Below are positions 1-64,000 of a stretch of 64,000 bases of DNA, piece after piece; the first letter of the stretch is position 1, and every line of letters starts with the position of its first letter. The notes under the pieces are model-generated. The model did not search any database. It saw nothing but the letters and a program-made list of their open reading frames with translations, and had not been told where the DNA came from. The position numbers and the translations under genes are program-made. Source of the DNA: Bradyrhizobium sp. BTAi1 (GTDB lineage Bacteria > Pseudomonadota > Alphaproteobacteria > Rhizobiales > Xanthobacteraceae); NCBI RefSeq assembly GCF_000015165.1, contig NC_009485.1, positions 1,466,001-1,530,000 of the forward strand, read 5' to 3'.

Positions 1-2
1 TC

Positions 3-653
3 GAGAAGGCGATCCTGCGTGGCAGTGATCCGGAGCTCGAGACGCTGCTCGGCGCCGCCTTATGCGAATCCCGGCGTGGGGCCGACGGCATCGCGCAACT
101 GCGCAAGACGGCGGCGCGCCGTCCGCCGTTTCTGCCCGCATTCCAGGAACTGGCCGGACGGCTCGCCAAATCTGCCGAGCTCACCGAGGCGATCAAGGTC
201 ATCGAGGACGCGCTGGCGCTCGCGCCCGACAGCGTCGACCTCAAGCTCGATCTCGGCCGCCTCTGTCTCCAGGCCAATGATCGTGCCCGCGCCCGCGCCA
301 ACCTAGTCGCGGCGCGCGAGGCCGCGCCGGGTCGTCCTGACATCCTGGTCGAGCTCGCCTGGGTGCAGTTTCTGGATGGTGACTATGCGGAGGCCGCGGG
401 CACCTACAAGCACGCGCTGGGCCTGCGTCCCGAGGACACGCAGACCCGCGCCAACCTCGCAATGTGCCTGATGGAAATGGGCGACCGCGCCGGGGCCGAG
501 GCGGCGCTGCGCACGGTGGTGCGCGGCCGGCCGCATCTGTTGAGCCGCGCGGCCTACACGATGGTCGTCAGCTCGCATGGCCGCTTCTTCTTCCGGCCGA
601 GCGATGCGGCGAAGTTCCTGCAGGTCGAGGGCGCAGCCGCGCTCAAGTCCTGA
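3..653 (+). CDS. TPR-repeat protein, C-terminal part
   Basis: The reading frame is open from the left edge of the window to the TGA at 651-653, so the start lies outside. The visible 216 residues are made of degenerate tetratricopeptide repeats: helix pairs with the A/G/Y/P pattern, clearest around LVELAWVQFLDGDYAEAAGTY and LAMCLMEMGDRAGAEAALRT. TPRs are protein-interaction scaffolds, and no catalytic domain is visible here. The tail ends in GRFFFRPSDAAKFLQVEG. Its last 11 bases overlap the end of the convergent gene at 643-1353. The specific partner cannot be told from this fragment. Confidence 0.75.
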   Translation, partial: EKAILRGSDPELETLLGAALCESRRGADGIAQLRKTAARRPPFLPAFQELAGRLAKSAELTEAIKVIEDALALAPDSVDLKLDLGRLCLQANDRARARANLVAAREAAPGRPDILVELAWVQFLDGDYAEAAGTYKHALGLRPEDTQTRANLAMCLMEMGDRAGAEAALRTVVRGRPHLLSRAAYTMVVSSHGRFFFRPSDAAKFLQVEGAAALKS

Positions 654-1353
654 ACCGCTTGCGATAGACGCCGGTCTCGCGCTTCAAGGCGTCGCGCACC
701 TCATGGATCTCGGCGATCTCCTCCTCGGTGAAAGCCGAGGTCTGCATCGCCCATGCCTGCCGCTTGACCGGGATGCACTGCGCCACCGGCGTGCCTTTCG
801 GCAGCACGCCGCGGAAGGCCGTTTCGTGCCAATGCGCGGGGAAATGCACGAAGCTGTCGTGAAAGCGATCGCTGTCAACCAGTCCGGTGACGGTGGTGAA
901 CGGCAGGTCGAAACGGTTGATAGGATGGGTGAACAGTAGCGCCCAGCCCTCCGGCGCCTCGATGGTCCACAGATTGTGAAATTTGAGCAGGAAACGGTCG
1001 GCCTCGAACAACGGCGATCCCGTGACCTGCGCGACGTCGTGGAAGCTGACCGGCGAACGCGGAAAGTCGATCGCGCCGCCCGGCGGCAGTTCGTTGTCCC
1101 AGCTGATGCCGCCGTCCTCGACCCTGAGATCGCAGATCAGGGGGATGAGAAAGCCCGTGGTCATCGCGTCGATGAAGGGGGGGCAGCGTTTGACCGTCTG
1201 CTCCTCCGCCTGGTTGAGCGCGCTGAACGCGGTCGCCGGCATCGTCTTCACCCAATCCGGCACGCCCATCGGCGCCGGCACCGGCGCCGGAATCAGGCCC
1301 TCCAGCTCCGTCGGACAGCGGAATTTCAGGGTGAGGGGATCGGTCTCGGACAT
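643..1353 (-). CDS. Conserved hypothetical protein (DUF6065-like)
   Basis: A 236-residue soluble protein with no signal peptide or membrane segment. It is rich in aromatic residues and has a central LLKFHNLWTIEAPEGWALLFTHPINR stretch and a later FVHFPAHWHETAFRGVLPKGTPVAQCIPVKRQ stretch. This arrangement recalls the DUF6065-type conserved hypotheticals of Bradyrhizobium, some of which sit near peptide- or cofactor-modifying genes, but that is from memory and weak. The start has a normal ATG and coding composition matches its neighbours. It is convergent with the TPR gene. Function is unknown. Confidence 0.65.
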   Translation of the reverse strand: MSETDPLTLKFRCPTELEGLIPAPVPAPMGVPDWVKTMPATAFSALNQAEEQTVKRCPPFIDAMTTGFLIPLICDLRVEDGGISWDNELPPGGAIDFPRSPVSFHDVAQVTGSPLFEADRFLLKFHNLWTIEAPEGWALLFTHPINRFDLPFTTVTGLVDSDRFHDSFVHFPAHWHETAFRGVLPKGTPVAQCIPVKRQAWAMQTSAFTEEEIAEIHEVRDALKRETGVYRKRFRT

Positions 1354-1467
1354 CGCGGCGCGGCTCCTCGGTGATCGGCTTGAACATCTACCGAAGCGTG
1401 CCGATCGGGCATTGGCAAGCCGTATCTCCGATGCTCGGGGCCGTTCGGCCCGGGGCGGTGCGCAGGC

Positions 1468-3186
1468 TCAACCGGTCAGCCTCACATCCTTCTCGTCATC
1501 GGCCTCGACACCGAACTGCATCGTGCAGCGCAGGCCGTCGGGATCGAAGTCGAGGTCGACCGACCATCCGGTCTCGGCGCCAAACATGCGCGTGATCATC
1601 TTGGTGCCGAAGCCGCGGCGTGTCGGCTTGCGCACCAGCGGCCCATCGCGTTCGATCCAGATCAGGCGGACAATGCCGCTTTCCTGACCAGTCCAGGCAA
1701 TCTCAAGCTTGCCTGAGGGTGTGGAGAACGCACCGTATTTGGCGGCGTTGGTGCTCAGCTCCTGGATCGTCGCCGACAGCGCCAGGGTCAGCTTTGGCGG
1801 CAGCAGCAGGCTGGGGCCGCTGATGGTCAGGCGGTCGGGACCGGCATAGGGGGCGAGCGTCCGCTCGACGATCGCCCTCACGTCGGCGCCGACCCAATTA
1901 TTCTCCGTCAAGAGATTATAGGCTTCGGACAGCGCGAGAATGCGGCCTTCGAAGGCTGCGACATAGTGGTCGACGTCGCTTGCGCTCGAACGCGACAGGC
2001 GCGCGATCGACTGAACGGTGCCGAGCGTGTTCTTGACGCGATGATTGATCTCGTCGAGCAGGTCGCGCTGCTGGCGCAAGGCGCTGGCCAGCTCGCCGCC
2101 AACGAGATGGAGCACCTGCTTCATGCGGTTGACCTCGGCGATCCGCCCGATCGTCGGCGAGACGACGCCGTTCTGCAAGCCGGACACGTAGCGCTCGAGG
2201 TCGGAGAACTCGGCGAGAAAGCGATGCGCGAGCAGCCGCGCCAGTGCCAAGCCGAGGACAAAGGTGAAGAGCGTCAACGCGACGATCCATTCGATGGTCC
2301 GATGCAGCGGGCCGTCAATGGCCTCGCGCGGCAGCGCGAGGTTGACCGTCCAGCCGCTCTGGTCCGAGCGCAACAAGGACGTGTAGGTGGCGACGCCGGA
2401 GCGTGAGATGGCCTTGATCCACCAGGCCGAGACCTGTCCGACGTGGGACCGCACTGCGGGAATGGTCGGCTGTCCGATCAGGTCGTCGCCGTCCAGCAGC
2501 GGTCGCCGCGCCAGCAATATTCCCTGCTGATCGATGATGCTGCCGACCAGCCCTCCCGAGACGTAGTCATCCATCAGGGTCGACAAATAGCGAGGCGAGA
2601 GCCCGACATTGAGCGCGTAGCGGATCTGCCCGGCGATCCGCACCGGCACCGCGATGGTGACGATCGGCTGGCCGTCCACCACCGCCTGCTGCAGGCCGGA
2701 CACCTGCGGACGCCCGGTCTCGATCGCCCGGCGCTCCGCATCGAAGGCTGTGCGCTTCGGCAGCGGCGTCCCCGGATCCAGCCGGGTGTTCACGAGCTGC
2801 TGCCCGTCAGGTTCATACAATGCAATCGCCAAGCCCCCGATCAGTTTGACCGTGTCGACCGCGTGGCTCCTGAACTCGTCGAATCGACCGGCCGCCAGCA
2901 ACGGCGACAGCGCCAGGATCTGCAGATCCTCGATGATATTGGCGACCCGCAGCTCGGTCGCATTGCGCATCAGCCGCAGCCGGTCCTCGTACTCGACCTT
3001 CCTGGACTGCGAGGACTCGGCGACGAAGTGATAGGCGAGGAACCCCGCGCAGGCTGTGATCGGAATGGAGGTCGCGAGGGCGAGAACAAGAAGGTAGGCC
3101 GAGATCGGCCAGCTTCTAAACCTCGCGGCCAACCGCCATTCGCCACCAAACACCCCCGATCTCCTCCCAGCTCTCGCACTACGCAC
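1468..3186 (-). CDS. Membrane sensor histidine kinase, HWE/HisKA_2 type
   Basis: A 572-residue sensor kinase. A first membrane helix lies near residues 27-50 (ISAYLLVLALATSIPITACAGFLAY). A periplasmic Cache-like sensor region runs to about residue 290, followed by a second helix (WIVALTLFTFVLGLALARLL). The cytoplasmic part has the phospho-acceptor box EINHRVKNTLGTVQS with H382, an N-box ELSTNAAKYGAFS (N480), the WIE motif typical of HWE kinases and a GFGTKMI G-box. The N-box has Gln where HWE kinases normally have His just before ELxTN. No response regulator is adjacent, so it is an orphan. The ligand is unknown. HWE kinases usually signal in general stress or light pathways. Confidence 0.88.
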   Translation of the reverse strand: MRSARAGRRSGVFGGEWRLAARFRSWPISAYLLVLALATSIPITACAGFLAYHFVAESSQSRKVEYEDRLRLMRNATELRVANIIEDLQILALSPLLAAGRFDEFRSHAVDTVKLIGGLAIALYEPDGQQLVNTRLDPGTPLPKRTAFDAERRAIETGRPQVSGLQQAVVDGQPIVTIAVPVRIAGQIRYALNVGLSPRYLSTLMDDYVSGGLVGSIIDQQGILLARRPLLDGDDLIGQPTIPAVRSHVGQVSAWWIKAISRSGVATYTSLLRSDQSGWTVNLALPREAIDGPLHRTIEWIVALTLFTFVLGLALARLLAHRFLAEFSDLERYVSGLQNGVVSPTIGRIAEVNRMKQVLHLVGGELASALRQQRDLLDEINHRVKNTLGTVQSIARLSRSSASDVDHYVAAFEGRILALSEAYNLLTENNWVGADVRAIVERTLAPYAGPDRLTISGPSLLLPPKLTLALSATIQELSTNAAKYGAFSTPSGKLEIAWTGQESGIVRLIWIERDGPLVRKPTRRGFGTKMITRMFGAETGWSVDLDFDPDGLRCTMQFGVEADDEKDVRLTG

Positions 3187-4040
3187 TACGCATCACGCGT
3201 GTCGCGTGCGTTGTTAGTCAGCCCTGCAAGGACAACCGCGGCCGGCCCGGAACCGAACTGCTCACGGAACTTTTGTTCAAGCCCGTCTGACGTCTTTCAG
3301 TCGCTGTTGACACATTGCGTTGTTACGCATGTCTGTCAACTACGACCGCGCGCGGTCAACGTGGATGCCTGAGGCATGAAACGCGGCGCCGGCAAGCCAA
3401 GCGTGAGTTTGGGAGGTGTCCGGCCTCCGGACTGTGCCGGACGAGCCTGCTCCGTTGCTCGACTGTGCCATGGCGATCGTCCACGCATTCCCGCGATCAC
3501 CATGCGCGCACCGCAGCGCGATTTGTTGTCGCGTCCTTCTTCGGGATGCAGCCGGGCATTCCGATGTTGAAAGACTCACGAGGAACTCAGATCCTCATAT
3601 GCCTTAGTCCGCGTGATCAGTGGTGGCCGCGGGGAGGCGGAGTGAGTTTGATGATCTCGGTCCGATATAGTTCGGCGCTGACGGGGCACGCTGTCTCGTC
3701 GTTGCACGGCTCGCGCGAAGCGGGGTCGATCAGCCTGGCGGTCGCGTATGATCGTTGCTGTCTCCGGCGAGAGAGACGGTTGCATGCGCCGCTCATGAAC
3801 ACGTCGTCAGACGATAGGTAACGTGGCGCTCAACTTATTTGTGTGCCTCCGGCGTCCGGCAAGTTGAAAAAGGGGCCGGACTCGTCATCGGATTAAGTCC
3901 CCGTTCATACCAGACACGATGCGTATTCAAGGATGTATTCACCACGCGCCCACCACGCGCCGAGGTGGACTGTTCTGGAAACGCCCTAGTAACGCGCCCT
4001 CGCTCTAGTGATGCCTATTAGTAATATTCAGGAGGAATTC
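3187..4040. other. Intergenic region, no supported gene
   Basis: About 850 bases between the sensor kinase and the small membrane protein. The open frames here lack plausible starts and coding character. The region must hold the promoter of the kinase on the minus strand and that of the small gene on the plus strand. No repeat, tRNA or convincing terminator was seen. Confidence 0.5.
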
Positions 4041-4190
4041 ATGTTAGTGAAGGTCGCGAAATACCTGGTTGCCCCCCATGCGCTCAACTCCGGATTTGGT
4101 CTGGTGGCGATGTTCGCGTTGACGGGCGTCGTCGCTTCTCTCGTGCTGGTCCAACAGGGCGTCAATATCAGCCCGGCTGAGATGCTCTGA
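4041..4190 (+). CDS. Small single-pass membrane protein
   Basis: A 49-residue protein starting at the ATG at 4041. It is preceded by an excellent ribosome binding site, AGGAGGAATTC, which decides the start over the in-frame ATGs at 4008 and 4011. One hydrophobic helix spans roughly residues 14-35 (SGFGLVAMFALTGVVASLVLVQQ), with a basic N-terminus (VKVAKYL), so it is probably an inner-membrane microprotein with its N-terminus inside. No family is recognised. It stands alone between long non-coding stretches. Confidence 0.6.
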   Translation: MLVKVAKYLVAPHALNSGFGLVAMFALTGVVASLVLVQQGVNISPAEML

Positions 4191-4951
4191 TGCATTCCTT
4201 GGACACAGCGCCCTGCGCCGTCCAAGCAACTGAGGTCTGCTCCCGATACCATCTCCCGCGTGAGCGACTCGCCTCGCTCGCGCGGCCTGGCCGCATCTGA
4301 CTCTCAGGCGTGACGCAGCTCTGACGTTTCCGTTCGAGGTGGCGCGGGGCAGCAGGTTGCGTTGATTTGCCCGACGCCCGCGGGCGCCAACCGCTGTCCA
4401 GACCTGCGACGAAAAATATTTCGATTTACGAATTTCGGAATTCGTATAGTCTTTGCGGCGTCCGGCTTCCGCGAGGAGGGGCGTATCGCGGTCGTCACGA
4501 GCGTGGGGAGCTGGATGCGGTGGGTGCGGCGGGTCGCAGCGTGATCAATCATGCCGACGAACGACACGCCGCGCACGGTGAAATCGCGTGGTCCTGGCGC
4601 CCCGATGCTGGCGCCAAGCCCTCTGCGCTGTCTTGACGAAGCGCGCGGGCGACGGTGGCTATCAAGCCGGACACCGGGGAGATCGCGTATAAATCGTAAC
4701 GCCATCGCGCAGGGAAGGCCGGGTCGTCCGGCTGGACCTGTGGTTCCTACCCCGTGCATTCTTTGTCGCACGGGGGCCACGGGCCTTAGTCGAGGTCCGG
4801 CCTTCCCTGCGCCCTCCCGTCATTCACGAGGGCTATGCTGCGCAAAGCTCGGGCGGATCAGGCCGCGAGAGCGCGATCCCATGTCCTCATTGCTGTTTGA
4901 CATCTGTGTAGGAGTGACCGCGTCTCGTGGCGAGGGCGCGTTCGCGACAGC
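4191..4951. other. Intergenic region with a palindromic element
   Basis: About 760 bases without a supportable gene. It contains a large inverted repeat at 4708-4811 (listed separately) and an AT-rich patch near 4410-4450 within otherwise GC-rich DNA. The frames that cross it look like chance open frames. Confidence 0.5.
4708..4811. repeat. Nested inverted repeat (long hairpin element)
   Basis: The 15-base arms CGCAGGGAAGGCCGG (4708-4722) and CCGGCCTTCCCTGCG (4797-4811) are perfect inverted repeats. Inside them a second perfect stem, CCCCGTGC (4750-4757) with GCACGGGG (4768-4775), closes a 10-base loop. There is no following T-run, so it is not an ordinary terminator. Such elements in Bradyrhizobium genomes are often dispersed palindromic repeats. 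Whether this one is repeated elsewhere cannot be seen here. Confidence 0.6.
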
Positions 4952-5839
4952 TCAACCCGCCTTCTTGCTGCGCGAGCCGATCAGCTCCGCTACCAGCGGG
5001 TTCGGATAGCGGCGCTGCTGGCTCACGGCGAAGAACTGCTCCTTCAGCGCATTCAGCCGCGCGCGCTCGACCAGCGCGCCAGTACGGAGCTCGTCGATTA
5101 CCACGATCGACGGCACCAAAGTAACGGTACCGCTCTCGCGGGCCATCAGGCGCAGCATCGCCATGTCATCGACCTCGGCGGCGATGACCGGACGGATGCC
5201 GCTGCCGCCGACCAGCGCATCGAAGGCCGAGCGCAGCGCGCTGCCGCGGCCGGGCAGGATCACCGGCATCGTGGCGAGATCCTGCGGAAAGCGGAAGCGG
5301 GCGGCCTTGGCCGGCTTGCGGCTGACCAGGCTGACGCGCTGCTCGTCGATCAGCGTGTTCTCGAAACTGCTGCGCGTGTCCGGCGCCGCCGGATGATTGG
5401 CGAGGACAAGGTCGAGCTTATGGCCGTCGAGCTGCTCCAACAGGTCGTTGAACTGGCCGGTGCGGATGATCAGCTCGACATCGCTCCGTCCGATCAGCGG
5501 CTTCAGAAACGCAATCTGGAAGTTGCGCGACAGGTTTGCCGCGGCGCCGACCCGCAGCAGCTGCCGTCCGGGACGCAGGCCCGAGAGGGTCTCGATCAGC
5601 TCGTGGCCCGACTTGAACACGCTGCCGGCATAGTCGAGCGCGATGCGCCCCGCTTCGGTCAGTTGCAGGGTACGGCCGGTGCGCTCGAACAGCTTCTGCC
5701 CGAGTTGCTCCTCCAGCGCCTTGACCTGCACCGACAGCGAGGAGGGGGAGACGTTGAGGCGCTGCGCAGCGCGGCTCATGCTGCCTTCGCTGGCGATGAT
5801 CCAGAAATAGCGCAGGTGGTGGTAGTTCAGATGCGGCAT
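4952..5839 (-). CDS. LysR-family regulator next to dabBA
   Basis: A 295-residue LysR-type transcription factor. The N-terminal winged helix-turn-helix (HLRYFWIIASEGSMSRAAQRLNVSPSSLSVQVKALEEQLGQKLFERTGRTLQLTEAG) is followed by a substrate-binding domain and resembles the NhaR/CbbR-like branch. I chose the ATG at 5839 (MPHLNYHHLRYFW) rather than an upstream in-frame start, because family members begin a few residues before the HTH. It is divergent from dabB with 116 bases between the start codons. An intergenic AATCAT-N5-ATGATT palindrome is a plausible operator, so it most likely controls inorganic-carbon uptake, perhaps in response to a metabolite of CO2 shortage. Confidence 0.88.
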   Translation of the reverse strand: MPHLNYHHLRYFWIIASEGSMSRAAQRLNVSPSSLSVQVKALEEQLGQKLFERTGRTLQLTEAGRIALDYAGSVFKSGHELIETLSGLRPGRQLLRVGAAANLSRNFQIAFLKPLIGRSDVELIIRTGQFNDLLEQLDGHKLDLVLANHPAAPDTRSSFENTLIDEQRVSLVSRKPAKAARFRFPQDLATMPVILPGRGSALRSAFDALVGGSGIRPVIAAEVDDMAMLRLMARESGTVTLVPSIVVIDELRTGALVERARLNALKEQFFAVSQQRRYPNPLVAELIGSRSKKAG

Positions 5840-5863
5840 GGCGATCGTTCTATATTTTATAAC

Positions 5864-5880
5864 AATCATGTTCAATGATT
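5864..5880. promoter_or_regulatory. Candidate LysR operator between lysR and dabB
   Basis: AATCATgttcaATGATT is a perfect 6-base dyad with a 5-base spacer, lying in an AT-rich 40-base patch 25 bases upstream of the LysR start and 76 bases before dabB. It has the T-N11-A form expected of a LysR box. Assigning it to this regulator is inference from position. Confidence 0.5.
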
Positions 5881-5955
5881 GAAATTTTAAGAAGGAACCG
5901 CAGCCGGTAAAGGAGAGGTGAGATCGTCCCCCTGTGATCAACCGACCGGGCCGCC

Positions 5956-7530
5956 ATGAACCAGTTCCTTCCCTGTCTTGCGGCGCTTGCGCCGTTCACG
6001 CTCGCGGTCGCCGCGCTCGCCGGGACCGGCGGCAGCGCCAGAACCGTCGCACGCAACGCGATCGCGGCCGCCGCGCTCGCCTTCGCCCTCGCCGCGGTCG
6101 CAAGCCTCGGCGCCGCTGTTGTCGGGGCAGGGCGCACGCCACTGCTCGGCGGCAATGGGCTCGGCCTGTCGCTGCAGCTCGATGCGCTCGGCGCGATCCT
6201 CATCACGCTGGTGAGCTTCATCGGCTTCGTCGTCGTCCGCTACAGCCGCAACTATCTCGACGGCGATCCGGGGCAGGTCCGGTTCACGCGCTGGCTGCTG
6301 CTCACCCTGGCCGCGGTGCTGATGCTGCCGATCTCCGGCAATCTGGTGCTGCTGTTCGCTGCCTGGGTCGCCACCAGCCTGGCGCTCGGCAAGCTGCTGC
6401 TGTTCTACGACACACGGCCGGCTGCGATCCGCGCCTCACGCAAGAAGTTCGTGGCGAGCCGGCTCGGCGACGCTTTCCTCGCGGTCGCGGCGCTGCTGCT
6501 CTACGTCCAGTTCGGCACGCTGGAGATCGGCAGCCTCGCTGCGCAGGCCCGCAGCGGAGCAGGCACGGGATCGGCGCTCGTGACCGTCGCAGCGCTGCTG
6601 ATCGTCGCGACGGCGATGCTCAAATCCGCCCAGCTGCCGCTGCATGGCTGGCTGATCGAGGTGATGGAGACGCCGACGCCGGTGTCGGCGCTGCTGCATG
6701 CCGGTATCATCAATGCCGGCGGCTTCCTGGTGCTCAGGCTTAGCGACGTGCTGCTGCTGGCGACGCCGGCGCTGGACGTGCTGGCCGTCGTCGGCGGCGC
6801 CACCGCGCTGTTCGGCTCGCTGGTGATGCTGACGCAGACCTCGGTGAAGGTGCAGCTGGCCTATTCGACGGTGGCGCAGATGGGCTTCATGCTGCTGCAA
6901 TGCGGGCTCGGCGCCTTCTCGGCGGCGCTGCTGCACATCGTGGCGCACTCGCTCTACAAGGCGCATGCCTTCCTGTCGTCGGGGAGCATCATCGACCTCG
7001 CCCGCGCCTCCTGGACGCCGAGCCCCGGCGGCCAGCCGCATGCGGCGCGGCTGATCCTGGCGCTTGCCGGCGTCATCGCGCTGGCGCTGCTGACCGGACT
7101 CGCCTTCGGCATGACCCTGCGCAGCAATCCGGCGCAGATCGCGCTGGGCTCGGTGCTGCTGATGGGGCTGGTGCATCTGATGGCCAATGCCATCGACGAG
7201 CGGCCCAATGCCTTCGTCATCGTCCGCGCCGCCGTGACGGCGGCCGGTGTCGCCATCGCCTATTTCGCGCTGCAGACCGCGATGGCGTGGCTGGTCGGCG
7301 GCAGCATCCCGGCGTCGCGCCCGGTCGATGGCGTCGTGCCGATGCTGATCGCAGCCGCCGTCGTGGTCTCGTTCGCGGCCGTGACCGTGTTCCAGAACCA
7401 GATGATGCGCCGGGCCGACGCGCCATTCTGGATCGCGGCCTATGTTCACCTCCGCAACGGGCTCTACCTCAATACGCTCGCCAACCGCCTGGTGCTGACG
7501 CTGTGGCCGCGCAGCGCGACCTCGCGGTGA
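5956..7530 (+). CDS. dabB: Inorganic carbon uptake membrane subunit DabB
   Basis: A 524-residue polytopic membrane protein of the NuoL/MrpA proton-conducting family. It shows the TM hairpins and the conserved KSAQLPLHGWLIEVMETPTPVSALLHAGIINAGGFLVLR core of that family. It is immediately upstream of a DUF2309/DabA gene, which is the defining arrangement of the DAB dissolved-inorganic-carbon accumulation complex (DabB carries cations, DabA is a carbonic-anhydrase-like subunit). It is not part of a respiratory complex I operon, and the length fits stand-alone DabB. It probably uses the proton gradient to drive directional CO2 hydration at the cytoplasmic membrane. Confidence 0.88.
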   Translation: MNQFLPCLAALAPFTLAVAALAGTGGSARTVARNAIAAAALAFALAAVASLGAAVVGAGRTPLLGGNGLGLSLQLDALGAILITLVSFIGFVVVRYSRNYLDGDPGQVRFTRWLLLTLAAVLMLPISGNLVLLFAAWVATSLALGKLLLFYDTRPAAIRASRKKFVASRLGDAFLAVAALLLYVQFGTLEIGSLAAQARSGAGTGSALVTVAALLIVATAMLKSAQLPLHGWLIEVMETPTPVSALLHAGIINAGGFLVLRLSDVLLLATPALDVLAVVGGATALFGSLVMLTQTSVKVQLAYSTVAQMGFMLLQCGLGAFSAALLHIVAHSLYKAHAFLSSGSIIDLARASWTPSPGGQPHAARLILALAGVIALALLTGLAFGMTLRSNPAQIALGSVLLMGLVHLMANAIDERPNAFVIVRAAVTAAGVAIAYFALQTAMAWLVGGSIPASRPVDGVVPMLIAAAVVVSFAAVTVFQNQMMRRADAPFWIAAYVHLRNGLYLNTLANRLVLTLWPRSATSR

Positions 7531-7563
7531 CAGTCAACCCCCCTCCAATCCTTTGAGAGTCCG

Positions 7564-10098
7564 ATGACCCAGGCCGCCCTCGCAATGTCCATCACCGCAA
7601 CCGATCCGGTCGACACCGCCACGGATGCACGACTGAAAGAGTGCATCGACAGCGCCTGCCAGCGCGTCGCGCCGCTATGGCCGCTCAAGCACTTCGTTGC
7701 GGTCAATCCCTTCCTCGGCTTCACCGGCCAGAGCTTCGCCGCGACGGCCGCCACCTTCGAGCGGGTGGTGCGGACGCGGATCTTGATGCCGCGCGCGTTC
7801 TATCGCCAGGCGCTGGACGACGGCCGGATCGACGACGCCGCGCTGGCGCGCGCGCTCGACATTCACCCCTCGGTCGGGCTCGGCGTCGAGCAGCTCAAGC
7901 AGCAGGCGCGGGCCACGGCAGCTCCGTCGTCGCCCCCGGCAGTCGTCGCGACCGTCGCCGAGGTGCTTGACCGGCTCGCCGAAGGCGATCGCTATGTCTC
8001 GCTGGTCGCGTTCATGATCGACGAGATCTCGGCGTTCTGCGCCGGCTATTTCGACGAGGGCCAGGCGAGCTGGCCAAGCCCGGTGCGCAGTCTGAAGCCC
8101 TACGCCGCCTGGCGTAGGCTGGCCGCCTACGATCGCAATCCCGAGGTCATGGGCCTCACGGGATTCCGGAACGCCATCGCCGAGCTGCCCGCCGATCCGG
8201 TGCAGGCGATCGGCCTCATCATCACCCGGCTCGGCATTCCCGAGCGGGCGGTTGAGGACTATCTGGTGCGGGCGCTGTTCGACATCGGCGGCTGGTCGGC
8301 CTATGCGCGCTACATCGGCTGGAGCGCCGAACGCGATGGCCAGCGCGACGACACGCTCGTCGAGCTGCTGGCGATCCGGCTTGCCTGGGGCTATGCGCTG
8401 TTCCAGGCCCGCACCGACGCCGCGTTCAAGATCGCCTGGGCGCAGGCGATGGAGGAGGCGGCGAAGCTGCCGGATGATCAACGGCTCGACGATACGCCGG
8501 AGCTCGCCGTCGATCTCGTCCTGCACGAGGCCTATGAAATCGCCATTCGCAACCAGCTGATCGCCAGGCTCGCCGGCCACGGCACGGGTGCGGCGGTGGC
8601 GCGGCTGCCCGCGCGTCCTCCGGTGCAGGCCGCGTTCTGCATCGACGTGCGGTCGGAGATCTTCCGGCGGGCGCTGGAGACGGCCTATCCGGAGGCCGAG
8701 ACGATCGGCTTCGCCGGATTCTTCGGCTTCCCGATTGAATATGTCCCGATCGGCCACACCAGAGGCGGCGCGCAATGCCCGGTGCTGCTCAAGCCCGCCT
8801 TCATCGTCTGCGAGGCCGTCAAAGACGCCGATGATGTCGAGCAGGCCGAGGTGCTCGGCCTGCGACTGCTGCGGCGGCGGGCGGCCAAGGCGTGGAAGTC
8901 GTTCAAGGTCTCGGCGGTGTCGTCGTTCTCCTTCGTCGAGACCGCCGGCCTCGGCTTCGCCGCCAAGATCGCGACCGACAGCGCCGGCGTGACCCGCCCG
9001 GTGCCGTCGCCCGTCGTCGACGGTCTCGACCCGGAGATCGCCGCGCGGGTGATGCCGCGGCTGGCCCCGGGCGAACTCGGCGGGCGCGTCACCGGCTTCA
9101 ATGACGTGCAGCGCGTGGCGATGGCGGAGGCGGCGCTGAAGGCGATGTCGCTGACCGGGCCGTTCGCGCGGCTGGTGCTGCTGGCTGGCCATGGCAGCAC
9201 CACGGTCAACAACCCGCACGCCTCGGGGCTCGACTGTGGCGCCTGCGGCGGCCACACCGGCGAGGCCAATGCGCGCGTCGCGGCCGCCGTCCTCAACGAT
9301 CCGCGCGTCCGTGACGGCTTGCGCGCCAAGGGAATCGACATCCCCGCGGATTGCTGGTTCCTCGGCGCGCTGCATGACACGACCACCGATGCCGTGACCG
9401 TGTTCGACGAGGACGACGTTCCCGCCGCTCTCGCGCAGGACTTGGCGCGGTTGAAGGCCCGACTCGCCGATGCCGCGCGGCTGGCGCGGCTCGAGCGCAG
9501 CGCGCTGCTCGGCATTCCAGACAAATCCGCGGTCGATGCCGCCGTGATCGCGCGCAGCCGCGACTGGTCGCAGGTGCGGCCGGAATGGGGGCTCGCCGGC
9601 AATTGCGCCTTCATCGCCGCGCCGCGCAGCTTCACCCGCGGGCTCGACCTCGGCGGTCGCGCGTTCCTGCACTCCTATGAGGCCGAGCGCGACGACGGCC
9701 ATCGCACGCTGGAGCTGATCATGACGGCGCCGATGGTGGTCGCGAACTGGATCAATCTGCAATATTTCGGCTCGACGGTGAACAATGCGGCCTTCGGCAG
9801 CGGCAACAAGGTGCTGCACAACATCGTCGGTCAGCTCGGCGTGCTCGAAGGCAATGCCGGCGACCTCAGGGTCGGTTTGCCCTGGCAATCGGTGCATGAC
9901 GGCACGCGCCTCGTCCACGAGCCGGTTCGGTTGAACGTCTTCATCGCCGCGCCCGAGAGTGCGATGGACGAGATCATGCAGCGTCAGCCAGGCGTGCGCG
10001 ACCTCGTCGTCAATGGCTGGGTGATGCTGCATTCCCTCGGCGATCACGGCACGACCATCCGCCGCTGCGTCAGCCCCGGCGTGTGGATCGCTGCGTGA
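7564..10098 (+). CDS. dabA: Inorganic carbon uptake subunit DabA (DUF2309)
   Basis: An 844-residue soluble or peripheral subunit of the DAB complex. The beta-carbonic-anhydrase-like zinc site is visible: C359 and D361 in AFCIDVRSE, H543 in LLAGHGS, and C558 in GLDCGACGGHTGE. All four residue types known to matter in characterised DabA proteins are present, so it should be active. It lies 33 bases after dabB with no terminator between, so one operon is likely, controlled by the divergent LysR gene. The product would catalyse energy-coupled CO2 to bicarbonate conversion inside the cell, useful to an autotrophic or anaplerotic CO2 fixer. Confidence 0.92.
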   Translation: MTQAALAMSITATDPVDTATDARLKECIDSACQRVAPLWPLKHFVAVNPFLGFTGQSFAATAATFERVVRTRILMPRAFYRQALDDGRIDDAALARALDIHPSVGLGVEQLKQQARATAAPSSPPAVVATVAEVLDRLAEGDRYVSLVAFMIDEISAFCAGYFDEGQASWPSPVRSLKPYAAWRRLAAYDRNPEVMGLTGFRNAIAELPADPVQAIGLIITRLGIPERAVEDYLVRALFDIGGWSAYARYIGWSAERDGQRDDTLVELLAIRLAWGYALFQARTDAAFKIAWAQAMEEAAKLPDDQRLDDTPELAVDLVLHEAYEIAIRNQLIARLAGHGTGAAVARLPARPPVQAAFCIDVRSEIFRRALETAYPEAETIGFAGFFGFPIEYVPIGHTRGGAQCPVLLKPAFIVCEAVKDADDVEQAEVLGLRLLRRRAAKAWKSFKVSAVSSFSFVETAGLGFAAKIATDSAGVTRPVPSPVVDGLDPEIAARVMPRLAPGELGGRVTGFNDVQRVAMAEAALKAMSLTGPFARLVLLAGHGSTTVNNPHASGLDCGACGGHTGEANARVAAAVLNDPRVRDGLRAKGIDIPADCWFLGALHDTTTDAVTVFDEDDVPAALAQDLARLKARLADAARLARLERSALLGIPDKSAVDAAVIARSRDWSQVRPEWGLAGNCAFIAAPRSFTRGLDLGGRAFLHSYEAERDDGHRTLELIMTAPMVVANWINLQYFGSTVNNAAFGSGNKVLHNIVGQLGVLEGNAGDLRVGLPWQSVHDGTRLVHEPVRLNVFIAAPESAMDEIMQRQPGVRDLVVNGWVMLHSLGDHGTTIRRCVSPGVWIAA

Positions 10099-10105
10099 GA
10101 CCGCC

Positions 10106-10135
10106 GGCGCGTCTGGCGATGAAGCCGGACGCGCC
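10106..10135. terminator. Hairpin between convergent dabA and cytochrome genes
   Basis: GGCGCGTCTGGC (10106-10117) and GCCGGACGCGCC (10124-10135) form a 12-bp stem (one G-T pair) with a GATGAA loop. It sits 8 bases after the dabA stop and 13 bases before the stop of the convergent cytochrome gene, so it probably ends both transcripts. It lacks a clear T-run. Confidence 0.55.
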
Positions 10136-10147
10136 TGCGGTGTGGCC

Positions 10148-12955
10148 TCAGAGCGTCTTGAGATACTCGATGAGGTCCCAGCGCTCCTCCTCGGAGAAGG
10201 CGCCGCCGATGATGCCGTTGGGATAGTCCTTGTTGGGCCGCGCGGGACCCTCGAAGGAATGACCGAGGGTGCTGTTGCCCTTGATCGGCTTGCCGCTGGC
10301 GTCTTTGGTTGCGAACAGCGTCTGGCCAACCTTGCACGACGTCTCGCCGCCCGCCGGGACCGCGAAGCCGACCTGTTTCGGGTCGTAGTCCCGGGCGCCC
10401 TGGCAGAACGAGGTCGGTCGCTCGGCGGCCGGCGTCAACAGCCAGTACAGCGACGGCACCGAGCCGTTATGCAGATAGGGCGCGGTCGCCCAGACGCCGT
10501 TGAGCGGCCGGGCCCGATAGGTGTTGCCAGCCGGATTGGGGCAGTTCTTGCGATCGCCCCACAGCGCCGCCTGCTCGGCCGCGGAGAGCTTGCGGTCCTC
10601 CATCCATTTGTCGCTCGCCTTCTGCACGACAGCCATCAGCGCCAGCGCATAGGACATCTCGGTGGTCGAGCCCTGGGGCAGGCCGCAGCCCTTCAGGTCC
10701 TTGGCCGGGTCGACGTCGAGGAAGCCGGGCACCTTGACCTTGCGATTGGCGAGGATACTGGCCTGGCCGGGATCGGTCTGCATCACCTCGACCGGCTTCT
10801 GGACCAGGTCGAGGATCGGTCCCTTCGCGTTCCAGCCCTTGCTCTCCCAATCGTCCCGCGGCTTGATCTTCCAGAAGCTCTTGTCCGGATAGGTCTTGTC
10901 GAAGACGGGGTCGGCCACCGGACCGAGATGGCACTCGACGCAGATCGTCGCATAGAGCTTGCGGCCGTTCTCGACGCGCGCTGTCTTGATCTTCCAGGCC
11001 TCGTCGTCGGGGAACAGCTTCTCCGGCCATTTCGGCGACGTCAGACCGCCGAATGCAGGCGTCGTGGTGGCGAACGGGTCGGGGCCGCGCAGCATGTCCT
11101 CGATGTGCAGCAGGTTTTCGACCGCCATCGACGAGCGCCAGAGTCGGTTGCTCGCCGGCTCGGGCGAAAAGTTGATTTCCGCAGACACGCCCAGCGCCTC
11201 GCCGGCATTGCGGATCAAAGGCTGCGCGATCGAGCCGTCATACTGAGCCCAGGAAAACCAGGGCACGGTCCAGATCGGCGGATAGGAGACCGGCGCGTCA
11301 ATGGCCTCTTGATTGCCGAGCATGTTCGGCAGTCCGCTGATCGCCATGTCGAGATAGAAGACCTGGTTGCCGATGCGGTTCAGTGCATCGAGCCGGCCGA
11401 AGCCCTCCATGGTCTCGGTCTGTCCCTTGGCCGCGATGGCAGTCTGGTAGTTCTTGGCCTGCATCGTGAGGGCGAAGTCGGTGGCAGCCTTCAGCCCCTT
11501 CTTCAAGGTCTCGCGTTCGGCGTCGGTCGCGTTGGGCCCGAGCACCCGGTCGGCGAAGCGCGAGAAGCGACCGGGCACATATTGCGTGAAGAGCATCGCA
11601 AAGCCCATCGCCTCTTCGAGCTTGCGCAGGTCGACCATGCCGGGGCCGCCGTCGAAGCGGACGCTCACGCCCTTGTAGTGGATGCTGCCGGTGTGACAGG
11701 CCGCGCAGGTCAGGCCGATCTTGTCGGGCTCGGGCGCGCCGTTCGCCGGATTGGTGACGCCGCTGAGCCGCGCAAAGCCGACCGGCAAACCGCCTTCATT
11801 GCCGGCTGGGGTCGGCTTCAGCCCGGCCGGAAGCGCGGGGGCGATGTCGGTCTTGGCGGTCGCGTTGGGGCCGTAGCCGAACGGCTGCAGCGCGCTGGGC
11901 TCGCCGTCGACGCTTTTCGGGCTCGGGATGAAGCCGAAGCGTTCGAGATAGGCGGTATCGGAGATCAGGCCAGGCGTACCGAACAGCGACAGATAAGGCT
12001 GCTCCATCGCCATGAACCAATTGTAGGGGATCGGGAAGGTCGCGGTGCCCTGGGTCACGTGATGGAACCAATGCCGGTCCTTGGTGGTCCAGCCCTGGTC
12101 GAGCCAGTAGGCCGCCTGGGTCGGCTGGGTCTGGGGCAGGGCCGGTGGGATCAGGGCGGCAGCCTTCGCCGGCAGCACCGCGCTCAGCCTGTCGCTGACC
12201 GCGTCGGGAGCGGCGACCCACGCCAGGAACAGCACGACGGCTGCGGCGATGGCTCCGCCGAGCAGTGCCTTGCCGATCCGCATGATGATGTTGGCGGGCT
12301 GCGGCTTAGCGGTCAGACGTGCCACGATGCGCTGCGGAAGGCGACGCTCGACGAACAGGGTGCGGACCTCGGCAACCGACAGATAGCGGTTGTCGCCGTC
12401 GCCCTTGCCGATCACGCGCAGCAGCACCGGCCATTCGCCCTGCATCAACAGGGGATAGTACCAGCGCGCTTTGTCGCCGTCGCGCTTCAGATTGGCCTTC
12501 ATGAAGGTCTGGATCTGCGCCGCGTTCAGGCCGCGCTCGGTGCCGCCATTGGGATCGGGATAGTCGCTGCCGAAACTCGCAAACCGGTCGATCTCCGCGG
12601 GGTGAACATCTGCCTTTGCATCGAGGATGCGCGAGCCGCCGCCATGCTTGTCGAGTGGCCCGTTGCGCAACTCGTCGAGATCGGCGCCGGAGAACAGGCT
12701 TTTCAGCAGGCGCAGCGGCGACAGACCATTGGCGATCAGCGCGACTCCGAACGTCTCGATCCCGACGATACGCTTCTTGAATCCCGTCTCGCCGCTCGCC
12801 GCCTCGATCCGGGCGGAGATCGTCTTGAGCGGCACGGTGTGGCCATCCACAAAGCCGCCAGCCACGAGGGCCCGGAGAAAAGGACAGGGATTGTCGGGCG
12901 ACACCGGAATCTGTCCCGGCAGGGCGTCACGGACGCGGGCGCGATCTTTTTGCAT
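10148..12955 (-). CDS. Large membrane-anchored di-heme cytochrome c (RoxA/CcpA-like)
   Basis: A 935-residue protein with two c-type heme motifs, CAACH (C417-H421) and CVECH (C672-H676). The C-terminal APYLHNGSVPSLYWLLTP segment is typical of the RoxA/di-heme peroxidase-like cytochrome family. An N-terminal part of about 225 residues with no heme motif precedes one membrane helix (about 228-247, ALLGGAIAAAVVLFLAWVA), which would place the heme part in the periplasm. The family usually starts at a signal peptide, so the extra cytoplasmic domain is unusual. Substrate is unknown: peroxide reduction or oxidative cleavage of a polymer are both possible. It is convergent with dabA. Confidence 0.8.
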   Translation of the reverse strand: MQKDRARVRDALPGQIPVSPDNPCPFLRALVAGGFVDGHTVPLKTISARIEAASGETGFKKRIVGIETFGVALIANGLSPLRLLKSLFSGADLDELRNGPLDKHGGGSRILDAKADVHPAEIDRFASFGSDYPDPNGGTERGLNAAQIQTFMKANLKRDGDKARWYYPLLMQGEWPVLLRVIGKGDGDNRYLSVAEVRTLFVERRLPQRIVARLTAKPQPANIIMRIGKALLGGAIAAAVVLFLAWVAAPDAVSDRLSAVLPAKAAALIPPALPQTQPTQAAYWLDQGWTTKDRHWFHHVTQGTATFPIPYNWFMAMEQPYLSLFGTPGLISDTAYLERFGFIPSPKSVDGEPSALQPFGYGPNATAKTDIAPALPAGLKPTPAGNEGGLPVGFARLSGVTNPANGAPEPDKIGLTCAACHTGSIHYKGVSVRFDGGPGMVDLRKLEEAMGFAMLFTQYVPGRFSRFADRVLGPNATDAERETLKKGLKAATDFALTMQAKNYQTAIAAKGQTETMEGFGRLDALNRIGNQVFYLDMAISGLPNMLGNQEAIDAPVSYPPIWTVPWFSWAQYDGSIAQPLIRNAGEALGVSAEINFSPEPASNRLWRSSMAVENLLHIEDMLRGPDPFATTTPAFGGLTSPKWPEKLFPDDEAWKIKTARVENGRKLYATICVECHLGPVADPVFDKTYPDKSFWKIKPRDDWESKGWNAKGPILDLVQKPVEVMQTDPGQASILANRKVKVPGFLDVDPAKDLKGCGLPQGSTTEMSYALALMAVVQKASDKWMEDRKLSAAEQAALWGDRKNCPNPAGNTYRARPLNGVWATAPYLHNGSVPSLYWLLTPAAERPTSFCQGARDYDPKQVGFAVPAGGETSCKVGQTLFATKDASGKPIKGNSTLGHSFEGPARPNKDYPNGIIGGAFSEEERWDLIEYLKTL

Positions 12956-13118
12956 CGAATGACATCCTTGGAATGCAGCGAGTCATGAAAACGAAACGAC
13001 GGAAACGGAAATGTCGCTTGAAGACCGGCGCGGAAGCGCGGACCAAGCGACGCATTCTCAACGCTACAATGCAATCATGAATGATGGCGTAACTTGCAGT
13101 CGTGTCAACTACAGGTCG

Positions 13119-14930
13119 TCAGCCGTGCGTCGACTGCGCGCTGCCCGTGCCGAATTTCGCCTTGGTCTCTATCAAGGTCAGCTTCGTCAGGGGGATGCCA
13201 GCCTTCACGAGCCCGTCGCGGTAATGCGCGATGTCGGCCGGATTGCGCCAGCGCAGATTGCTTATCAGCCGTTCGACGGTCATCCAGGGATAAGCGCGCA
13301 GGAAGCCTGTGACTGCGTCAGCGGCCTCCGCCGTCCGGTCGAGCTGAGCCAGGGCGGCGGCCTGGATCGAAAGGCACTGCAGGTGGTTGGGATTCTGGTA
13401 GTGCGACTCGCGTGCCCAGGACAGCGCCGCGTCGTATTGTCCGAGCAGATAATGGCTGAAGGCGCTCAACACCGACCATTGATAACGCGGATCACTGTTG
13501 CCGCGCTGGGCGGCGACCGAGAACAGGTCGATGGCTTCGCGATGATTGCCTTTCACGAAGTGACAGACGCCGAGCACGCCACGGGCACCCATGTCATAGG
13601 AGTTCAGCCGCAACGCCTTTTCGGCAGCCTCGGTGCCGGCCTCCACATGACCCTGCATGGCATGGACGTAAGCCAGCAACGAGTAGGAGAAGGACGCCCG
13701 CGGATCAAGACGAACGCTGGCTTCGGCCAGCGCCATGGCCTCGTCCCACAATTCGCGCGTGTTCCTGATCCAGCCGAAGTGGATGCCCTGCAGCAGGATC
13801 GTTCCCAGATAAGCATGGGCGATCGCGAGCCCCGGGTCGAGGGCAATGGCTTCGCGAAACAGGGCGATCGAGCGCTCGTAATCCGATTTTGTGGGCCGAT
13901 AATAATGCGAAAGCCCACGCAGGAACCGGTCCCAGGCGGTGAGATCGGTGTTGAGGAGGCGAACCGGCACCGAGGCCTCGGCGCGGTAGATCTCCGGAAT
14001 CAGCGCGGTGCACAGGTTGGCGGTGATGTCGTCCTGCACCGCGAACAGATCGCCGATGTTGCGGTCATAGCGCCCGACCCACAGCTGCTCCCCGCTTTCC
14101 GGCGTGATTAACTCCGCGTTGACCCTGACCTTGCTGCCGGCACGCCGGACGGACCCCTGGATCAGGTAGGTCGCGTCGATCTCCCTGGCGATCAGGCGGG
14201 CGCTCAGCCCCGCCTTCTTGAACACGAAGGTGGAGTTCCGGCTGAGCACCCGGAAGAAGGATTGCAGTGACAGCGCGTGGATCAGGTCTTCGGCCAGGCC
14301 GTCGGAGAAGTAATCGTCGCTCTCGTCGCTCAGATTGACGAAGGGGAGCACGCCGACAATGGCCGTTCGATATTGTGGCGGCAGCCCGGAGGTCGAGCGA
14401 GGTTCCCGCCCCTTGTCTGCCCCCGGGGCCCAGGTCCAGACGTGGATCGTTTCCTCGATATTCTTGAAGCGGAACGGGCCGCCGTCGACGAACACGACCT
14501 TGAGGTGCTTGCTGGCTTCCAGATAGGCTTTCTCGGAAACCGCAATTCCTCCCGGCTGGGCCGCCGCCTCCAGGCGCACGGCTGTGTTGACCCCGTCGCC
14601 GAACACTTCGCCTTCGTCGACGATGATGTCGCCCATGTTCACGCCGATCCGGAACTGCATGACCCGGTCGGCCGGCAGGTGAGAGTTTCGCTCGGCCATC
14701 AGCTGCTGCATTTCGACCGCAGCTTCGATGGCGCCGACGACGCTCGGAAATTCCACCAGAAATCCGTCGCCCGTGCTTTTAACCACACGGCCGCCATGAT
14801 TGAGAACAATCGGATGAATGGCGCTGCGATGGGCTTTGAAGGCGGCGTGGGTTCCGGCCTCGTCGGCGCCCATCATCCGCGCATAACCGGCCACATCGGC
14901 ACAGACAATGGCGGCCAGTCGTCTCTCCAT
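13119..14930 (-). CDS. Class III adenylate cyclase with TPR domain (paralog 1)
   Basis: 603 residues. The N-terminal class III nucleotide cyclase domain runs to about residue 175, with metal-binding aspartates in VCADVAGY (D12) and KSTGDGF (D55) and the VFGDGVNTAVRLEAAAQPGGIAVSE segment. It is followed by a FVNLSDESDDYFSDGLAEDLIHAL domain (TolB-N-like) and C-terminal TPRs. The product would make cAMP in the cytoplasm under control of the sensory and TPR parts. It is the downstream copy of a tandem pair with 15045-16790, which matches it domain for domain. The 114 bases between the two show no obvious terminator, so they may be cotranscribed. Confidence 0.9.
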   Translation of the reverse strand: MERRLAAIVCADVAGYARMMGADEAGTHAAFKAHRSAIHPIVLNHGGRVVKSTGDGFLVEFPSVVGAIEAAVEMQQLMAERNSHLPADRVMQFRIGVNMGDIIVDEGEVFGDGVNTAVRLEAAAQPGGIAVSEKAYLEASKHLKVVFVDGGPFRFKNIEETIHVWTWAPGADKGREPRSTSGLPPQYRTAIVGVLPFVNLSDESDDYFSDGLAEDLIHALSLQSFFRVLSRNSTFVFKKAGLSARLIAREIDATYLIQGSVRRAGSKVRVNAELITPESGEQLWVGRYDRNIGDLFAVQDDITANLCTALIPEIYRAEASVPVRLLNTDLTAWDRFLRGLSHYYRPTKSDYERSIALFREAIALDPGLAIAHAYLGTILLQGIHFGWIRNTRELWDEAMALAEASVRLDPRASFSYSLLAYVHAMQGHVEAGTEAAEKALRLNSYDMGARGVLGVCHFVKGNHREAIDLFSVAAQRGNSDPRYQWSVLSAFSHYLLGQYDAALSWARESHYQNPNHLQCLSIQAAALAQLDRTAEAADAVTGFLRAYPWMTVERLISNLRWRNPADIAHYRDGLVKAGIPLTKLTLIETKAKFGTGSAQSTHG

Positions 14931-15044
14931 TGCTTCCTCGCTCTCACCTTGGGCGATACCACGACATTCCTACTGAAATCCATGATTTTGGGTCAAAAAT
15001 CCGCAGGACATATGGCCGCGCAGCCGCGCGGCTCGCAATTAGAC

Positions 15045-16790
15045 CTATTTCAAGCCTGCCTTCATCAGCCCGTCGCGATAATGGGCGATATCGCGCTGGT
15101 TTTTCCAGCGAATATTCTTCATGTGGCGGTCCAGCGTCAGCCAGGGGTAGCGCTCGCCCAGGACGCCGATGGCCTGACGCGCCTGGTCGGTCTCGCCCAG
15201 CTGTGCCAAGGTCGCAGCCCGAATTGTCAGCGCCTGGAGATGATTCGGGTAGAGGAACAGCTCCTCGCGGGCCCAGGACAGCGCCGCCTCGTAGCGGTCG
15301 AGCAGGTAATGGCTGTAAGCGTTCAGCGCCGGCCATTGATAGCGGGGATCGCTGTTGCCGCGTTGGGCGGCGACGGAGAACAGCTCGATCGCCTTTTGAT
15401 GCTCGCCGATGACCATGTGGCAGAGGCCGAGAACCCCTCGAGCGCCGCTGTCATAGGCGTTCAGCTCGGTGGCCTTGCGGGCGGCCTTCAGGCCCTCGTC
15501 ATGGGCGCCCTCCATCGCATGAATGAAAGCCAGAATGGCGTAGGAAAAGGACGAGCGCGGGTCGAGCCGCACGCCGGACAGCGCCAGAGCCAGGGCCTCG
15601 TTCCAGAGCTCGCGCGATCCCTTGATCCAGCCAAAGCTGATTCCCTGCATCAGGATGGTCGCAAGATAGGCATGCGCGATGCCCAGCGTCGGATCGAGCG
15701 CAATGGCTTCGCGAAACAGCGCGATCGATCTCTCATAATCGGTCTTGGTAGGACGATAATAGTGCGACAGGCCTCTCAGGAAGCGATCCCATGCCGTCGC
15801 ATCCGTCGTCTGCGACCGGGTCGGCACGGACGCCTCCGCGCGATAAATCTCAGGCATCAGCGCGGCGCACAGGCTGGTGGTGATCTCGTCTTGCAGCGTG
15901 AACAGGTCGCCCATGTCGCGGTCGTAACGGCCGGTCCACAGCTGCTCGCCCGTCTCTGGCGCGATCAGTTTCGCCGTCACGCGGATCTTGGCATCGGAGC
16001 GACGGACTGTGCCTTGGATCAGATAGGTGGCGTCGATCTCGCGGGCGATCAGGCGAGGGCTGAGCCCGCGGTCGCGGAACGCGAAGGTCGAGGTGCGGCT
16101 GAGGACGCGAAAGAAGGATTGCAGCGACAGCGCGTGAATGAGGTCGTCGGCCAGCCCATCGGCGAGATATTCGTCGGCGGCGTCGGCGAGGTTCACGAAG
16201 GGCAGAACGCCGACAATGGCTGTCCGATAGTTCAGTGAGCCGGAACTGCCTCGGGAGCCATCCTGCTTGCCCGTCTCGCCCCCCGCCGTCCAGGTCCACA
16301 CCTGCATCGGTTCTTCAATGGTTTTGAGGCGGACGACGCCGGAATCAGTGAGGCTGACAGAGAGATGCTTGCTGGCCTCATCATGGGCCCTGGCAGAAAC
16401 CGCGACGCCGCCGGGCGGCGCGACGGCCTCCAGGCGGACAGCAATGTTGACGCCTTCTCCGAACACCTCCTCCTCGTCGATGATCACCTCGCCAATGTGG
16501 ATGCCGACGCGGAAGCGCATGTTGCGTTCCGCCGGCAGGTCGGCGTTGCGGTCGGCCATCAGGGACTGCATGTCGAGGCCGAATTGAACGGCATCGACGA
16601 CGCTTGCGAATTCGAGCAGGAAGCCGTCGCCGGTGTGTTTGACGATGCGTCCGGCGTGGTTGAGGATCAGGGGGTGGATGGCGGCGCGGTGGGCCTTGAA
16701 GGCGGCATGGGTGCCGGCCTCGTCAATTCCCATCATCCGCGAGTAGCCGGCGACGTCAGCGCAAACGATGGCGGCCAGGCGTCTATCCAT
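15045..16790 (-). CDS. Class III adenylate cyclase with TPR domain (paralog 2)
   Basis: 581 residues starting at the ATG at 16790 (MDRRLAAIVCADVAGYSRMMG), which aligns with the start of the neighbouring paralog. A longer in-frame start at 16901 has no paralogous counterpart. It has the same order: cyclase domain with both catalytic aspartates, TolB-N-like FVNLADAADEYLADGLADDLIHALSLQSFFRVLSRTSTF segment, and TPRs with a near-identical GLSHYYRPTKTDYERSIALFREAIALDP repeat. The high similarity over the whole length indicates a local gene duplication. It is divergent from the LysE gene. Confidence 0.9.
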   Translation of the reverse strand: MDRRLAAIVCADVAGYSRMMGIDEAGTHAAFKAHRAAIHPLILNHAGRIVKHTGDGFLLEFASVVDAVQFGLDMQSLMADRNADLPAERNMRFRVGIHIGEVIIDEEEVFGEGVNIAVRLEAVAPPGGVAVSARAHDEASKHLSVSLTDSGVVRLKTIEEPMQVWTWTAGGETGKQDGSRGSSGSLNYRTAIVGVLPFVNLADAADEYLADGLADDLIHALSLQSFFRVLSRTSTFAFRDRGLSPRLIAREIDATYLIQGTVRRSDAKIRVTAKLIAPETGEQLWTGRYDRDMGDLFTLQDEITTSLCAALMPEIYRAEASVPTRSQTTDATAWDRFLRGLSHYYRPTKTDYERSIALFREAIALDPTLGIAHAYLATILMQGISFGWIKGSRELWNEALALALSGVRLDPRSSFSYAILAFIHAMEGAHDEGLKAARKATELNAYDSGARGVLGLCHMVIGEHQKAIELFSVAAQRGNSDPRYQWPALNAYSHYLLDRYEAALSWAREELFLYPNHLQALTIRAATLAQLGETDQARQAIGVLGERYPWLTLDRHMKNIRWKNQRDIAHYRDGLMKAGLK

Positions 16791-16940
16791 CACGTCGTGC
16801 TCCCGCCTCGCGCATACCACGCCAGGTGCGGCCAAATCCATTTCTTTTCCGGGGGCAATGACGCCAGCTTGAACGATCACCTCGAAAACAGCAATGATCA
16901 TTCAGTCTCGGTGAGACAAACTGTTAGGAAATGTTCAACC

Positions 16941-17582
16941 ATGCTGGGAATTCACGATCCGCTGCTGTTCCTGCTATCCGGTCTGGTGCTGAACATGACC
17001 CCTGGTCCGGACACGGCCTATATCGTCGGTCGTAGCGTTCAGATGGGATGGCGCGGAGGCGCTGCGGCCGCCCTCGGCATCAGCACGGGCTGCCTGGTCC
17101 ACGTCTTTGCAAGCGCGATCGGCCTGTCGGCGCTGCTGATGGCATCGGCTACCGCCTTTGCGGCCGTGAAGTGGGCAGGAGCGGCCTATCTCGTCTATCT
17201 CGGCTTCACACAATTGTTCGCGCGCCCGCCGGCCGCTGCTGCCGAGGCGGACGCCCCGGCCGTTGCTGCCGACGCATCGTTACGCCAGGTGTTCTGGCAG
17301 GGCGCGCTCACCAACGTTCTCAATCCGAAGGTCGCGATGTTCTTCCTGGCCTTCATCCCGCAATTCGTCGTCGCCGATGCGGCCCACAAGCCCGTCGCCT
17401 TTCTGCTGCTCGGCACGATCTTCATCGTCAACTCGACGCTGTGGTGCCTCGGCGTTGCCGCCGTGGCGGCGCGAACCGCGCGCCGGGTCCGGCGATCATC
17501 GGCGCTGGTCTGGATCAATCGGGCGATCGGCGGCCTGTTCGTCTATCTCGGTGTCCGCATCGCCCTGTTGGAAGCGCGCTGA
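16941..17582 (+). CDS. LysE/RhtB-family amino acid exporter
   Basis: A 213-residue inner-membrane protein with about six helices. It has the family's N-terminal signature LVLNMTPGPDTAYIVGRSVQMGWRGG and the NPKVAMFFLAFIPQFV segment. The family exports amino acids or their derivatives such as homoserine, threonine and lysine; the substrate cannot be told. I placed the start at 16941 because the signature lies 15-20 residues in, although the frame is open much further upstream as an antisense shadow of the cyclase gene. It is convergent with the TauE gene, which ends at the next base. Confidence 0.85.
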   Translation: MLGIHDPLLFLLSGLVLNMTPGPDTAYIVGRSVQMGWRGGAAAALGISTGCLVHVFASAIGLSALLMASATAFAAVKWAGAAYLVYLGFTQLFARPPAAAAEADAPAVAADASLRQVFWQGALTNVLNPKVAMFFLAFIPQFVVADAAHKPVAFLLLGTIFIVNSTLWCLGVAAVAARTARRVRRSSALVWINRAIGGLFVYLGVRIALLEAR

Positions 17583-18335
17583 TCACCATGTGAGCTCGAT
17601 AAGGGCGCTCCCGGCGAGATAGAGACCGAGCAAAACCATCGCGATCAGGAAAACACGGCGAAAGGCTTCGGCAGGCAATCGCGCGCGCGCTGCCTGGCCC
17701 ATGGCCATGCCGAGGAACGCGCTGATCATGGCGACCGTACCGGGCAAGGCGATCGCCGTGCTGAGCAGGCCGGAATTCGTCAGGTTGAACGCGAGTGTGA
17801 GGGTGGCGATCGTGAAGAAGACCCCGAGCGCCTGGACCAACTCGTCCTTTTCGAGCCCGATCGCCTGCATGTAGGGCACCGAGGGCACCACCTGCACGCC
17901 GGTGGCGGCCGAGATCAGCCCGGTCAGGAGGCCAACGATCCCGCCCACCCACTTCTCGTGCGGGCGCGCGACCTTGAAGGCGAGCCGAGTGAGACCGAGC
18001 GTGGCATAGACCGTCAGCAGCACGCCGAGTGCGACGTTGCCATAGCGGGTCGAGCCGTGGCTGAGAGCTCCGGCATTGAGGCAGATCCCGATCGCGGTGC
18101 CTGCCATCAGCGGCCAAAGCCGCTTGGCGATATCGCGAAGATAGGGACCGGCGAAGGTCTGCCAGATGTTGGTGATGACCGCGGGAACGATGACGATCGC
18201 CAGTGCCCGGCCAGGCGGCATGGCGATGGCGAGCAAGCCGACCGAAATGGTCGGCAGGCCGAGGCCGAGGGCCCCTTTGACGAAGCCGGCGAGCGTCAGC
18301 GCGAACGCGATGAAGATAAGAAGCGGATCGGTCAT
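17583..18335 (-). CDS. TauE/SafE-family sulfite/organic anion exporter
   Basis: A 250-residue membrane protein with about eight helices and the two-repeat architecture of TauE/SafE: LAGFVKGALGLGLPTISVGLLAIAMPPGRALAI in the first half and GLLTGLISAATGVQVVPSVPYMQAIGLEKDELVQALGV in the second. The start at 18335 (MTDPLL) directly precedes the first helix; an upstream in-frame ATG at 18572 would run through the LysR gene. It is divergent from a LysR gene with 85 bases between starts, so that regulator probably controls it. Substrate is unknown. Confidence 0.87.
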   Translation of the reverse strand: MTDPLLIFIAFALTLAGFVKGALGLGLPTISVGLLAIAMPPGRALAIVIVPAVITNIWQTFAGPYLRDIAKRLWPLMAGTAIGICLNAGALSHGSTRYGNVALGVLLTVYATLGLTRLAFKVARPHEKWVGGIVGLLTGLISAATGVQVVPSVPYMQAIGLEKDELVQALGVFFTIATLTLAFNLTNSGLLSTAIALPGTVAMISAFLGMAMGQAARARLPAEAFRRVFLIAMVLLGLYLAGSALIELTW

Positions 18336-18420
18336 GGGGCGACATTGACCAACCCGTCCCTGCAGCACAATGTGGAGCTTACGGAGCCTGCCTTCGGAAA
18401 TGACTGAGGCTGGATCGGAT

Positions 18421-19311
18421 ATGCGCTTTGATCTGGTTGACCTGAAGCTGTTCATCGCGGTCGCCGAGGCCCGCAGCATCACTGGCGGGGCCGATCGCGC
18501 CCATCTGGCGCTCGCGTCGGCCAGCGCCCGCATCAAGGGGCTTGAAGAGGCGTTCGGCATCGCGCTGTTCAAGCGTGGGCGCCGCGGTGTCGCTCTGACG
18601 GCAGCCGGTGAAAGCCTGCTCGATCATGCTCGCCTCATCATCGCCAATGTCGAGGCCATGCAGGGCGATCTGATGGGCTTTGCGTCGGGGCTGCGGGCCA
18701 ATGTGCAACTGCTCGCCAACACGGTTGGTCTCGCCGAGCATCTGCCGCGCGCACTGGCGGCGTTCCTGCGCGAGCATCCGGACATTAATGTCGATGTAGA
18801 GGAGCGCGAAAGCACGGACATTGCGGAAGCGATCGTATCCGGCAGAGCCGACCTCGGCGTCGCGGCAGAGCATGCGCTCCCCGACACCATCGAGCGCTTC
18901 GCCTTCGGCGAGGACCGGCTGATCCTGGTGGCCGGCCGCCGGAGCCCGTTCGCCGGCCGCCGTCAGATCGATTTCAGCGAGACCGCCGGGCAGGACTTCA
19001 TCGGCCTGACCCAGGGAACAGCGCTCAACGCCCATATCGGCAGGCATGCGGCGCGGCTCGGCATCCGTCAGCATGTCCGGGCGCGCCTGCGCGATTTCGA
19101 TGCCATCTGCCAGATGGTGGCGGCCGGTGTCGGCATCGCCGTCGTGCCCGAGGCGGCCGCACGCCGCTGCGCGCGATCGATGCCGATCAGCCTCATCATG
19201 CTACGAGATGCCTGGTCCAATCGCAGGCTGGTGATCTGTGCCCGCAGCTTCAAGGCGCTGCCGCGCCCAGCCAAGCTGCTCGTCGATCATCTGCGCAAGA
19301 CGGCCATCTGA
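18421..19311 (+). CDS. LysR-family regulator, divergent from tauE
   Basis: A 296-residue LysR protein beginning MRFDLVDLKLFIAVAEARSITGGADRAHLALASASARIKGLEEAFGIALFKRGRRGVALT. The HTH lies at residues 5-60, followed by the effector domain. An earlier in-frame ATG at 18370 is less likely, since the HTH normally starts within the first ten residues. Its divergent position suggests it controls the TauE exporter. It ends 5 bases from the end of the convergent chemoreceptor gene. Confidence 0.88.
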   Translation: MRFDLVDLKLFIAVAEARSITGGADRAHLALASASARIKGLEEAFGIALFKRGRRGVALTAAGESLLDHARLIIANVEAMQGDLMGFASGLRANVQLLANTVGLAEHLPRALAAFLREHPDINVDVEERESTDIAEAIVSGRADLGVAAEHALPDTIERFAFGEDRLILVAGRRSPFAGRRQIDFSETAGQDFIGLTQGTALNAHIGRHAARLGIRQHVRARLRDFDAICQMVAAGVGIAVVPEAAARRCARSMPISLIMLRDAWSNRRLVICARSFKALPRPAKLLVDHLRKTAI

Positions 19312-19316
19312 TCGGT

Positions 19317-21287
19317 CTATGCCGCGCGGACCGTCTCGAGGAAACGGCCGACCTCGAGCTTGAGGCGGTTGCTCTCCTCCGAGAGCGATTGCGCCGCCGA
19401 CAGCACCTGGGCCGACGCGGAGCCGGTCTCGGTGGCGCCGTGCTCGACCTCGACGATGTTGTCGGAGACGCGCTGCGTCCCCTGCGCCGTGTGCTGCACA
19501 TTGCGCGAGATCTCCTGGGTCGCCGCGCCCTGCTGCTCGATGGCGGCCGCAATGGTCGCTGAAATCTGCGACAGCCGCTCGATCGTGCTGGAGACTTCGC
19601 GGATGACATCGACGGACTCCGCAGTGGCCGATTGAATGCTCGCGATCTGCTGGCCGATTTCTCCGGTGGCCTTTGCGGTCTGTTCGGCCAGCGCCTTGAC
19701 CTCGGCGGCGACCACGGCGAAGCCGCGGCCGGCTTCGCCGGCACGTGCCGCCTCGATCGTGGCATTGAGCGCGAGCAGGTTGGTTTGGCCGGCGATGGTG
19801 TTGATGAGCTCGACGACGTCGCCGATGCGTGTTGCCGCTCTCGACAACTCGCCGACCCGCTCATTGGTGCGGCGGGCCTGGCCGACCGCCTCGCCGGCGA
19901 TGCGAGCCGATTCCTGCACCTGACGGCTGATCTCGGTGACGGAGACCGACAGCTCCTCGGTGGCTGACGCGACCGACTGCACGCCGGCCGCGGCTTCCTC
20001 GGAGGCCGACGCGACGGCCGTCGCCAGCGATTGGCCGTGCTGGGCGTTCCGGGTCAGGGTCGTCGCCGAAGCTTCGAGCTCGGTCGAGGCGGAGGACACC
20101 GTCTCGATGATCTCGCCGACCGCCGTCTCGAAGCTCTGGGCAAGCGCCGCCATGTCCGCCTTGCGCTGCTGCGCGAGCCGCTTTTCGACCTCGGCCTGCT
20201 CGGCGCGCAACCGCTCGGTCTCGATCATGTTGGTCTTGAACACCTCGACGGCGCTGGCCATCTCGCCGATTTCGTCACGGCGGCCGACGCCGGGAATCCG
20301 GATCGAAGCGTCGCCCCCGGCAAGCCGCGTCATGGCCTGCACCATGTTGCGGATCGCGGTGGAGATGCCGCGGCCGATCAGGAAGGATACGCAACCGACC
20401 AGGATCAGCGACAGGCCGAGCGTGATCAGCATGCCACGCTTGACCTTATGTCCGGTCTCGGCCTCTGCGGCCTGCGCCGACGTATAATGTTGCGCGACGG
20501 TGTTGCCGATCTCGGCGATGACGGGCTCGATCTCGGCGAAAGCCTTGGACATCGCGGCACTGTGGCGCGCCGCCTCCTGCGACCCGTCCGCCCAGGACAG
20601 GAAATCCTTCTGATATTTGTCCAGCTTCTGGTTGATGTCCGCCTTGGTCGCGGCTGCGATATCGGCGCTGGCGATGGCCTTGGCGAATTCGGCTGCCGTC
20701 ATCTTGAGCTCCGCGACATATTTCGGGTCGCGACGCAGCATGAAATCCTTCTCATGCCGGCGCAGCATCAGCATGCCGCTTGTGAGCCTGGGGTCGTTGA
20801 CCTCTTTCAGCTTGGCTTCGATGTCATGCACGGCCGAGCGCAGCGAGCCCGACAGGCCGAGGGTCTCGTTGAGGCCGAGACGAATCTCGGCCTGCTCGGT
20901 GGCACCGAATTCAGTGCTGTATGTCGAAAATCCCTGGCTGACCGTGTCGATCCTGGCGCCGAGGGCTGTGTCGCCGAGCGCGCGGCTGGTGGTCCGAAGC
21001 GCATCGAGTTCGCGTGTGATGCCGGCACTCAGCTCGGTATGCCGCGCGGTGTATTTCTGGTCACGGCGGAGCAGGAAGTCCTTTTCGGCGCGGCGCGCTT
21101 CGAGCAGATCGTTGAGGAGCTTCTGGTTGAGATCGGCGGCGGCGCGGGCCTTTTCGGCCAGCTGCCGCGAGGCCTCCTGCGACGTCGCGCCGATCAGGTA
21201 GATTGCGCCAAAAACGGCGACGGCAGCCACCCCGATCAGCGCGATGGCCATGATCTTGTGCGTCAGCCGGAAGTTGATGCGGGCCAT
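19317..21287 (-). CDS. Methyl-accepting chemotaxis protein with HBM-type sensor
   Basis: A 656-residue chemoreceptor. A first TM helix ([21 protein letters not shown]) is followed by a long helical-bundle periplasmic domain with paired [13 protein letters not shown] and [13 protein letters not shown] motifs, typical of HBM sensors. A second TM ([22 protein letters not shown]), a HAMP domain and the signalling hairpin with the conserved [34 protein letters not shown] tip come after. Start 21287 is supported by AGGAAGG nine bases upstream; an in-frame ATG at 21368 is less likely. HBM receptors bind small organic acids. No CheR-binding pentapeptide is seen at the end (FLETVRAA). Confidence 0.92.
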
Positions 21288-21484
21288 CGAAAATGCCTTC
21301 CTGGAATCAATGTTCATCCGCGCAATGCCGCGGGTACTCGTCAAATTTGAAAAAAAATTTAGGGACACGCGGTCAATGCGCAGTTAACAATGTATCGTAA
21401 CGTGCGTTCTCCGTAATTCTACGCGACGAGCCGAAGCTCAATCTCCCGACTCGGTCTGCAATCGCTCGATTGCAGTCGATCTCG

Positions 21485-22270
21485 TCATCCCGCAGCCAAA
21501 CGCTTCAATGCCGCCTCGTGCACGCGCTTGTCGCCGGCGGCGATGATACGCCCGCCATTCTGCGCCGGGCCGCCGTCCCAGTCGGTGACGATTCCGCCGG
21601 CGCCATTGATGATCGGGATCAGGGCGGCGATGTCGTAGGGCTTGAGCTCGGTCTCGATAACGAGATCGAGATGGCCGGCGGCCAGCATGCAATAAGAGTA
21701 GCAGTCGCCGCCATAGCGCGACAGCCGGACCTCGGATTCGGCGCGCGCGAAGGCGGCCCGATCGGCGTCGTTCATCAGCAATGGGCTGGTCGTGTAGCAG
21801 ACGGCGTCCTGCAGCCGCTCGCAGCGGCGCACCGACAGCCGGCGCTCTCCGGCAGCATTCCTGTAATTGGCCGAACCATTGTCGCCGGCAAAGCGCTCGC
21901 CGATGAACGGTTGATGCATCATGCCGAACACCGGGATGCCCTTGTGCAGCAGCGCGATCAGCGTGCCCCAGATCGGAAAGCCGGCAATGAAGGATTTGGT
22001 GCCGTCGATCGGATCGAGCACCCAGACATAGTCGGCATCCTCGCGCTCATTGCCGAATTCCTCACCGACGATGCCGTGCTGCGGGAAGTTCGCCTTGATC
22101 AGGCGGCGCATCACCGCCTCCGCGGCGCGGTCGGCCTCGGTGACGGGATCGAAATCGTGCCGGCTGCTCTTGTTGTCGACCGAGAGCGAGGTCCGGAAGA
22201 ACGGCAGGATGGTTTCGCCCGAGGCGGTCGCCAGGCGACCGATAAAGGCTGAGAAGTCGATGACCGTCAC
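21485..22270 (-). CDS. hisN: Inositol-phosphatase-family histidinol-phosphatase
   Basis: A 261-residue member of the IMPase family with the metal-binding GEEFG motif, the WVLDPIDGTKSFIAG signature and the C-terminal ELKPYDIAALIPIINGAGGIVTDWDGG motif (D in the YDIAAL motif). Alphaproteobacteria lack the HAD-type histidinol-phosphatase and use an IMPase-type HisN, and the spacing and length fit that subgroup. The paralogous inositol-1-phosphatase SuhB is the main alternative. The gene is monocistronic here, upstream of a probable sRNA on the other strand. Confidence 0.8.
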   Translation of the reverse strand: MTVIDFSAFIGRLATASGETILPFFRTSLSVDNKSSRHDFDPVTEADRAAEAVMRRLIKANFPQHGIVGEEFGNEREDADYVWVLDPIDGTKSFIAGFPIWGTLIALLHKGIPVFGMMHQPFIGERFAGDNGSANYRNAAGERRLSVRRCERLQDAVCYTTSPLLMNDADRAAFARAESEVRLSRYGGDCYSYCMLAAGHLDLVIETELKPYDIAALIPIINGAGGIVTDWDGGPAQNGGRIIAAGDKRVHEAALKRLAAG

Positions 22271-22584
22271 AACGCGTCCTTCAGGTGCAGGGAATCGGAA
22301 GACGATGAGCCGGTTATGCCTATCTCAAAGCCGCCGGCCGCGCATCCGGAGATGGAACGGCGACCTGGCATCTTGGATATCGTTTGGTGAGCAGCGGTTT
22401 CGCAAGCCAGCGGGTTTGCGGTCGAGGGGGGCCAATCGAAACCGAAATCGAAACACGCTGGGGAATTTTCGATTGATCAGACTTTTTGATGAACCTATTG
22501 ACATCTCAAATGAAAATCCGGCTTGGGTCGCGTTGAGCGCAACCCCGCCTATGTTTTTTTGCATGGGAATCGAGAGAAAAACCC
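22271..22584. other. Intergenic region upstream of the sRNA
   Basis: No supported protein gene. It holds the hisN promoter on the minus strand and leads to the sRNA promoter at 22585-22613. A TTGACA at 22498-22503 is another possible -35 element. Confidence 0.4.
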
Positions 22585-22613
22585 TTGCGTTTTGTGCAGC
22601 GCGGCCGCATATT
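22585..22613 (+). promoter_or_regulatory. Candidate sigma-70 promoter of an sRNA
   Basis: TTGCGT (22585-22590) and CATATT (22608-22613) are separated by exactly 17 bases, close to the alphaproteobacterial housekeeping consensus CTTGAC/CTATAT. Transcription would start near 22620, and a strong intrinsic terminator follows 80-90 bases later. Confidence 0.55.
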
Positions 22614-22619
22614 GTTGCG

Positions 22620-22708
22620 GTGCGGTAGCGCTTCGCGTTATCGCTGCCCTCCTTGGGCGTTTCCTCCCTAGACTTGGGCCGCTTGTCATTCAAGCGGCCC
22701 TTTTTTTT
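22620..22708 (+). ncRNA. Probable small RNA with CU-rich anti-SD motifs
   Basis: A roughly 90-base transcription unit defined by a promoter at 22585-22613 and an intrinsic terminator at 22676-22708. No open reading frame is present. A first stem pairs GGTAGCG (22624-22630) with CGCTGCC (22642-22648). An alternative small stem is GCCC-TCCTT-GGGC (22646-22658). The middle is a single-stranded TTTCCTCCCT stretch. Exposed CCUCC motifs are complementary to Shine-Dalgarno sequences and are typical of alphaproteobacterial regulatory RNAs that block translation. No specific family is assigned. It lies between two minus-strand genes, so it is not their leader. Confidence 0.6.
22676..22708 (+). terminator. 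Intrinsic terminator
   Basis: GGGCCGCTTG (22676-22685) and CAAGCGGCCC (22691-22700) form a perfect 10-bp stem with a 5-base loop, followed directly by eight T. The T-run is on the plus strand, so it terminates a plus-strand transcript although both neighbouring protein genes are on the minus strand. Confidence 0.9.
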
Positions 22709-22747
22709 GCACGCAGCTCAGGCGCGATCTGACGCTGTCTCCGCCGC

Positions 22748-23632
22748 TTATTCGGCCGCAGCCTGGAACGGGCCGAGATCGTCGAGCGGCACGGTCGCGA
22801 GCACCTCGGCGAGAACGGTGAGATCCGACGCGACCTGCGCGAAACGGGGTCCGCGCTCACGCCGTCGCTCGTCCATGTAGATCGCGCGGTTGAGTTCGAT
22901 CTGGATCGCGTGCAGGCCGCTCGCCGGATTTCCATAATGCTCGGTAATGAAGCCGCCGGCGTAGGGCTTGTTGCGGCCCACCGAATAGCCGAGGCGGCCG
23001 AGCACATCCTCGAACAGGTTCGGCAGCAGCGCCGCGCAGCTCGTGCCGTAGCGATCGCCGATCACCATGTCCGGCCGCCGCGGCTCGTCGCGCGACACGC
23101 CGACCGAGGGCATCGAGTGACAATCGACCAGGATGACGGTGCCGAATTGCTGGTGCACCCGGTTGATCAGCCGGCGCAGAGCGCGGTGATACGGTTTGTA
23201 AAGCGTCTCGATGCGGTGCAGCGCCTCGTCGACGTTGAGGCGATCGCGATAGATCTCCTGGCCGTCGCCGACCACCCGGGGGATGGTGCCGAGGCCGCCG
23301 GCCACGCGCATGGAGCGGGTGTTGGCGAAGCTCGGCAGCCGGCCGGTGAACATGCGCGGATCGAGCTCATAGGGCTCGCGGTTGACGTCGACATAGCAGC
23401 GCGGAAAATGCACCCGGACGGTCGGAAAGCCGCGCGCCAAGAGGTCTGCGATCAGCTCGTCCATGAACGAATCTTCGGACCGCCGCAGGGTCGGAAGATC
23501 GATTCGGGACGCCCTGAGGAACTCGTCGGGATAGACCGAACCGGAATGGGGCGAATTGAAGATGATGGGCGCGCGCCAAGTGGCAGGCTCCATGATCTCG
23601 AACGGCGGCAATTCGCCATCAAACTCCGTCAT
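22748..23632 (-). CDS. N-formylglutamate amidohydrolase family protein
   Basis: A 294-residue FGase-family hydrolase with the conserved IIFNSPHSGSVYP opening, FPRCYVDVNRE, VILVDCHSMPS and GGFITEHYG motifs; the His/Asp/Glu set would bind zinc. The family removes formyl groups from N-formylglutamate in histidine breakdown (HutG type) or from related N-formyl amino acids. No other hut gene is near, so the natural substrate is uncertain. The gene stands between cpdR and the sRNA. Confidence 0.85.
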   Translation of the reverse strand: MTEFDGELPPFEIMEPATWRAPIIFNSPHSGSVYPDEFLRASRIDLPTLRRSEDSFMDELIADLLARGFPTVRVHFPRCYVDVNREPYELDPRMFTGRLPSFANTRSMRVAGGLGTIPRVVGDGQEIYRDRLNVDEALHRIETLYKPYHRALRRLINRVHQQFGTVILVDCHSMPSVGVSRDEPRRPDMVIGDRYGTSCAALLPNLFEDVLGRLGYSVGRNKPYAGGFITEHYGNPASGLHAIQIELNRAIYMDERRRERGPRFAQVASDLTVLAEVLATVPLDDLGPFQAAAE

Positions 23633-23961
23633 CGCTGGGCGCCGTCCCCTTGGTCACGTCCGTTGATGCGCCGGTATGCTCCGGCCGAAAAGCGCTGGAG
23701 AACGCGAGCCACTGCTCTCTGCCAAACGGCATCTTCGATAATCCGGGCCGATCTGCCAAGTGGCAAACAAGGAAAAAGTTCATCTTGGGTTTGGAACAAC
23801 TCTGAGCTGGCGACGATCTCTGGCAGAAGAAACCCGGTCGGCCCTCAAATTGCCTTGTCGATGTCCGATCAGAAAGCACAATCTTTCACCCGAAATTTAC
23901 CGCCCGTCAGGCTTAGTGGCGGCAACGCTCCGCTCTCACCCGGACCAGACGACTCCCCGCC

Positions 23962-24321
23962 ATGCACAAAATCCTGCTCGCCGAAGACGACAACGACATG
24001 CGCCGCTTCCTGGTCAAGGCATTGGAAAATGCCGGGTTCCAGGTCTCGCCCCACGACAATGGCATGTCGGCCTATCAGCGGCTGCGCGAGGAGCCGTTCG
24101 AGATGCTGTTGACCGACATCGTGATGCCGGAGATGGACGGCATTGAGCTGGCGCGCCGCGCCTCCGAGCTCGACCCGGACATCAAGATCATGTTCATCAC
24201 CGGCTTCGCCGCGGTGGCCCTGAACTCCGATTCGGAGGCCCCCAAGAACGCCAAGGTGCTGTCCAAGCCGGTCCACCTGCGCGAGCTGGTCAGCGAGGTC
24301 AACAAGATGCTGGCGGCCTGA
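23962..24321 (+). CDS. cpdR: Single-domain response regulator CpdR
   Basis: 119 residues made up of one receiver domain: acidic pocket D9/D10, phospho-acceptor D52 in MLLTDIVMPEMDG, the T in FITGFAA, and K in LSKPVHL. Length and sequence match CpdR, which in alphaproteobacteria, when unphosphorylated, primes the ClpXP protease for cell-cycle substrates and is phosphorylated through the CckA-ChpT relay. It lies just before tRNA-Val, the usual order in Bradyrhizobium, which makes this side of the tRNA look like core chromosome. Confidence 0.9.
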   Translation: MHKILLAEDDNDMRRFLVKALENAGFQVSPHDNGMSAYQRLREEPFEMLLTDIVMPEMDGIELARRASELDPDIKIMFITGFAAVALNSDSEAPKNAKVLSKPVHLRELVSEVNKMLAA

Positions 24322-24438
24322 GCCGCCGGCGGCGGTCGCAGGCTTGCGGATTATTCCCATTTTTGCCTGTTTGCGTCCTTGCCTGCCTGCGTGGGAGCCG
24401 ATATAGGAGCCCCCACCCGACGAGACCTCTTGGGTTTA

Positions 24439-24513
24439 GGGCACGTAGCTCAGCGGGAGAGCACTACCTTGACATGGTAGGGGTCACAGGTTCGATCCCT
24501 GTCGTGCCCACCA
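24439..24513 (+). tRNA. tRNA-Val (GAC), CCA encoded
   Basis: A full 75-base cloverleaf. The acceptor GGGCACG pairs with CGTGCCC followed by A and an encoded CCA. The D-arm is GCTCAGCGGGAGAGC, the anticodon stem CTACC/GGTAG encloses TTGACAT with anticodon GAC, and the T-arm is ACAGGTTCGATCCCTGT. It is intact and carries the 3' end used as an attachment site, since an integrase gene lies directly downstream and overlaps it antisense. Confidence 0.96.
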
Positions 24514-25874
24514 CCAACTCTCTGTTTTCTCAGCGTTTCTGGGATCACCCTCGCCCCGATCGCTTGCAAATCCTTCCTCGTCAACAGTACGTCAACAGCA
24601 AATAGCGGCCTGTTGCAGTGTTGCTGGATCAGTGCAATCACGCAATCGGTGGCCAGGGCGACATCGGCGAGCATTTCTGGATCGTCTGACTCGTAATTCG
24701 CCGTTGTGCGCGAGCCGTCGCGCACAACGTGCCCCATCCACAACGAGCGCTGCTCGCGCGGCACATTCCGGAACAGCTTCTTTATTTGGTCGGCCATGAA
24801 ATGGCGCAGGCTGTACTGCGAAAATCCCATCAGTCCGATCTCTGTGCCGATACGCCGAAAGGCGCGCTTCACGGTTGCGACGCGCTTGCCCTTGTACACG
24901 ATCAGTCCAAGCTCGGGAGGGGTCCGATTCTCCGCAAGGGCGGCCGCTCGCCGAGCCTCATCTTCTTTGTTCCAGACTGGTAGCCAGCCGGCGAGGCACC
25001 CGGTGAGCGGCTGGCGGGGCCGGCGCTTCTTCGTAGGTACCCAACCGATCGGAGCGAGATCAATGACGCCCCCGTTCCAATCAACCTGACTTGCCGGATC
25101 GAAATCGATGATGGCTTGCGGTCGCGCCCACGTGCACAGACTCATTATCGCGAAACGGAACAGATGGGGTGTCTTGAGCGAATCCAGCACGGCGGCCATC
25201 TGCTCGATCGATAGTGTCGCCGGTCGCGGCCGACGTGCCGGGATTTTGAGTTCAGCGGCGATTGCCTCACGTTTCCACACAATTTTCGGTGCGTGGCTCA
25301 TCAGCGCCGTCTCGACCTTGTTGCCGACGGCATCCAATCTGATTTTGGTTACGCAGGCATCGTTGAATGCGGATCTCATCACATTGAGCAACCGTTCGAT
25401 GTAGCCCGCGGAATGCTGGTGTTTTTCGACGCACCATTTGGCCAGCTCAAGCTGTTGGGCAGGCGTCCAGAATGCGACGGGGGCATCGATCTTGCTTTTG
25501 CTGGCGAGATAGTCCGTGAACAGCTCCACTGCTCGCTCGGCCGCATCCTCTGATGCAATGTGTGGGCCGCGCTCGTCGAGATATGCCTTCAACGCGGCCA
25601 CACTGAGGACCCGGTCGGGGCCGGGTGGTCCTACCCGGTGTGCGCTGCTGGGAGCGGACGCGACGAGCGCCGCGAGCTTGACTTTAGCCTCTTCGAAATC
25701 TGTTGTCTTAAGACTTCGGCGGCGGACTTGGCGAGTTCCGGGGTCATATCGGCAAGCATACCAGAAGCCGAGATGCTCTGGATGGGGACGCTCGAGATAG
25801 TAGCCGCCAAGCTCGAATCTCCACTGCTGCTGAGTGTCTGATGGTGAGGCGCCCCGCTGTTTATCTGCTGGCAT
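24450..25874 (-). CDS. Tyrosine recombinase (island integrase)
   Basis: A 474-residue phage-type integrase with an N-terminal arm-binding/core-binding region and a C-terminal catalytic domain. Candidate catalytic residues are R in CTWARPQA, the R and H in QYSLRHFMADQ, H in LWMGHVV, and Y in TTANYES. The C-terminal 20 or so residues (HDRDRTCDPYHVKVV) are the antisense translation of tRNA-Val; such read-through is common in tRNA-targeting integrases. It points toward the tRNA, as expected at the left end of an island inserted there. It overlaps the HTH gene upstream by 244 bases in a different frame. Confidence 0.85.
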   Translation of the reverse strand: MPADKQRGASPSDTQQQWRFELGGYYLERPHPEHLGFWYACRYDPGTRQVRRRSLKTTDFEEAKVKLAALVASAPSSAHRVGPPGPDRVLSVAALKAYLDERGPHIASEDAAERAVELFTDYLASKSKIDAPVAFWTPAQQLELAKWCVEKHQHSAGYIERLLNVMRSAFNDACVTKIRLDAVGNKVETALMSHAPKIVWKREAIAAELKIPARRPRPATLSIEQMAAVLDSLKTPHLFRFAIMSLCTWARPQAIIDFDPASQVDWNGGVIDLAPIGWVPTKKRRPRQPLTGCLAGWLPVWNKEDEARRAAALAENRTPPELGLIVYKGKRVATVKRAFRRIGTEIGLMGFSQYSLRHFMADQIKKLFRNVPREQRSLWMGHVVRDGSRTTANYESDDPEMLADVALATDCVIALIQQHCNRPLFAVDVLLTRKDLQAIGARVIPETLRKQRVGGGHDRDRTCDPYHVKVVLSR

Positions 25875-26083
25875 TCCGACTTCCTAAGATATGTACGGTC
25901 GATATAGTTCTGCACCTGCTCCGGCGTGTAGCGAGGCCCGCCGCCCTTCTTTCGGAAACCGTAGAACTCGATCCCGGGCGGGTTCGCTCGACGGGCGCGT
26001 CGCAGCTCGGCCTTTGTGAGCATGGGCCAGCGGCTGAGCACCTCATCTTCGGACAAGAAATTCGCCGGATCAATGACACTCAT
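25631..26083 (-). CDS. HTH excisionase-like protein
   Basis: 150 residues from the ATG at 26083 (MSVIDPANFLSEDEVLSRWPMLTKAELRRARRANPPGIEFYGFRKKGGGPRYTPEQVQNYI), preceded by GAGAGAG. The first 75 residues match the AlpA/MerR-like winged helix of excisionases, with RYTPEQVQNYID as the wing. The low-complexity tail lies in the overlap with the integrase gene and may be chance. With the integrase it would form an int/xis module that controls excision. Confidence 0.55.
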   Translation of the reverse strand: MSVIDPANFLSEDEVLSRWPMLTKAELRRARRANPPGIEFYGFRKKGGGPRYTPEQVQNYIDRTYLRKSECQQINSGAPHHQTLSSSGDSSLAATISSVPIQSISASGMLADMTPELAKSAAEVLRQQISKRLKSSSRRSSRPLPAAHTG

Positions 26084-26262
26084 CGAAAATCTCTCTCTCG
26101 GCCAATCAAGCAATAAGCCCGGGCGAATCATCATGGTCGCAGAGGGCTGACCCGAGGAGAACAAGCTATTGCTCCGGTCGTCGAATCGGCGGCTTTGTCG
26201 CGCAAATAGGTGCGCTGACCTGAGTGCAGTTGGGCTCGACACCGCCTGCAATTGCCGCCAAC

Positions 26263-26310
26263 AGACTCATAACCTGAAGGTCATAGGTTCAAATCCTATC
26301 CCCGCAACCA
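26263..26310 (+). repeat. 3' fragment of tRNA-fMet (attachment-site remnant)
   Basis: The sequence from the anticodon arm (anticodon CAT at 26268-26270) through a perfect T-arm (CATAGGTTCAAATCCTATC) to CCCCGCAACCA is that of an alphaproteobacterial initiator tRNA, but the 5' acceptor, D-arm and 5' side of the anticodon stem are absent. Such isolated 3' ends are the att footprints left by elements that integrate at tRNA genes. It is not a functional tRNA. Confidence 0.8.
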
Positions 26311-26325
26311 ACGCTTCCCTAGACT

Positions 26326-26895
26326 CTAGGGGGCGGCAGCCCTCTCAGAAGTCTGGAGTAGGGCGGCGAGTTGGCCGTAAATCTCGATCTTCACGGGCTT
26401 GTACCGACCCTGTGGATGAATAGCGATCTTCTCGACGACCTCCCGAATGGCCTCGTTCGCTGACAAGCGGCTGTCCTCGTCTGCATCGGCAGAGCATTTT
26501 TCAGATCTCTTATCTTGTCGCGGTAGGCGTTCGCCGCATTCGGGTGCAGTTCCACCGCGGGCGGAACGACCTCGGCGATGTCAGCCCCGATCTGGTCGCG
26601 CTCGGCCTCCACGGCCGCCAGCCGCAGGCGCGGGGCGCGGCTGGGACTATCGCCCAACAGGGCATCGACCGCCTTTGAGATGGCGCCGTTGACGTGGCCT
26701 AGTCGCTCCTCCAGGTCGGCGTCGCCGGTGGGCTGTCGAGCTGTTCAGCTCACGGGACATCCGCTGATATTCGCGGACGTACTCGGCAATCAGCTCGGGC
26801 GTCGCCAGCTGTTCTTCGATCCCCTTCAAGACCAGGGCTTCAACCGCCTTACGCGATACCGTGCGCCGGTTCTCACAAAGGCCAGTCTCTGTCGT
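26326..26895 (-). pseudogene. Serine recombinase, C-terminal remnant
   Basis: Three frame-shifted pieces read in order on the minus strand: CENRRTVSRKAVEALVLKGIEEQLATPELIAEYVREYQRMSREL, then LRLAAVEAERDQIGADIAEVVPPAVELHPNAANAYRDKIRDL, then ANEAIREVVEKIAIHPQGRYKPVKIEIYGQLAALLQ before a TAG at 26326-26328. Together they correspond to the zinc-ribbon/coiled-coil C-terminal third of a large serine recombinase. The catalytic resolvase domain is missing, so this is a dead remnant of an older element. Confidence 0.78.
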
Positions 26896-27000
26896 CTCCG
26901 AGATCCCGTGCTTGTGAGCCAAGTCCGCCGTCTTCGCACAGGCTTCATGCTCCTTCAGGACCGCTATGATCTGCTCTTCCGCGAACCGCTTTCGCTGCAT
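26896..27000 (-). pseudogene. IS3-family transposase OrfA, N-terminal fragment
   Basis: The 35 residues MQRKRFAEEQIIAVLKEHEACAKTADLAHKHGISE are the start of an IS3-group OrfA helix-turn-helix protein. The frame then runs directly into the serine-recombinase remnant, giving one chimeric open frame (26647-27000). The rest of the IS is absent. Confidence 0.75.
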
Positions 27001-27064
27001 CTGTGCATCTGTCCGCCCTTCGTCAGGGCCGACTCTAACTCGGTCTGGAGGAATTTCCTAGGGG

Positions 27065-27705
27065 CAGGTCAACGACACAAAAGTGCCGATCCTGGCGAAG
27101 GGCAAGACAATCCAGGGACACATCTGGACCTATGTCCACGACGACCGGCCGTTTGGCGGCCGGGCGCGGCCAGCGGCGTTGTATTATGCCTCGCGCGACC
27201 GGCGGCACGAACATCCCGTGCGGCACCTCAAGGCGTTCAGCGGCATCCTGCAGGCGGATGGCTACAACGCGTTGTACGATCCCTCGCGCGCGGTGGGACC
27301 GATCACATCGGCGCTGTGTTGGGCCCATGCCAGGAGGCAGTTCTTCGAACTTGCGGACATCGCCGCCAATGCAAGGCGAGGCAAGAATGCTGGAGCAATC
27401 TCGCCGATCGCGCTGGAAGCAGTCAGGCGCATTGACGCCCTGTTCGAGATCGAACGCGGCATCAACGGCCTTGCCGCCATGAGCGGCTGTGCATCCGTCA
27501 AGAGCAGAGCGCGCCGCTCCAGGAGGTTCTGGAAGCCTGGTTGCGCGAACAACGTGGCCGCTTGTCGCGCTCGGCCTCGGTCGCCGAGCCGATCGACTAC
27601 ATGCTCAAGCGATGGGATCGGTTCGCACAGTTCATCAACGATGGCCGGATCTGCCTGACCAACAACGCTGCGGAACGAGCCTTGCGCGGATTTGCGATTC
27701 GGCTT
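27065..27705 (+). pseudogene. IS66-family transposase TnpC, broken
   Basis: The first part (ILAKGKTIQGHIWTYVHDDRPFGG to NARRGKNAGAISPIALEAVRRIDALFEIERGINGLAAMSG) and, after a frameshift near 27490-27540, a second part (LREQRGRLSRSASVAEPIDYMLKRWDRFAQFINDGRICLTNNAAERALRG) are consecutive segments of the IS66 DDE transposase core. The N-terminal zinc-finger half and the C-terminus are missing. Confidence 0.82.
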
Positions 27706-27838
27706 CGCGTGCGGCCTTCCAGTTCCAGGCCAGAAGTTCGTGAAGCTGGTCGGTCTTCGTGGCGCCGCTCACCATGCGATCGAGAACGTCGACGAGATAC
27801 GCCTCGGGGTCGAGGCCATTCAATTTCGCTGTGTTAAG
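27695..27838 (-). pseudogene. IS66-family TnpC C-terminal fragment, opposite strand
   Basis: On the minus strand the sequence encodes NTAKLNGLDPEAYLVDVLDRMVSG and LHELLAWNWKAAREA, the usual end of an IS66 TnpC. It abuts the plus-strand IS66 remnant in opposite orientation, so two different IS66 copies, or an inverted part of one, have been joined here. Confidence 0.7.
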
Positions 27839-28178
27839 AAGCGAAGCGAGTATCGCCTAGTTCTAAAGCCCCCGGCTTTGCCTGGGGATACTTACTCAAT
27901 GGTTCGATGTACGTGTCGTAGAGGACACAGGCTATCGCCTTAGAGGCAACAACAATAACTACCGATTGGACGACGTGATTATCGGCGTGCGTCTAGCCAA
28001 TGGCTGTATCGTCGATCTCGCCAACGGCAAGGCTGGCCGTGGGTGAAAACCGGATATCCATTGACGTAATGAATCGGCCGTGATTCGATTCGCGGCACTG
28101 GCCGCTACAGGCCAGGCAAGCGGCCCGCACAGATGCAGCAACACCTGCGCGAGCCTAACCCTCAACATGGAGATAGCC
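27839..28178. other. Intergenic debris between IS66 remnants and next gene
   Basis: About 340 bases with no supported gene. Composition is less GC-rich than the core and no inverted repeat ends of the IS66 copies were recognised. Confidence 0.4.
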
Positions 28179-28724
28179 ATGTCTCAGGCTGATTCTGCCT
28201 ATACCACGAGTCGTTTAATCTTTCCTGCCGGCCCGGCCGTTCGGCGCCGGCAGTTCGTCACCGGCAGCGCCGCCATCCTGGCCGGGGTCATCACTCCCTC
28301 ACGGGCTGAAAGTGTTGGCGTTTCGACCGCGCCCGACCCGGTCCTTGATGCCATCGAGGGCCACCGCCGAGTCTTTGAGGAACTGGGGCGCCTGCTCGCC
28401 GAGCAGGATGCTGCCGAGCGCGAGCTGCGCCGTGCGCCGTGCGGCAGGCGGGCCGAGCTGGAGGCCAAGTTAAGTGGCCTCTGCGAGGCTGAAGGCGCAC
28501 TCGGTCGGGCTGAGATGAAGGCCTCGCGTCAACTCGCCGGCATCGTGCCGGGAAGCCTCAAAGGAGCGTCCGCTGTGTTAAAGTACGTGCGCGAGTGTTA
28601 CGAAGTTGGCCAGTACGCCCTTTACGAGGACGATGGCTACCGGCTGCTGCTGCTCTCGACTGAACGCGCGATTTGTGCGGCCGTTGGTCTCGCTATTCCG
28701 CATCGTGGTGTTGATCCTCGATAA
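28179..28724 (+). CDS. Hypothetical exported (Tat-type) protein
   Basis: A 181-residue protein from the ATG at 28179 (MSQADSAYTTSRLI), which has GGAGAT upstream; a longer start at 28080 is less plausible. Residues 24-45 look like a twin-arginine signal (RRRQFVTGSAAILAGVITPSRA), and the mature part is helical and charged (EGHRRVFEELGRLLAEQDAAERELRRAP). Related Tat-type short hypotheticals are frequent on Rhizobiales accessory DNA. No function is recognised. Confidence 0.55.
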   Translation: MSQADSAYTTSRLIFPAGPAVRRRQFVTGSAAILAGVITPSRAESVGVSTAPDPVLDAIEGHRRVFEELGRLLAEQDAAERELRRAPCGRRAELEAKLSGLCEAEGALGRAEMKASRQLAGIVPGSLKGASAVLKYVRECYEVGQYALYEDDGYRLLLLSTERAICAAVGLAIPHRGVDPR

Positions 28725-28797
28725 CGATTGCGCGCCTTCCTACGAGCGGGATGTGGAAACGAAGTCCTGGTCGAACCGCTAAGACACCGCCAGACGA

Positions 28798-29064
28798 ATG
28801 CGGTGGGAACGGATATCTCCGACCTACGACCATCGTGCCACATCTCGGCTCCACAAAAGGCCGAAGAACAAGATCGACGTGAGGGCGATCCGGGTGGACC
28901 TGGACATGACGCAGGAAGAGTTCGCAGGTCGCTGCGGATTCAGCGTCAATACGCTGTGCCATTGGGAACAAGGCTCGCGACAGCCGGAAGGGCCGACACG
29001 CGCTTATCTTCTCGCGATCGAGCGCGCCCCGAAGGCAGTGCAGAAGGCTTTGCAGGCCGTGTGA
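28798..29064 (+). CDS. XRE-family regulator (antitoxin-like)
   Basis: 88 residues with a clear HTH: IRVDLDMTQEEFAGRCGFSVNTLCHWEQGSRQPEGPTRAYLLAIERAPKAVQKAL. It matches the short HigA/MqsA-like XRE proteins that act as antitoxins or autoregulators. No toxin gene is recognisable on either side, and the first 30 residues look unrelated to the family, so the gene may be a truncated orphan. Confidence 0.65.
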   Translation: MRWERISPTYDHRATSRLHKRPKNKIDVRAIRVDLDMTQEEFAGRCGFSVNTLCHWEQGSRQPEGPTRAYLLAIERAPKAVQKALQAV

Positions 29065-29407
29065 TGCGTTCGACATCTACGACAAAGCTGATGGCTGTAA
29101 AGAGATATCGCTCCAATGTGCTTGGCCTTCGTCTTGAACAGGATGCTGGAGGGCCGCGATGGTGCGCCCGTCCGTGCGTCCATCGCGGCAGAACCTGCCG
29201 CATGTCGCCCGTAAGCGCCGGCGCCTCATCGTAGGGCGGGTCTACGTGCAACGGAGCAATGCAATCAAAGGCAGTAAAATAGAGGCGTCTCTAGTACGTG
29301 CAATCCCGCCATGTATGCGGCTTTTTTGCATCGGTTACGACGAAAAATGAATATCTTTTGGCAAGCACCTCGACACTTGCCAAGACCGGTGTTCTGCTGG
29401 TTCCCAA
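29065..29407. other. Region left of the IS630 element, no supported gene
   Basis: About 340 bases between the XRE gene and the IS. Open frames exist on both strands but none shows a family match or coding bias. It may be decayed mobile DNA. Confidence 0.4.
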
Positions 29408-30568
29408 CTAGTACCTCTGCACAGAGGTTTTGACTCTTTGTTTTTTCGTCGGTTTAGCCGGGACTTTTGGATAGGCGCGGCCGAGTTTGGCCCTGGCCTT
29501 CTCGGTCGTAAACATCCAGTTGATTCTGGCGCGCTCGGCGTTGCGGCGTTTTTCCCAGGCTGCGGTCTCTCTGACGAGACGAGCATGGCTGTCGATCCGT
29601 CGGTCGAGGCACTGCTGCGAGAGGACGCCGATTTCGATCTCGACCATGTTGAGCCAGCTGGCGTGCTTTGGCGTGTGATGGAATTCGAGACGGCGGAGCA
29701 GGCGGCGAGCTTCGTCGGGCGGGAATGCCTGATAGAGTGCGCCGGCCTTGTGGGTCGACAGATTGTCGAGCACAACGCGAATGCGTTCGGCTTTGGGATA
29801 GTGCACGTCGACAAGCTCGCGCATGCATTCGGCAAAGTCCTTCGCGGTGCGTCGTTCCGTCACCTTCACCTTGCGCCAGGGCCGGTTCACGTCAATGAGC
29901 ACGAACAGGTTGGCCGTGCCGTTGCGTCGGTACTCGTAATCGTAACGCTCGATCCGGCCCGGCTTGGCGGGAATCGGTTGACGGGTCTCGCCGATGAGTT
30001 GGACCGGGCTCTCGTCGAAGCAGACCACAGGCCGCTGCGGATCGGCCGCTTCGGCATAGAGATCGAGCACATCCTCCATCTGCGCGACATACTCCGCATC
30101 GACCTTTGGGATGCACCACATGCTTTTGCGCCATGGCTTGATGTGGTTTTCGGCCAGGCGCCGCCGCACCGTTTCTCGCGACAGTCCCTCGTGAGACGTC
30201 AATCTGACCATCTCGTCGGCCAGAAGCTCCAGCGTCCAGCGCGCACGGCCTGTCGGAGGGCTTGCACAGGCGGTGGCCACCAGCAGCGCCTCCTCTTTCT
30301 CCGTGAGCTTGCGTTCCGCCCCGCGACGAGGCTCTTCGCTCAAGGCCGCGGTCAGATTCCCTTCGATAAAGCGTCGTCGGGTCCGATAGACCGTCGAGGC
30401 GCCGATACCCACGCTGGTGGCGATGTCGTCGTCGCTCATCCCTGCATCCGCTGCCAGCAGGATCTGCGCGCGCTTGAACTTGCGCGCCGCCAGCGGGCCG
30501 CCCTGCAGCAGCAATCTGAGTTCCGCCCGCTCGTCCCTGGTCAGCTTGACGTGATATCGTACATTCAT
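29408..30568 (-). CDS. IS630-family transposase
   Basis: A 386-residue transposase. The N-terminal HTH (ARKFKRAQILLAADAGMSDDDIATSVGIGASTVYRTRRRFIEGNLTAAL) is followed by a winged helix and a DDE catalytic domain: D in VVCFDESPVQLI, D in RIRVVLDNLSTHKA, E in ASWLNMVEIEIGVLSQQ. I chose the ATG at 30568 because GGAGG lies five bases upstream. The frame ends inside the terminal repeat with VKTSVQRY and a TAG stop completed by the TA target duplication and its flanking base. No frameshift is present. Confidence 0.92.
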   Translation of the reverse strand: MNVRYHVKLTRDERAELRLLLQGGPLAARKFKRAQILLAADAGMSDDDIATSVGIGASTVYRTRRRFIEGNLTAALSEEPRRGAERKLTEKEEALLVATACASPPTGRARWTLELLADEMVRLTSHEGLSRETVRRRLAENHIKPWRKSMWCIPKVDAEYVAQMEDVLDLYAEAADPQRPVVCFDESPVQLIGETRQPIPAKPGRIERYDYEYRRNGTANLFVLIDVNRPWRKVKVTERRTAKDFAECMRELVDVHYPKAERIRVVLDNLSTHKAGALYQAFPPDEARRLLRRLEFHHTPKHASWLNMVEIEIGVLSQQCLDRRIDSHARLVRETAAWEKRRNAERARINWMFTTEKARAKLGRAYPKVPAKPTKKQRVKTSVQRY

Positions 30569-30902
30569 CGTGGCCTCCATCGTGGAGGCCGAGGTGAATC
30601 TGCTGATGAATCAAATGTCTGGCAAAGCTGCGCCCCGCTTCACCGCCAAGCAGGGCCAATATCTGGCGTTCATCGATGCCTATATCCGTGTCAATCGGCT
30701 GCCGCCGGCCGAACGCGACATTCAACGGTTTTTCGGCGTCACGCCGCCGACCGTGCACCAGATGATCCTCACCCTCGAGCGCAACGGCTTCATTCGCAGA
30801 ACGCCAGGCGCCTCACGCAGCATCGAGATCGTCGTGCCACCCGAAGACCTCCCCGTTCTGCAAGCTACAGATCAATCCGTCAAAACCTCTGTGCAGAGGT
30901 AC
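29411..30902. mobile_element. Complete IS630-family insertion sequence
   Basis: Perfect terminal inverted repeats of 24 bases at 29411-29434 and 30879-30902 bound the element. Each begins GTACCTCTGCACAGAGGT, which contains a 16-base perfect palindrome (ACCTCTGCACAGAGGT). It is flanked by TA at 29409-29410 and 30903-30904, the IS630 target duplication, within a CTAG context. It carries a transposase on the minus strand and a divergent LexA-like passenger gene on the plus strand. Both genes run outward into the repeats. All parts look intact, so recent activity is likely. Confidence 0.93.
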
Positions 30903-30905
30903 TAG
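30606..30905 (+). CDS. LexA-like HTH passenger protein of the IS
   Basis: 99 residues: TAKQGQYLAFIDAYIRVNRLPPAERDIQRFFGVTPPTVHQMILTLERNGFIRRTPGASRSIEIVVPPEDLPVL is the LexA/MarR-type winged helix, without the LexA protease domain. The ATG at 30606 is preceded by GAGGTG. It is divergent from the transposase inside the IS and its own C-terminus is encoded by the right terminal repeat (VKTSVQRY-stop), identical to the transposase C-terminus. It may repress the shared promoter region. Similar small LexA-like genes are common next to IS630 transposases. Confidence 0.8.
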   Translation: MNQMSGKAAPRFTAKQGQYLAFIDAYIRVNRLPPAERDIQRFFGVTPPTVHQMILTLERNGFIRRTPGASRSIEIVVPPEDLPVLQATDQSVKTSVQRY

Positions 30906-30913
30906 GTGGGCAG

Positions 30914-31288
30914 ATGCGCCAACGGCTGCGAAATTTTCTTCCGGTTCTCTTAGTGGCGCTGGCCATTCAGGTTCTGGCGCCAATCGTCGCTACGTTTGCG
31001 ATTGCCGGAGCCGTATCTGATTGGGCGTGGTCGGATAAAATATGCCACCACGGATCCGATGCCTCGTCTCCAAACGGCGATGATAGCGGCCACGGATGCG
31101 ACGATGGCTGCCCTCTCTGCTGTGTAGCTGCCCAAGGGGATGGGTGGCTCAATGTACCGCAGTTGACCGCGATCTCGGCGCCGCAAGCCGTCTGCACGAG
31201 CGTCGACTGGTCCGGGCAAATGCCCGGCGGGATAGCCTCGCTTCTCGACACGAGCAGGCAGGCGCGAGCACCCCCTCAGACCACCTGA
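30914..31288 (+). CDS. DUF2946-like exported Cys/His protein
   Basis: 124 residues. The N-terminal hydrophobic helix (FLPVLLVALAIQVLAPIVATFAIAGAV) acts as signal or anchor. It is followed by a metal-ligand-like segment KICHHGSDASS...GHGCDDGCPLCCVAAQ, the hallmark of the DUF2946 family, whose members are often near copper uptake or resistance genes. The IS630 copy ends 11 bases before its start codon, so its native promoter has been separated from it and expression may depend on the IS. It heads a five-gene set on the same strand. Confidence 0.7.
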   Translation: MRQRLRNFLPVLLVALAIQVLAPIVATFAIAGAVSDWAWSDKICHHGSDASSPNGDDSGHGCDDGCPLCCVAAQGDGWLNVPQLTAISAPQAVCTSVDWSGQMPGGIASLLDTSRQARAPPQTT

Positions 31289-31528
31289 GCCATCCTGGTC
31301 CTGAGCTATCCGTTTCTTCATTGACGGCCCGGCGGATTTCGACGTTCCGCTCCTGAGGTTAGTCGTGAACTAACGATCCTATGACAGTTCTTAGCACGAC
31401 CATGACCTGAACAGAGGGAGCCGAGGCCGCAACCCAGCAGTCTGGCCAGACTCTTCCCGAAATCTCGTAACAGCAGCGTGCGCCTGGTTTTGACCATGCA
31501 TGCTCCCCCAGACCTGACTGGAGAAGAT

Positions 31529-32593
31529 ATGTTCATCAATCCTCACAACCACAGCTCCCAGCTTGTCCGACAGGCGCTGAGTCTCGTTATGCCTCTCGTC
31601 TTGGCCTTCGGCTTCATCGTGGTGCTGGCGCCAGCGCCGGCGAATGCCTGTGCTTGCGGCTGCAGTGTTTTTGACGTTGGCGGCGGCTTGCTGCCTCAGG
31701 AAGACGACCATGGCGGCAGGATATTCACAGAATGGTGGCATTCTGATCAGAACAAGAACTGGATTGGCGGATCGAAGGGGCCGGCAGGCGCCAATTCCGA
31801 TAAGCAAGTTCGGACTGACTGGTTCACGGTCGGGCTTCAATACATGTTCAATCGTGACTGGGGCGTCACTGTCCGCGTTCCCTACGTCAATCGGTCCTTC
31901 ACCACGGATACCAACTTCCCGAACGACCCAGCCACCCCGCAGACTTTCAAATCACGCTCGTTCGGCGATGTCGAAGTCATGGGAATGTACACCGGCTTCT
32001 CGAAAGATCTATCGACCGGGATCATCTTTGGATTGAAGCTGCCGACCGGGACGTTTACCGCTACCGGGTTGGATCGCGATACCCAGATCGGCTCCGGGAG
32101 CACCGACCTCATCCTCGGCGCCTTCCATCGTGGAATGATCACGGGCGACAACGCTTGGCAATATTTTTCTCAGATCAGGTGGCAGCAGCCATTTCTGTAT
32201 CAGTCAGCGTATAATCCAGATTCGGGGCTGAACGAGCTTTACAAGCCTGGCTACCAGATTGATGCTGCCGGCGGCATCGTCTATAACAATTTTTATAATG
32301 TGCTTGGCTTTGATAAGATTGCCCCGCTGGTGCAACTCATCGCCTCCCATCGGCAACGCGATAGCGGCCCAGCCTCCGACCCGCTCAATACCGGATTCGA
32401 CCGCCTCATGATCTCTCCCGGCATCGAGTTCACGAAGGTTCTCGATGAAGAGCACAAGCGGGTCTTCAAGTTCTATGTCGATGTCGAGATTCCGATCTAT
32501 TATCGGACCAACGCTGCGATCAACGACAAGGGCAGCCAGGGGCAGCTCATTGCGCCCTACATGTTCAAGACCGTGGCGAGCTACAATTTCTAG
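31529..32593 (+). CDS. Outer-membrane beta-barrel protein with Cys-rich N-terminus
   Basis: 354 residues with a signal peptide (LVMPLVLAFGFIVVLAPAPANA) directly followed by CACGCSVFDVGGG. The rest is alternating amphipathic beta strands ending in TVASYNF, with a terminal aromatic typical of outer-membrane barrels. Start 31529 has GGAGAAG upstream. The Cys motif right after the cleavage site could bind a metal or form disulfides. It lies 23 bases before a thioredoxin-like gene, so they are likely cotranscribed. The exact family is not named with confidence; meta-pathway/phenol-type porins are the nearest memory. Confidence 0.68.
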   Translation: MFINPHNHSSQLVRQALSLVMPLVLAFGFIVVLAPAPANACACGCSVFDVGGGLLPQEDDHGGRIFTEWWHSDQNKNWIGGSKGPAGANSDKQVRTDWFTVGLQYMFNRDWGVTVRVPYVNRSFTTDTNFPNDPATPQTFKSRSFGDVEVMGMYTGFSKDLSTGIIFGLKLPTGTFTATGLDRDTQIGSGSTDLILGAFHRGMITGDNAWQYFSQIRWQQPFLYQSAYNPDSGLNELYKPGYQIDAAGGIVYNNFYNVLGFDKIAPLVQLIASHRQRDSGPASDPLNTGFDRLMISPGIEFTKVLDEEHKRVFKFYVDVEIPIYYRTNAAINDKGSQGQLIAPYMFKTVASYNF

Positions 32594-32616
32594 CCTCGGA
32601 TCGACTGGAGAAGGGA

Positions 32617-33123
32617 ATGCCGATTAGAGCGCGCAGCAGGCGCACGGTGCCTCTTGTTGCCGGCATCATCGCGGTGGCGATGTGGGGCGCTGCCTCCGCC
32701 GCCCCCGCGATCGATGAGGCAGCCCCGCCTCTCATTGTGTCCGCGCTCGGTGGCGAGACCCTCGATCTCGGCAAAATGCGCGGGAAGGTCGTGCTGGTCA
32801 ACTACTGGGCAACATGGTGCGCTCCCTGCCGGAGGGAATTGCCAGTTCTCAACGCATTTTATCGCCGCTATCACGAACGAGGACTGGAGCTGATAGGTAT
32901 CAGCGCGGACCGTCCGGAGGACTTCGGCAAAATGCGCAAGATCAGCGGGACATTGGCATATCCGACGTCCACGCTGGAGCGTATTTCACAAGACGGGTTT
33001 GGACCGCCGGAAGGTTTTCCGCTGACCTTTGTGATCGATCGCGATGGCGTCGTGAGAGATAAGTTCATTGATGTCCGCGAACAGTTGTTGCGTGACGTGG
33101 TGCTGCCACTACTTCCGCATTGA
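32617..33123 (+). CDS. TlpA/ResA-like periplasmic thioredoxin
   Basis: 168 residues: a signal or anchor helix (VPLVAGIIAVAMWGAASAAPA), then a thioredoxin fold with the redox motif in VLVNYWATWCAPCRRELPVLN and the cis-Pro loop GFPLTFVIDRDG. The family reduces disulfides in periplasmic partners, such as apocytochromes or copper-site cysteines of oxidase assembly factors. Here the neighbours on both sides are cysteine-rich envelope proteins, which are natural candidates as substrates. Confidence 0.88.
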   Translation: MPIRARSRRTVPLVAGIIAVAMWGAASAAPAIDEAAPPLIVSALGGETLDLGKMRGKVVLVNYWATWCAPCRRELPVLNAFYRRYHERGLELIGISADRPEDFGKMRKISGTLAYPTSTLERISQDGFGPPEGFPLTFVIDRDGVVRDKFIDVREQLLRDVVLPLLPH

Positions 33124-33153
33124 GCGGCGCGAACGAAAGCTGGGAGTAGGCGA

Positions 33154-33705
33154 GTGGCGCGAGCAGCCCTTGGAATGCTGATTGGGATATCGCTCGGCTG
33201 GTCAGTGGCCGAAGCACAGTCAAATCTGCCAGGGGCTTTCGTTGCTGACCCTGGTACTGGCTGCAAGGTTTGGAATCCTCATCCGCTTGCCGACGAAGCT
33301 GCGAGTTGGTCAGGCAGCTGCGTCAATGGCCTGGCAGAAGGTGTCGGCACGCTGCGGTGGCTCCGCAGCGGGAGGATCTTCGAGATGGACGACGGGGGTT
33401 GGAAACAGGGGCGTCAAGAGGGACGGGGTACCCAGGACTGGAAAACGGGACGCTACGAGGGCGACCTCGTGAGCGGCGAGCCGGATGGCTATGGTATCAT
33501 GACTTTGCAGGCGGCCCGTTATGAGGGGCAGTTCCGCAAGGGCAAACCATACGGGGAGGGTACGCTCATCACGCTGCAGGGCGTGTTAAAGGGATTCTGG
33601 ATTGACGGCTGCCTGAATCATAACGGCCGTAAGGTTACTTTTGCCGTGCCGTCGTCGGCCTGTGGCCAGAAGCGGAATGGTCAAGTCAAGAGGAGTACTT
33701 CATGA
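33154..33705 (+). CDS. Exported MORN-repeat protein
   Basis: 183 residues from a GTG at 33154 with GGGAG upstream. A signal peptide (LGMLIGISLGWSVAEA) precedes MORN-type repeats: YEGDLVSGEPDGYGIMTL, YEGQFRKGKPYGEGTLIT. It contains scattered cysteines (GTGCKVW, GSCVNGLAEG, DGCLNHNG, SSACGQ). MORN repeats are protein or lipid contact modules; no enzymatic domain is seen. Its stop overlaps the start of the next small gene as ATGA, indicating translational coupling. Confidence 0.75.
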   Translation: MARAALGMLIGISLGWSVAEAQSNLPGAFVADPGTGCKVWNPHPLADEAASWSGSCVNGLAEGVGTLRWLRSGRIFEMDDGGWKQGRQEGRGTQDWKTGRYEGDLVSGEPDGYGIMTLQAARYEGQFRKGKPYGEGTLITLQGVLKGFWIDGCLNHNGRKVTFAVPSSACGQKRNGQVKRSTS

Positions 33706-33872
33706 GGCTGGCTACTGCATTTACACTCATGGTGATGTCGGCTTTGATTGTTGGTGCACTCCCTGCGCATGCGACGCAGCCGGGAGAAAGAGCGAAGGTT
33801 TGCCGGATGGAGCAGCAGTGCCGCTGGGAGAATTTCAAGAAGATCTGCGTATACGTCAAAGTGTGTCGCTGA
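33702..33872 (+). CDS. Small exported Cys-containing protein
   Basis: 56 residues. The ATG at 33702 overlaps the MORN gene stop (ATGA) and has AGGAG seven bases upstream. The signal peptide is AFTLMVMSALIVGALPAHA, leaving a mature peptide of about 33 residues with four cysteines (KVCRMEQQCRWENFKKICVYVKVCR) spaced to form two disulfides. No family is recognised. Coupling to the MORN gene and the strong ribosome binding site support it as real. Confidence 0.65.
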   Translation: MRLATAFTLMVMSALIVGALPAHATQPGERAKVCRMEQQCRWENFKKICVYVKVCR

Positions 33873-34014
33873 GGTGACTTAGCCCGCGTTCATCTCATCA
33901 TCCCCCTCCGGGACGACGAATCGGGCGGTCACTGGCTGTCATGCTTGCTTCAGCCGCGCCATCGCCGAATTGGAACGGAATATCGGGCCGAGATTGACCT
34001 GCTGAGCGAGCCTT
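33873..34014. other. Short non-coding stretch after the Cys-rich gene set
   Basis: It leads into repeat A. No terminator with a T-run is visible. Confidence 0.35.
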
Positions 34015-34160
34015 TCCGACAAAAGGAGAACCTCGTGCGGGTTCAATACAGGTTTGAGGAGGCGTTTGTCGGAATGGCCGTTGACTTTCCGAGGAGATCA
34101 TATGCCTCTTAATCAGCGGCTCCGGTCTAGTTGCAGGTTCGAGTCCTGCCGGGCTCACCA
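34015..34160 (+). repeat. Repeat A with tRNA-Lys-like 3' end
   Basis: This 146-base segment is a diverged direct copy of 50921-51056 (repeat B). Shared blocks include TTCAAT, GGTTTGAGGAGGCG/TGTTTGAAGAGGCG, TGTCGGA, CGAGGAGATCAT and TGCCTCTTAATCAGCGG. Positions 34092-34160 resemble a tRNA from the D-stem to CCA, with CTCTTAA like the tRNA-Lys(CTT) anticodon loop and a perfect T-arm (GCAGGTTCGAGTCCTGC). It has no matching 5' acceptor strand, and an insertion of about ten bases before the T-arm. It looks like an integration footprint, not a working tRNA. Confidence 0.6.
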
Positions 34161-34551
34161 ACGAAATCAACCACCTTGCTTATCTTTTTTGGGCCGAGCT
34201 GGATCGCCGCACCAGATACGGGCACTTCTCTTTCGTGCGCAAGTTCGCGCATCCGCTCGATCCCGCTAGGCCGATCTAGGTGATGGCGAATGCAATCGTG
34301 GAATATCGACCGGCTTCGTTGATGTTCTGGCTTTCCTTTTGCTTTCGATCGCGTTTGTTGCGCACCAATCAGGTTGTTTCTGCTCCGAAACTGGTGCGGT
34401 TGAGGCTGGGACGTTCGGCTTTCAGGTCTTCGAGCCGAATATCCCCGCCCTCCTGCCTGGCTGACAGATCCCATACTGCAGGCGGGCCGCCAGGAGAGTT
34501 GTCAAGCATCTCCCCTACTGGCTGCCAACTGGAAAACGTCTAGCTGTTGCT
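34161..34551. other. Intergenic region after repeat A
   Basis: About 390 bases without a supported gene. Open frames here are short and unlike known families. Confidence 0.4.
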
Positions 34552-35160
34552 TCAGCTCTTCGAGCCTGAGCCCTTCAACGCCTCCCAAGCCGCCTGGTTG
34601 GCCTGATCGAATGCCTTGCGGGATTCCGCGAGCGCTGCGCTGAGCACCGACCACGACTCGCCGCCCGCTTGCCTCAGCTTCTGCAGACGAGCCTCTGCAT
34701 CGGATGCGTCGGATTTCATCTGCTTGAGCGCAGCGTCAAAGTCGCCGGTGTGAGCCGCGGCAACTTTGCCTGCCGCTTCGCGAAACTTCTCGGCCGCCTC
34801 GCGCCAGGACTTGGCTTGCGCCGCCGCGATGTCTTTGAACGTGGTCTGCTGTTGCTCGAACTGCTTGCCCGCGCTCTCGAAGTAGGTCGTCATCTGCGCC
34901 TCGAATGCGTTCCACTGCTTCTCGAGCTCTGCCTTGCTGCGTGCCCATGCTGCTTCGCCGACTTCCGCCTGCGTCTTGAGCTGCGCCTGGAATTCGTCGC
35001 GGCGTTTCTTCAGATCAGCGATGATCTGGTCGGCCTTAATCTTTGACTCGGCCTTGGCCTCGCCGGCCTTGATTTCGAACGAGGCAAGCGCGGCGTCCAT
35101 CTCGTCGATGCGCTCCTTCGCCCAATTGAGGTAGAAATGCATGCTGCTCTGCTGTGACAT
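34552..35160 (-). CDS. Coiled-coil stress-type protein (phasin/sll1863-like)
   Basis: 202 residues beginning MSQQSSMHFYLNWAKERIDEMDAALASFEIKAGE and almost wholly helical and highly charged (KAESKIKADQIIADLKKRRDEFQAQLKTQAEVG). A C-terminal GGESWSVLSAALAESRKAFDQANQAAWEAL resembles phasin-type amphipathic helices. The start at 35160 is preferred to an upstream one in unrelated sequence. Related proteins of the sll1863 stress group or phasins coat granules or act as chaperone-like coats; polyhydroxybutyrate-linked genes nearby make a granule link possible but unproven. Confidence 0.7.
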   Translation of the reverse strand: MSQQSSMHFYLNWAKERIDEMDAALASFEIKAGEAKAESKIKADQIIADLKKRRDEFQAQLKTQAEVGEAAWARSKAELEKQWNAFEAQMTTYFESAGKQFEQQQTTFKDIAAAQAKSWREAAEKFREAAGKVAAAHTGDFDAALKQMKSDASDAEARLQKLRQAGGESWSVLSAALAESRKAFDQANQAAWEALKGSGSKS

Positions 35161-35176
35161 GACCCATCTCCGCTGA

Positions 35177-35548
35177 CTAGCCGAGATCGAATGATTTCCG
35201 AGCTCGACCTTGCTCGTATTGACTTGTGTCAACCGTCCTCGCCTTGGCATGCCGGAGTGGGCCAACAGAGCCCCGCCTAGCCCGGCGATATAGGGAAGAA
35301 ACGTTGTCGCTTTGCCGCGGCGATTGCGTTGCGGTCGCGCTGGTTTCCGATCGTGCGACGGAGGTCCCAACGACCGCTGCGTAGAACTCTCTCGGAGCTA
35401 TCAGCGGCGCATCGCCGGGCAGAACGTCATCATTGAAGGTATCCTCGCGCCCGTACAGAGCCCTGACAAGGCTCTTATCTGCGGTAAGGTCGAGCGGGGA
35501 ACTGCGGCTGGAGTCCTTGAACTCGTTGCTGGCTTTGACAGAGGACAT
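35177..35548 (-). CDS. Hypothetical protein, possibly degraded
   Basis: 123 residues (MSSVKASNEFKDSSRSSPLDLTADKSLVRALYGREDTFNDDVLPGDAPLIAPREFYAAVVG) with reasonable codon use in the first 60 residues and basic low-complexity sequence after. It ends 16 bases before the coiled-coil gene. No family, signal or membrane segment is recognised. It could be a short real gene with a frameshifted tail. Confidence 0.35.
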   Translation of the reverse strand: MSSVKASNEFKDSSRSSPLDLTADKSLVRALYGREDTFNDDVLPGDAPLIAPREFYAAVVGTSVARSETSATATQSPRQSDNVSSLYRRARRGSVGPLRHAKARTVDTSQYEQGRARKSFDLG

Positions 35549-35614
35549 GATGAGGAAATCCGTGTTGCGAGAATATGTGCCGTCGCGCTTTGATCGCGTT
35601 CGACCTGTGACGAT

Positions 35615-35845
35615 CTACGCGGCGGTCAAGCCTCCATCCATGCAGAGATTGGCGCCGGTGATCCGGGCCACGGAGTCACGCACGGGAGCAGGGGAGAGAA
35701 GCAAGCTGCTCGATCGTCACGACCATTGGTGGGCTGCGCTGCGAGCAGGATGTTGTTGACGACGTCGTCTCTGCTCATCCGGGGGGCCTTCATTGTGTTC
35801 GGAATTTGCTTCTCCACGAGCGGGGTCCAGACGTAGCGGAACTGC
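35615..35845 (-). pseudogene. 3-hydroxybutyrate dehydrogenase, C-terminal remnant
   Basis: Read on the minus strand, fragments in three frames match the end of BdhA-type short-chain dehydrogenases: YVWTPLVEKQIPNTMKAPRMSRDDVVNNILLAAQPT, then VVTIEQLASL, then DSVARITGANLCMDGGLTAA-stop. At least two frameshifts and loss of the first two thirds of the gene make it non-functional. It lies 20 bases downstream of adc in the position expected of the third gene of a patatin-adc-bdhA operon. Confidence 0.8.
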
Positions 35846-35865
35846 GTTCCGGGCCAGTTTCGGTC

Positions 35866-36657
35866 TTAGAAGACCAAAGCTCTCTCATTGGCCCGAAGCG
35901 AGTGTCCGACCGGCTGTTGCAGATAGTCGTGAACCACCTTCCCGAGACCAAGTGTGAGATCTGCGCGGATGTGAACAGCGGAGACGATCTCCAGAACCGG
36001 CAACTCGGCGACAGGCGCCAGCGCGTGAGCCGTCAACGCAAGAGCCGCCGGCCCGGTCCAGGCTCCCTTCAGCACGATGTCCTCAAGGTGGTATTCGACG
36101 AGCTCGCAGATGCGCGGGCTGCCGTCGACGTGAGGGATGATCTTGAGCAGGAAGTTTGGCTCGTGAAGACCAGCCTTGACGCGCGCCAGATCCGCGGGGC
36201 GATGCTTGTAACCCATCGTCCCGGTCGCCACGCGCAGGGGACCGTAGTCCAGCGTGCCGATCAGGGTATCGATCTCGGTTCGCAAGGTCGGCTGCGCCAG
36301 CTTCTTGGGAAAACCCCAGAGTTCGCGTCCGCCTACGATGGGGCCTTCGTCGTTGAGAAACATGCAATGCGTGTAGCCGCCTTTGCGCCCGCGGAATGCG
36401 ACCGGAATGACCTGGCCGCTTTCGGTGTAGTCGCCGAAACCGTTCGAATCTGGCATGCGGATGAACTCATATTTGACGAGCGCGTTGCGCTCATCGAACT
36501 CCAGCGGCTCAGGAACCACCGCTCTCAGCTTGGCCGGATCGGTGCGGTAGGTGATGATCAGATATTCGCGGTCCACGAACCGGTACGGTCCCGGCGGATA
36601 GGCGGGATTGGTGAGCGGCATCGCAAAGGCACGTTGTTTCACGTCGATCTCACGCAT
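35866..36657 (-). CDS. adc: Acetoacetate decarboxylase
   Basis: 263 residues with the family core [33 protein letters not shown]. One lysine of GFPKK is the Schiff-base residue that forms an imine with acetoacetate, and the conserved [16 protein letters not shown] segment follows. It converts acetoacetate to acetone and CO2 in the cytoplasm. It is downstream of a patatin-like lipase gene and upstream of a bdhA remnant, a set that would handle polyhydroxybutyrate or ketone-body intermediates. Length agrees with the family. Confidence 0.92.
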
Positions 36658-36693
36658 TCGAGTTTCTCCACAAGGTTCGATTGGTCGGCCTAG

Positions 36694-37866
36694 CTACTCA
36701 CGGCCGTCCTGTTCGAGATCAAAGGTGAAGACGCCGTCCGGGCTGGAGGGGCGGGCGAGGACCTCGGGATGGCGCAGCGTCCGCAGCGCATCGTGGTAGC
36801 CGGCGCGCCAATGGTCCTGCATCGACAAGCGGGAGAATTCGTAATCCTTGGAGTGACCTTCGTGGGTTCGCGTCCGATAGATCAGGTGCACAATGTTATA
36901 GACGTTTCGGGACACGGCCGTGCTCAGGAGCTGCACATCCTCATGCTTGCTGAGATCGTCAGGCAGCCGCCCGAGCAGATCGGTAAGCGCACGACGCAGG
37001 CGTTGCACGCGTTTGAACTGATCGGTGCTGGCGCGCGTGCGGCTCGAATACTGGATCTCCTTGTGGCGCGTCACGACTTCGGCCATGTTGCTCGGAATTT
37101 GACCGCGCGCGCTCCAGAGATCGACCTGGAACGCAAGCGTGTCCTGCGGGGCGCCCCACTCGATCACCCACTGCAGCGGCGTGTTGGAAACCAGGCCGCC
37201 GTCCCAATAGTGCTCGCCCTCGATCTCCACGGCCGGAAAGCCCGGCGGCAGCGCGCCGCTCGCCATGATGTGCTCGGGTCGGATGGTGTGGGTCGTGTTG
37301 TCGAAATAGACGAAATTGCCGGTCCTGACGTTGACCGCGCCGGCGCTGAAGCGGGTCATTCCGGCGTTCAAGCGATCGAAATCAACCAGGCGCTCCAGCG
37401 TGGTCTTGAGTGCGGCCGTGTCGTAGAAACTGGTGGCGTCACTGGTGCCGCCAGCCTGCAGCCAGGGCAGCACGGGTCGCGCCGAGAAAAATCCGGCTGC
37501 ACCGCAGGCGGCTGCAAGGCCGGCGCTCATCTGGTTGACAAGATTGCGCGTAGCGTCACTCCGGGTCCAATCGAGCAAGGGGTGGCCGGACCAATCCCAA
37601 GGCGCCGTCGAGGTGACCTGGGTCCAGAACTCGCGCAGTCGGTCAACACGGGTCTCCGGCGGATTGCCGGCGATGATGGCGGCGTTGATGGCTCCGATCG
37701 AGATGCCGGCGACCCAGTCGGGATGAATATTGGCCTCGGCAAGGGCTTCGTAGACGCCGGCCTGGTAGGCGCCGAGTGCGCCGCCGCCTTGCAACAGCAG
37801 GGCGATGCAATCGAAGGGCAATTGACGCTGCGCAATTGAGAGCTGCGATCGTGGCTGAAAGTTCAT
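36694..37866 (-). CDS. Patatin-like phospholipase (DUF3734 type)
   Basis: 390 residues. The patatin domain has the oxyanion glycine loop LLLQGGGALGAYQAGVYEAL, the nucleophile motif GISIGA (Ser in GxSxG), and the dyad aspartate in YWDGGLVSN. The C-terminal DUF3734 region is SRLSMQDHWRAGYHDALRTL. These acyl hydrolases act on lipids or, in this operon type, perhaps on polyhydroxyalkanoate. It precedes adc by 36 bases on the same strand. Confidence 0.9.
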   Translation of the reverse strand: MNFQPRSQLSIAQRQLPFDCIALLLQGGGALGAYQAGVYEALAEANIHPDWVAGISIGAINAAIIAGNPPETRVDRLREFWTQVTSTAPWDWSGHPLLDWTRSDATRNLVNQMSAGLAAACGAAGFFSARPVLPWLQAGGTSDATSFYDTAALKTTLERLVDFDRLNAGMTRFSAGAVNVRTGNFVYFDNTTHTIRPEHIMASGALPPGFPAVEIEGEHYWDGGLVSNTPLQWVIEWGAPQDTLAFQVDLWSARGQIPSNMAEVVTRHKEIQYSSRTRASTDQFKRVQRLRRALTDLLGRLPDDLSKHEDVQLLSTAVSRNVYNIVHLIYRTRTHEGHSKDYEFSRLSMQDHWRAGYHDALRTLRHPEVLARPSSPDGVFTFDLEQDGRE

Positions 37867-38270
37867 AGCGGATGTGCCTATGGGGTCAGCGGCGAGGCCG
37901 ACGGTTTGCTGAGGGCCTGCGCAAGCAGGTGTGGATCAGGACAGGTTCGAAAGACATGGCGCTGAGAGGGTAGAGCCGTGGAGCTGGGGGCGCGTCTGTC
38001 GTGTGGTTTCGTGTCTTTGGACGCGAGGCGCTCTCTCCTCCTGTTCGGCGAGCGTCGACCCAGGACTGGGCAGGCCGATTTGCGCCCATTCGCGCGCTCG
38101 GCGGCGGAGGAGCCCGAGACGACGCGGCCATGCGTCGAACCTGCAAGTCCGCTTGCGCATGCAAGAGTGACGACAAGGACCAGACTGAGACGTGCGATCC
38201 ATGGCTTCGGCCGCAGCCCGTAGGGACTGCCGGTTGTACCGAGACTACGCATCTGAGATTCACACGGCGG
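37867..38270. other. Intergenic region upstream of the patatin operon
   Basis: About 400 bases, probably holding the patatin-adc promoter. Several overlapping open frames in all directions reflect high GC and none is supported. Confidence 0.45.
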
Positions 38271-38879
38271 CTAGTGGCGATTTGAGCTCAGCTTTTCGAC
38301 CTTGGGCGGCTCGAGCATGACCTCCTTGAGATCGTCGCCGCTGGCGACGACGACGACGAAAGTGAGCTTCCCGTCCTGCCTGGTAAGCCCTCCGGCAAGG
38401 GCATTGCCGGCAGTGGCCTTCTCGGCGACTTGGACCGCCTCGGAAAGCTCCTGCTTGATCCATTTCAGAGCCACGATGTTGGCGAGGTCCTCGCGGTCTA
38501 GCTCCTTCAAGGAGGCGACGGTCTCCTTCTCCGCAATGCCTCCGGTGTTTGCATCCACGACGTTCTCCCACACCCGCTCATTCCTGACCGTCCGCACGCG
38601 ATAGACGGGCGGTCCGGATATGTCGAAATTGATGTCGGTGGTCCTCGACCCTTCATGCAGGCGTTCGGCGATCGCCATGGCCCGGCTGAGCGGAACGTGC
38701 GTGGTGTGGAATTGCGCGATGACACGACGGACCACAGCCTCGTCCGTATCGCCTTGCGTCTCTGCGCCTGGGGTGCTGGCGTCGACCGTTTGAGGCACGT
38801 CGGCGACTGCCCCCGTAGCGACGAGCGTGGCGGACCAAATGATGAGGGCAAATAGATGCTTCTTCGACATCAGGAACAT
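38271..38879 (-). CDS. Exported PepSY-domain protein
   Basis: About 202 residues from ATG 38879 or 38870. The signal helix is LFALIIWSATLVATGAVADV. Two PepSY-like units follow: GDTDEAVVRRVIAQFHTTHVPLSRAMAIAERLHEGSRTTDINFDISGPPVYRVRTVRNERVWENVVDANTG and the second half. PepSY domains inhibit or bind peptidases and other periplasmic partners. The next upstream gene on the strand ends 14 bases before, so the two are probably one unit. Confidence 0.72.
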   Translation of the reverse strand: MFLMSKKHLFALIIWSATLVATGAVADVPQTVDASTPGAETQGDTDEAVVRRVIAQFHTTHVPLSRAMAIAERLHEGSRTTDINFDISGPPVYRVRTVRNERVWENVVDANTGGIAEKETVASLKELDREDLANIVALKWIKQELSEAVQVAEKATAGNALAGGLTRQDGKLTFVVVVASGDDLKEVMLEPPKVEKLSSNRH

Positions 38880-38893
38880 TCCGTTCTCATTGG

Positions 38894-39442
38894 CTAATCG
38901 TAGGAGGGGCGGGCGAAGAGGAAGGCGGCGCTGCAACGGCCATTGTCTGCGTCGCACCAGCGCCTCGAATGCTCGACAGACGGTCGCTGTCTCGCCCGTC
39001 GCGCGTGGGACGACGTGTTCCTCAGCTTCGACTCGGCCTTGCCGTACATCGGCCGGTGAGCCGCTTGATCAGCGTCGGACCGCGCCATGCTGTCGCGCAC
39101 CTGAGGACTCAGTGGCGCGACGGTGACGCCTTCGCTATCATCGACGGGCGCCGGCGAGCCTGTATCTTGAGCAGCATCGGGCGCATCGAGGCGGCCTGGC
39201 TGCGAGCCTGCCGCGATCCTGTCTTGGTCTGCGATAGCTGGCAGAGGATGATTGGTATCGATCACCACCGGCTCCGGTCCCTTGACATCGGAGTGGATGC
39301 GGATGGGCGGGAGCGCCGTATTCGAAAGCGCAAATCGGTCCGGCAGCGGCGCGGGCAGCACCCAATCGGCGGCCAACAGCAGCAAGAGCAACGCGCCACT
39401 GACCGAGAGAAAGTAGCCCCGCACGGGGAGGACCGAGTCCAT
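38894..39442 (-). CDS. Hypothetical single-pass membrane protein
   Basis: About 182 residues from the ATG at 39442 (MDSVLPVRGYFLSVSGALLLLLLAADWVLPAPLPD); in-frame starts further upstream are possible. One N-terminal membrane helix is followed by a hydrophilic, Pro/Asp-rich periplasmic tail, ending with a basic Arg-rich stretch. This type of short anchored protein is common in Bradyrhizobium but has no assigned function. It is probably cotranscribed with the PepSY gene. Confidence 0.55.
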   Translation of the reverse strand: MDSVLPVRGYFLSVSGALLLLLLAADWVLPAPLPDRFALSNTALPPIRIHSDVKGPEPVVIDTNHPLPAIADQDRIAAGSQPGRLDAPDAAQDTGSPAPVDDSEGVTVAPLSPQVRDSMARSDADQAAHRPMYGKAESKLRNTSSHARRARQRPSVEHSRRWCDADNGRCSAAFLFARPSYD

Positions 39443-39662
39443 TGACCCGCTCGCGCGCATCGATAGAACGGATCGTCTACTCACGACGGCTTCCCTCTGA
39501 CAACGAAACTGAGGCTCATCAAGCGATCGGAAGCCCACGCGTGCGAGCGCCCTTCGCGTCCCAGCGAGCCCGTGCCAAGCCGTGCGTGCGATTGCCGGAT
39601 CGACCCCATGGCCTCGAAGGCCCCGATGGAATCCGGCGTATCAAGAGCGCGTTCGGCCATGG

Positions 39663-39821
39663 TCAGGTCGTCCGCAATGCGGGATCGACGGTCGACTTGG
39701 GCGCTATTCCTCTGCGCTCGAGCTCCGACTCGATCATGTCGAACACGCATTCGACGGGCGCCAGCCAGACATTGACCCAGCAGATGATGTAGTCGCGGGA
39801 TAGCAGCAGCACCGTCGTCAT
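39663..39821 (-). CDS. Small hydrophobic protein, coupled
   Basis: 52 residues (MTTVLLLSRDYIICWVNVWLAPVECVFDMIESELERRGIAP). Its ATG overlaps the stop of the upstream small gene as ATGA, which argues for translational coupling and for both being genuine. A weakly hydrophobic amphipathic helix precedes a charged tail. No family is recognised. Confidence 0.5.
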   Translation of the reverse strand: MTTVLLLSRDYIICWVNVWLAPVECVFDMIESELERRGIAPKSTVDPALRTT

Positions 39822-40024
39822 GCGAGCTTCCTCCGCTCCGCATAGCTCGATGCCGGTGTCGTCCCGCGGACGGCAAGCGCGTCCGCCCACGCAGCAAGCG
39901 AAATCACGATCCCGAGCACCAGGCTCAGTGCCACGAGTGAGAGCGCCACGATCAGGTTGAGCGACGCCAGCGCGAGCCCCGGCAAGGGATTTTCTCGCAG
40001 GAGCGACACCAGCAGGGTTGACAT
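39818..40024 (-). CDS. Small membrane protein under a TetR-type operator
   Basis: 68 residues (MSTLLVSLLRENPLPGLALASLNLIVALSLVALSLVLGIVISLAAWADAL) with one or two membrane helices. GGAG lies eight bases before the ATG, and the shared 23-bp operator-like sequence is only 11 bases upstream of the start, so repression would be tight. Its neighbour 39663-39821 is translationally coupled. The pair might act as small membrane regulators or stress peptides; this is inference. Confidence 0.55.
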   Translation of the reverse strand: MSTLLVSLLRENPLPGLALASLNLIVALSLVALSLVLGIVISLAAWADALAVRGTTPASSYAERRKLA

Positions 40025-40035
40025 TCTCGGTCTCC

Positions 40036-40058
40036 TTAATAAACTACACCGTATATTT
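40036..40058. promoter_or_regulatory. Operator-like 23-mer, copy 1
   Basis: On the minus strand these 23 bases differ at one position from 42340-42362. The core is ATACGGTGTAGTTTAT here and ATACGGTTTAGTTTAT there. It is AT-rich, out of character with the surroundings, and lies directly upstream of the small membrane protein operon. It is probably a binding site for the TetR protein at 41601-42263. Confidence 0.6.
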
Positions 40059-40186
40059 CATATACATCACGAGGCACGGGTCGTTGTCAAGGCGAGGGCC
40101 TCACAAGCGCGTGTTCGGGATGTCGGGCGGCGGCACAGTGTCGTCTCCCGTCGAACAGGATGTCTCAACCGGAGAAGGTATTCGTC

Positions 40187-40441
40187 ATGATCAAGTACAG
40201 GCCGGCACTCTTCATCGTGATGGTCGCATCGCTCGTCAGCACAGCAAGCTTCGCCCAGGAAGACCGCGGCACGGCGGAGGAGAGAGCCGCGTGCACTCCC
40301 GACGCCTTCCGCCTGTGTAGCTCCTACATTCCCGATGCTTCGGCAGTCGAGGCCTGCCTTCGGCTCAGAAAATCGAATCTGAGCGAAGGGTGCAAAGCGG
40401 TGTTCGACCACGGAACGACCGGATCGGGCAGGAACAGATAG
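40187..40441 (+). CDS. Small exported Cys protein
   Basis: 84 residues from the ATG at 40187, with GGAGAAGG upstream. The signal peptide is ALFIVMVASLVSTASFAQ, and the mature part ACTPDAFRLCSSYIPDASAVEACLRLRKSNLSEGCKAVF has four cysteines in a pattern seen in repeat-type periplasmic Cys-rich proteins of Rhizobiales. It is divergent from the small membrane protein operon and may share its control region. Function is unknown. Confidence 0.68.
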   Translation: MIKYRPALFIVMVASLVSTASFAQEDRGTAEERAACTPDAFRLCSSYIPDASAVEACLRLRKSNLSEGCKAVFDHGTTGSGRNR

Positions 40442-40538
40442 GGCCAGCGTCGCGGTGGTGCGACGGGGCTCCGATCGGCAGTCCGTCCTCGGGGCCCCGA
40501 TTCACAACCACACCGCAGCAGCAAACAGGAGCGCTCAG

Positions 40539-40976
40539 ATGAGCACAGTGTACATTCCCGCTCTGGCCGCGTTCGGGGGGTCGGCTTTCGGAGCGGTCTC
40601 GACCATCGTGAGTGGATGGTTCAGCCGACGCCGCAGGCTGCGCGAGCGATATCACGCTCGCTCGTTCAGCAAGCGCGAACGGCTGTATCGGAGCTTTATC
40701 GAGGAAGCGTCGCGGCTGTATGCCGACGCACTTGTTAGCGAAAGGGCGGAAATCCCGCAACTGGTCGGTCTCTACACACTGGTCGGGCGAATGCGGATCT
40801 TGTCGAGCGACGAGGTCGTTCACGCCGCGGAAAGGACCGGCCGCCTGATCATCGAAACCTACCTGTCGCCGAACCGGACCTTCGTCGATCTACCTGAGTT
40901 CATAGATGAAATGGATCCGCTGCACGCATTCGGCGAAGCCTGCCGGTGCGAGTTGTTGAATCTCCCGCCGCGTTGA
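40539..40976 (+). CDS. Conserved hypothetical membrane-anchored protein
   Basis: 145 residues from the ATG at 40539, with AGGAG upstream. A short N-terminal hydrophobic segment (IPALAAFGGSAFGAVSTIVSGWF) is followed by a basic patch (SRRRRLRERYHAR) and a helical domain (SFIEEASRLYADALVSERAEIPQLVGLYTLVGRMRILSSDEVVHAAERTGRLIIETYL). Such proteins appear widely as uncharacterised anchored helical proteins. It is upstream of the broken tetR. Confidence 0.65.
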   Translation: MSTVYIPALAAFGGSAFGAVSTIVSGWFSRRRRLRERYHARSFSKRERLYRSFIEEASRLYADALVSERAEIPQLVGLYTLVGRMRILSSDEVVHAAERTGRLIIETYLSPNRTFVDLPEFIDEMDPLHAFGEACRCELLNLPPR

Positions 40977-40984
40977 GTAGGACC

Positions 40985-41462
40985 ATGCAAGAGCTCACCG
41001 GGGACCACGCCAAATCAGCGCGCACCGTCCGCAGGATCGTGCAGGCAGCGCTTCATCTATATCGCGAGATCGGTCACAAGAAGACCACCGTCGCCGACAT
41101 CGCAAGAATTTCGTCGATGTCCTCAGCGAACATCTATCGCTTCCTTGAGGCGAGGCAAGCGGTTGAGGATTTCGTCGTGAAGCAATTGCTCGAGGAGACG
41201 GCCAACGCAGCGACAGAAACAGCGCGCAACGGCGGCTCGGCTCTGTCGCGTCCTGGCCGCGACCCTCAAAGCCGCCGTTCAGCTCAATGAAGAGCGTCGG
41301 GCGAGGAACCCGAAGCTCCACGACCTGTTGGTCTCGGTAGTCCTTCAGAACTCGGCCATCGTTGTCTGCCGATCAGACCGGGATTCGCCCGAGCTTCGAG
41401 GAAATGATGCATTTCTGCGGGGATGCTCTGCGTCGAGCGCCGGCAGCCGGCGGAGCAAATGA
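40985..41462 (+). pseudogene. TetR-family regulator, frameshifted
   Basis: The N-terminal HTH is intact (ARTVRRIVQAALHLYREIGHKKTTVADIARISSMSSANIYRFLEARQAVEDFVVKQLLEETANAA). The reading frame is then lost near 41240-41250. The continuation in another frame (RVLAATLKAAVQLNEERRARNPKLHDLLVSVVLQNSAIV) is the expected TetR C-terminal region up to a TGA at 41460-41462. A truncated DNA-binding domain could still be made. Confidence 0.7.
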
Positions 41463-41600
41463 AGCGCGCCTCAGAGCCGTCGGAGAAAGATAGACGGCCT
41501 TCGCTGGCTATGCGATCGGGAAGAGCCGGCGCTTGGTGCTCGGCTTAGACCCCGACAAGGCGCGCATGGATGGACCGATCAGAACTTCTGTTTCGTCGCT

Positions 41601-42263
41601 CTAGTGAGACCAATCCGTCTCACACGCGGCGAGAAAAAAGCCTACGCGCTCGCGCAGGAAGACAGAAAGCTCCTTCTTCAGATCTTTCGGCGTCTCCCCG
41701 AGAAGGGACCGGAACAGCATCGGGAGAAGAATAAGATCCAGAAAGATCTGTGCCGTGGTGCGGCTTCGTTTTGCGCTGAAAGGGCCCTTCGGAGCCCGCG
41801 CGAGTTTCTGTGTCGCGTCGTTCAGGAGCTGGGATACGGCGGTCAACGAGCGATCCCGCGCAGCGTCGTGGACGTTGCGGCTCAACTCGGGGAAGCGCGG
41901 CGCCTCGGCGATCGTGGCGCGCACCATGCCCAGCGACTCTTCGAAGACTCGCTCGATGATGACTGTCCCGAGGCTCATCAGCTTGTCTTCGATCGTGCGA
42001 CCCTCGGGTGTGAAGCCCTCGAAATCCGTGAGTCCGCTGATGGTACGGGCAACCACCGCCGCGAATAGTGCCTCCTTCCCGGGGAAGTGAGCATAGATCG
42101 TCGGTTTGCTTGCGGGAGCCATCTCGGAAATGTCGTCGATGCTCGCGCTTCGGTAACCCTTTTCCAGGAACAACTGCTGCGCCGCATCGAGGATCCGGGC
42201 CTGGACGTCGCCGGCAAGATCCTTGGACGGTCTGCCCCTTTTGGGGCCGGTGGGCTTCTTCAT
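41601..42263 (-). CDS. TetR/AcrR-family repressor of the efflux locus
   Basis: 220 residues from the ATG at 42263 (MKKPTGPKRGRPSKDL). The HTH is VQARILDAAQQLFLEKGYRSASIDDISEMAPASKPTIYAHFPGKEALFAAVV, followed by a C-terminal ligand/dimer domain of AcrR/TetR_C type. It is divergent from the kinase-like/RND operon, and an operator-like 23-mer lies between the two at 42340-42362. The likely role is repression of the efflux operon, its own gene and the small membrane genes at 39.8-40.0 kb, lifted by a pump substrate. Confidence 0.88.
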   Translation of the reverse strand: MKKPTGPKRGRPSKDLAGDVQARILDAAQQLFLEKGYRSASIDDISEMAPASKPTIYAHFPGKEALFAAVVARTISGLTDFEGFTPEGRTIEDKLMSLGTVIIERVFEESLGMVRATIAEAPRFPELSRNVHDAARDRSLTAVSQLLNDATQKLARAPKGPFSAKRSRTTAQIFLDLILLPMLFRSLLGETPKDLKKELSVFLRERVGFFLAACETDWSH

Positions 42264-42339
42264 TTTCGATCTCCCATCACGAGTCTGTGCGCGTCTCCTT
42301 CCCACTTGACACGAGCGGTCGGAAAAGGCAAGAAAAAGA

Positions 42340-42362
42340 AAATATACGGTTTAGTTTATTAA
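42340..42362. promoter_or_regulatory. Operator-like 23-mer, copy 2
   Basis: The near-identical counterpart of 40036-40058 (one mismatch), on the opposite strand, with core ATACGGTTTAGTTTAT. It lies between tetR (start 42263) and the efflux operon (start 42467), where a TetR operator would overlap both promoters. Confidence 0.65.
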
Positions 42363-42466
42363 CGCCGCTGGTGCCGCTTTCGTGGCGAACTCAGCGGCTG
42401 CTTCCGGATGACGGTTTGCAACATGGGCGTTCTGTACCTGACTACCCGACCGCTGAGGAGATTGTC

Positions 42467-43333
42467 GTGACTGTGTTTACCTGTGACCCGCCCGCTTTGC
42501 AGGGCAGCGTCCTGCTGCGCGAGCTGCATCAGAGGGTCGCTGGCGGGCTCGCCTCCGCCATCAACCTGGTCTCGGCTGCGGCCATCGGCGCCGAGGGGGC
42601 AGAGGCCAAGCATGCTCTAAGCGAGGTCGTCGAACTGCTGCATGGCTATGCGGACGTCCATCGGACGCTGGAGATGCCGCGCGCCGAGATGCTGATTCAC
42701 GCCGAGTCCTATATCCACGAATTGGGCTACGGCATGCGCCGTGCGCTGCTGGACCGAATGAACATTCAGCTGACATTCGCGACCCGTTCTCTGGTGCTCC
42801 AGCCCGAGCGCTGCTGGCAGCTCGGCCTGATCGTCCATGAGCTCGTGATGATCGCGGCAGAGCACGCCTGCTTCGAAGCGCGGGCCGGCCAGATAGAGGT
42901 CAGGCTGACCCGCAACGGCGCGATGGCGAACTGCGTCATCGCGGATAACGGCTGGCGTTCGGTGCGCAACGTTTCGGATCGCGAGTTTCGAACCACAAAG
43001 AATCTCGTCCGAGCTCTCGGCGGCAGCATCGAGCGGGCCTTCGGCAAGGACTTCACGTCGATGATCCTGTCGTTCCCGCTGACTGAGCGGGAGCGGGCAG
43101 TGAACTGGACGATTGCAGCGCGCCAGATGAAGCCGCGTCGTTGCACGGCAGCGATCGTTTCCAATGATACGACGCTCGCCGCGAGAGCGGCGGTCAGTCG
43201 CGGCCGTGCTGTCGCAAACGAACCGGATCAGAAACCGCCTCGCCGGCGCCAGGGCCAATTGGCTGTGTCCTGCCGCTCCGTGAATGTGCTCGGCGAGCTG
43301 TCGTCACCCAGCCATCATATGGACGCGCCATGA
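42467..43333 (+). CDS. Degenerate histidine-kinase-like protein, first gene of RND operon
   Basis: About 288 residues from a GTG at 42467 with GAGGAG upstream. A HisKA_2-like dimerisation segment (LLRELHQRVAGGLASAINLVSAAA, with a His at the usual place) is followed by an HATPase-like region (QLGLIVHELVMIAAEHACF...CVIADNGWRSVRN...LVRALGGSIERAFGKDFTSMILSFPL). The N-box has lost the Mg-binding Asn (HELVMIAAEHA), so ATP use is doubtful. The C-terminal 75 residues are basic and low-complexity. Its stop overlaps the first adaptor gene (ATGA), so it is translated with the efflux genes and may be a regulatory pseudo-kinase. Confidence 0.65.
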   Translation: MTVFTCDPPALQGSVLLRELHQRVAGGLASAINLVSAAAIGAEGAEAKHALSEVVELLHGYADVHRTLEMPRAEMLIHAESYIHELGYGMRRALLDRMNIQLTFATRSLVLQPERCWQLGLIVHELVMIAAEHACFEARAGQIEVRLTRNGAMANCVIADNGWRSVRNVSDREFRTTKNLVRALGGSIERAFGKDFTSMILSFPLTERERAVNWTIAARQMKPRRCTAAIVSNDTTLAARAAVSRGRAVANEPDQKPPRRRQGQLAVSCRSVNVLGELSSPSHHMDAP

Positions 43334-44445
43334 CATCCCACTCGTTCAATCCGCCTCAAACCGGTCGTGCGCCGAAGTTATTCGTCGCGGCCGTCGCGCT
43401 GGTCGCGGCCACGCTCAGCGGCTGCAATGACCACAGCGCATCGACAGTCACGCGCGCGGCGATCGTCCGGACCGCGCTCGTGCAGCCGCGCGACCGCCGG
43501 GCTGACATCACGCTGACCGGGGAGGTCCAGGCGCGCTTCCGAGCTGATTTGTCGTTCCGAATCAGCGGCCGCGTGCTGGCGCGCTATGCCGATGTCGGCT
43601 CCCACGTCAGGGCCGGAGAGGTGCTGGCGGTTCTTGATCCCGCCGAGCAACAGGCCGACGTCGATGCCGCGACCGCGGCGGTGACATCCGCGGAAGCTCA
43701 GCTGCGGGTGGCGATGGCTACCTTTGAGCGGCAGAGGTCGCTGATTGCAAGCGGCTTCACGACCCGCCCGGCCTACGATCAGGCGCAGGAGGGCTTGCGC
43801 TTGGCGGAAAGCACGCTGGAGGCCGCACGAGCGCAACTCGGCACCTCGAAGGAAGCGCTCGGCTACACGGCCCTGCGCGCCGAAGCCGACGGCGTCATCA
43901 CCGCACGCAACCTGGAAGCAGGCCAGGTCGTGCCGGCCGCGCAGCCCGTATTTTCGCTGGCACGAGACGGAGAGCGGGATGCGGTGTTCGACGTCTACGA
44001 ATCCGTCTTCCTTGGCCAGACCGACAGTCGCGGCGTCGCGCTGTCGCTGGTCTCCGACCCCGCGGTGACGGCGCTGGGACATGTCAGGGAAGTCTCGCCG
44101 GTCATTGACGCGAAGAGCTCAACGATCCGCGTCAAGGTATCGATCGAGAATCCATCGGCCGCGATGACGCTCGGCAGCGCTGTCGCCGGAACGGTCAAGG
44201 CGACGGCGCAGACCGAGATTGCGTTGCCGTGGAGCGCATTGATGGCGGCCGGTGAAAAGTCGGCGGTCTGGACCGTCGATCCGGCCACGCGCACGGCGTC
44301 GCTGAAACAGGTGACTGTTGGCGGCTACGAGGCGGGTGAAGTGTTGATCAAAGCGGGGCTCGAGCCCGGCGAGCGCGTCGTGATCGATGGCGGCAAGCTT
44401 CTGAGCGTAGGCCAGCTGGTGACTTATGAGGGAGACCGGTCATGA
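43330..44445 (+). CDS. RND efflux adaptor (membrane fusion protein) 1
   Basis: 371 residues. A lipoprotein signal (AVALVAATLSGCNDHS) anchors it to the inner membrane. A biotinyl-lipoyl-like half-motif (ARYADVGSHVRAGEVLAVLDPAEQQADV), an alpha-hairpin (AAVTSAEAQLRVAMATFERQRSLIASGFTTRPAYDQAQEGL), and beta-barrel and membrane-proximal domains follow. It bridges the RND pump and an outer-membrane channel. It overlaps its neighbours by 4 bases on each side. Confidence 0.9.
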   Translation: MTSHSFNPPQTGRAPKLFVAAVALVAATLSGCNDHSASTVTRAAIVRTALVQPRDRRADITLTGEVQARFRADLSFRISGRVLARYADVGSHVRAGEVLAVLDPAEQQADVDAATAAVTSAEAQLRVAMATFERQRSLIASGFTTRPAYDQAQEGLRLAESTLEAARAQLGTSKEALGYTALRAEADGVITARNLEAGQVVPAAQPVFSLARDGERDAVFDVYESVFLGQTDSRGVALSLVSDPAVTALGHVREVSPVIDAKSSTIRVKVSIENPSAAMTLGSAVAGTVKATAQTEIALPWSALMAAGEKSAVWTVDPATRTASLKQVTVGGYEAGEVLIKAGLEPGERVVIDGGKLLSVGQLVTYEGDRS

Positions 44446-45518
44446 AAATGCAGGTCACGATGATCGCCGGCGCGGTGGCGTCGACATTGCTGCTCGCCGG
44501 CTGTCAGCAGGAGACGAAGGCGCCGGAGCCTGTGCGTCCCGTCCTGTCGATGCGGCTCGAGCCAGATCGGGGAGATCGCGCGGTGGCCGTTGGCGTTATC
44601 GAGCCTCGCTACAAGACCGATATCGGTTTCCGCGTGCTAGGACGGTTGACGTCGCGCCCCGTCTATGTCGGCGACCTTGTCAGCGAAGGACAGATTGTCG
44701 GGGCGATCGATCCGACGGCTCTTGACCTCGCCGTCCGTTCAGCACGAGCGCAGCTTGCAAAAGCCCAGGCCCAGCTTGCCACTGCCCAAGCGACGGAGAA
44801 TCGGCAGCGCACGCTCATCAACAGCGATGCGACAACGAAGCAGACGCTGGACAACGCCGAGCAGGCGCGTGCCGGCGCGGAAGGCACGGTTGCGCAGGAA
44901 CAGGCAAACCTCACGAAGGCGATCGAGCAGCTCGGCTATGCCCAGATCAAGGCGGACTTCGGCGGAGTGGTCATCGCAGTCGGCGCGGAGGTCGGCCAGG
45001 TGGTCTCGCCCGGTCAAAGCGTGGTCACGGTCGCGAGGCCTGAGATTCGCGAGGCCGTCGTCGATATTGGAGAGGATTTTCCTGTGCCGCTCGAAGTCGG
45101 CTTGCCTTTCACCGTCGGCCTGCAACTCCTTCCGGATGTCCAAATCGGGGGCAGAATACGCGAGGTCGCACCGCAAGCCGATCCCGTGACGCGCCTGCGA
45201 CGAATTCGAATCGCGCTCGACAATCCGCCTGAGAGCTTCCGCCTGGGCGCGACCGTCACGGCAAAGCTCGGCAAGGACCAGAGCCCGGTGCTGCGTCTGC
45301 CCGCATCTGCGGTGCTTGCCAAGGATGGCGCGAGCTTCGTTTGGCTGGTCGATCAGCCCGCCGAAACTGTGTCGCTGCACAAGATCGATGTCATTCCCGA
45401 CCAGAGCGGATTCCGCGTCACCGCCGGAATCGCTCCCGGCGCACGCGTCGTGACCGCCGGAGTTCACAGCCTCAAGGCAGGACAGCAAATCCGTATCGCA
45501 CAGGATCAAGAGCCATGA
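44442..45518 (+). CDS. RND efflux adaptor (membrane fusion protein) 2
   Basis: 358 residues. The lipobox is TLLLAGCQQE, with lipoyl half-motif GRLTSRPVYVGDLVSEGQIVGAIDPTALDLAVRSA and hairpin QLAKAQAQLATAQATENRQRTLINSDATTKQTLDNAEQA. It is paralogous to the preceding adaptor. Having two adaptor genes before one pump is a known arrangement in some HAE1-type systems, where the adaptors form a mixed hexamer. It overlaps the pump gene by 4 bases. Confidence 0.9.
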   Translation: MKMQVTMIAGAVASTLLLAGCQQETKAPEPVRPVLSMRLEPDRGDRAVAVGVIEPRYKTDIGFRVLGRLTSRPVYVGDLVSEGQIVGAIDPTALDLAVRSARAQLAKAQAQLATAQATENRQRTLINSDATTKQTLDNAEQARAGAEGTVAQEQANLTKAIEQLGYAQIKADFGGVVIAVGAEVGQVVSPGQSVVTVARPEIREAVVDIGEDFPVPLEVGLPFTVGLQLLPDVQIGGRIREVAPQADPVTRLRRIRIALDNPPESFRLGATVTAKLGKDQSPVLRLPASAVLAKDGASFVWLVDQPAETVSLHKIDVIPDQSGFRVTAGIAPGARVVTAGVHSLKAGQQIRIAQDQEP

Positions 45519-48500
45519 AGTCTTTCAATCTTTCCGACTGGGCGCTCGGGCACCGCTCGCTCGTCTGGTATTTCATGATCGCCTTCATGGTGGCCGGCCT
45601 GTTTGCCTATCTTCAGCTCGGACGTCAGGAGGACCCGGACTTCACCATCAAGACCATGGTGATCCAGGCGCAGTGGCCAGGCGCCTCGCCCGAGGAGATG
45701 ACGCGCCAGGTCACTGACCGGATCGAGAAGAAGCTCGAAGAACTGGAGTCGCTCGACTACACGAAGAGCGTCACCGTCGCGGGCCAGACCACCGTGTTCG
45801 TCTATCTGCGCGACTCCACCAAGGCGATCGACGTGAAGCCGACCTGGGTGCGGATCCGCAACATGATTGCCGACATCAAGGGCGATTTCCCGCAAGGGGT
45901 GATCGGCCCAGGCTTCAACGATCGCTTCGGCGACGTGTTCGGGAACGTTTATGCCTTCACGAGCGATGGGCTGAGCCAGCGGCAGCTCCGCGATCAGGTC
46001 GAGGACATCCGCGCCAAGGTGCTGACCGTGCCCGCTGTCGGCAAGGTCGACATTCTCGGGGCGCAGGACGAGGTGATCTATCTTGAGTTCTCGACACGCA
46101 AGATCGCCGCCCTCGGCCTCGACGTGCACGCGATCATGAATTCGCTCCAAGGCCAGAACGCAGTCGCCCCCTCAGGGTTGTTCCAGGAAGGGCCCGAGCG
46201 GATCAGCGTCCGCGTCAACGGCCAGTTCACCTCCGAGGCCAGCCTGAAGGCGGTCAATCTTCGCATCAATGACCGCTTCTTCCCGCTGACCGATGTCGCA
46301 ACCATCACGCGGGGCTACCTCGATCCGGCCAGGACGTTGTTCAGGTACAACGGTCAGCCCGCGATCGCGCTCGCGATCGGCATGAAGTCCGGCGCAAACC
46401 TGCTGCAGTTCGGCAAGGCGCTGAAAGAACAGGTGAACAAGGTCATCGCCGACCTGCCGATCGGCATCGGTGTACATTTGGTTGCCGACCAGCCCGTTGT
46501 GGTCGAGCATGCCGTGTCGGGCTTCACGGAGGCGCTGTTCGAAGCCGTGATCATCGTGCTCGGCATCAGCTTTCTCAGCCTTGGCTTGCGCGCCGGGCTC
46601 GTGGTTGCCATCGCCATCCCCCTGGTGCTTGCGATCACGTTCGTGGTCATGGCCTATTCCGGCATCTCGTTGCAGCGCATTTCGCTCGGCGCCCTGATCA
46701 TTGCGCTCGGCCTCCTGGTCGACGACGCGATGATTGCCGTTGAAATGATGGTGGCCCGGCTCGAGATCGGCGACCCCTTGGAAAAGGCGGCGACCCACGT
46801 CTATACGTCGACCGCGTTCCCGATGCTGACGGGCACCCTCGTCACCGTGGCCGGCTTCATTCCGATCGGCCTGAACAGCAGCAACGCCGGCGAGTTCACC
46901 TTCACGCTCTTCGTGGTGATCGCGGTTTCGCTGATCGTGTCGTGGATCGTCGCTGTGCTGTTCACCCCGCTGCTCGGCGTCACTATCCTGCCATCTCAGA
47001 TGAAGGGCCATCACGAGGACAAGGGACGCTTGGCGCGGATGTTCTCGCGCCTGCTGCTCTTCTGCATGCACCACCGCTGGAGCACGATCGGTGTAACGGT
47101 CGCCGCCTTCCTGCTTGCAGTCGTCGGTCTCCAATTCGTGCAGCAGCAGTTCTTCCCTTCATCGGATCGCGCTGAGCTCGTGATTGACTGGAACCTGCCG
47201 CAGAACGCCTCGATCACCGACACCAACGCGCAGATGGCGCGCTTCGAGCGCGAACAGCTGCAGGCCAACGACTCCGTCGATCACTGGTCGACCTATGTCG
47301 GCACCGGCGCGCCGCGGTTCGTGCTCTCGTTCGATCTGCAGACCACCAACACCTGGTTCGGTCAGCAGGTCATCGTGACCAAGGGCGGCATCGCGGCGCG
47401 CGATCGTCTCAAGTCTCAGTTCGAGAACTATTTGAGGACGACGTTCCCCGGCACCGACACCTACGTGAAGTTGCTTGAGGTTGGGCCGCCGGTGGGACGC
47501 CCCGTGCAATACCGTCTCAGCGGGCCGGATATCGCCAAGGTCCGGGATCTTTCGCAGAAGCTTGCCGGCATCGTTCGGAGCAGTCCCGATCTCGGCAATG
47601 TGGTGTTCGACTGGATGGAGCCTGCCCGCGTCGTCAAGGTCGATGTCCTGCAGGACAAGGCGCGCCAACTCGGCGTAACCTCCGAAGATATCGCAACCAC
47701 GCTGAACTCGGTGTTCGAAGGCTCGCCGATCACCCAGGTGCGCGACAGCATCTATCTCGTCAATGTCATGGGACGCGCGACCGCGCCGGAGCGCGCCTCG
47801 ATTGATACGCTGCGCGATCTGCAGCTGGTCGGGCTCGGCGGTCAATCGGTCCCGCTGGGGGCGATCGCCAATTTGCGCTATGAGCTCGAACAGCCGACGA
47901 TCTGGCGGCGCGCGCGGATTCCGACGATCACTCTCAAGGCGGCCGTCGTCGGCAATGTTCAGCCGAAGACCGTCGTGGACCAGCTTGCGCCCAAAGTGGC
48001 CGAGTTCACCAAAGGGCTGCCGGCCGGGTATTCGGTGAGGATCGGCGGCTCCGTGGAGGAGAGCGCCAAAAGCCAGGCGCCGATCATCGCCGTCGTTCCG
48101 CTCATGCTGTTCGTCATGGCCACGGTGCTGATGGTACAGCTGCAGAGCTTCGCCCGCCTGTTCCTCGTGTTTGCGGTCGCGCCGCTCGCGGTCATCGGCG
48201 TGGTCATGGCCATGCTGCCGAGCGGGGCGCCGCTTGGCTTCGTTGCAATCCTCGGTGTGCTCGCTCTCATCGGCATCCTGGTCCGCAACTCCGTGATCCT
48301 GATCGTGCAGATCGAGGATCTGAAGAAGGAGGGGCGGCCGGCCTGGGAGGCCGTGGTGGAAGCGACCGAGCACCGGATGCGGCCGATTCTGCTGACCGCG
48401 GCCGCTGCGAGTCTCGCGCTCATTCCGATCGCGCGCGAGATCTTCTGGGGTCCCATGGCGTACGCCATGATGGGCGGCATCATCGTCGGAACGCTGCTGA

Positions 48501-48673
48501 CGCTGCTGTTCCTGCCAGCGCTCTATGTGGCGTGGTTCAAAATTCACCCTGATCACGGCGATGATCACGTTCGGCCGGAGACGGGGACCAAGGCTGCCGC
48601 GCACGACCCGTCTGCAGCGCAATGCCTATCCACGCATGACCTGCCAGAGCCGGTCCTCGAGCCGCAGGCCTGA
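45515..48673 (+). CDS. RND (HAE1-type) efflux pump
   Basis: 1052 residues, full length for an AcrB-like pump, starting at ATG 45515 (MKSFNLSDWALGHRSLVWYF); an upstream in-frame start lies in the adaptor gene. Twelve TM helices in two halves surround large periplasmic loops. The proton-relay aspartates D403/D404 are present in GLLVDDAMIAVEMM. It exports hydrophobic compounds or solvents using the proton gradient. No outer-membrane factor gene follows, so a TolC-like protein from elsewhere would complete the tripartite pump. Confidence 0.93.
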   Translation: MKSFNLSDWALGHRSLVWYFMIAFMVAGLFAYLQLGRQEDPDFTIKTMVIQAQWPGASPEEMTRQVTDRIEKKLEELESLDYTKSVTVAGQTTVFVYLRDSTKAIDVKPTWVRIRNMIADIKGDFPQGVIGPGFNDRFGDVFGNVYAFTSDGLSQRQLRDQVEDIRAKVLTVPAVGKVDILGAQDEVIYLEFSTRKIAALGLDVHAIMNSLQGQNAVAPSGLFQEGPERISVRVNGQFTSEASLKAVNLRINDRFFPLTDVATITRGYLDPARTLFRYNGQPAIALAIGMKSGANLLQFGKALKEQVNKVIADLPIGIGVHLVADQPVVVEHAVSGFTEALFEAVIIVLGISFLSLGLRAGLVVAIAIPLVLAITFVVMAYSGISLQRISLGALIIALGLLVDDAMIAVEMMVARLEIGDPLEKAATHVYTSTAFPMLTGTLVTVAGFIPIGLNSSNAGEFTFTLFVVIAVSLIVSWIVAVLFTPLLGVTILPSQMKGHHEDKGRLARMFSRLLLFCMHHRWSTIGVTVAAFLLAVVGLQFVQQQFFPSSDRAELVIDWNLPQNASITDTNAQMARFEREQLQANDSVDHWSTYVGTGAPRFVLSFDLQTTNTWFGQQVIVTKGGIAARDRLKSQFENYLRTTFPGTDTYVKLLEVGPPVGRPVQYRLSGPDIAKVRDLSQKLAGIVRSSPDLGNVVFDWMEPARVVKVDVLQDKARQLGVTSEDIATTLNSVFEGSPITQVRDSIYLVNVMGRATAPERASIDTLRDLQLVGLGGQSVPLGAIANLRYELEQPTIWRRARIPTITLKAAVVGNVQPKTVVDQLAPKVAEFTKGLPAGYSVRIGGSVEESAKSQAPIIAVVPLMLFVMATVLMVQLQSFARLFLVFAVAPLAVIGVVMAMLPSGAPLGFVAILGVLALIGILVRNSVILIVQIEDLKKEGRPAWEAVVEATEHRMRPILLTAAAASLALIPIAREIFWGPMAYAMMGGIIVGTLLTLLFLPALYVAWFKIHPDHGDDHVRPETGTKAAAHDPSAAQCLSTHDLPEPVLEPQA

Positions 48674-48702
48674 CATGCCGACGCGGTCTTGAGGGCGCAA
48701 CG

Positions 48703-49626
48703 ATGGATATCGTCAGTTCGCTTGCCGCCTTGGTGCGGGTTACCGAAACAGGTTCGTTCTCGGCCGTCGCGCGTGAGCGCGACGTCAGCAAGGCTGCCGT
48801 CACGCGCCAGATCGCGTTCCTTGAGGAGCATTTCGGCGTGCGTCTTCTGCATCGGACGACGCGCAAGCTCAGCCTCACCGAGGACGGTCGGACGCTGCTC
48901 GATCTGGCAAGGCCGGTGCTCGAGGGTGTCGAGACGATGGAGGCCACGCTCGGACGGCAGAGCACCTCGCCTGTCGGTCTGGTGCGGGTCGGGATCATGG
49001 TCGCGGCGAGCCATTTTCTCGCGCCGCGTCTGCCGACGCTGCTCGCAAGCAATCCGGGGCTACAGGTCGAATTGATCGTGAACGACCGCTTTGGCGACAT
49101 GATCGAAGACCGACTCGATCTCGCGATGCGGGCAGGCGAAATCACCGACGTGTCGGTCGTTGCGCGGCGGATCGGGATTGCAGCGCGCGTGGTCGTCGCA
49201 GCACCACGTTATATTGAAGCCCGCGGGCACCCCAGCACGCCCGTGGAGCTTGGACGCCACACTTGCATCGTTCACGACGTCGGGCCGGATTCGGATATGT
49301 GGACTTTTGGCGGGTCGCACGGCGCCGAGGAGGTCCGGGTGTCCGGCAGTATTCGCGCCAATGATGGTGCCGTCGTTCATTTGGCGGCGCGTGCGGGCTA
49401 CGGCATCGCGTTTCTACCGCTTGTGCAAGTGGTCGACGATCTCCGCAGCGGCGCCCTGGTTCGCGTGTTGGGCGACCGTCCGTCGCCTGGGCTGCCGTTA
49501 AGCCTCACCTACTCATCACGGCGTCATTTGGCGCCTCGTACGCGAGTGGTAATGGAATTCATCATCGAGCAGGTCCGTCAAATGCGTGGCGCGCTCGCGG
49601 CCACCTCCGATGAGAGCATCCTCTGA
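48703..49626 (+). CDS. LysR-family regulator downstream of the pump
   Basis: 307 residues with N-terminal HTH (MDIVSSLAALVRVTETGSFSAVARERDVSKAAVTRQIAFLEEHFGVRLLHRTTRKLSLTEDGR) and effector domain; it belongs to the large AaeR/DmlR-like branch. It starts 30 bases after the RND stop on the same strand, so it could be read from the same transcript and add a second regulatory input to the pump. Confidence 0.88.
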   Translation: MDIVSSLAALVRVTETGSFSAVARERDVSKAAVTRQIAFLEEHFGVRLLHRTTRKLSLTEDGRTLLDLARPVLEGVETMEATLGRQSTSPVGLVRVGIMVAASHFLAPRLPTLLASNPGLQVELIVNDRFGDMIEDRLDLAMRAGEITDVSVVARRIGIAARVVVAAPRYIEARGHPSTPVELGRHTCIVHDVGPDSDMWTFGGSHGAEEVRVSGSIRANDGAVVHLAARAGYGIAFLPLVQVVDDLRSGALVRVLGDRPSPGLPLSLTYSSRRHLAPRTRVVMEFIIEQVRQMRGALAATSDESIL

Positions 49627-49794
49627 TCTTCCTTTATCTGCCTCGCGTGTCCGCGACTCGGAGCACGCGGAGCGTCTGATCCGATTGGCACGAATTGCGC
49701 GACGGTGTTTTGCATCCCGTCTGCTTTTTCCGAAACGGGCGTTGCGTTAGCTCTCCCTTGGTTTCAGCACCGAAACCGGACCACGGAGAGAAGT

Positions 49795-50067
49795 ATGAAC
49801 AAGGTCTTCGCCAGCGGCATGATCGTCGCCGCTGCATTGGCAGCCGCAGCGCTTGTGATGCCGACCCAGCCGGCCGCAGCAAAGGAATACGAATTTTGCC
49901 GACAGGACTGGGGATCGGGCATGCGGAACTGCGCCTTCGATACGATGGAGCAGTGCGTCGCCATGATCTCGGGTCGTGGCGGAACCTGTGTCCGCAACCC
50001 CGTCGGCAACGAGCCGACCGCATCCTATGCCTACGCCTCGAAGGCGCATATGCGCTCTCACCACTGA
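49795..50067 (+). CDS. DUF3551-like small exported protein
   Basis: 90 residues from the ATG at 49795 with GGAGAGA upstream. The signal peptide is FASGMIVAAALAAAALVMPTQPAAA; the mature part EYEFCRQDWGSGMRNCAFDTMEQCVAMISGRGGTCVRNP has the Y-x-C...C-x-F-x-T-x-x-Q-C pattern of DUF3551, a family abundant in Bradyrhizobium. Function is unknown. A strong hairpin follows the stop. Confidence 0.82.
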   Translation: MNKVFASGMIVAAALAAAALVMPTQPAAAKEYEFCRQDWGSGMRNCAFDTMEQCVAMISGRGGTCVRNPVGNEPTASYAYASKAHMRSHH

Positions 50068-50081
50068 GAGCATCGAGGGCT

Positions 50082-50111
50082 TCTGGTTCTGGCGCGCCCG
50101 CCAGAACCAGA
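50082..50111 (+). terminator. Strong hairpin after the DUF3551-like gene
   Basis: TCTGGTTCTGGCG (50082-50094) and CGCCAGAACCAGA (50099-50111) make a perfect 13-bp stem with a 4-base loop, 15 bases after the stop codon. There is no T-run, so termination efficiency or an RNA-stabilising role is uncertain. Confidence 0.55.
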
Positions 50112-50631
50112 GGCGTCTGCGTCATGGGCGATCCCGTGGCTTCTGCGACCTGGTAGAAGCGAGCCGCGACGCCTCCCACGGCCGCCGAGTGTGACGCCCT
50201 TTTTGTCAGAACTTGCTCGATGCAGGGGCATGTCGAGCGTGTAGGTCTGATCGCGAGCTTCAGGCGCCGCGTCGGTCCGAGATGACGTCAAGGGAGCGAT
50301 TGCGAAACGGCGGCCGAGGCAGCTTCCTGCTTAGTCCTGCTTGGGATCTACAGCCGCTGACTGGCGGGCTCGGCAGGACTCGAACCGTCAACCAAACGGA
50401 TGAAGCAACGTTTCGGTCGTTTTTGCCCGAAGGGGCTCAGCGCCGCGTCGGATCGGTGAATTTTGTCATCCAAGCATCCTTGGGCTTCCAATGGAGCGTC
50501 TGCTCAGACCAGTAGACACGGCTGTAAAAGGGCAACGGGTCAAGATATCTGGCATTGGAAACTCTTTCGTGGCGCTGCAACTAAACCCCATGCTAAAGAA
50601 TTGCGACAGCTCACAGCGAGAGGTCGCAGGT
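50112..50631. other. Intergenic region with a tRNA-like remnant
   Basis: About 520 bases without a supported protein gene. A short antisense tRNA 3' end is listed separately at 50362-50386. The region joins two accessory blocks. Confidence 0.4.
50362..50386 (-). repeat. tRNA 3'-end fragment, minus strand
   Basis: The minus strand reads GGTTCGAGTCCTGCCGAGCC then CGCCA: the T-loop, 3' T-stem, 3' acceptor strand and CCA of a tRNA. The first 16 bases are identical to part of repeat A. The rest of the tRNA is missing, so it is probably another integration scar. Confidence 0.55.
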
Positions 50632-50823
50632 ATGAAAAAGAGCGATGTGATCTGTTCCGAGTGCGGTGCTGGATTTCGTCGTATCGAATTATGCTCCCAG
50701 ACTGGGGAAAGAGGCGAGTATCGCTGTCCGGTCTGCAACAGCTCGTTGGAGGTCTTCGACGGTAGCAAGCTGATCGTCTACCGTCTTACCATCCAACCCT
50801 GTACGAGGGCCACGCGCGATTGA
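50632..50823 (+). CDS. Small zinc-ribbon protein
   Basis: 63 residues from the ATG at 50632 (MKKSDVICSECGAGFRRIEL). Two CxxC knuckles, CSECG and CPVCN, separated by 26 residues between the second and third cysteines, form a zinc ribbon, and a YRLTIQP tail follows. It resembles small cytoplasmic zinc-finger hypotheticals found repeatedly in Bradyrhizobium, perhaps nucleic-acid binding. Weak AGGTCGCAGG lies upstream. Confidence 0.6.
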   Translation: MKKSDVICSECGAGFRRIELCSQTGERGEYRCPVCNSSLEVFDGSKLIVYRLTIQPCTRATRD

Positions 50824-50920
50824 AGCCCTTCAGCGTAGCTCTCTTTCCGTGGGGCCTGCCAACCAGCGACTCGACCCCGACATTCTGGCGGTTCGTTCGA
50901 GAGGGCTGCCAGCGGTCCAT

Positions 50921-51056
50921 TCCGACAAGGGGAAAATCCGTTGCAGGTTCAATGCATGTTTGAAGAGGCGTCTGTCGGAGGGGCCCTCGATTTATCGAGG
51001 AGATCATCTGCCTCTTAATCAGCGGGTCGCAGGTTCGAGCGCTGGTGCGCCCACCA
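50921..51056 (+). repeat. Repeat B with tRNA-Lys-like 3' end
   Basis: The direct counterpart of repeat A (34015-34160). The tRNA-like part at 50997-51056 keeps TGCCTCTTAATCAGCGGGTC and ends in CCCACCA, but its T-stem no longer pairs fully (GCAGG against GCTGG). Neither copy has a 5' acceptor strand. The two could be att scars or members of a dispersed family; about 16.9 kb separates them. Confidence 0.6.
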
Positions 51057-51668
51057 CCTTTAAGAGATTGGCCCACAAGGGCTTTTTTAAATTCATCGGC
51101 AGAACAAACCAGGTCTCGTGCGACGCTTTTAGTGGTCGTACGTCGTACGCGGTGCGACGAGTCGGATAATTCGACAGCCTTGTTCACCGGGCGCGGGCGA
51201 TTGTCGATGGCTACGCCCTCGTGTTCACGGATGCCGGAGCGCTCGGCTCGTTCTAAGAATGAATCGAAAGACAGAGCGCTCCGCGGGCGCGCTGCGCGAC
51301 CTTGGCTTCACGGGCCTAGCTAGGGCTGAAGTCCAACCATCGCTGAAACAGGCCAGCCAAATGTGTCGCGGCTCCGATGTTGGGCGCCGGTTGGGGGGCA
51401 AAAGCCGCGCCGATTCACAAGCCACGCAGGGCGGATCGTGGCGGACCGCATACAGACATTCATCGAGGCTCGAGCCTGAGCCGCAAGGCCGTAGCCGATG
51501 GTGGACTTTGTCATCCAGTCGAGCTTTACCATCGAGGCTGACGGTCTTTTTTGATAATAGTGGGTTTAGCGATGTAGCGGACCCCCGCGCTGCGTTTCCA
51601 ACGGCAACCTACGACTTCCTGCTAAGTCGCGCGGTTCTGCAGGGGTGCTCCATATAGCGGGCCAATCG
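51057..51668. other. Intergenic region downstream of the N-ATPase operon
   Basis: About 610 bases with no supported gene. Codon-like structure is absent and no terminator with a T-run was found after atpG. Confidence 0.45.
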
Positions 51669-52550
51669 TTAGGGCGCTTTCGACGAGCGAATGACGCGTC
51701 TCGAGTCAACGTGCATAGCTTCTGCGCCGGTAATCAAATCGAGCAGCTCCGAGGTGATCTCGGTCTGACGCGCCTGACGCGCGTTTTCTTGCAATCCCGC
51801 GAGCTTCTTGCTGACATTGTCGTGTGCCGACTCCATGGCAGCGAAGCGCGCGGCGTTCTCGCTCGCGATGGACTCGACCGCAGCCTCGGTCAGCAGCGCA
51901 AAGACGTATTCGGCCATCAGCTTCTCGAGCAGGGGACGCGGCGGCAGATTGTGGAGGGGGACCTGACGTGCTGGCTTTGCAACCAGCGTCGCCGTGTCAA
52001 GTGGAAGTAGCAGACGACGCTCGATCGTCGATGCGGCGCCCTGACGGTAACGGCCGAACATGACGTCCACTCGTACTATCTCACCGCGCGCGATGCGCCC
52101 GTAAATCTCGCTCGTTAGATGATTGACCGCATCGGGCGCTCCCGACGGACGAGTCGCCATGGGCCTTGTCCAGGCCACCTTGCGGCCACGCTCGAAAGCG
52201 AGCGCCGCCCCGCGGCTCCCCAGCACAAAGAGCAGATCAGCGGGTTCGAGAATCGCCTCGGCCGTCTCAAGCATCCTCTCATTGAAGCCGCCAACGAAGC
52301 CATGCTCGGCAGCGCACAAAATGAGGGCGCGGCGACTCAGCTCCTGATGCGTCTCTGGGACGGGCTGCGGCATGAGCAGAAGCGCGCTACCAATCCCGGC
52401 GGCCATCGAGTCGGCGTAGCTACGAATACCGGGCAGTGCATGCTGCGCTTCCTGCACTCGTATCCCGGCGAGCGAACGCATTGCGCCCACGATCTCGAGC
52501 AATTCGTCCATGCTCGCGATATGGTTTTGGATTTCCGAGAGACGCGTCAT
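51669..52550 (-). CDS. atpG: N-ATPase gamma subunit
   Basis: 293 residues, the central-stalk subunit, from the ATG at 52550 (MTRLSEIQNHIASMDELLEIVGAMRSLAGIRVQEAQ); a longer frame upstream lies inside atpA. The two long terminal helices are visible (last one ENARQARQTEITSELLDLITGAEAM). The sequence is more divergent than housekeeping AtpG, as is usual for N-ATPases. It is the last gene of the operon. Confidence 0.88.
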   Translation of the reverse strand: MTRLSEIQNHIASMDELLEIVGAMRSLAGIRVQEAQHALPGIRSYADSMAAGIGSALLLMPQPVPETHQELSRRALILCAAEHGFVGGFNERMLETAEAILEPADLLFVLGSRGAALAFERGRKVAWTRPMATRPSGAPDAVNHLTSEIYGRIARGEIVRVDVMFGRYRQGAASTIERRLLLPLDTATLVAKPARQVPLHNLPPRPLLEKLMAEYVFALLTEAAVESIASENAARFAAMESAHDNVSKKLAGLQENARQARQTEITSELLDLITGAEAMHVDSRRVIRSSKAP

Positions 52551-52570
52551 TGGGCTCCCTCCTGCGAAAT

Positions 52571-54088
52571 CTATTCGCCGACCGATTGGGCCAGGGCGAT
52601 CAAGCTCTCCTTGAGCCGTGCGCGAACGGCATCGGGAAGCGGCTCGGCTTCGTCGTCGAGCGCCCGAATCTCGGGGCAGTGTTCCGCGAGCCAGGGGGCC
52701 AGGCCGGCACGAAGCGCGTCGATGCGATCCAGTGGCAGGATATCCAGCGCGCCGTCGGCAACGGCGCACAGCAGCGCCACCTGTTCGCCCAGCGACTGCG
52801 GCGCGAACTGCCGCTGGCCGAGAACGGCGCGAATGCGCCGTCCGTGCTCGATGACCTTGCGGGTGCGCTCGTCCACCATGGTGCCGAAGCGGGTGAACAC
52901 TTCGAGCTCCAGAAACTGCGCATACTTGAGGCGCAGACTCTCGGAGAGGGCTTTCAAGACGGGCGCCTGCGTCTTGCCGCCGACACGGGAGACGCTCTTG
53001 GCGATATCGACCGCCGGCTTTTGATCTTCGTAAAACAGGCGCGGATCGAGATAGATCTGCCCGTCGGTGATCGAGATCAGGTTGGTGGGGATGTATGCGC
53101 TGATATTGCCGGCTTGCGTCTCGGCGATAGGCAGCGCAGTCAGCGAACCGCCGCCGAGCTCCGGCCCCAGCTTCGCCGCCCGCTCCAATAGCCGCGAATG
53201 GATGTAGAAAATATCACCCGGATAGGCTTCGCGGCCCGGTGGTCGGCGCAAGAGCAGCGAGACCTGTCGGTAACAGGCGGCGTGTTTGGTCAGATCGTCG
53301 AGAATGACCAGCACGTCGCGCCTCCGCATCATGAAATATTCCGCCATGGAAAAGGCCGAATAGGGCGTGAGCCATTGCAGTCCGGGCGGGGCATCGGCTT
53401 CGCCGATGACGAAGATGCATCGCTCCGGCGCCCCATACTGGCGCACGGCGTTGATAACGCGGGCGACAGACGATGCCTTCTGTCCAATGGCCGCATAGAC
53501 GCAGATCACATCGCTGGATTTCTGGTTGATGATCGTATCGACCGCGATAGCGGTCTTGCCCGTCTCGCGGTCGCCGATAATGAGCTCGCGCTGTCCACGG
53601 CCAAGCGGAATCATCGCATCCACGACGAGCAGCCCGGTCGCAAGAGGCTTAGTTACCAGCGCGCGATCAACGATGACGGGCGCCGCCTGTTCCACGGGCG
53701 CGAGTTGCGCGCCTTCAATCGTACCCTTTCCGTCAAGTGGTGTCCCAAGCGCATCAACGATGCGACCGAGCAGCATTTGGCCCACCTGAACGCGGGCCAC
53801 CTCTCCAGTGCCACGGACAACACTGCCGGCCGCAATGCCGGCGGTGTCTCCAAGGAGGATGCAGCCGATGGCATCATCCCCAAGATCGACGGCAAGGCCG
53901 CGTACGCCGCCTTCGAAGATGAGCAATTCGTCCAGTCGCGCTTGCGGGAGCCCTCCGACCATCGCGACGCCGTCGCCGATCTGAAGAACACGCCCGATAT
54001 GTTCGAGATGCGGGACCAAAGGCAATGCTGCGAGCCTTTGCCTGCTCTCCTGTGCCCAGCTTTTCAACTCCTCAACGAGGGCCGCCAT
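52571..54088 (-). CDS. atpA: N-ATPase alpha subunit
   Basis: 505 residues. The P-loop GDRETGKTAIAVDTIINQK, the conserved YSAFSMAEYFMMRRRDVLVILDDLTKHAACYRQVSLLLRRPPGREAYPGDIFYIHSRLLERAAKL, and the VGGKTQ region match F1 alpha. It is the non-catalytic nucleotide-binding subunit of the hexamer. It overlaps the end of atpF by 17 bases. Gene order atpD-C-Q-R-B-E-F-A-G distinguishes this operon from the housekeeping atpHAGDC one. Confidence 0.93.
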   Translation of the reverse strand: MAALVEELKSWAQESRQRLAALPLVPHLEHIGRVLQIGDGVAMVGGLPQARLDELLIFEGGVRGLAVDLGDDAIGCILLGDTAGIAAGSVVRGTGEVARVQVGQMLLGRIVDALGTPLDGKGTIEGAQLAPVEQAAPVIVDRALVTKPLATGLLVVDAMIPLGRGQRELIIGDRETGKTAIAVDTIINQKSSDVICVYAAIGQKASSVARVINAVRQYGAPERCIFVIGEADAPPGLQWLTPYSAFSMAEYFMMRRRDVLVILDDLTKHAACYRQVSLLLRRPPGREAYPGDIFYIHSRLLERAAKLGPELGGGSLTALPIAETQAGNISAYIPTNLISITDGQIYLDPRLFYEDQKPAVDIAKSVSRVGGKTQAPVLKALSESLRLKYAQFLELEVFTRFGTMVDERTRKVIEHGRRIRAVLGQRQFAPQSLGEQVALLCAVADGALDILPLDRIDALRAGLAPWLAEHCPEIRALDDEAEPLPDAVRARLKESLIALAQSVGE

Positions 54089-54827
54089 GGGAGCCTACCT
54101 CGGTCCGCGTCGCCGCAAGCGCGCTCTGCCAGGAGAAGCGCAAAATCGCGGTCGGAAAATGCAGTTCTGCGCCCGCGATCAGGGCGGGATCGACCGCGAA
54201 CGTCATGGCGCCCGCGACGCCAAGGGACTGGCGCAACCGCGCGTTCCACTGATCGGCCGTCGCTGGGGGCAGGGCGCAGGCGGTGACGATCGTCAGCGGT
54301 TTGCCGTCGGCGAGCTGACGCACCAAAGCATCGCGTTCGGCTTGCGGCATTGCCTTCAGATGCTGCTCGATCCGCTCGATCCAGGCTTCCGCGCGATATT
54401 GCATGGGTACCTCCGCGAGCAGCCTCTGGGCGAGGTCGGCGCCGAGATCGAGGGCCAGCCGGCGCGCCTCATCGAGCGCGCTTTCGCGCTCGGAGGCGAG
54501 CGTCTTGCGCGTTGAATCCATCAGGGCCTGTGCGTCGCGTTCTGCCTGTGCGCGCCGCGCTTCGGCCATCTCCTGCGCTTGGGCCGCTGCCGCCTTAAGA
54601 GCTGCCTCTCGTTCGGCCGCGATGCCAGCGCGCTCGGCTTCGACCGCCGCCAGCTCCGCGTTCGCTTTCGCTTCGAAATCCCTGACGGTGTCGAACTGGC
54701 GGCGGACCTCCGCTTTCCGCGCATCGATCATGGTCAGCACCGGCTTGTACAGAAACCGGTACAGCAGCCAGACCAGGATGCCGAAGTTGATGGTCTGGAG
54801 ACCTATGGTCCACCAGTCGAGGTGCAT
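54072..54827 (-). CDS. atpF: N-ATPase b/delta-type stalk subunit
   Basis: About 251 residues from the ATG at 54827 (MHLDWWTIGLQTINFGILVWLLYRFLYKPVLTMIDARKAEV). One N-terminal membrane helix is followed by a long charged coiled coil (EAKANAELAAVEAERAGIAAEREAALKAAAAQAQEMAEARRAQAERDAQAL). A C-terminal domain of about 90 residues resembles delta, replacing the separate delta subunit absent from N-ATPase operons. It forms the peripheral stalk. Confidence 0.88.
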   Translation of the reverse strand: MHLDWWTIGLQTINFGILVWLLYRFLYKPVLTMIDARKAEVRRQFDTVRDFEAKANAELAAVEAERAGIAAEREAALKAAAAQAQEMAEARRAQAERDAQALMDSTRKTLASERESALDEARRLALDLGADLAQRLLAEVPMQYRAEAWIERIEQHLKAMPQAERDALVRQLADGKPLTIVTACALPPATADQWNARLRQSLGVAGAMTFAVDPALIAGAELHFPTAILRFSWQSALAATRTEVGSHGGPR

Positions 54828-54830
54828 CAC

Positions 54831-55073
54831 TCACCAGGCGTATGGATTGGCGAACAGCAGCAGCAGCGCGACGACAAGGCAGTAAATCGCCATGGTCTCG
54901 ATCATCGCGAGGCCGACAAAGAGCGTGCGCGATATCGTTCCGGCCGCTTCCGGCTGGCGCGCGATGGCGTCCATGGCTGCAGCAACAGAGCGGCCTTCCG
55001 CCAGCGCCGGGCCGATTGATCCGATCGAGACCGCAATGACAGCGCCGATGATCGAAATGAGCTTGGGATCCAT
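54831..55073 (-). CDS. atpE: N-ATPase c subunit (rotor ring)
   Basis: 80 residues forming a two-helix hairpin with the loop ARQPEA. The ion-binding glutamate of helix 2 is E59 in AMIETMAIY, with T60 and Y64 at the positions used for Na+ coordination in Na+-type rings. Helix 1 carries a second glutamate, E26 (PALAEGRS), at the place of Q32 in Ilyobacter c. The two-Glu arrangement is characteristic of N-ATPases. Ion choice (Na+ or H+) cannot be fixed from sequence alone. Confidence 0.93.
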
Positions 55074-55082
55074 TGAGCCTCC

Positions 55083-55754
55083 TTAGCCCTTCGCGACGCT
55101 GCCGACCGCGGCGCCGATAAAGACGGTTGCGAGTACGGTGAAGATGTAGGCCTGTACGAGGCCCACTAGAATCTCGAGCGCCATGAGCGGGATCGGGACA
55201 AAGAGGCCGGCGAGCGCCACCACGAGACCGATGATGAACTCGCCGCTCATAATGTTGCCGAACAGTCGCACCATCAGCGAAAAGGTGCGCGTGATTTCCG
55301 AGAGAATATTGAGGGGCAGCATGATCAGTTTAGGCTCGGCGAAGCTGGCGAGATAGCCGCGCAAACCGCGTTCGCGCACCCCGAAGTAATGCACCGAGAA
55401 AAAGACAATCAGCGCCAGGGCCGCCGGCGTCTCGATCTTGCTGGTTGGCGCCTCGACGCCGGGGAGTACACCGGAGAGGTTGGCGACCACCAGAAAGATT
55501 ATTAACGTGCCCAGCAAGGGCAGGAACGGCCGCGCATCCTTGCGAATGACATCCTCGATCTGGCCGGCAACGCTGGTGACGATGCCCTCAAGCAGCGCCT
55601 GCCGCCCGTCGGGCAGGATTGCCAGGCGGCGCGTGACGAACCGGCAGACTAGAGCCAGCGCAGCCATGATGACCCACGTCGTCACCACCGGACGCGTGAT
55701 CGCCACCGGACCAATATGAAAAAGCAGCGTGCTAGTGAGGGGCGAGGATTGCAT
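55083..55754 (-). CDS. atpB: N-ATPase a subunit
   Basis: 223 residues from the ATG at 55754 (MQSSPLTSTLLFHIGPVAITRPVVTTWVIMAAL), an a-subunit with about five to six helices. The essential arginine is in TFSLMVRLFGNIMSGEFIIGLV. It forms the ion half-channels against the c-ring. It overlaps atpR by 23 bases. A longer upstream frame would overlap atpR further and is not favoured. Confidence 0.92.
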   Translation of the reverse strand: MQSSPLTSTLLFHIGPVAITRPVVTTWVIMAALALVCRFVTRRLAILPDGRQALLEGIVTSVAGQIEDVIRKDARPFLPLLGTLIIFLVVANLSGVLPGVEAPTSKIETPAALALIVFFSVHYFGVRERGLRGYLASFAEPKLIMLPLNILSEITRTFSLMVRLFGNIMSGEFIIGLVVALAGLFVPIPLMALEILVGLVQAYIFTVLATVFIGAAVGSVAKG

Positions 55755-56040
55755 CAGCCGCCCTCCTTTTCGCGCGCAGCGCCAACGCGCGCGCCACCAG
55801 GAACCCGGCAAAGCCGCTGAGCAACGGCGCTGCTCCGAGTTTCGCCGCGATGAGCAGAAAGCCGACCGCAGCGCCAGCACGTCCCAGCGTCAAGGCCACT
55901 GGACCAAGCCAGCTATCGCTGCGGACAAGCAGCGTCACGCTGCGCTTGAGAGCCGCAAAATACGCCAGCCCAAACATCAGACCCGCAAATGCCGTCAACA
56001 GCGTGAGTTCGGGATGAGTGATCAAACTCGTGCGGATCAT
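55732..56040 (-). CDS. atpR: N-ATPase accessory membrane subunit AtpR
   Basis: 102 residues from the ATG at 56040 (MIRTSLITHPELTLLTAFAGLMFGLAYFAALKRSVTLLV), three membrane helices. AtpR is found only in N-ATPase operons and is thought to help assembly of the c-ring with AtpQ. The chosen ATG overlaps the restored atpQ stop (ATGA), which supports this start over the in-frame ATG 21 bases upstream. Confidence 0.85.
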   Translation of the reverse strand: MIRTSLITHPELTLLTAFAGLMFGLAYFAALKRSVTLLVRSDSWLGPVALTLGRAGAAVGFLLIAAKLGAAPLLSGFAGFLVARALALRAKRRAADAILAPH

Positions 56041-56313
56041 GCGCTGTGCATCCTCTTCCATGCAAATGTGCAGCCCGCTGCCAGACCTGCCACGAGCAGG
56101 CCCAGGTCCAGAAGATCCCGCTATGGAAGGTCCGGTCGAGCCAGCGACCGGCGAAGATGCCGAGCAGTGTCGGAACCACGATGGTCCAGCCCAGTGCTCC
56201 GATCATGGCGAAGTTCTGGCCCAGCGACCGTTCGCCCTCGCGCTGCCAGCGCTCGCGGCGTTCCTGCCGTCTTCTGACCGCCTGTCCCAGCCGCTCGTGA
56301 TTTTCGGGCTGCG

Positions 56314-56317
<4 letters not shown>
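56037..56317 (-). pseudogene. atpQ: N-ATPase accessory subunit AtpQ, apparent frameshift
   Basis: The first part, to GRWLDRTFHSGIFWT, is a normal AtpQ (AtpI-like). The reading frame is then lost near 56100-56112; in the other frame the sequence continues GLLVAGLAAGCTFAWKRMHSA-stop, the expected end, with a TGA at 56037-56039 that overlaps the atpR start. A one-base deletion (or a sequencing error) explains it. Unrepaired, translation would run on out of frame to 55913 through atpR. The AtpQ second helix would be lost. Confidence 0.78.
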
Positions 56318-58214
<1,897 letters not shown>

Positions 58215-58353
58215 TCAAAATCCTAAGCTTCTCACGCTTGGCGTCGTTGACGTAAGTCAAGTGTTTGGCTTCGGAGGGTCGATGGCGAGCCGCGACGTAC
58301 TGACAGTGGGCAATCGTCTTTTCATGAAGCGCGAGCCACTAACGCCGGGAAGG

Positions 58354-58590
58354 CTATTCCTCATTGCGAAGTAATTTTCTTTGCGGGCTCCAGATCTGCA
58401 AGCCGTGCCGGTCGATTACGTAATGATCTGAACCCAAGGTTTCAGCGGCTTCGAGCGCCGCTTCGAGGGACTGAAACGACTGCATGGTATGGCCGTGGCG
58501 AGTCGTGACGCGAAACGGAGCGTGTAGGTCATGACCCTCCCTGGCTTGTCCGAGGAATTTGCGCAAGCGAGCTGTTACTTGGTTTAGCAT
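58354..58590 (-). CDS. Conserved small hypothetical protein
   Basis: 78 residues (MLNQVTARLRKFLGQAREGHDLHAPFRVTTRHGHTMQSFQSLEAALEAAETLGSDHYVIDRHGLQIWSPQRKLL). Soluble, with a beta-alpha-beta pattern seen in short Rhizobiales hypotheticals. It precedes the N-ATPase operon on the same strand by about 160 bases. Function is unknown. Confidence 0.55.
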   Translation of the reverse strand: MLNQVTARLRKFLGQAREGHDLHAPFRVTTRHGHTMQSFQSLEAALEAAETLGSDHYVIDRHGLQIWSPQRKLLRNEE

Positions 58591-58998
58591 CCAGCTTTCA
58601 TGGGATTCCTGTTCGAGAATATGTTATCTTAACATCGGCACGTTATCAAATGGATCGGTGATCGCAAGCTCGGGTCGGGAGCGCGCTGATCGGGAAACGG
58701 CATTACCGCACAACGGCGAATTCGCCATCAACTGCTTTCCAGTGAGCCGGCCCGACACCGATAGCTTCGTCTTTCCTTCGAAAGACCGGTCCGTCGTCAT
58801 CTTCGGCCGGATCGCCTCGCGGGCCTCGGCGTACCGGACGGTCCCGTACGCAAGGAACTGGAAGCAAGCAGTGGCGTTCTCAGACGGCAAGGGATCGACT
58901 CCGAAGAGGTGCTCGGCCTGGCAGAACGGCAAGAAGCTCGCGATCGTTGGAGATGCCGATCCGCAGCGGGGATCTGAGCCGAAAACAAGCAGCGCGTC
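58591..58998. other. Intergenic region between small gene and dinB
   Basis: About 400 bases. A plus-strand frame crosses it (58559-59020), and could be debris, but no family, start or ribosome binding site supports it. Confidence 0.4.
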
Positions 58999-59991
58999 TC
59001 AGATCGGCAGGTCCAATTGAGGTTCGCCCTCCGCCTCGGCCTGCAGCGATGAGAGCGATACGCCCAACAATCTGACCGACTTCGGAATCGGCATCTCGCA
59101 TTCGAGCAGACCAAGGGTCAAGCGATTCAGGTCTTGGCGGCTGGAGATGGGGGATGCGACGGACCGGCTACGGGTGATGATCTGGAAGTCGGAAAACTTC
59201 ACCTTCAACGTCACGGTGCGGCCGAAATTGCCGGTGCTTTCGCAGTGACCCCAGACCTTGTCGATCAAAGGCTCAAGCTCGGCGACCAAGGCCGCAAACC
59301 CGGTGAGGTCGCCGGAGAAGGTGTTTTCGGCACCGACAGACTTTCGGATGCGGTTAGCGCGAACCGGCCGTTCGTCAACGCCGCGAGAGACCCAGTAGTA
59401 GTAGGCGCCGGCCTTTCCAAAATGGGCGTTCATGAACCCACGGGTCTGATTGCGCATGTCCATGCCGGTAAAGATACCGAGCCTGTTCATCTTCGCATTG
59501 GTCGCCGGACCGATGCCGTGGAATTTCCCAACCGGGAGTTGTTCGACGAAGGCTGGTCCCATCTTAGGGGTGATCACGAATTGGCCGTTTGGCTTCCGGT
59601 GATCCGAGGCGAGCTTCGCCAGGAACTTATTATAGGAGATGCCGGCGGAGGCGGTCAGGCCGGTCTCGCGCAGGATCTTCGCCCTGATCGCGGTGGCGAT
59701 ATCGGTGGCGACGGGAATGTCCTGCATGTTCCGCTTTGCGGTCACCGATCGCATTGCTGAGCGGACGCCGAATGCTCGAGCTTCATAGCTCGCCGCGGCC
59801 ACGACGCCGCGTTCCTTCGATCCACCAACGGCGACAGGCTTGCCGCGCAACCCCGGATTATCGCGCTGTTCGACGGACGCGTAGAAGGCATCCATGTCGA
59901 TGTGGATGATCTTGCGACGGGGCGCTCCCGATGCGCCATGCTTCGGATCGGACTCGGGCATGCCTGGATTGTACAGAAACTTGTCAGGCAA
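58999..59991 (-). CDS. dinB: DinB-type (Pol IV) protein lacking part of the palm
   Basis: 330 residues (start 59991, or 59961). The Y-family N-terminus IIHIDMDAFYASVEQRDNPGLRGKPVAVGG with the first catalytic Asp is present, as are TASAGISYNKFLAKLASDHRKPNGQ, the HhH motif FHGIGPATNAKMNRLGI and the little-finger domain. The segment of about 45 residues that should hold SLDEAYLDV (second Asp and Glu) is missing: SVTAKR runs directly into NMQDIPVATDIATAIRAKI. The deletion is in frame. The protein cannot be a normal polymerase; it may be inactive or act only by binding. Confidence 0.85.
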   Translation of the reverse strand: MPDKFLYNPGMPESDPKHGASGAPRRKIIHIDMDAFYASVEQRDNPGLRGKPVAVGGSKERGVVAAASYEARAFGVRSAMRSVTAKRNMQDIPVATDIATAIRAKILRETGLTASAGISYNKFLAKLASDHRKPNGQFVITPKMGPAFVEQLPVGKFHGIGPATNAKMNRLGIFTGMDMRNQTRGFMNAHFGKAGAYYYWVSRGVDERPVRANRIRKSVGAENTFSGDLTGFAALVAELEPLIDKVWGHCESTGNFGRTVTLKVKFSDFQIITRSRSVASPISSRQDLNRLTLGLLECEMPIPKSVRLLGVSLSSLQAEAEGEPQLDLPI

Positions 59992-60659
59992 GTCGCTGGT
60001 CAGGCCCAGTCAGTCGCCGGGTATTCGGGGCAGGTGTCAACGATGACGCGAGCACGTCCGCGACCGCAAGGGCCGCTGCTTCCGGCAAGATCCCTGGCGG
60101 CGAACATTCTCGGGCGATGGGGCACTATCGAGGCCGGCGCGGCGAGGGGGCCTTCGTGCTCGGCGCCGAGGACGCGTCGTTGGTCCTGCTCAGCGCCGGC
60201 ATGCTTCTCGATGGCGTCTTCTACCTGTGCTGGCCGGCCTCCTACTGTTGAGGCTAAATCGGACTTCGCGCATGGCGTCTCCGCCGACCGGATCAGATCG
60301 AGCGTTTTGGCCCGTCGGTCCCGCCGATGGAGGGCGGAGTTCCTGCGGCATCTGCCGCAAGGGACGCGGGTACCGACCCTGCCGGAGCGGCCTGTCGAAG
60401 CGCTGGAGCGAACGATACGCCAGCCTTCTCGAACTCGCCGCGCTTACGACGGGCCGGTGCGCTGTCTGGCAGACGGGCATTTGCCAGCAACTGCGAGTGC
60501 GCTGTCGTCGAAAGCGTACTCTTTATACGATATCGAGCCGATCCGCGATCGTCCAGAGGACCGACACTCCTGCGCTGCGCCACCGATTAAGATCAGCATA
60601 CGAGAAACGTGATCACTCCGATGATCGCGGCGGTTATCGAGTCGGTGCCTGGATTTGAT
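59992..60659. other. Intergenic region between dinB and hipBA
   Basis: About 670 bases with overlapping open frames in several directions and no family match. One plus-strand frame has clustered cysteines (about 60330-60480), but no start or ribosome binding site is convincing. It is likely decayed DNA. Confidence 0.4.
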
Positions 60660-60820
60660 TTACCGATCGGGAATTTTTGTGTGTCGTGGTAGTTTCTGAG
60701 TAGGGAAGTTCCCGTTCGGGAAATTTTACTCTCAGGAGACATTTTGATCTATTATTTTCCCGCTCGGGAAATCTAGTCTTGCTAAGACGCTCTTGGGGCA
60801 TTAATATTCCCGCTCGGGAA
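60660..60820. promoter_or_regulatory. Four evenly spaced HipB-type operators
   Basis: The palindrome TTCCCGNTCGGGAA occurs perfectly at 60709-60722, 60757-60770 and 60807-60820. It occurs with one mismatch (TTACCGATCGGGAA) at 60660-60673. Starts are 49, 48 and 50 bases apart. The last copy ends 6 bases before the hipB start codon, over the ribosome binding site. HipB-type proteins bind such operators to repress their own operon; here the array would allow cooperative looping. Confidence 0.85.
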
Positions 60821-60826
60821 ATTGAC

Positions 60827-61105
60827 ATGACCATCACGACCACCTCAGAGCTCGGCGAGACGATCCGAAACCGGCGGACCTCCCTAGGTCTCCGGCAGCG
60901 GGACCTTGCCTTGGCAGCGAACGTCGGCGTCCGGTTCATCGTCGACGTCGAGAATGGCAAGGAGACAAGCCAAGTCGGTCTGGTCCTCCGCCTGCTGCAA
61001 GCGCTAGGCATCCGGCTGACGGCGGAAATGAGCCCAGCGCCGGCGGCTCGGTTGGCGAGCGAGGAATCTGAAACCTTCGACCCTGATTACTTCACGCCGT
61101 CATGA
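60827..61105 (+). CDS. hipB: HipB-like XRE antitoxin/repressor
   Basis: 92 residues from the ATG at 60827 (MTITTTSELGETIRNRRTSLGLRQRDLALAANVGVRFIVDVENGKETSQVGLVLRLLQALGIRLTAEM). The HTH covers about residues 9-63. An acidic tail (ASEESETFDPDYFTPS) may contact HipA. It represses hipBA and neutralises the kinase. An in-frame ATG at 60779 would place the last operators inside the gene and is rejected. The stop overlaps hipA (ATGA). Confidence 0.9.
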   Translation: MTITTTSELGETIRNRRTSLGLRQRDLALAANVGVRFIVDVENGKETSQVGLVLRLLQALGIRLTAEMSPAPAARLASEESETFDPDYFTPS

Positions 61106-62466
61106 CGAGCAAGCCCAAGGCCGGCAGCGCCGGCGAGACCCTGGAGGTCCGGTACGGCGACAAGCTCGTTGGGCTGCTGCGCCGGCGCTCGGACGAAATT
61201 CAGGACATCGAATTCGTCTACGACGAAGCGTGGGTGAAGGATCCTCGGGCGTTCGCCGTCTCGACTCGCATGCCACTCGCCCAGCGCGTTCACGAGCCGG
61301 ACGTCGTGTACCGATGGTTTTTGAACCTACTGCCAGAAGGCCGGACGCTGAGGACCGTGGGCACCATCCTCAAGATTCCGGAGGCGAACGTGTTCGCGCT
61401 CCTTGAGGAGTTGGGAGAGGACCTTCCGGGTGCGCTCGAAGTCCGCCGGTCCGCCGACCAGCGACCGAACCGGACGCCGCGCTACAAGCGGCTCACCGAA
61501 GCGGAGCTCGCCGCCGCCATCCGGCGCCTTCCGGAGAGGCCGCTTCTCGTTGGCGAGGAGGGCATCCACATGTCTTTGGCCGGCGCGCAGGACAAGCTTC
61601 CTGTAGTCCTGTATCCGGACGGCGGCATCGGCCTCGCGCTCGACGGTGCGCCGACGACACATATCCTCAAGCCGGCCAACAAGCACTTCAGCAACGCCGT
61701 CGAGAACGAGGCCTTCTGCCTTCGCCTGGCGGCCAAGACGAAGCTGCCCGTCGCCGAATGTACGATCGGAAAGGCGGAGGATCTCGATTACCTGCTGGTG
61801 AAGCGCTACGATCGTGAGCCCCACGGGCGCAGCCTCCGCAGAATCCATCAGGAGGATTTCTGTCAGGCCGCTGGGCACATCCCGTCGACCAAATACGAAT
61901 CCAATTCGACGAACAAGCTGCGTGGGCCGACCCTGAAAGATTGCTTTGATGTCCTGCGGAACACGCAGGCAGGCGCCTTCAACGTCGCCCGCTTCGTCGA
62001 TTTTCTTGTCTTCAATGTTCTCTGTGGAAACGTCGACGCGCATTCGAAGAACTATTCGCTGCTGCTGCAGCCAAGCGGCGCCATCTCCATGGCGCCGCTC
62101 TATGACGTCATGAATGGCGACATCTATCCGGACGTGACGCGAAATCTGGCGATGAAGATCGCCGGCCAGAACCGCGGTCACTACATCTACGTCCGACATT
62201 GGGATCGGATGGCCCGGGAAAACCAGCTTTCCGGCGCGCAGGTAAGGCGCCGGGTCGCCGAATTGTCTCAGGCCGTCCTCGATGCGCTGCCGTCCGTCGT
62301 CGAAGAGTTGAACACGTTGAAGAAGTCGCCGGTCTACCAGCAAATCTCGGATTACGTCGCCGGGTATTGCCGTGACATGCTGCGGAATCTGAAAAGCGAT
62401 CCTCGGGAGGAGCCCGAAGAGGACTCGGATCCCGAGGGCGCCATACGTCCGCCCGGGTTCTCTTGA
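61102..62466 (+). CDS. hipA: HipA-type Ser/Thr kinase toxin
   Basis: 454 residues. The HipA N-terminal domain is followed by the kinase core: MSLAGAQDKLPVVLYPDG (P-loop-like autophosphorylation loop), THILKPANKHF (ATP lysine), catalytic FVLCGNVDAHSKNYSLL-type motif (here FLVFNVLCGNVDAHSKNYSLL, D in NVDAH), and LYDVMN metal Asp. All are intact. HipA kinases phosphorylate aminoacyl-tRNA synthetases (GltX or others) and slow growth. Typical length. It is translationally coupled to hipB. Confidence 0.92.
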   Translation: MTSKPKAGSAGETLEVRYGDKLVGLLRRRSDEIQDIEFVYDEAWVKDPRAFAVSTRMPLAQRVHEPDVVYRWFLNLLPEGRTLRTVGTILKIPEANVFALLEELGEDLPGALEVRRSADQRPNRTPRYKRLTEAELAAAIRRLPERPLLVGEEGIHMSLAGAQDKLPVVLYPDGGIGLALDGAPTTHILKPANKHFSNAVENEAFCLRLAAKTKLPVAECTIGKAEDLDYLLVKRYDREPHGRSLRRIHQEDFCQAAGHIPSTKYESNSTNKLRGPTLKDCFDVLRNTQAGAFNVARFVDFLVFNVLCGNVDAHSKNYSLLLQPSGAISMAPLYDVMNGDIYPDVTRNLAMKIAGQNRGHYIYVRHWDRMARENQLSGAQVRRRVAELSQAVLDALPSVVEELNTLKKSPVYQQISDYVAGYCRDMLRNLKSDPREEPEEDSDPEGAIRPPGFS

Positions 62467-63365
62467 GCATTTCTGCCGAACTGCTCCGGAGAGCATATTC
62501 GGCTGGTATGAAGTTTCCGGCCGACTCCGGGATCGAACGCGCGACAGCTGGGGTGCCGCCGCTGCCTGAAAGTCAGTGGGTTACCTTTGGTTCTGGTGTA
62601 GGGCAGGCCGCAGCTTGCCGCTTTTTGCGCCCATTGACAAGAAATCTCATTTTATCGGCCAAACCAAATCAGCAGCACACCTCCGAGAACAAGGAGAAAA
62701 GCGCCCTCGTGCCAACGAGTGAGACCAGAGCCGGCAAACCTTTCTCCCATTGTGTAGGTGGTCCGTAGCACGACCATTCCAAGCAGGCAGCTAAGAAGAC
62801 TGGCCGCCCGCGCAGGTGTGTCTCCAGACCTGAGCATGGACAGGGCAAGGATGACCATTAAGCGAAAGGAAGCGAATGGCCCGTCGTCCCAACGTGGCCG
62901 TAGAACCTTGGGCGTTAAGCATTTTGCGTCACACATCAACTCGGACAGTGGAGGCACGTCATACAATAATGATCGTGTCGGGCAATCTTGCGGGAGATCA
63001 AAAGGATGGAAGGCTTCAGTTATCCCGCGGCGTGACGCATGTCGCCGCTCGGTGAAGCGTTCCCGCATGGAAAGTGAGGGCGGGACGTAGCGGGTCTTAT
63101 CGTCAAGATTTGAGAGGACGCAGCCGTTGAACGAATAACGTGGGCCATGAAGGCGCAGTGCCTGATCGCTCTGCTGCGGTTCGCCGCGGGGGCTCAGCCG
63201 GACCTGCCTTCGCGGGTGCCGAGCCGGATCGGCGGCCGCAATGTTGAACCGTATCGTATCGTCCCGGCCGCCCACGCTGTCTGGCTGTTCGTATCGAAAA
63301 TTATTCGCAGATGAGCAGCGGGCCAGACCCCTGGGGGCCGCTGCCGATCCTCCCAGGAGGCTAAT
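62467..63365. other. Region between hipA and the IS5 transposase
   Basis: About 900 bases. One minus-strand frame (62652-63275) ends in a hydrophobic segment (ASLLSCLLGMVVLRTTYTMGERFAGSGLTRWHEGAFLLVLGGVLLIWFGR) that could be the tail of a small membrane protein. Its first two thirds look like chance sequence, so I do not call a gene. The IS5 terminal repeat should lie close to 63360 but was not identified. Confidence 0.4.
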
Positions 63366-64000
63366 CTAGTCGTCCGTTAAGAAGCCTGTTTGACGGGCCG
63401 GGTGGCCAGCTGCGGAGCGCCAAAGGGCGATCAGAATTGAGGCCAGCAGATCCCTCAGCCATGCGAGGACGCGGCGGAGGTTGTGGCCAACGGCAGTGAG
63501 AATGACGTTGATGGCGTCGCCGTCACGGCCCTTGAGATGGCAGCGGCCGAGATGGCCGTCGCTCTTCATGTGACCGATGATCGGCTCGATGGCGGAGCGG
63601 CGGCGGAGTTCACGTTCGATCGCGCCGAAGACACCGCGCTTCTGCCCGGAGATGAAGACGCGACGCGGGCGCTCCGTCGTGTGGCCGCGATATCCCTTGT
63701 CGACATAGGCGCGCTCGATGGCGCATCCGGTCAGCTTCTCGGTCGCCTCGATGATACTGCCGAGCGTATGGCCATCGTAGGGATTGCCGGGGAGAGATCG
63801 AGCGTGGAGCACGAACTGGCCGCCCGGGGCGCGGCCGTTGGTGGTGACGATCGACGCCTTGACGCCGAACTCGTAAGGCGCGGACGCCTTGCCCTTGCCG
63901 ATGCATTCGACCTCGGGAGCGTGGAAGGAATAGAGCTTCCAGCCCCGCTGGCGCTGCTGCTGCGATCTGATCTGGCTCGCGCGGGCCAGCGGGGCCTCGA
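63366..64000 (-). CDS. IS5-family transposase, 3' part
   Basis: The minus-strand frame is open from the right edge to TAG at 63366-63368 (211 residues). It has the DDE transposase features: KLYSFHAPEVECIGKGKASAPYEFGVKASIVTTNGRAPGGQFVLHARSLPGNPYDGHTLGSIIE, D in ERAYVDKGYRGH, and RRRSAIEPIIGHMKSDGHLGRCHLKGRDGDAINVILTAVGHNLRRVLAWL with the catalytic E. The start and most of the N-terminal half lie beyond the window. It looks intact as far as seen. Confidence 0.9.
   Translation of the reverse strand, partial: EAPLARASQIRSQQQRQRGWKLYSFHAPEVECIGKGKASAPYEFGVKASIVTTNGRAPGGQFVLHARSLPGNPYDGHTLGSIIEATEKLTGCAIERAYVDKGYRGHTTERPRRVFISGQKRGVFGAIERELRRRSAIEPIIGHMKSDGHLGRCHLKGRDGDAINVILTAVGHNLRRVLAWLRDLLASILIALWRSAAGHPARQTGFLTDD

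Follow-up and report, generated by a model that had tools for sequence, protein, structure and literature searches.

A two-gene IS630-family element of Bradyrhizobium in which both divergent genes end on the CTAG target site

How does a mobile element end its genes when two of them, lying back to back, both run out across its edges? The question is raised by an IS630-family element in the window, by which we mean the whole analysed stretch of 64,000 nucleotides of Bradyrhizobium sp. BTAi1, a host with a genome of 8.5 Mb in two contigs. The element measures 1,496 bp from TA to TA (1,492 bp without the TAs) and carries a transposase gene and a divergent gene for a LexA-like protein (Table 1). 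Its inverted repeats, TAGTACCTCTGCACAGAGGTTTTGAC, are perfect over 26 bp, the TA counted. In the repeat search the match continues into the host flanks CCCAAC and GGTGGG, which are also nearly complementary, so that the pair reaches 32 nt at 97%. The target context of the window, CCCAAC-TA-GGTGGG (29403-29408 plus 30905-30910), is itself nearly palindromic.

The transposase matches the IS630 profile NF033545 of NCBIfam well above its cut-off of 100 bits and contains the DDE_3 domain (PF13358). It starts at the ATG at 30568 or at an upstream in-frame ATG at 30580. For the LexA-like gene the start is the GTG at 30594 or the ATG at 30605, and the frame is open from the GTG at 30570. A sequence-only reading had proposed that both genes enter the inverted repeats in the same phase and end with the same peptide, and the open reading frames 29408-30580 and 30570-30905 confirm it: each closes with VKTSVQRY and TAG. 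As that reading also held, the TAG consists of the flanking TA (29409-29410 and 30903-30904) and one further base of host DNA, at 29408 (C on the plus strand, hence G on that of the transposase gene) and at 30905 (G). The shared tail follows from the inverted repeats as soon as the two genes have a common reading phase.

Table 1. Features of the IS630-family element, in window positions.
Feature	Position	Strand	Basis
Whole IS630-family element	29409..30904	.	inverted repeats; relatives with alike ends and similar length
Left inverted repeat, with flanking TA	29409..29434	+	sequence, repeat search
Right inverted repeat, with flanking TA	30879..30904	-	sequence, repeat search
IS630 transposase	29408..30568 (ORF 29408-30580)	-	NF033545, 250.6 bits; DDE_3 and HTH domains
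Transposase stop codon TAG (target TA + host base)	29410-29408	-	sequence, ORF list
Divergent start region, dyad GGCCTCCA-TCG-TGGAGGCC	30572..30590	.	sequence; possible operator
LexA-like winged-helix DNA-binding protein	30594..30905	+	PF01726; LexA DNA-binding-domain fold; purifying selection
LexA-like stop codon TAG (target TA + host base)	30903..30905	+	sequence, ORF list

Relatives were drawn from three sources: 197 genomes, of which 70 gave a match (the own genome included); a species-genome collection searched with the LexA-like protein, which provided 80 loci of 447 relatives; and plasmids, where 146 records match, 59 cover 80% of the query and twelve were fetched. Element ends were placed by similarity to seed ends from which the outer host base had been excluded; 24 ends with an end score below 20 were rejected, and ends without flank were skipped. 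The TA is intact at 125 of the 132 distinct ends with 12 bases of flank, the window's own two included, and all 125 have a G outside it and thus read CTAG, the two ends of one insertion not being independent. The twelve plasmid elements, counted apart, have the G at 24 of 24 ends, and so do all 49 further ends that lie at contig breaks with less than 12 bases of flank. The seven remaining ends (L023R, L024R, L025L, L025R, L039L, L049L and L050R) are deleted, mutated or misplaced. In the window as a whole, CTAG surrounds 34 of 972 TA dinucleotides, and the pooled flanks of the relatives hold no comparable preference beyond the outer G. Tenzen and Ohtsubo reportedly found in 1991 that IS630 prefers TA within CTAG; the present group shares this preference, which the sequence-only reading had cited as established for the family. 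Judged from natural copies, insertion of the element by its transposase at the TA inside CTAG is shown by the flanks of the relatives.

All intact sites being CTAG, a 2-bp duplication of TA and a 4-bp duplication of CTAG would give identical sequence. In L055, the element interrupts traA, and its joined flanks can be aligned gap-free over the junction with an uninterrupted traA homologue of Mesorhizobium sp. WSM1497. This homologue has CAGA where the joined flanks read CTAG, so it shows the length rather than the very site before insertion. Among plasmid records, the joined flanks of L055 gave none covering 80% of the query, the traA homologue covering 79% in one piece, and those of L014 none at 80% either. 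No empty version of the window's insertion site was found with joined flanks in 118 genomes (own and related): the query returned its two halves in the own genome and two short partial matches elsewhere. L025 (G108:C1) lacks the same outer bases at both ends and is bordered by AA left and right; it looks as though a copy with trimmed ends had gone into AA rather than CTAG.

Beside the TAs, the first base of the element is G and its last is C. Each junction therefore reads CTAG outward, which gives a TAG in one phase out of three. This is the phase in which both genes arrive at the junction in the window element and its closest relatives, and so neither needs a stop codon of its own. The genes of other lineages run into the repeat in another phase and stop at a TAA or TGA within it, or stop before reaching it. 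We surveyed the stops in 98 complete elements of the 121 loci, reduced to 36 non-redundant representatives at 95% identity; several of these have split transposases, for which the C-terminal frame alone was read. Twelve representatives close the LexA-like frame with the junction TAG; in 13 the stop falls within the repeat, in 10 ahead of it and in one outside the element. For the transposase the corresponding numbers are 6, 25, 4 and 1. Junction stops for both genes occur in five of the 36: the window element, L006, L037, L046 and L129. All but L129 belong to one clade, which also contains L009; in L009 a TAG closes the LexA-like frame where the window element has the codon CAG and L046 has TCG. 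L129 comes from Neorhizobium petrolearium; it lies far from this clade in the tree, and its ends are different. Among loci not counted in the 36, the LexA-like frame stops at the junction in L133, L137, L138, L140 and L142, at a TGA inside the repeat in L135 and earlier in L136; in L134, where it is out of phase, it continues for 268 nt past the junction.

The proposal that CTAG insertion supplies both stop codons thus stands for the window element and is not supported as a general design, the double junction state being limited to these five representatives. The sequence-only reading had named two things that would speak against it, copies at a TA without an outer G and genes that stop inside the element. 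The first occurs at none of the 125 intact ends and none of the 24 plasmid ends; the second is common, 21 of the 36 transposase frames stopping at one and the same TAA, 19 bases short of the junction. The share of junction stops is close to or below one phase in three; phase alone would produce about the third reached by the LexA-like gene, although the lineages are not independent. As far as comparison of natural copies can tell, CTAG targeting together with reading phase explains which elements have junction stops.

It was also foreseen that a changed flank would extend a protein, and one pair of copies bears this out. In Bradyrhizobium nitroreducens TSA1, L038 and L039 differ within their 1,496 bases at a single position, the first, where the T of the left flanking TA is an A in L039; with this single change the L039 transposase gains six residues, LIGAFV, before a host stop. 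Such an effect would be expected if the target-supplied stops were selected, the junction acting as a check on insertion: stop codons would be saved, and insertion outside CTAG would be penalised through a host-encoded tail on the transposase or the repressor. The occurrence of the double junction state in two separate places of the tree, with L129 as the distant case, means that some advantage may exist, and the fact that frames leave the element in just 2 of 72 cases (the transposase of L014 and the apparently frameshifted LexA-like frame of L013) suggests that it is of some importance for frames to end no later than the edge. We nevertheless hold selection for borrowed stops to be quite unlikely: junction stops are a minority for either gene, elements with internal stops obey the same CTAG rule, and the elements of M. 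sophorae and B. neotropicale stop their transposase inside the repeat, yet are present at several loci per genome. A stronger form, in which strict targeting of CTAG and the pair of borrowed stops make up a built-in integrity check that gives both proteins their proper length only if the element is correctly placed, appears very unlikely to us. If it were true, misplaced or damaged copies would make a host-tailed transposase or repressor and fall silent.

The common tail could also have a function of its own, the same peptide mediating contact between the transposase and the LexA-like protein, or contact with the element ends. It is identical on both proteins in the window element and in L046, and nearly so in L129 (VIISETSH and VIISGTSH). 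Any two genes that cross an inverted repeat in one phase share a tail automatically, though, and 30 of the 36 representative transposase frames end elsewhere than at the junction. Residues 92-103 of the LexA-like protein are, besides, modelled at very low confidence. A functional tail therefore seems extremely improbable, and we retain phase at a CTAG junction as the explanation of the shared ending.

A single gene is the usual layout of IS630 elements, if not an obligatory one; here it is joined by a second, divergent gene. The LexA-like protein has at most 111 residues, and its LexA_DNA_bind domain (PF01726) scores 41.7 bits against a cut-off of 23.7; residues 24-83 and 24-89 of the 111 are covered by the two LexA profiles. 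In the predicted structure (mean pLDDT 73.4, with both tails below 50), the best matches are the DNA-binding domains of LexA in 3k2z, 3jso and 1lea (Foldseek, 3k2z_B, E 5.9e-5). Profile and structure searches agree on this N-terminal winged-helix DNA-binding domain of LexA. No Pfam or NCBIfam match at E 0.001 was found for a C-terminal S24 self-cleaving protease domain; lacking it, and with so few residues, the protein is not an SOS-type LexA, which has such a domain. Among the representatives, 34 of the 36 were compared for dN/dS, L013 and L022 being dropped for their broken LexA-like frames. Of 561 pairs, 257 have a dS of 0.1-1.2, and their median dN/dS is 0.30; 22 of the 25 closest pairs in this dS range lie at 0.07-0.30. 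Of the two alignments made of the available sequences (A1 with 23, A2 with 9), 21 columns are invariant among the 23. By its pattern of substitutions, the LexA-like gene is under purifying selection, as a conserved accessory gene.

The pairing of the two genes extends beyond the window: of the 80 loci retrieved with the LexA-like protein as sole query, 78 also have a divergent match to an IS630 transposase, 43 of the 80 coming from a single genome, that of B. neotropicale. In a class-wide sample, 7 of 337 genomes (own included) match the LexA-like protein at 1e-12, in 15 places. A transposase match lies beside three of these: L132 (own), L134 and, as a 39-residue fragment, L133. Of the remaining 12 places, 11 are at contig edges. 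Plasmid records label the gene as MarR family, helix-turn-helix, SOS repressor, transcriptional regulator or hypothetical protein.

Less than 40 bases separate the likely starts of the two genes, and their promoters would have to overlap the opposite gene. The dyad in this region consists of two back-to-back Shine-Dalgarno-like GGAGG sequences, common to both divergent genes. Its CCTC...GAGG core is kept in 27 of 32 segments, and the extended arms in few elements. The 32 are the representatives with a recognisable start motif; four without it were left out, and L011, whose motif is in a wrong upstream place, is uninformative yet counted. Against shuffles that preserve base composition and not dinucleotides, the dyad score is reached by at most 5 of 100 in just 7 of the 32 elements. 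A longer operator dyad kept across the group is not supported by these data: the core is equally explained by the Shine-Dalgarno pair, and with 7 of 32 passing the shuffles, we claim no operator.

Given its fold and the order of the genes, the product of the LexA-like gene is a putative repressor that probably binds the short divergent region, between the two starts, and would there shut down both genes. We regard as very likely, taken as a whole, the reading of this locus as a two-gene IS630 insertion sequence that inserts in CTAG, whose junction stops are determined by phase, and whose LexA-like accessory gene likely represses both.

The binding site of the LexA-like protein might also lie elsewhere, in a near-symmetric sequence of the repeats, from where the protein would repress transposition or help it at the ends. 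This sequence, ACCTCTGCACAGAGGT, had been taken from the window alone for a perfect 16-base palindrome. That is ruled out: two 7-base arms flank a CA centre, 14 of the 16 positions are symmetric, and the symmetry is mostly not conserved. The LexA-type DNA-binding domain of the protein would suit such a site, and in both the window element and L051 the two ends reach 14 of 16. These are the only 4 of 72 ends (36 elements) to do so, and symmetry is weak in most gene-keeping representatives, with 8 of 16 positions or fewer at 49 of the 72. Since the CCTC...GAGG core sits in the start region, in 27 of 32, we consider a binding site in the repeats unlikely, noting that this core is also the two Shine-Dalgarno sequences; repression from between the starts stays the preferred reading.

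Stop codons supplied by CTAG are already known from the IS481 family. In TnRErm46 / ISRe46 of Rhodococcus equi, the TAG of a CTAG target stops the transposase at one end (PMC6794481), as in the window element. The differences are another transposase family and an NCTAGN repeat; at the other end the TAG serves as the stop of some host genes, while the distal gene of that element has its stop, a TGA, in the left repeat. ISLxc2 / ISLxx4 of Leifsonia xyli, also IS481, have their transposase stop within a duplicated NCTAGN target (PMC2516522); the transposase family again differs from that of the window element, and the available part of the source mentions no second gene. The window's transposase scores 26.7 bits with the IS481 profile NF033577, against a cut-off of 224, and so the element works like the IS481 elements with target stops but is no member of their family. 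IS630 and ISY100, of the IS630-Tc1-mariner family, share with the window element the transposase family; duplication of TA is established for that family (PMC2170065), and the window element has a TA on both sides. The same paper describes family members with a single transposase gene each; the window element has in addition a divergent LexA-like gene and target-supplied stops. In the open-licence literature, we found no published description of an IS630 element with a divergent LexA-type gene, nor of one with both stops from the target. As far as this literature was searched, what is new is the occurrence of such stops in IS630, in both divergent genes, and with a LexA-like partner. These natural copies show a strict target sequence becoming part of the genes of a mobile element, and where such an element has inserted can affect the C-termini annotated for its genes. 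In this IS630 subgroup, the conserved LexA-type partner may control transposition.

The two-gene subgroup is of the cut-and-paste kind and occurs in rhizobia and other bacteria, mainly Alphaproteobacteria. The genome of the window has a second copy, L002 (G000:C1:1643666-1644312), truncated to its left 647 bases; at its single surviving end a C lies outside the TA, as in the window element. A contig of Bradyrhizobium sp. BR13661 (L035) shows 0 differences from the window over 1,194 bases, from the element interior to the right end plus 200 bases of flank. Bradyrhizobium neotropicale BR 10247 has 43 loci (L069-L114), many of them near-identical copies, and contig breaks in this assembly fall on the CTAG at the element ends, which together suggests a recent expansion in this genome.
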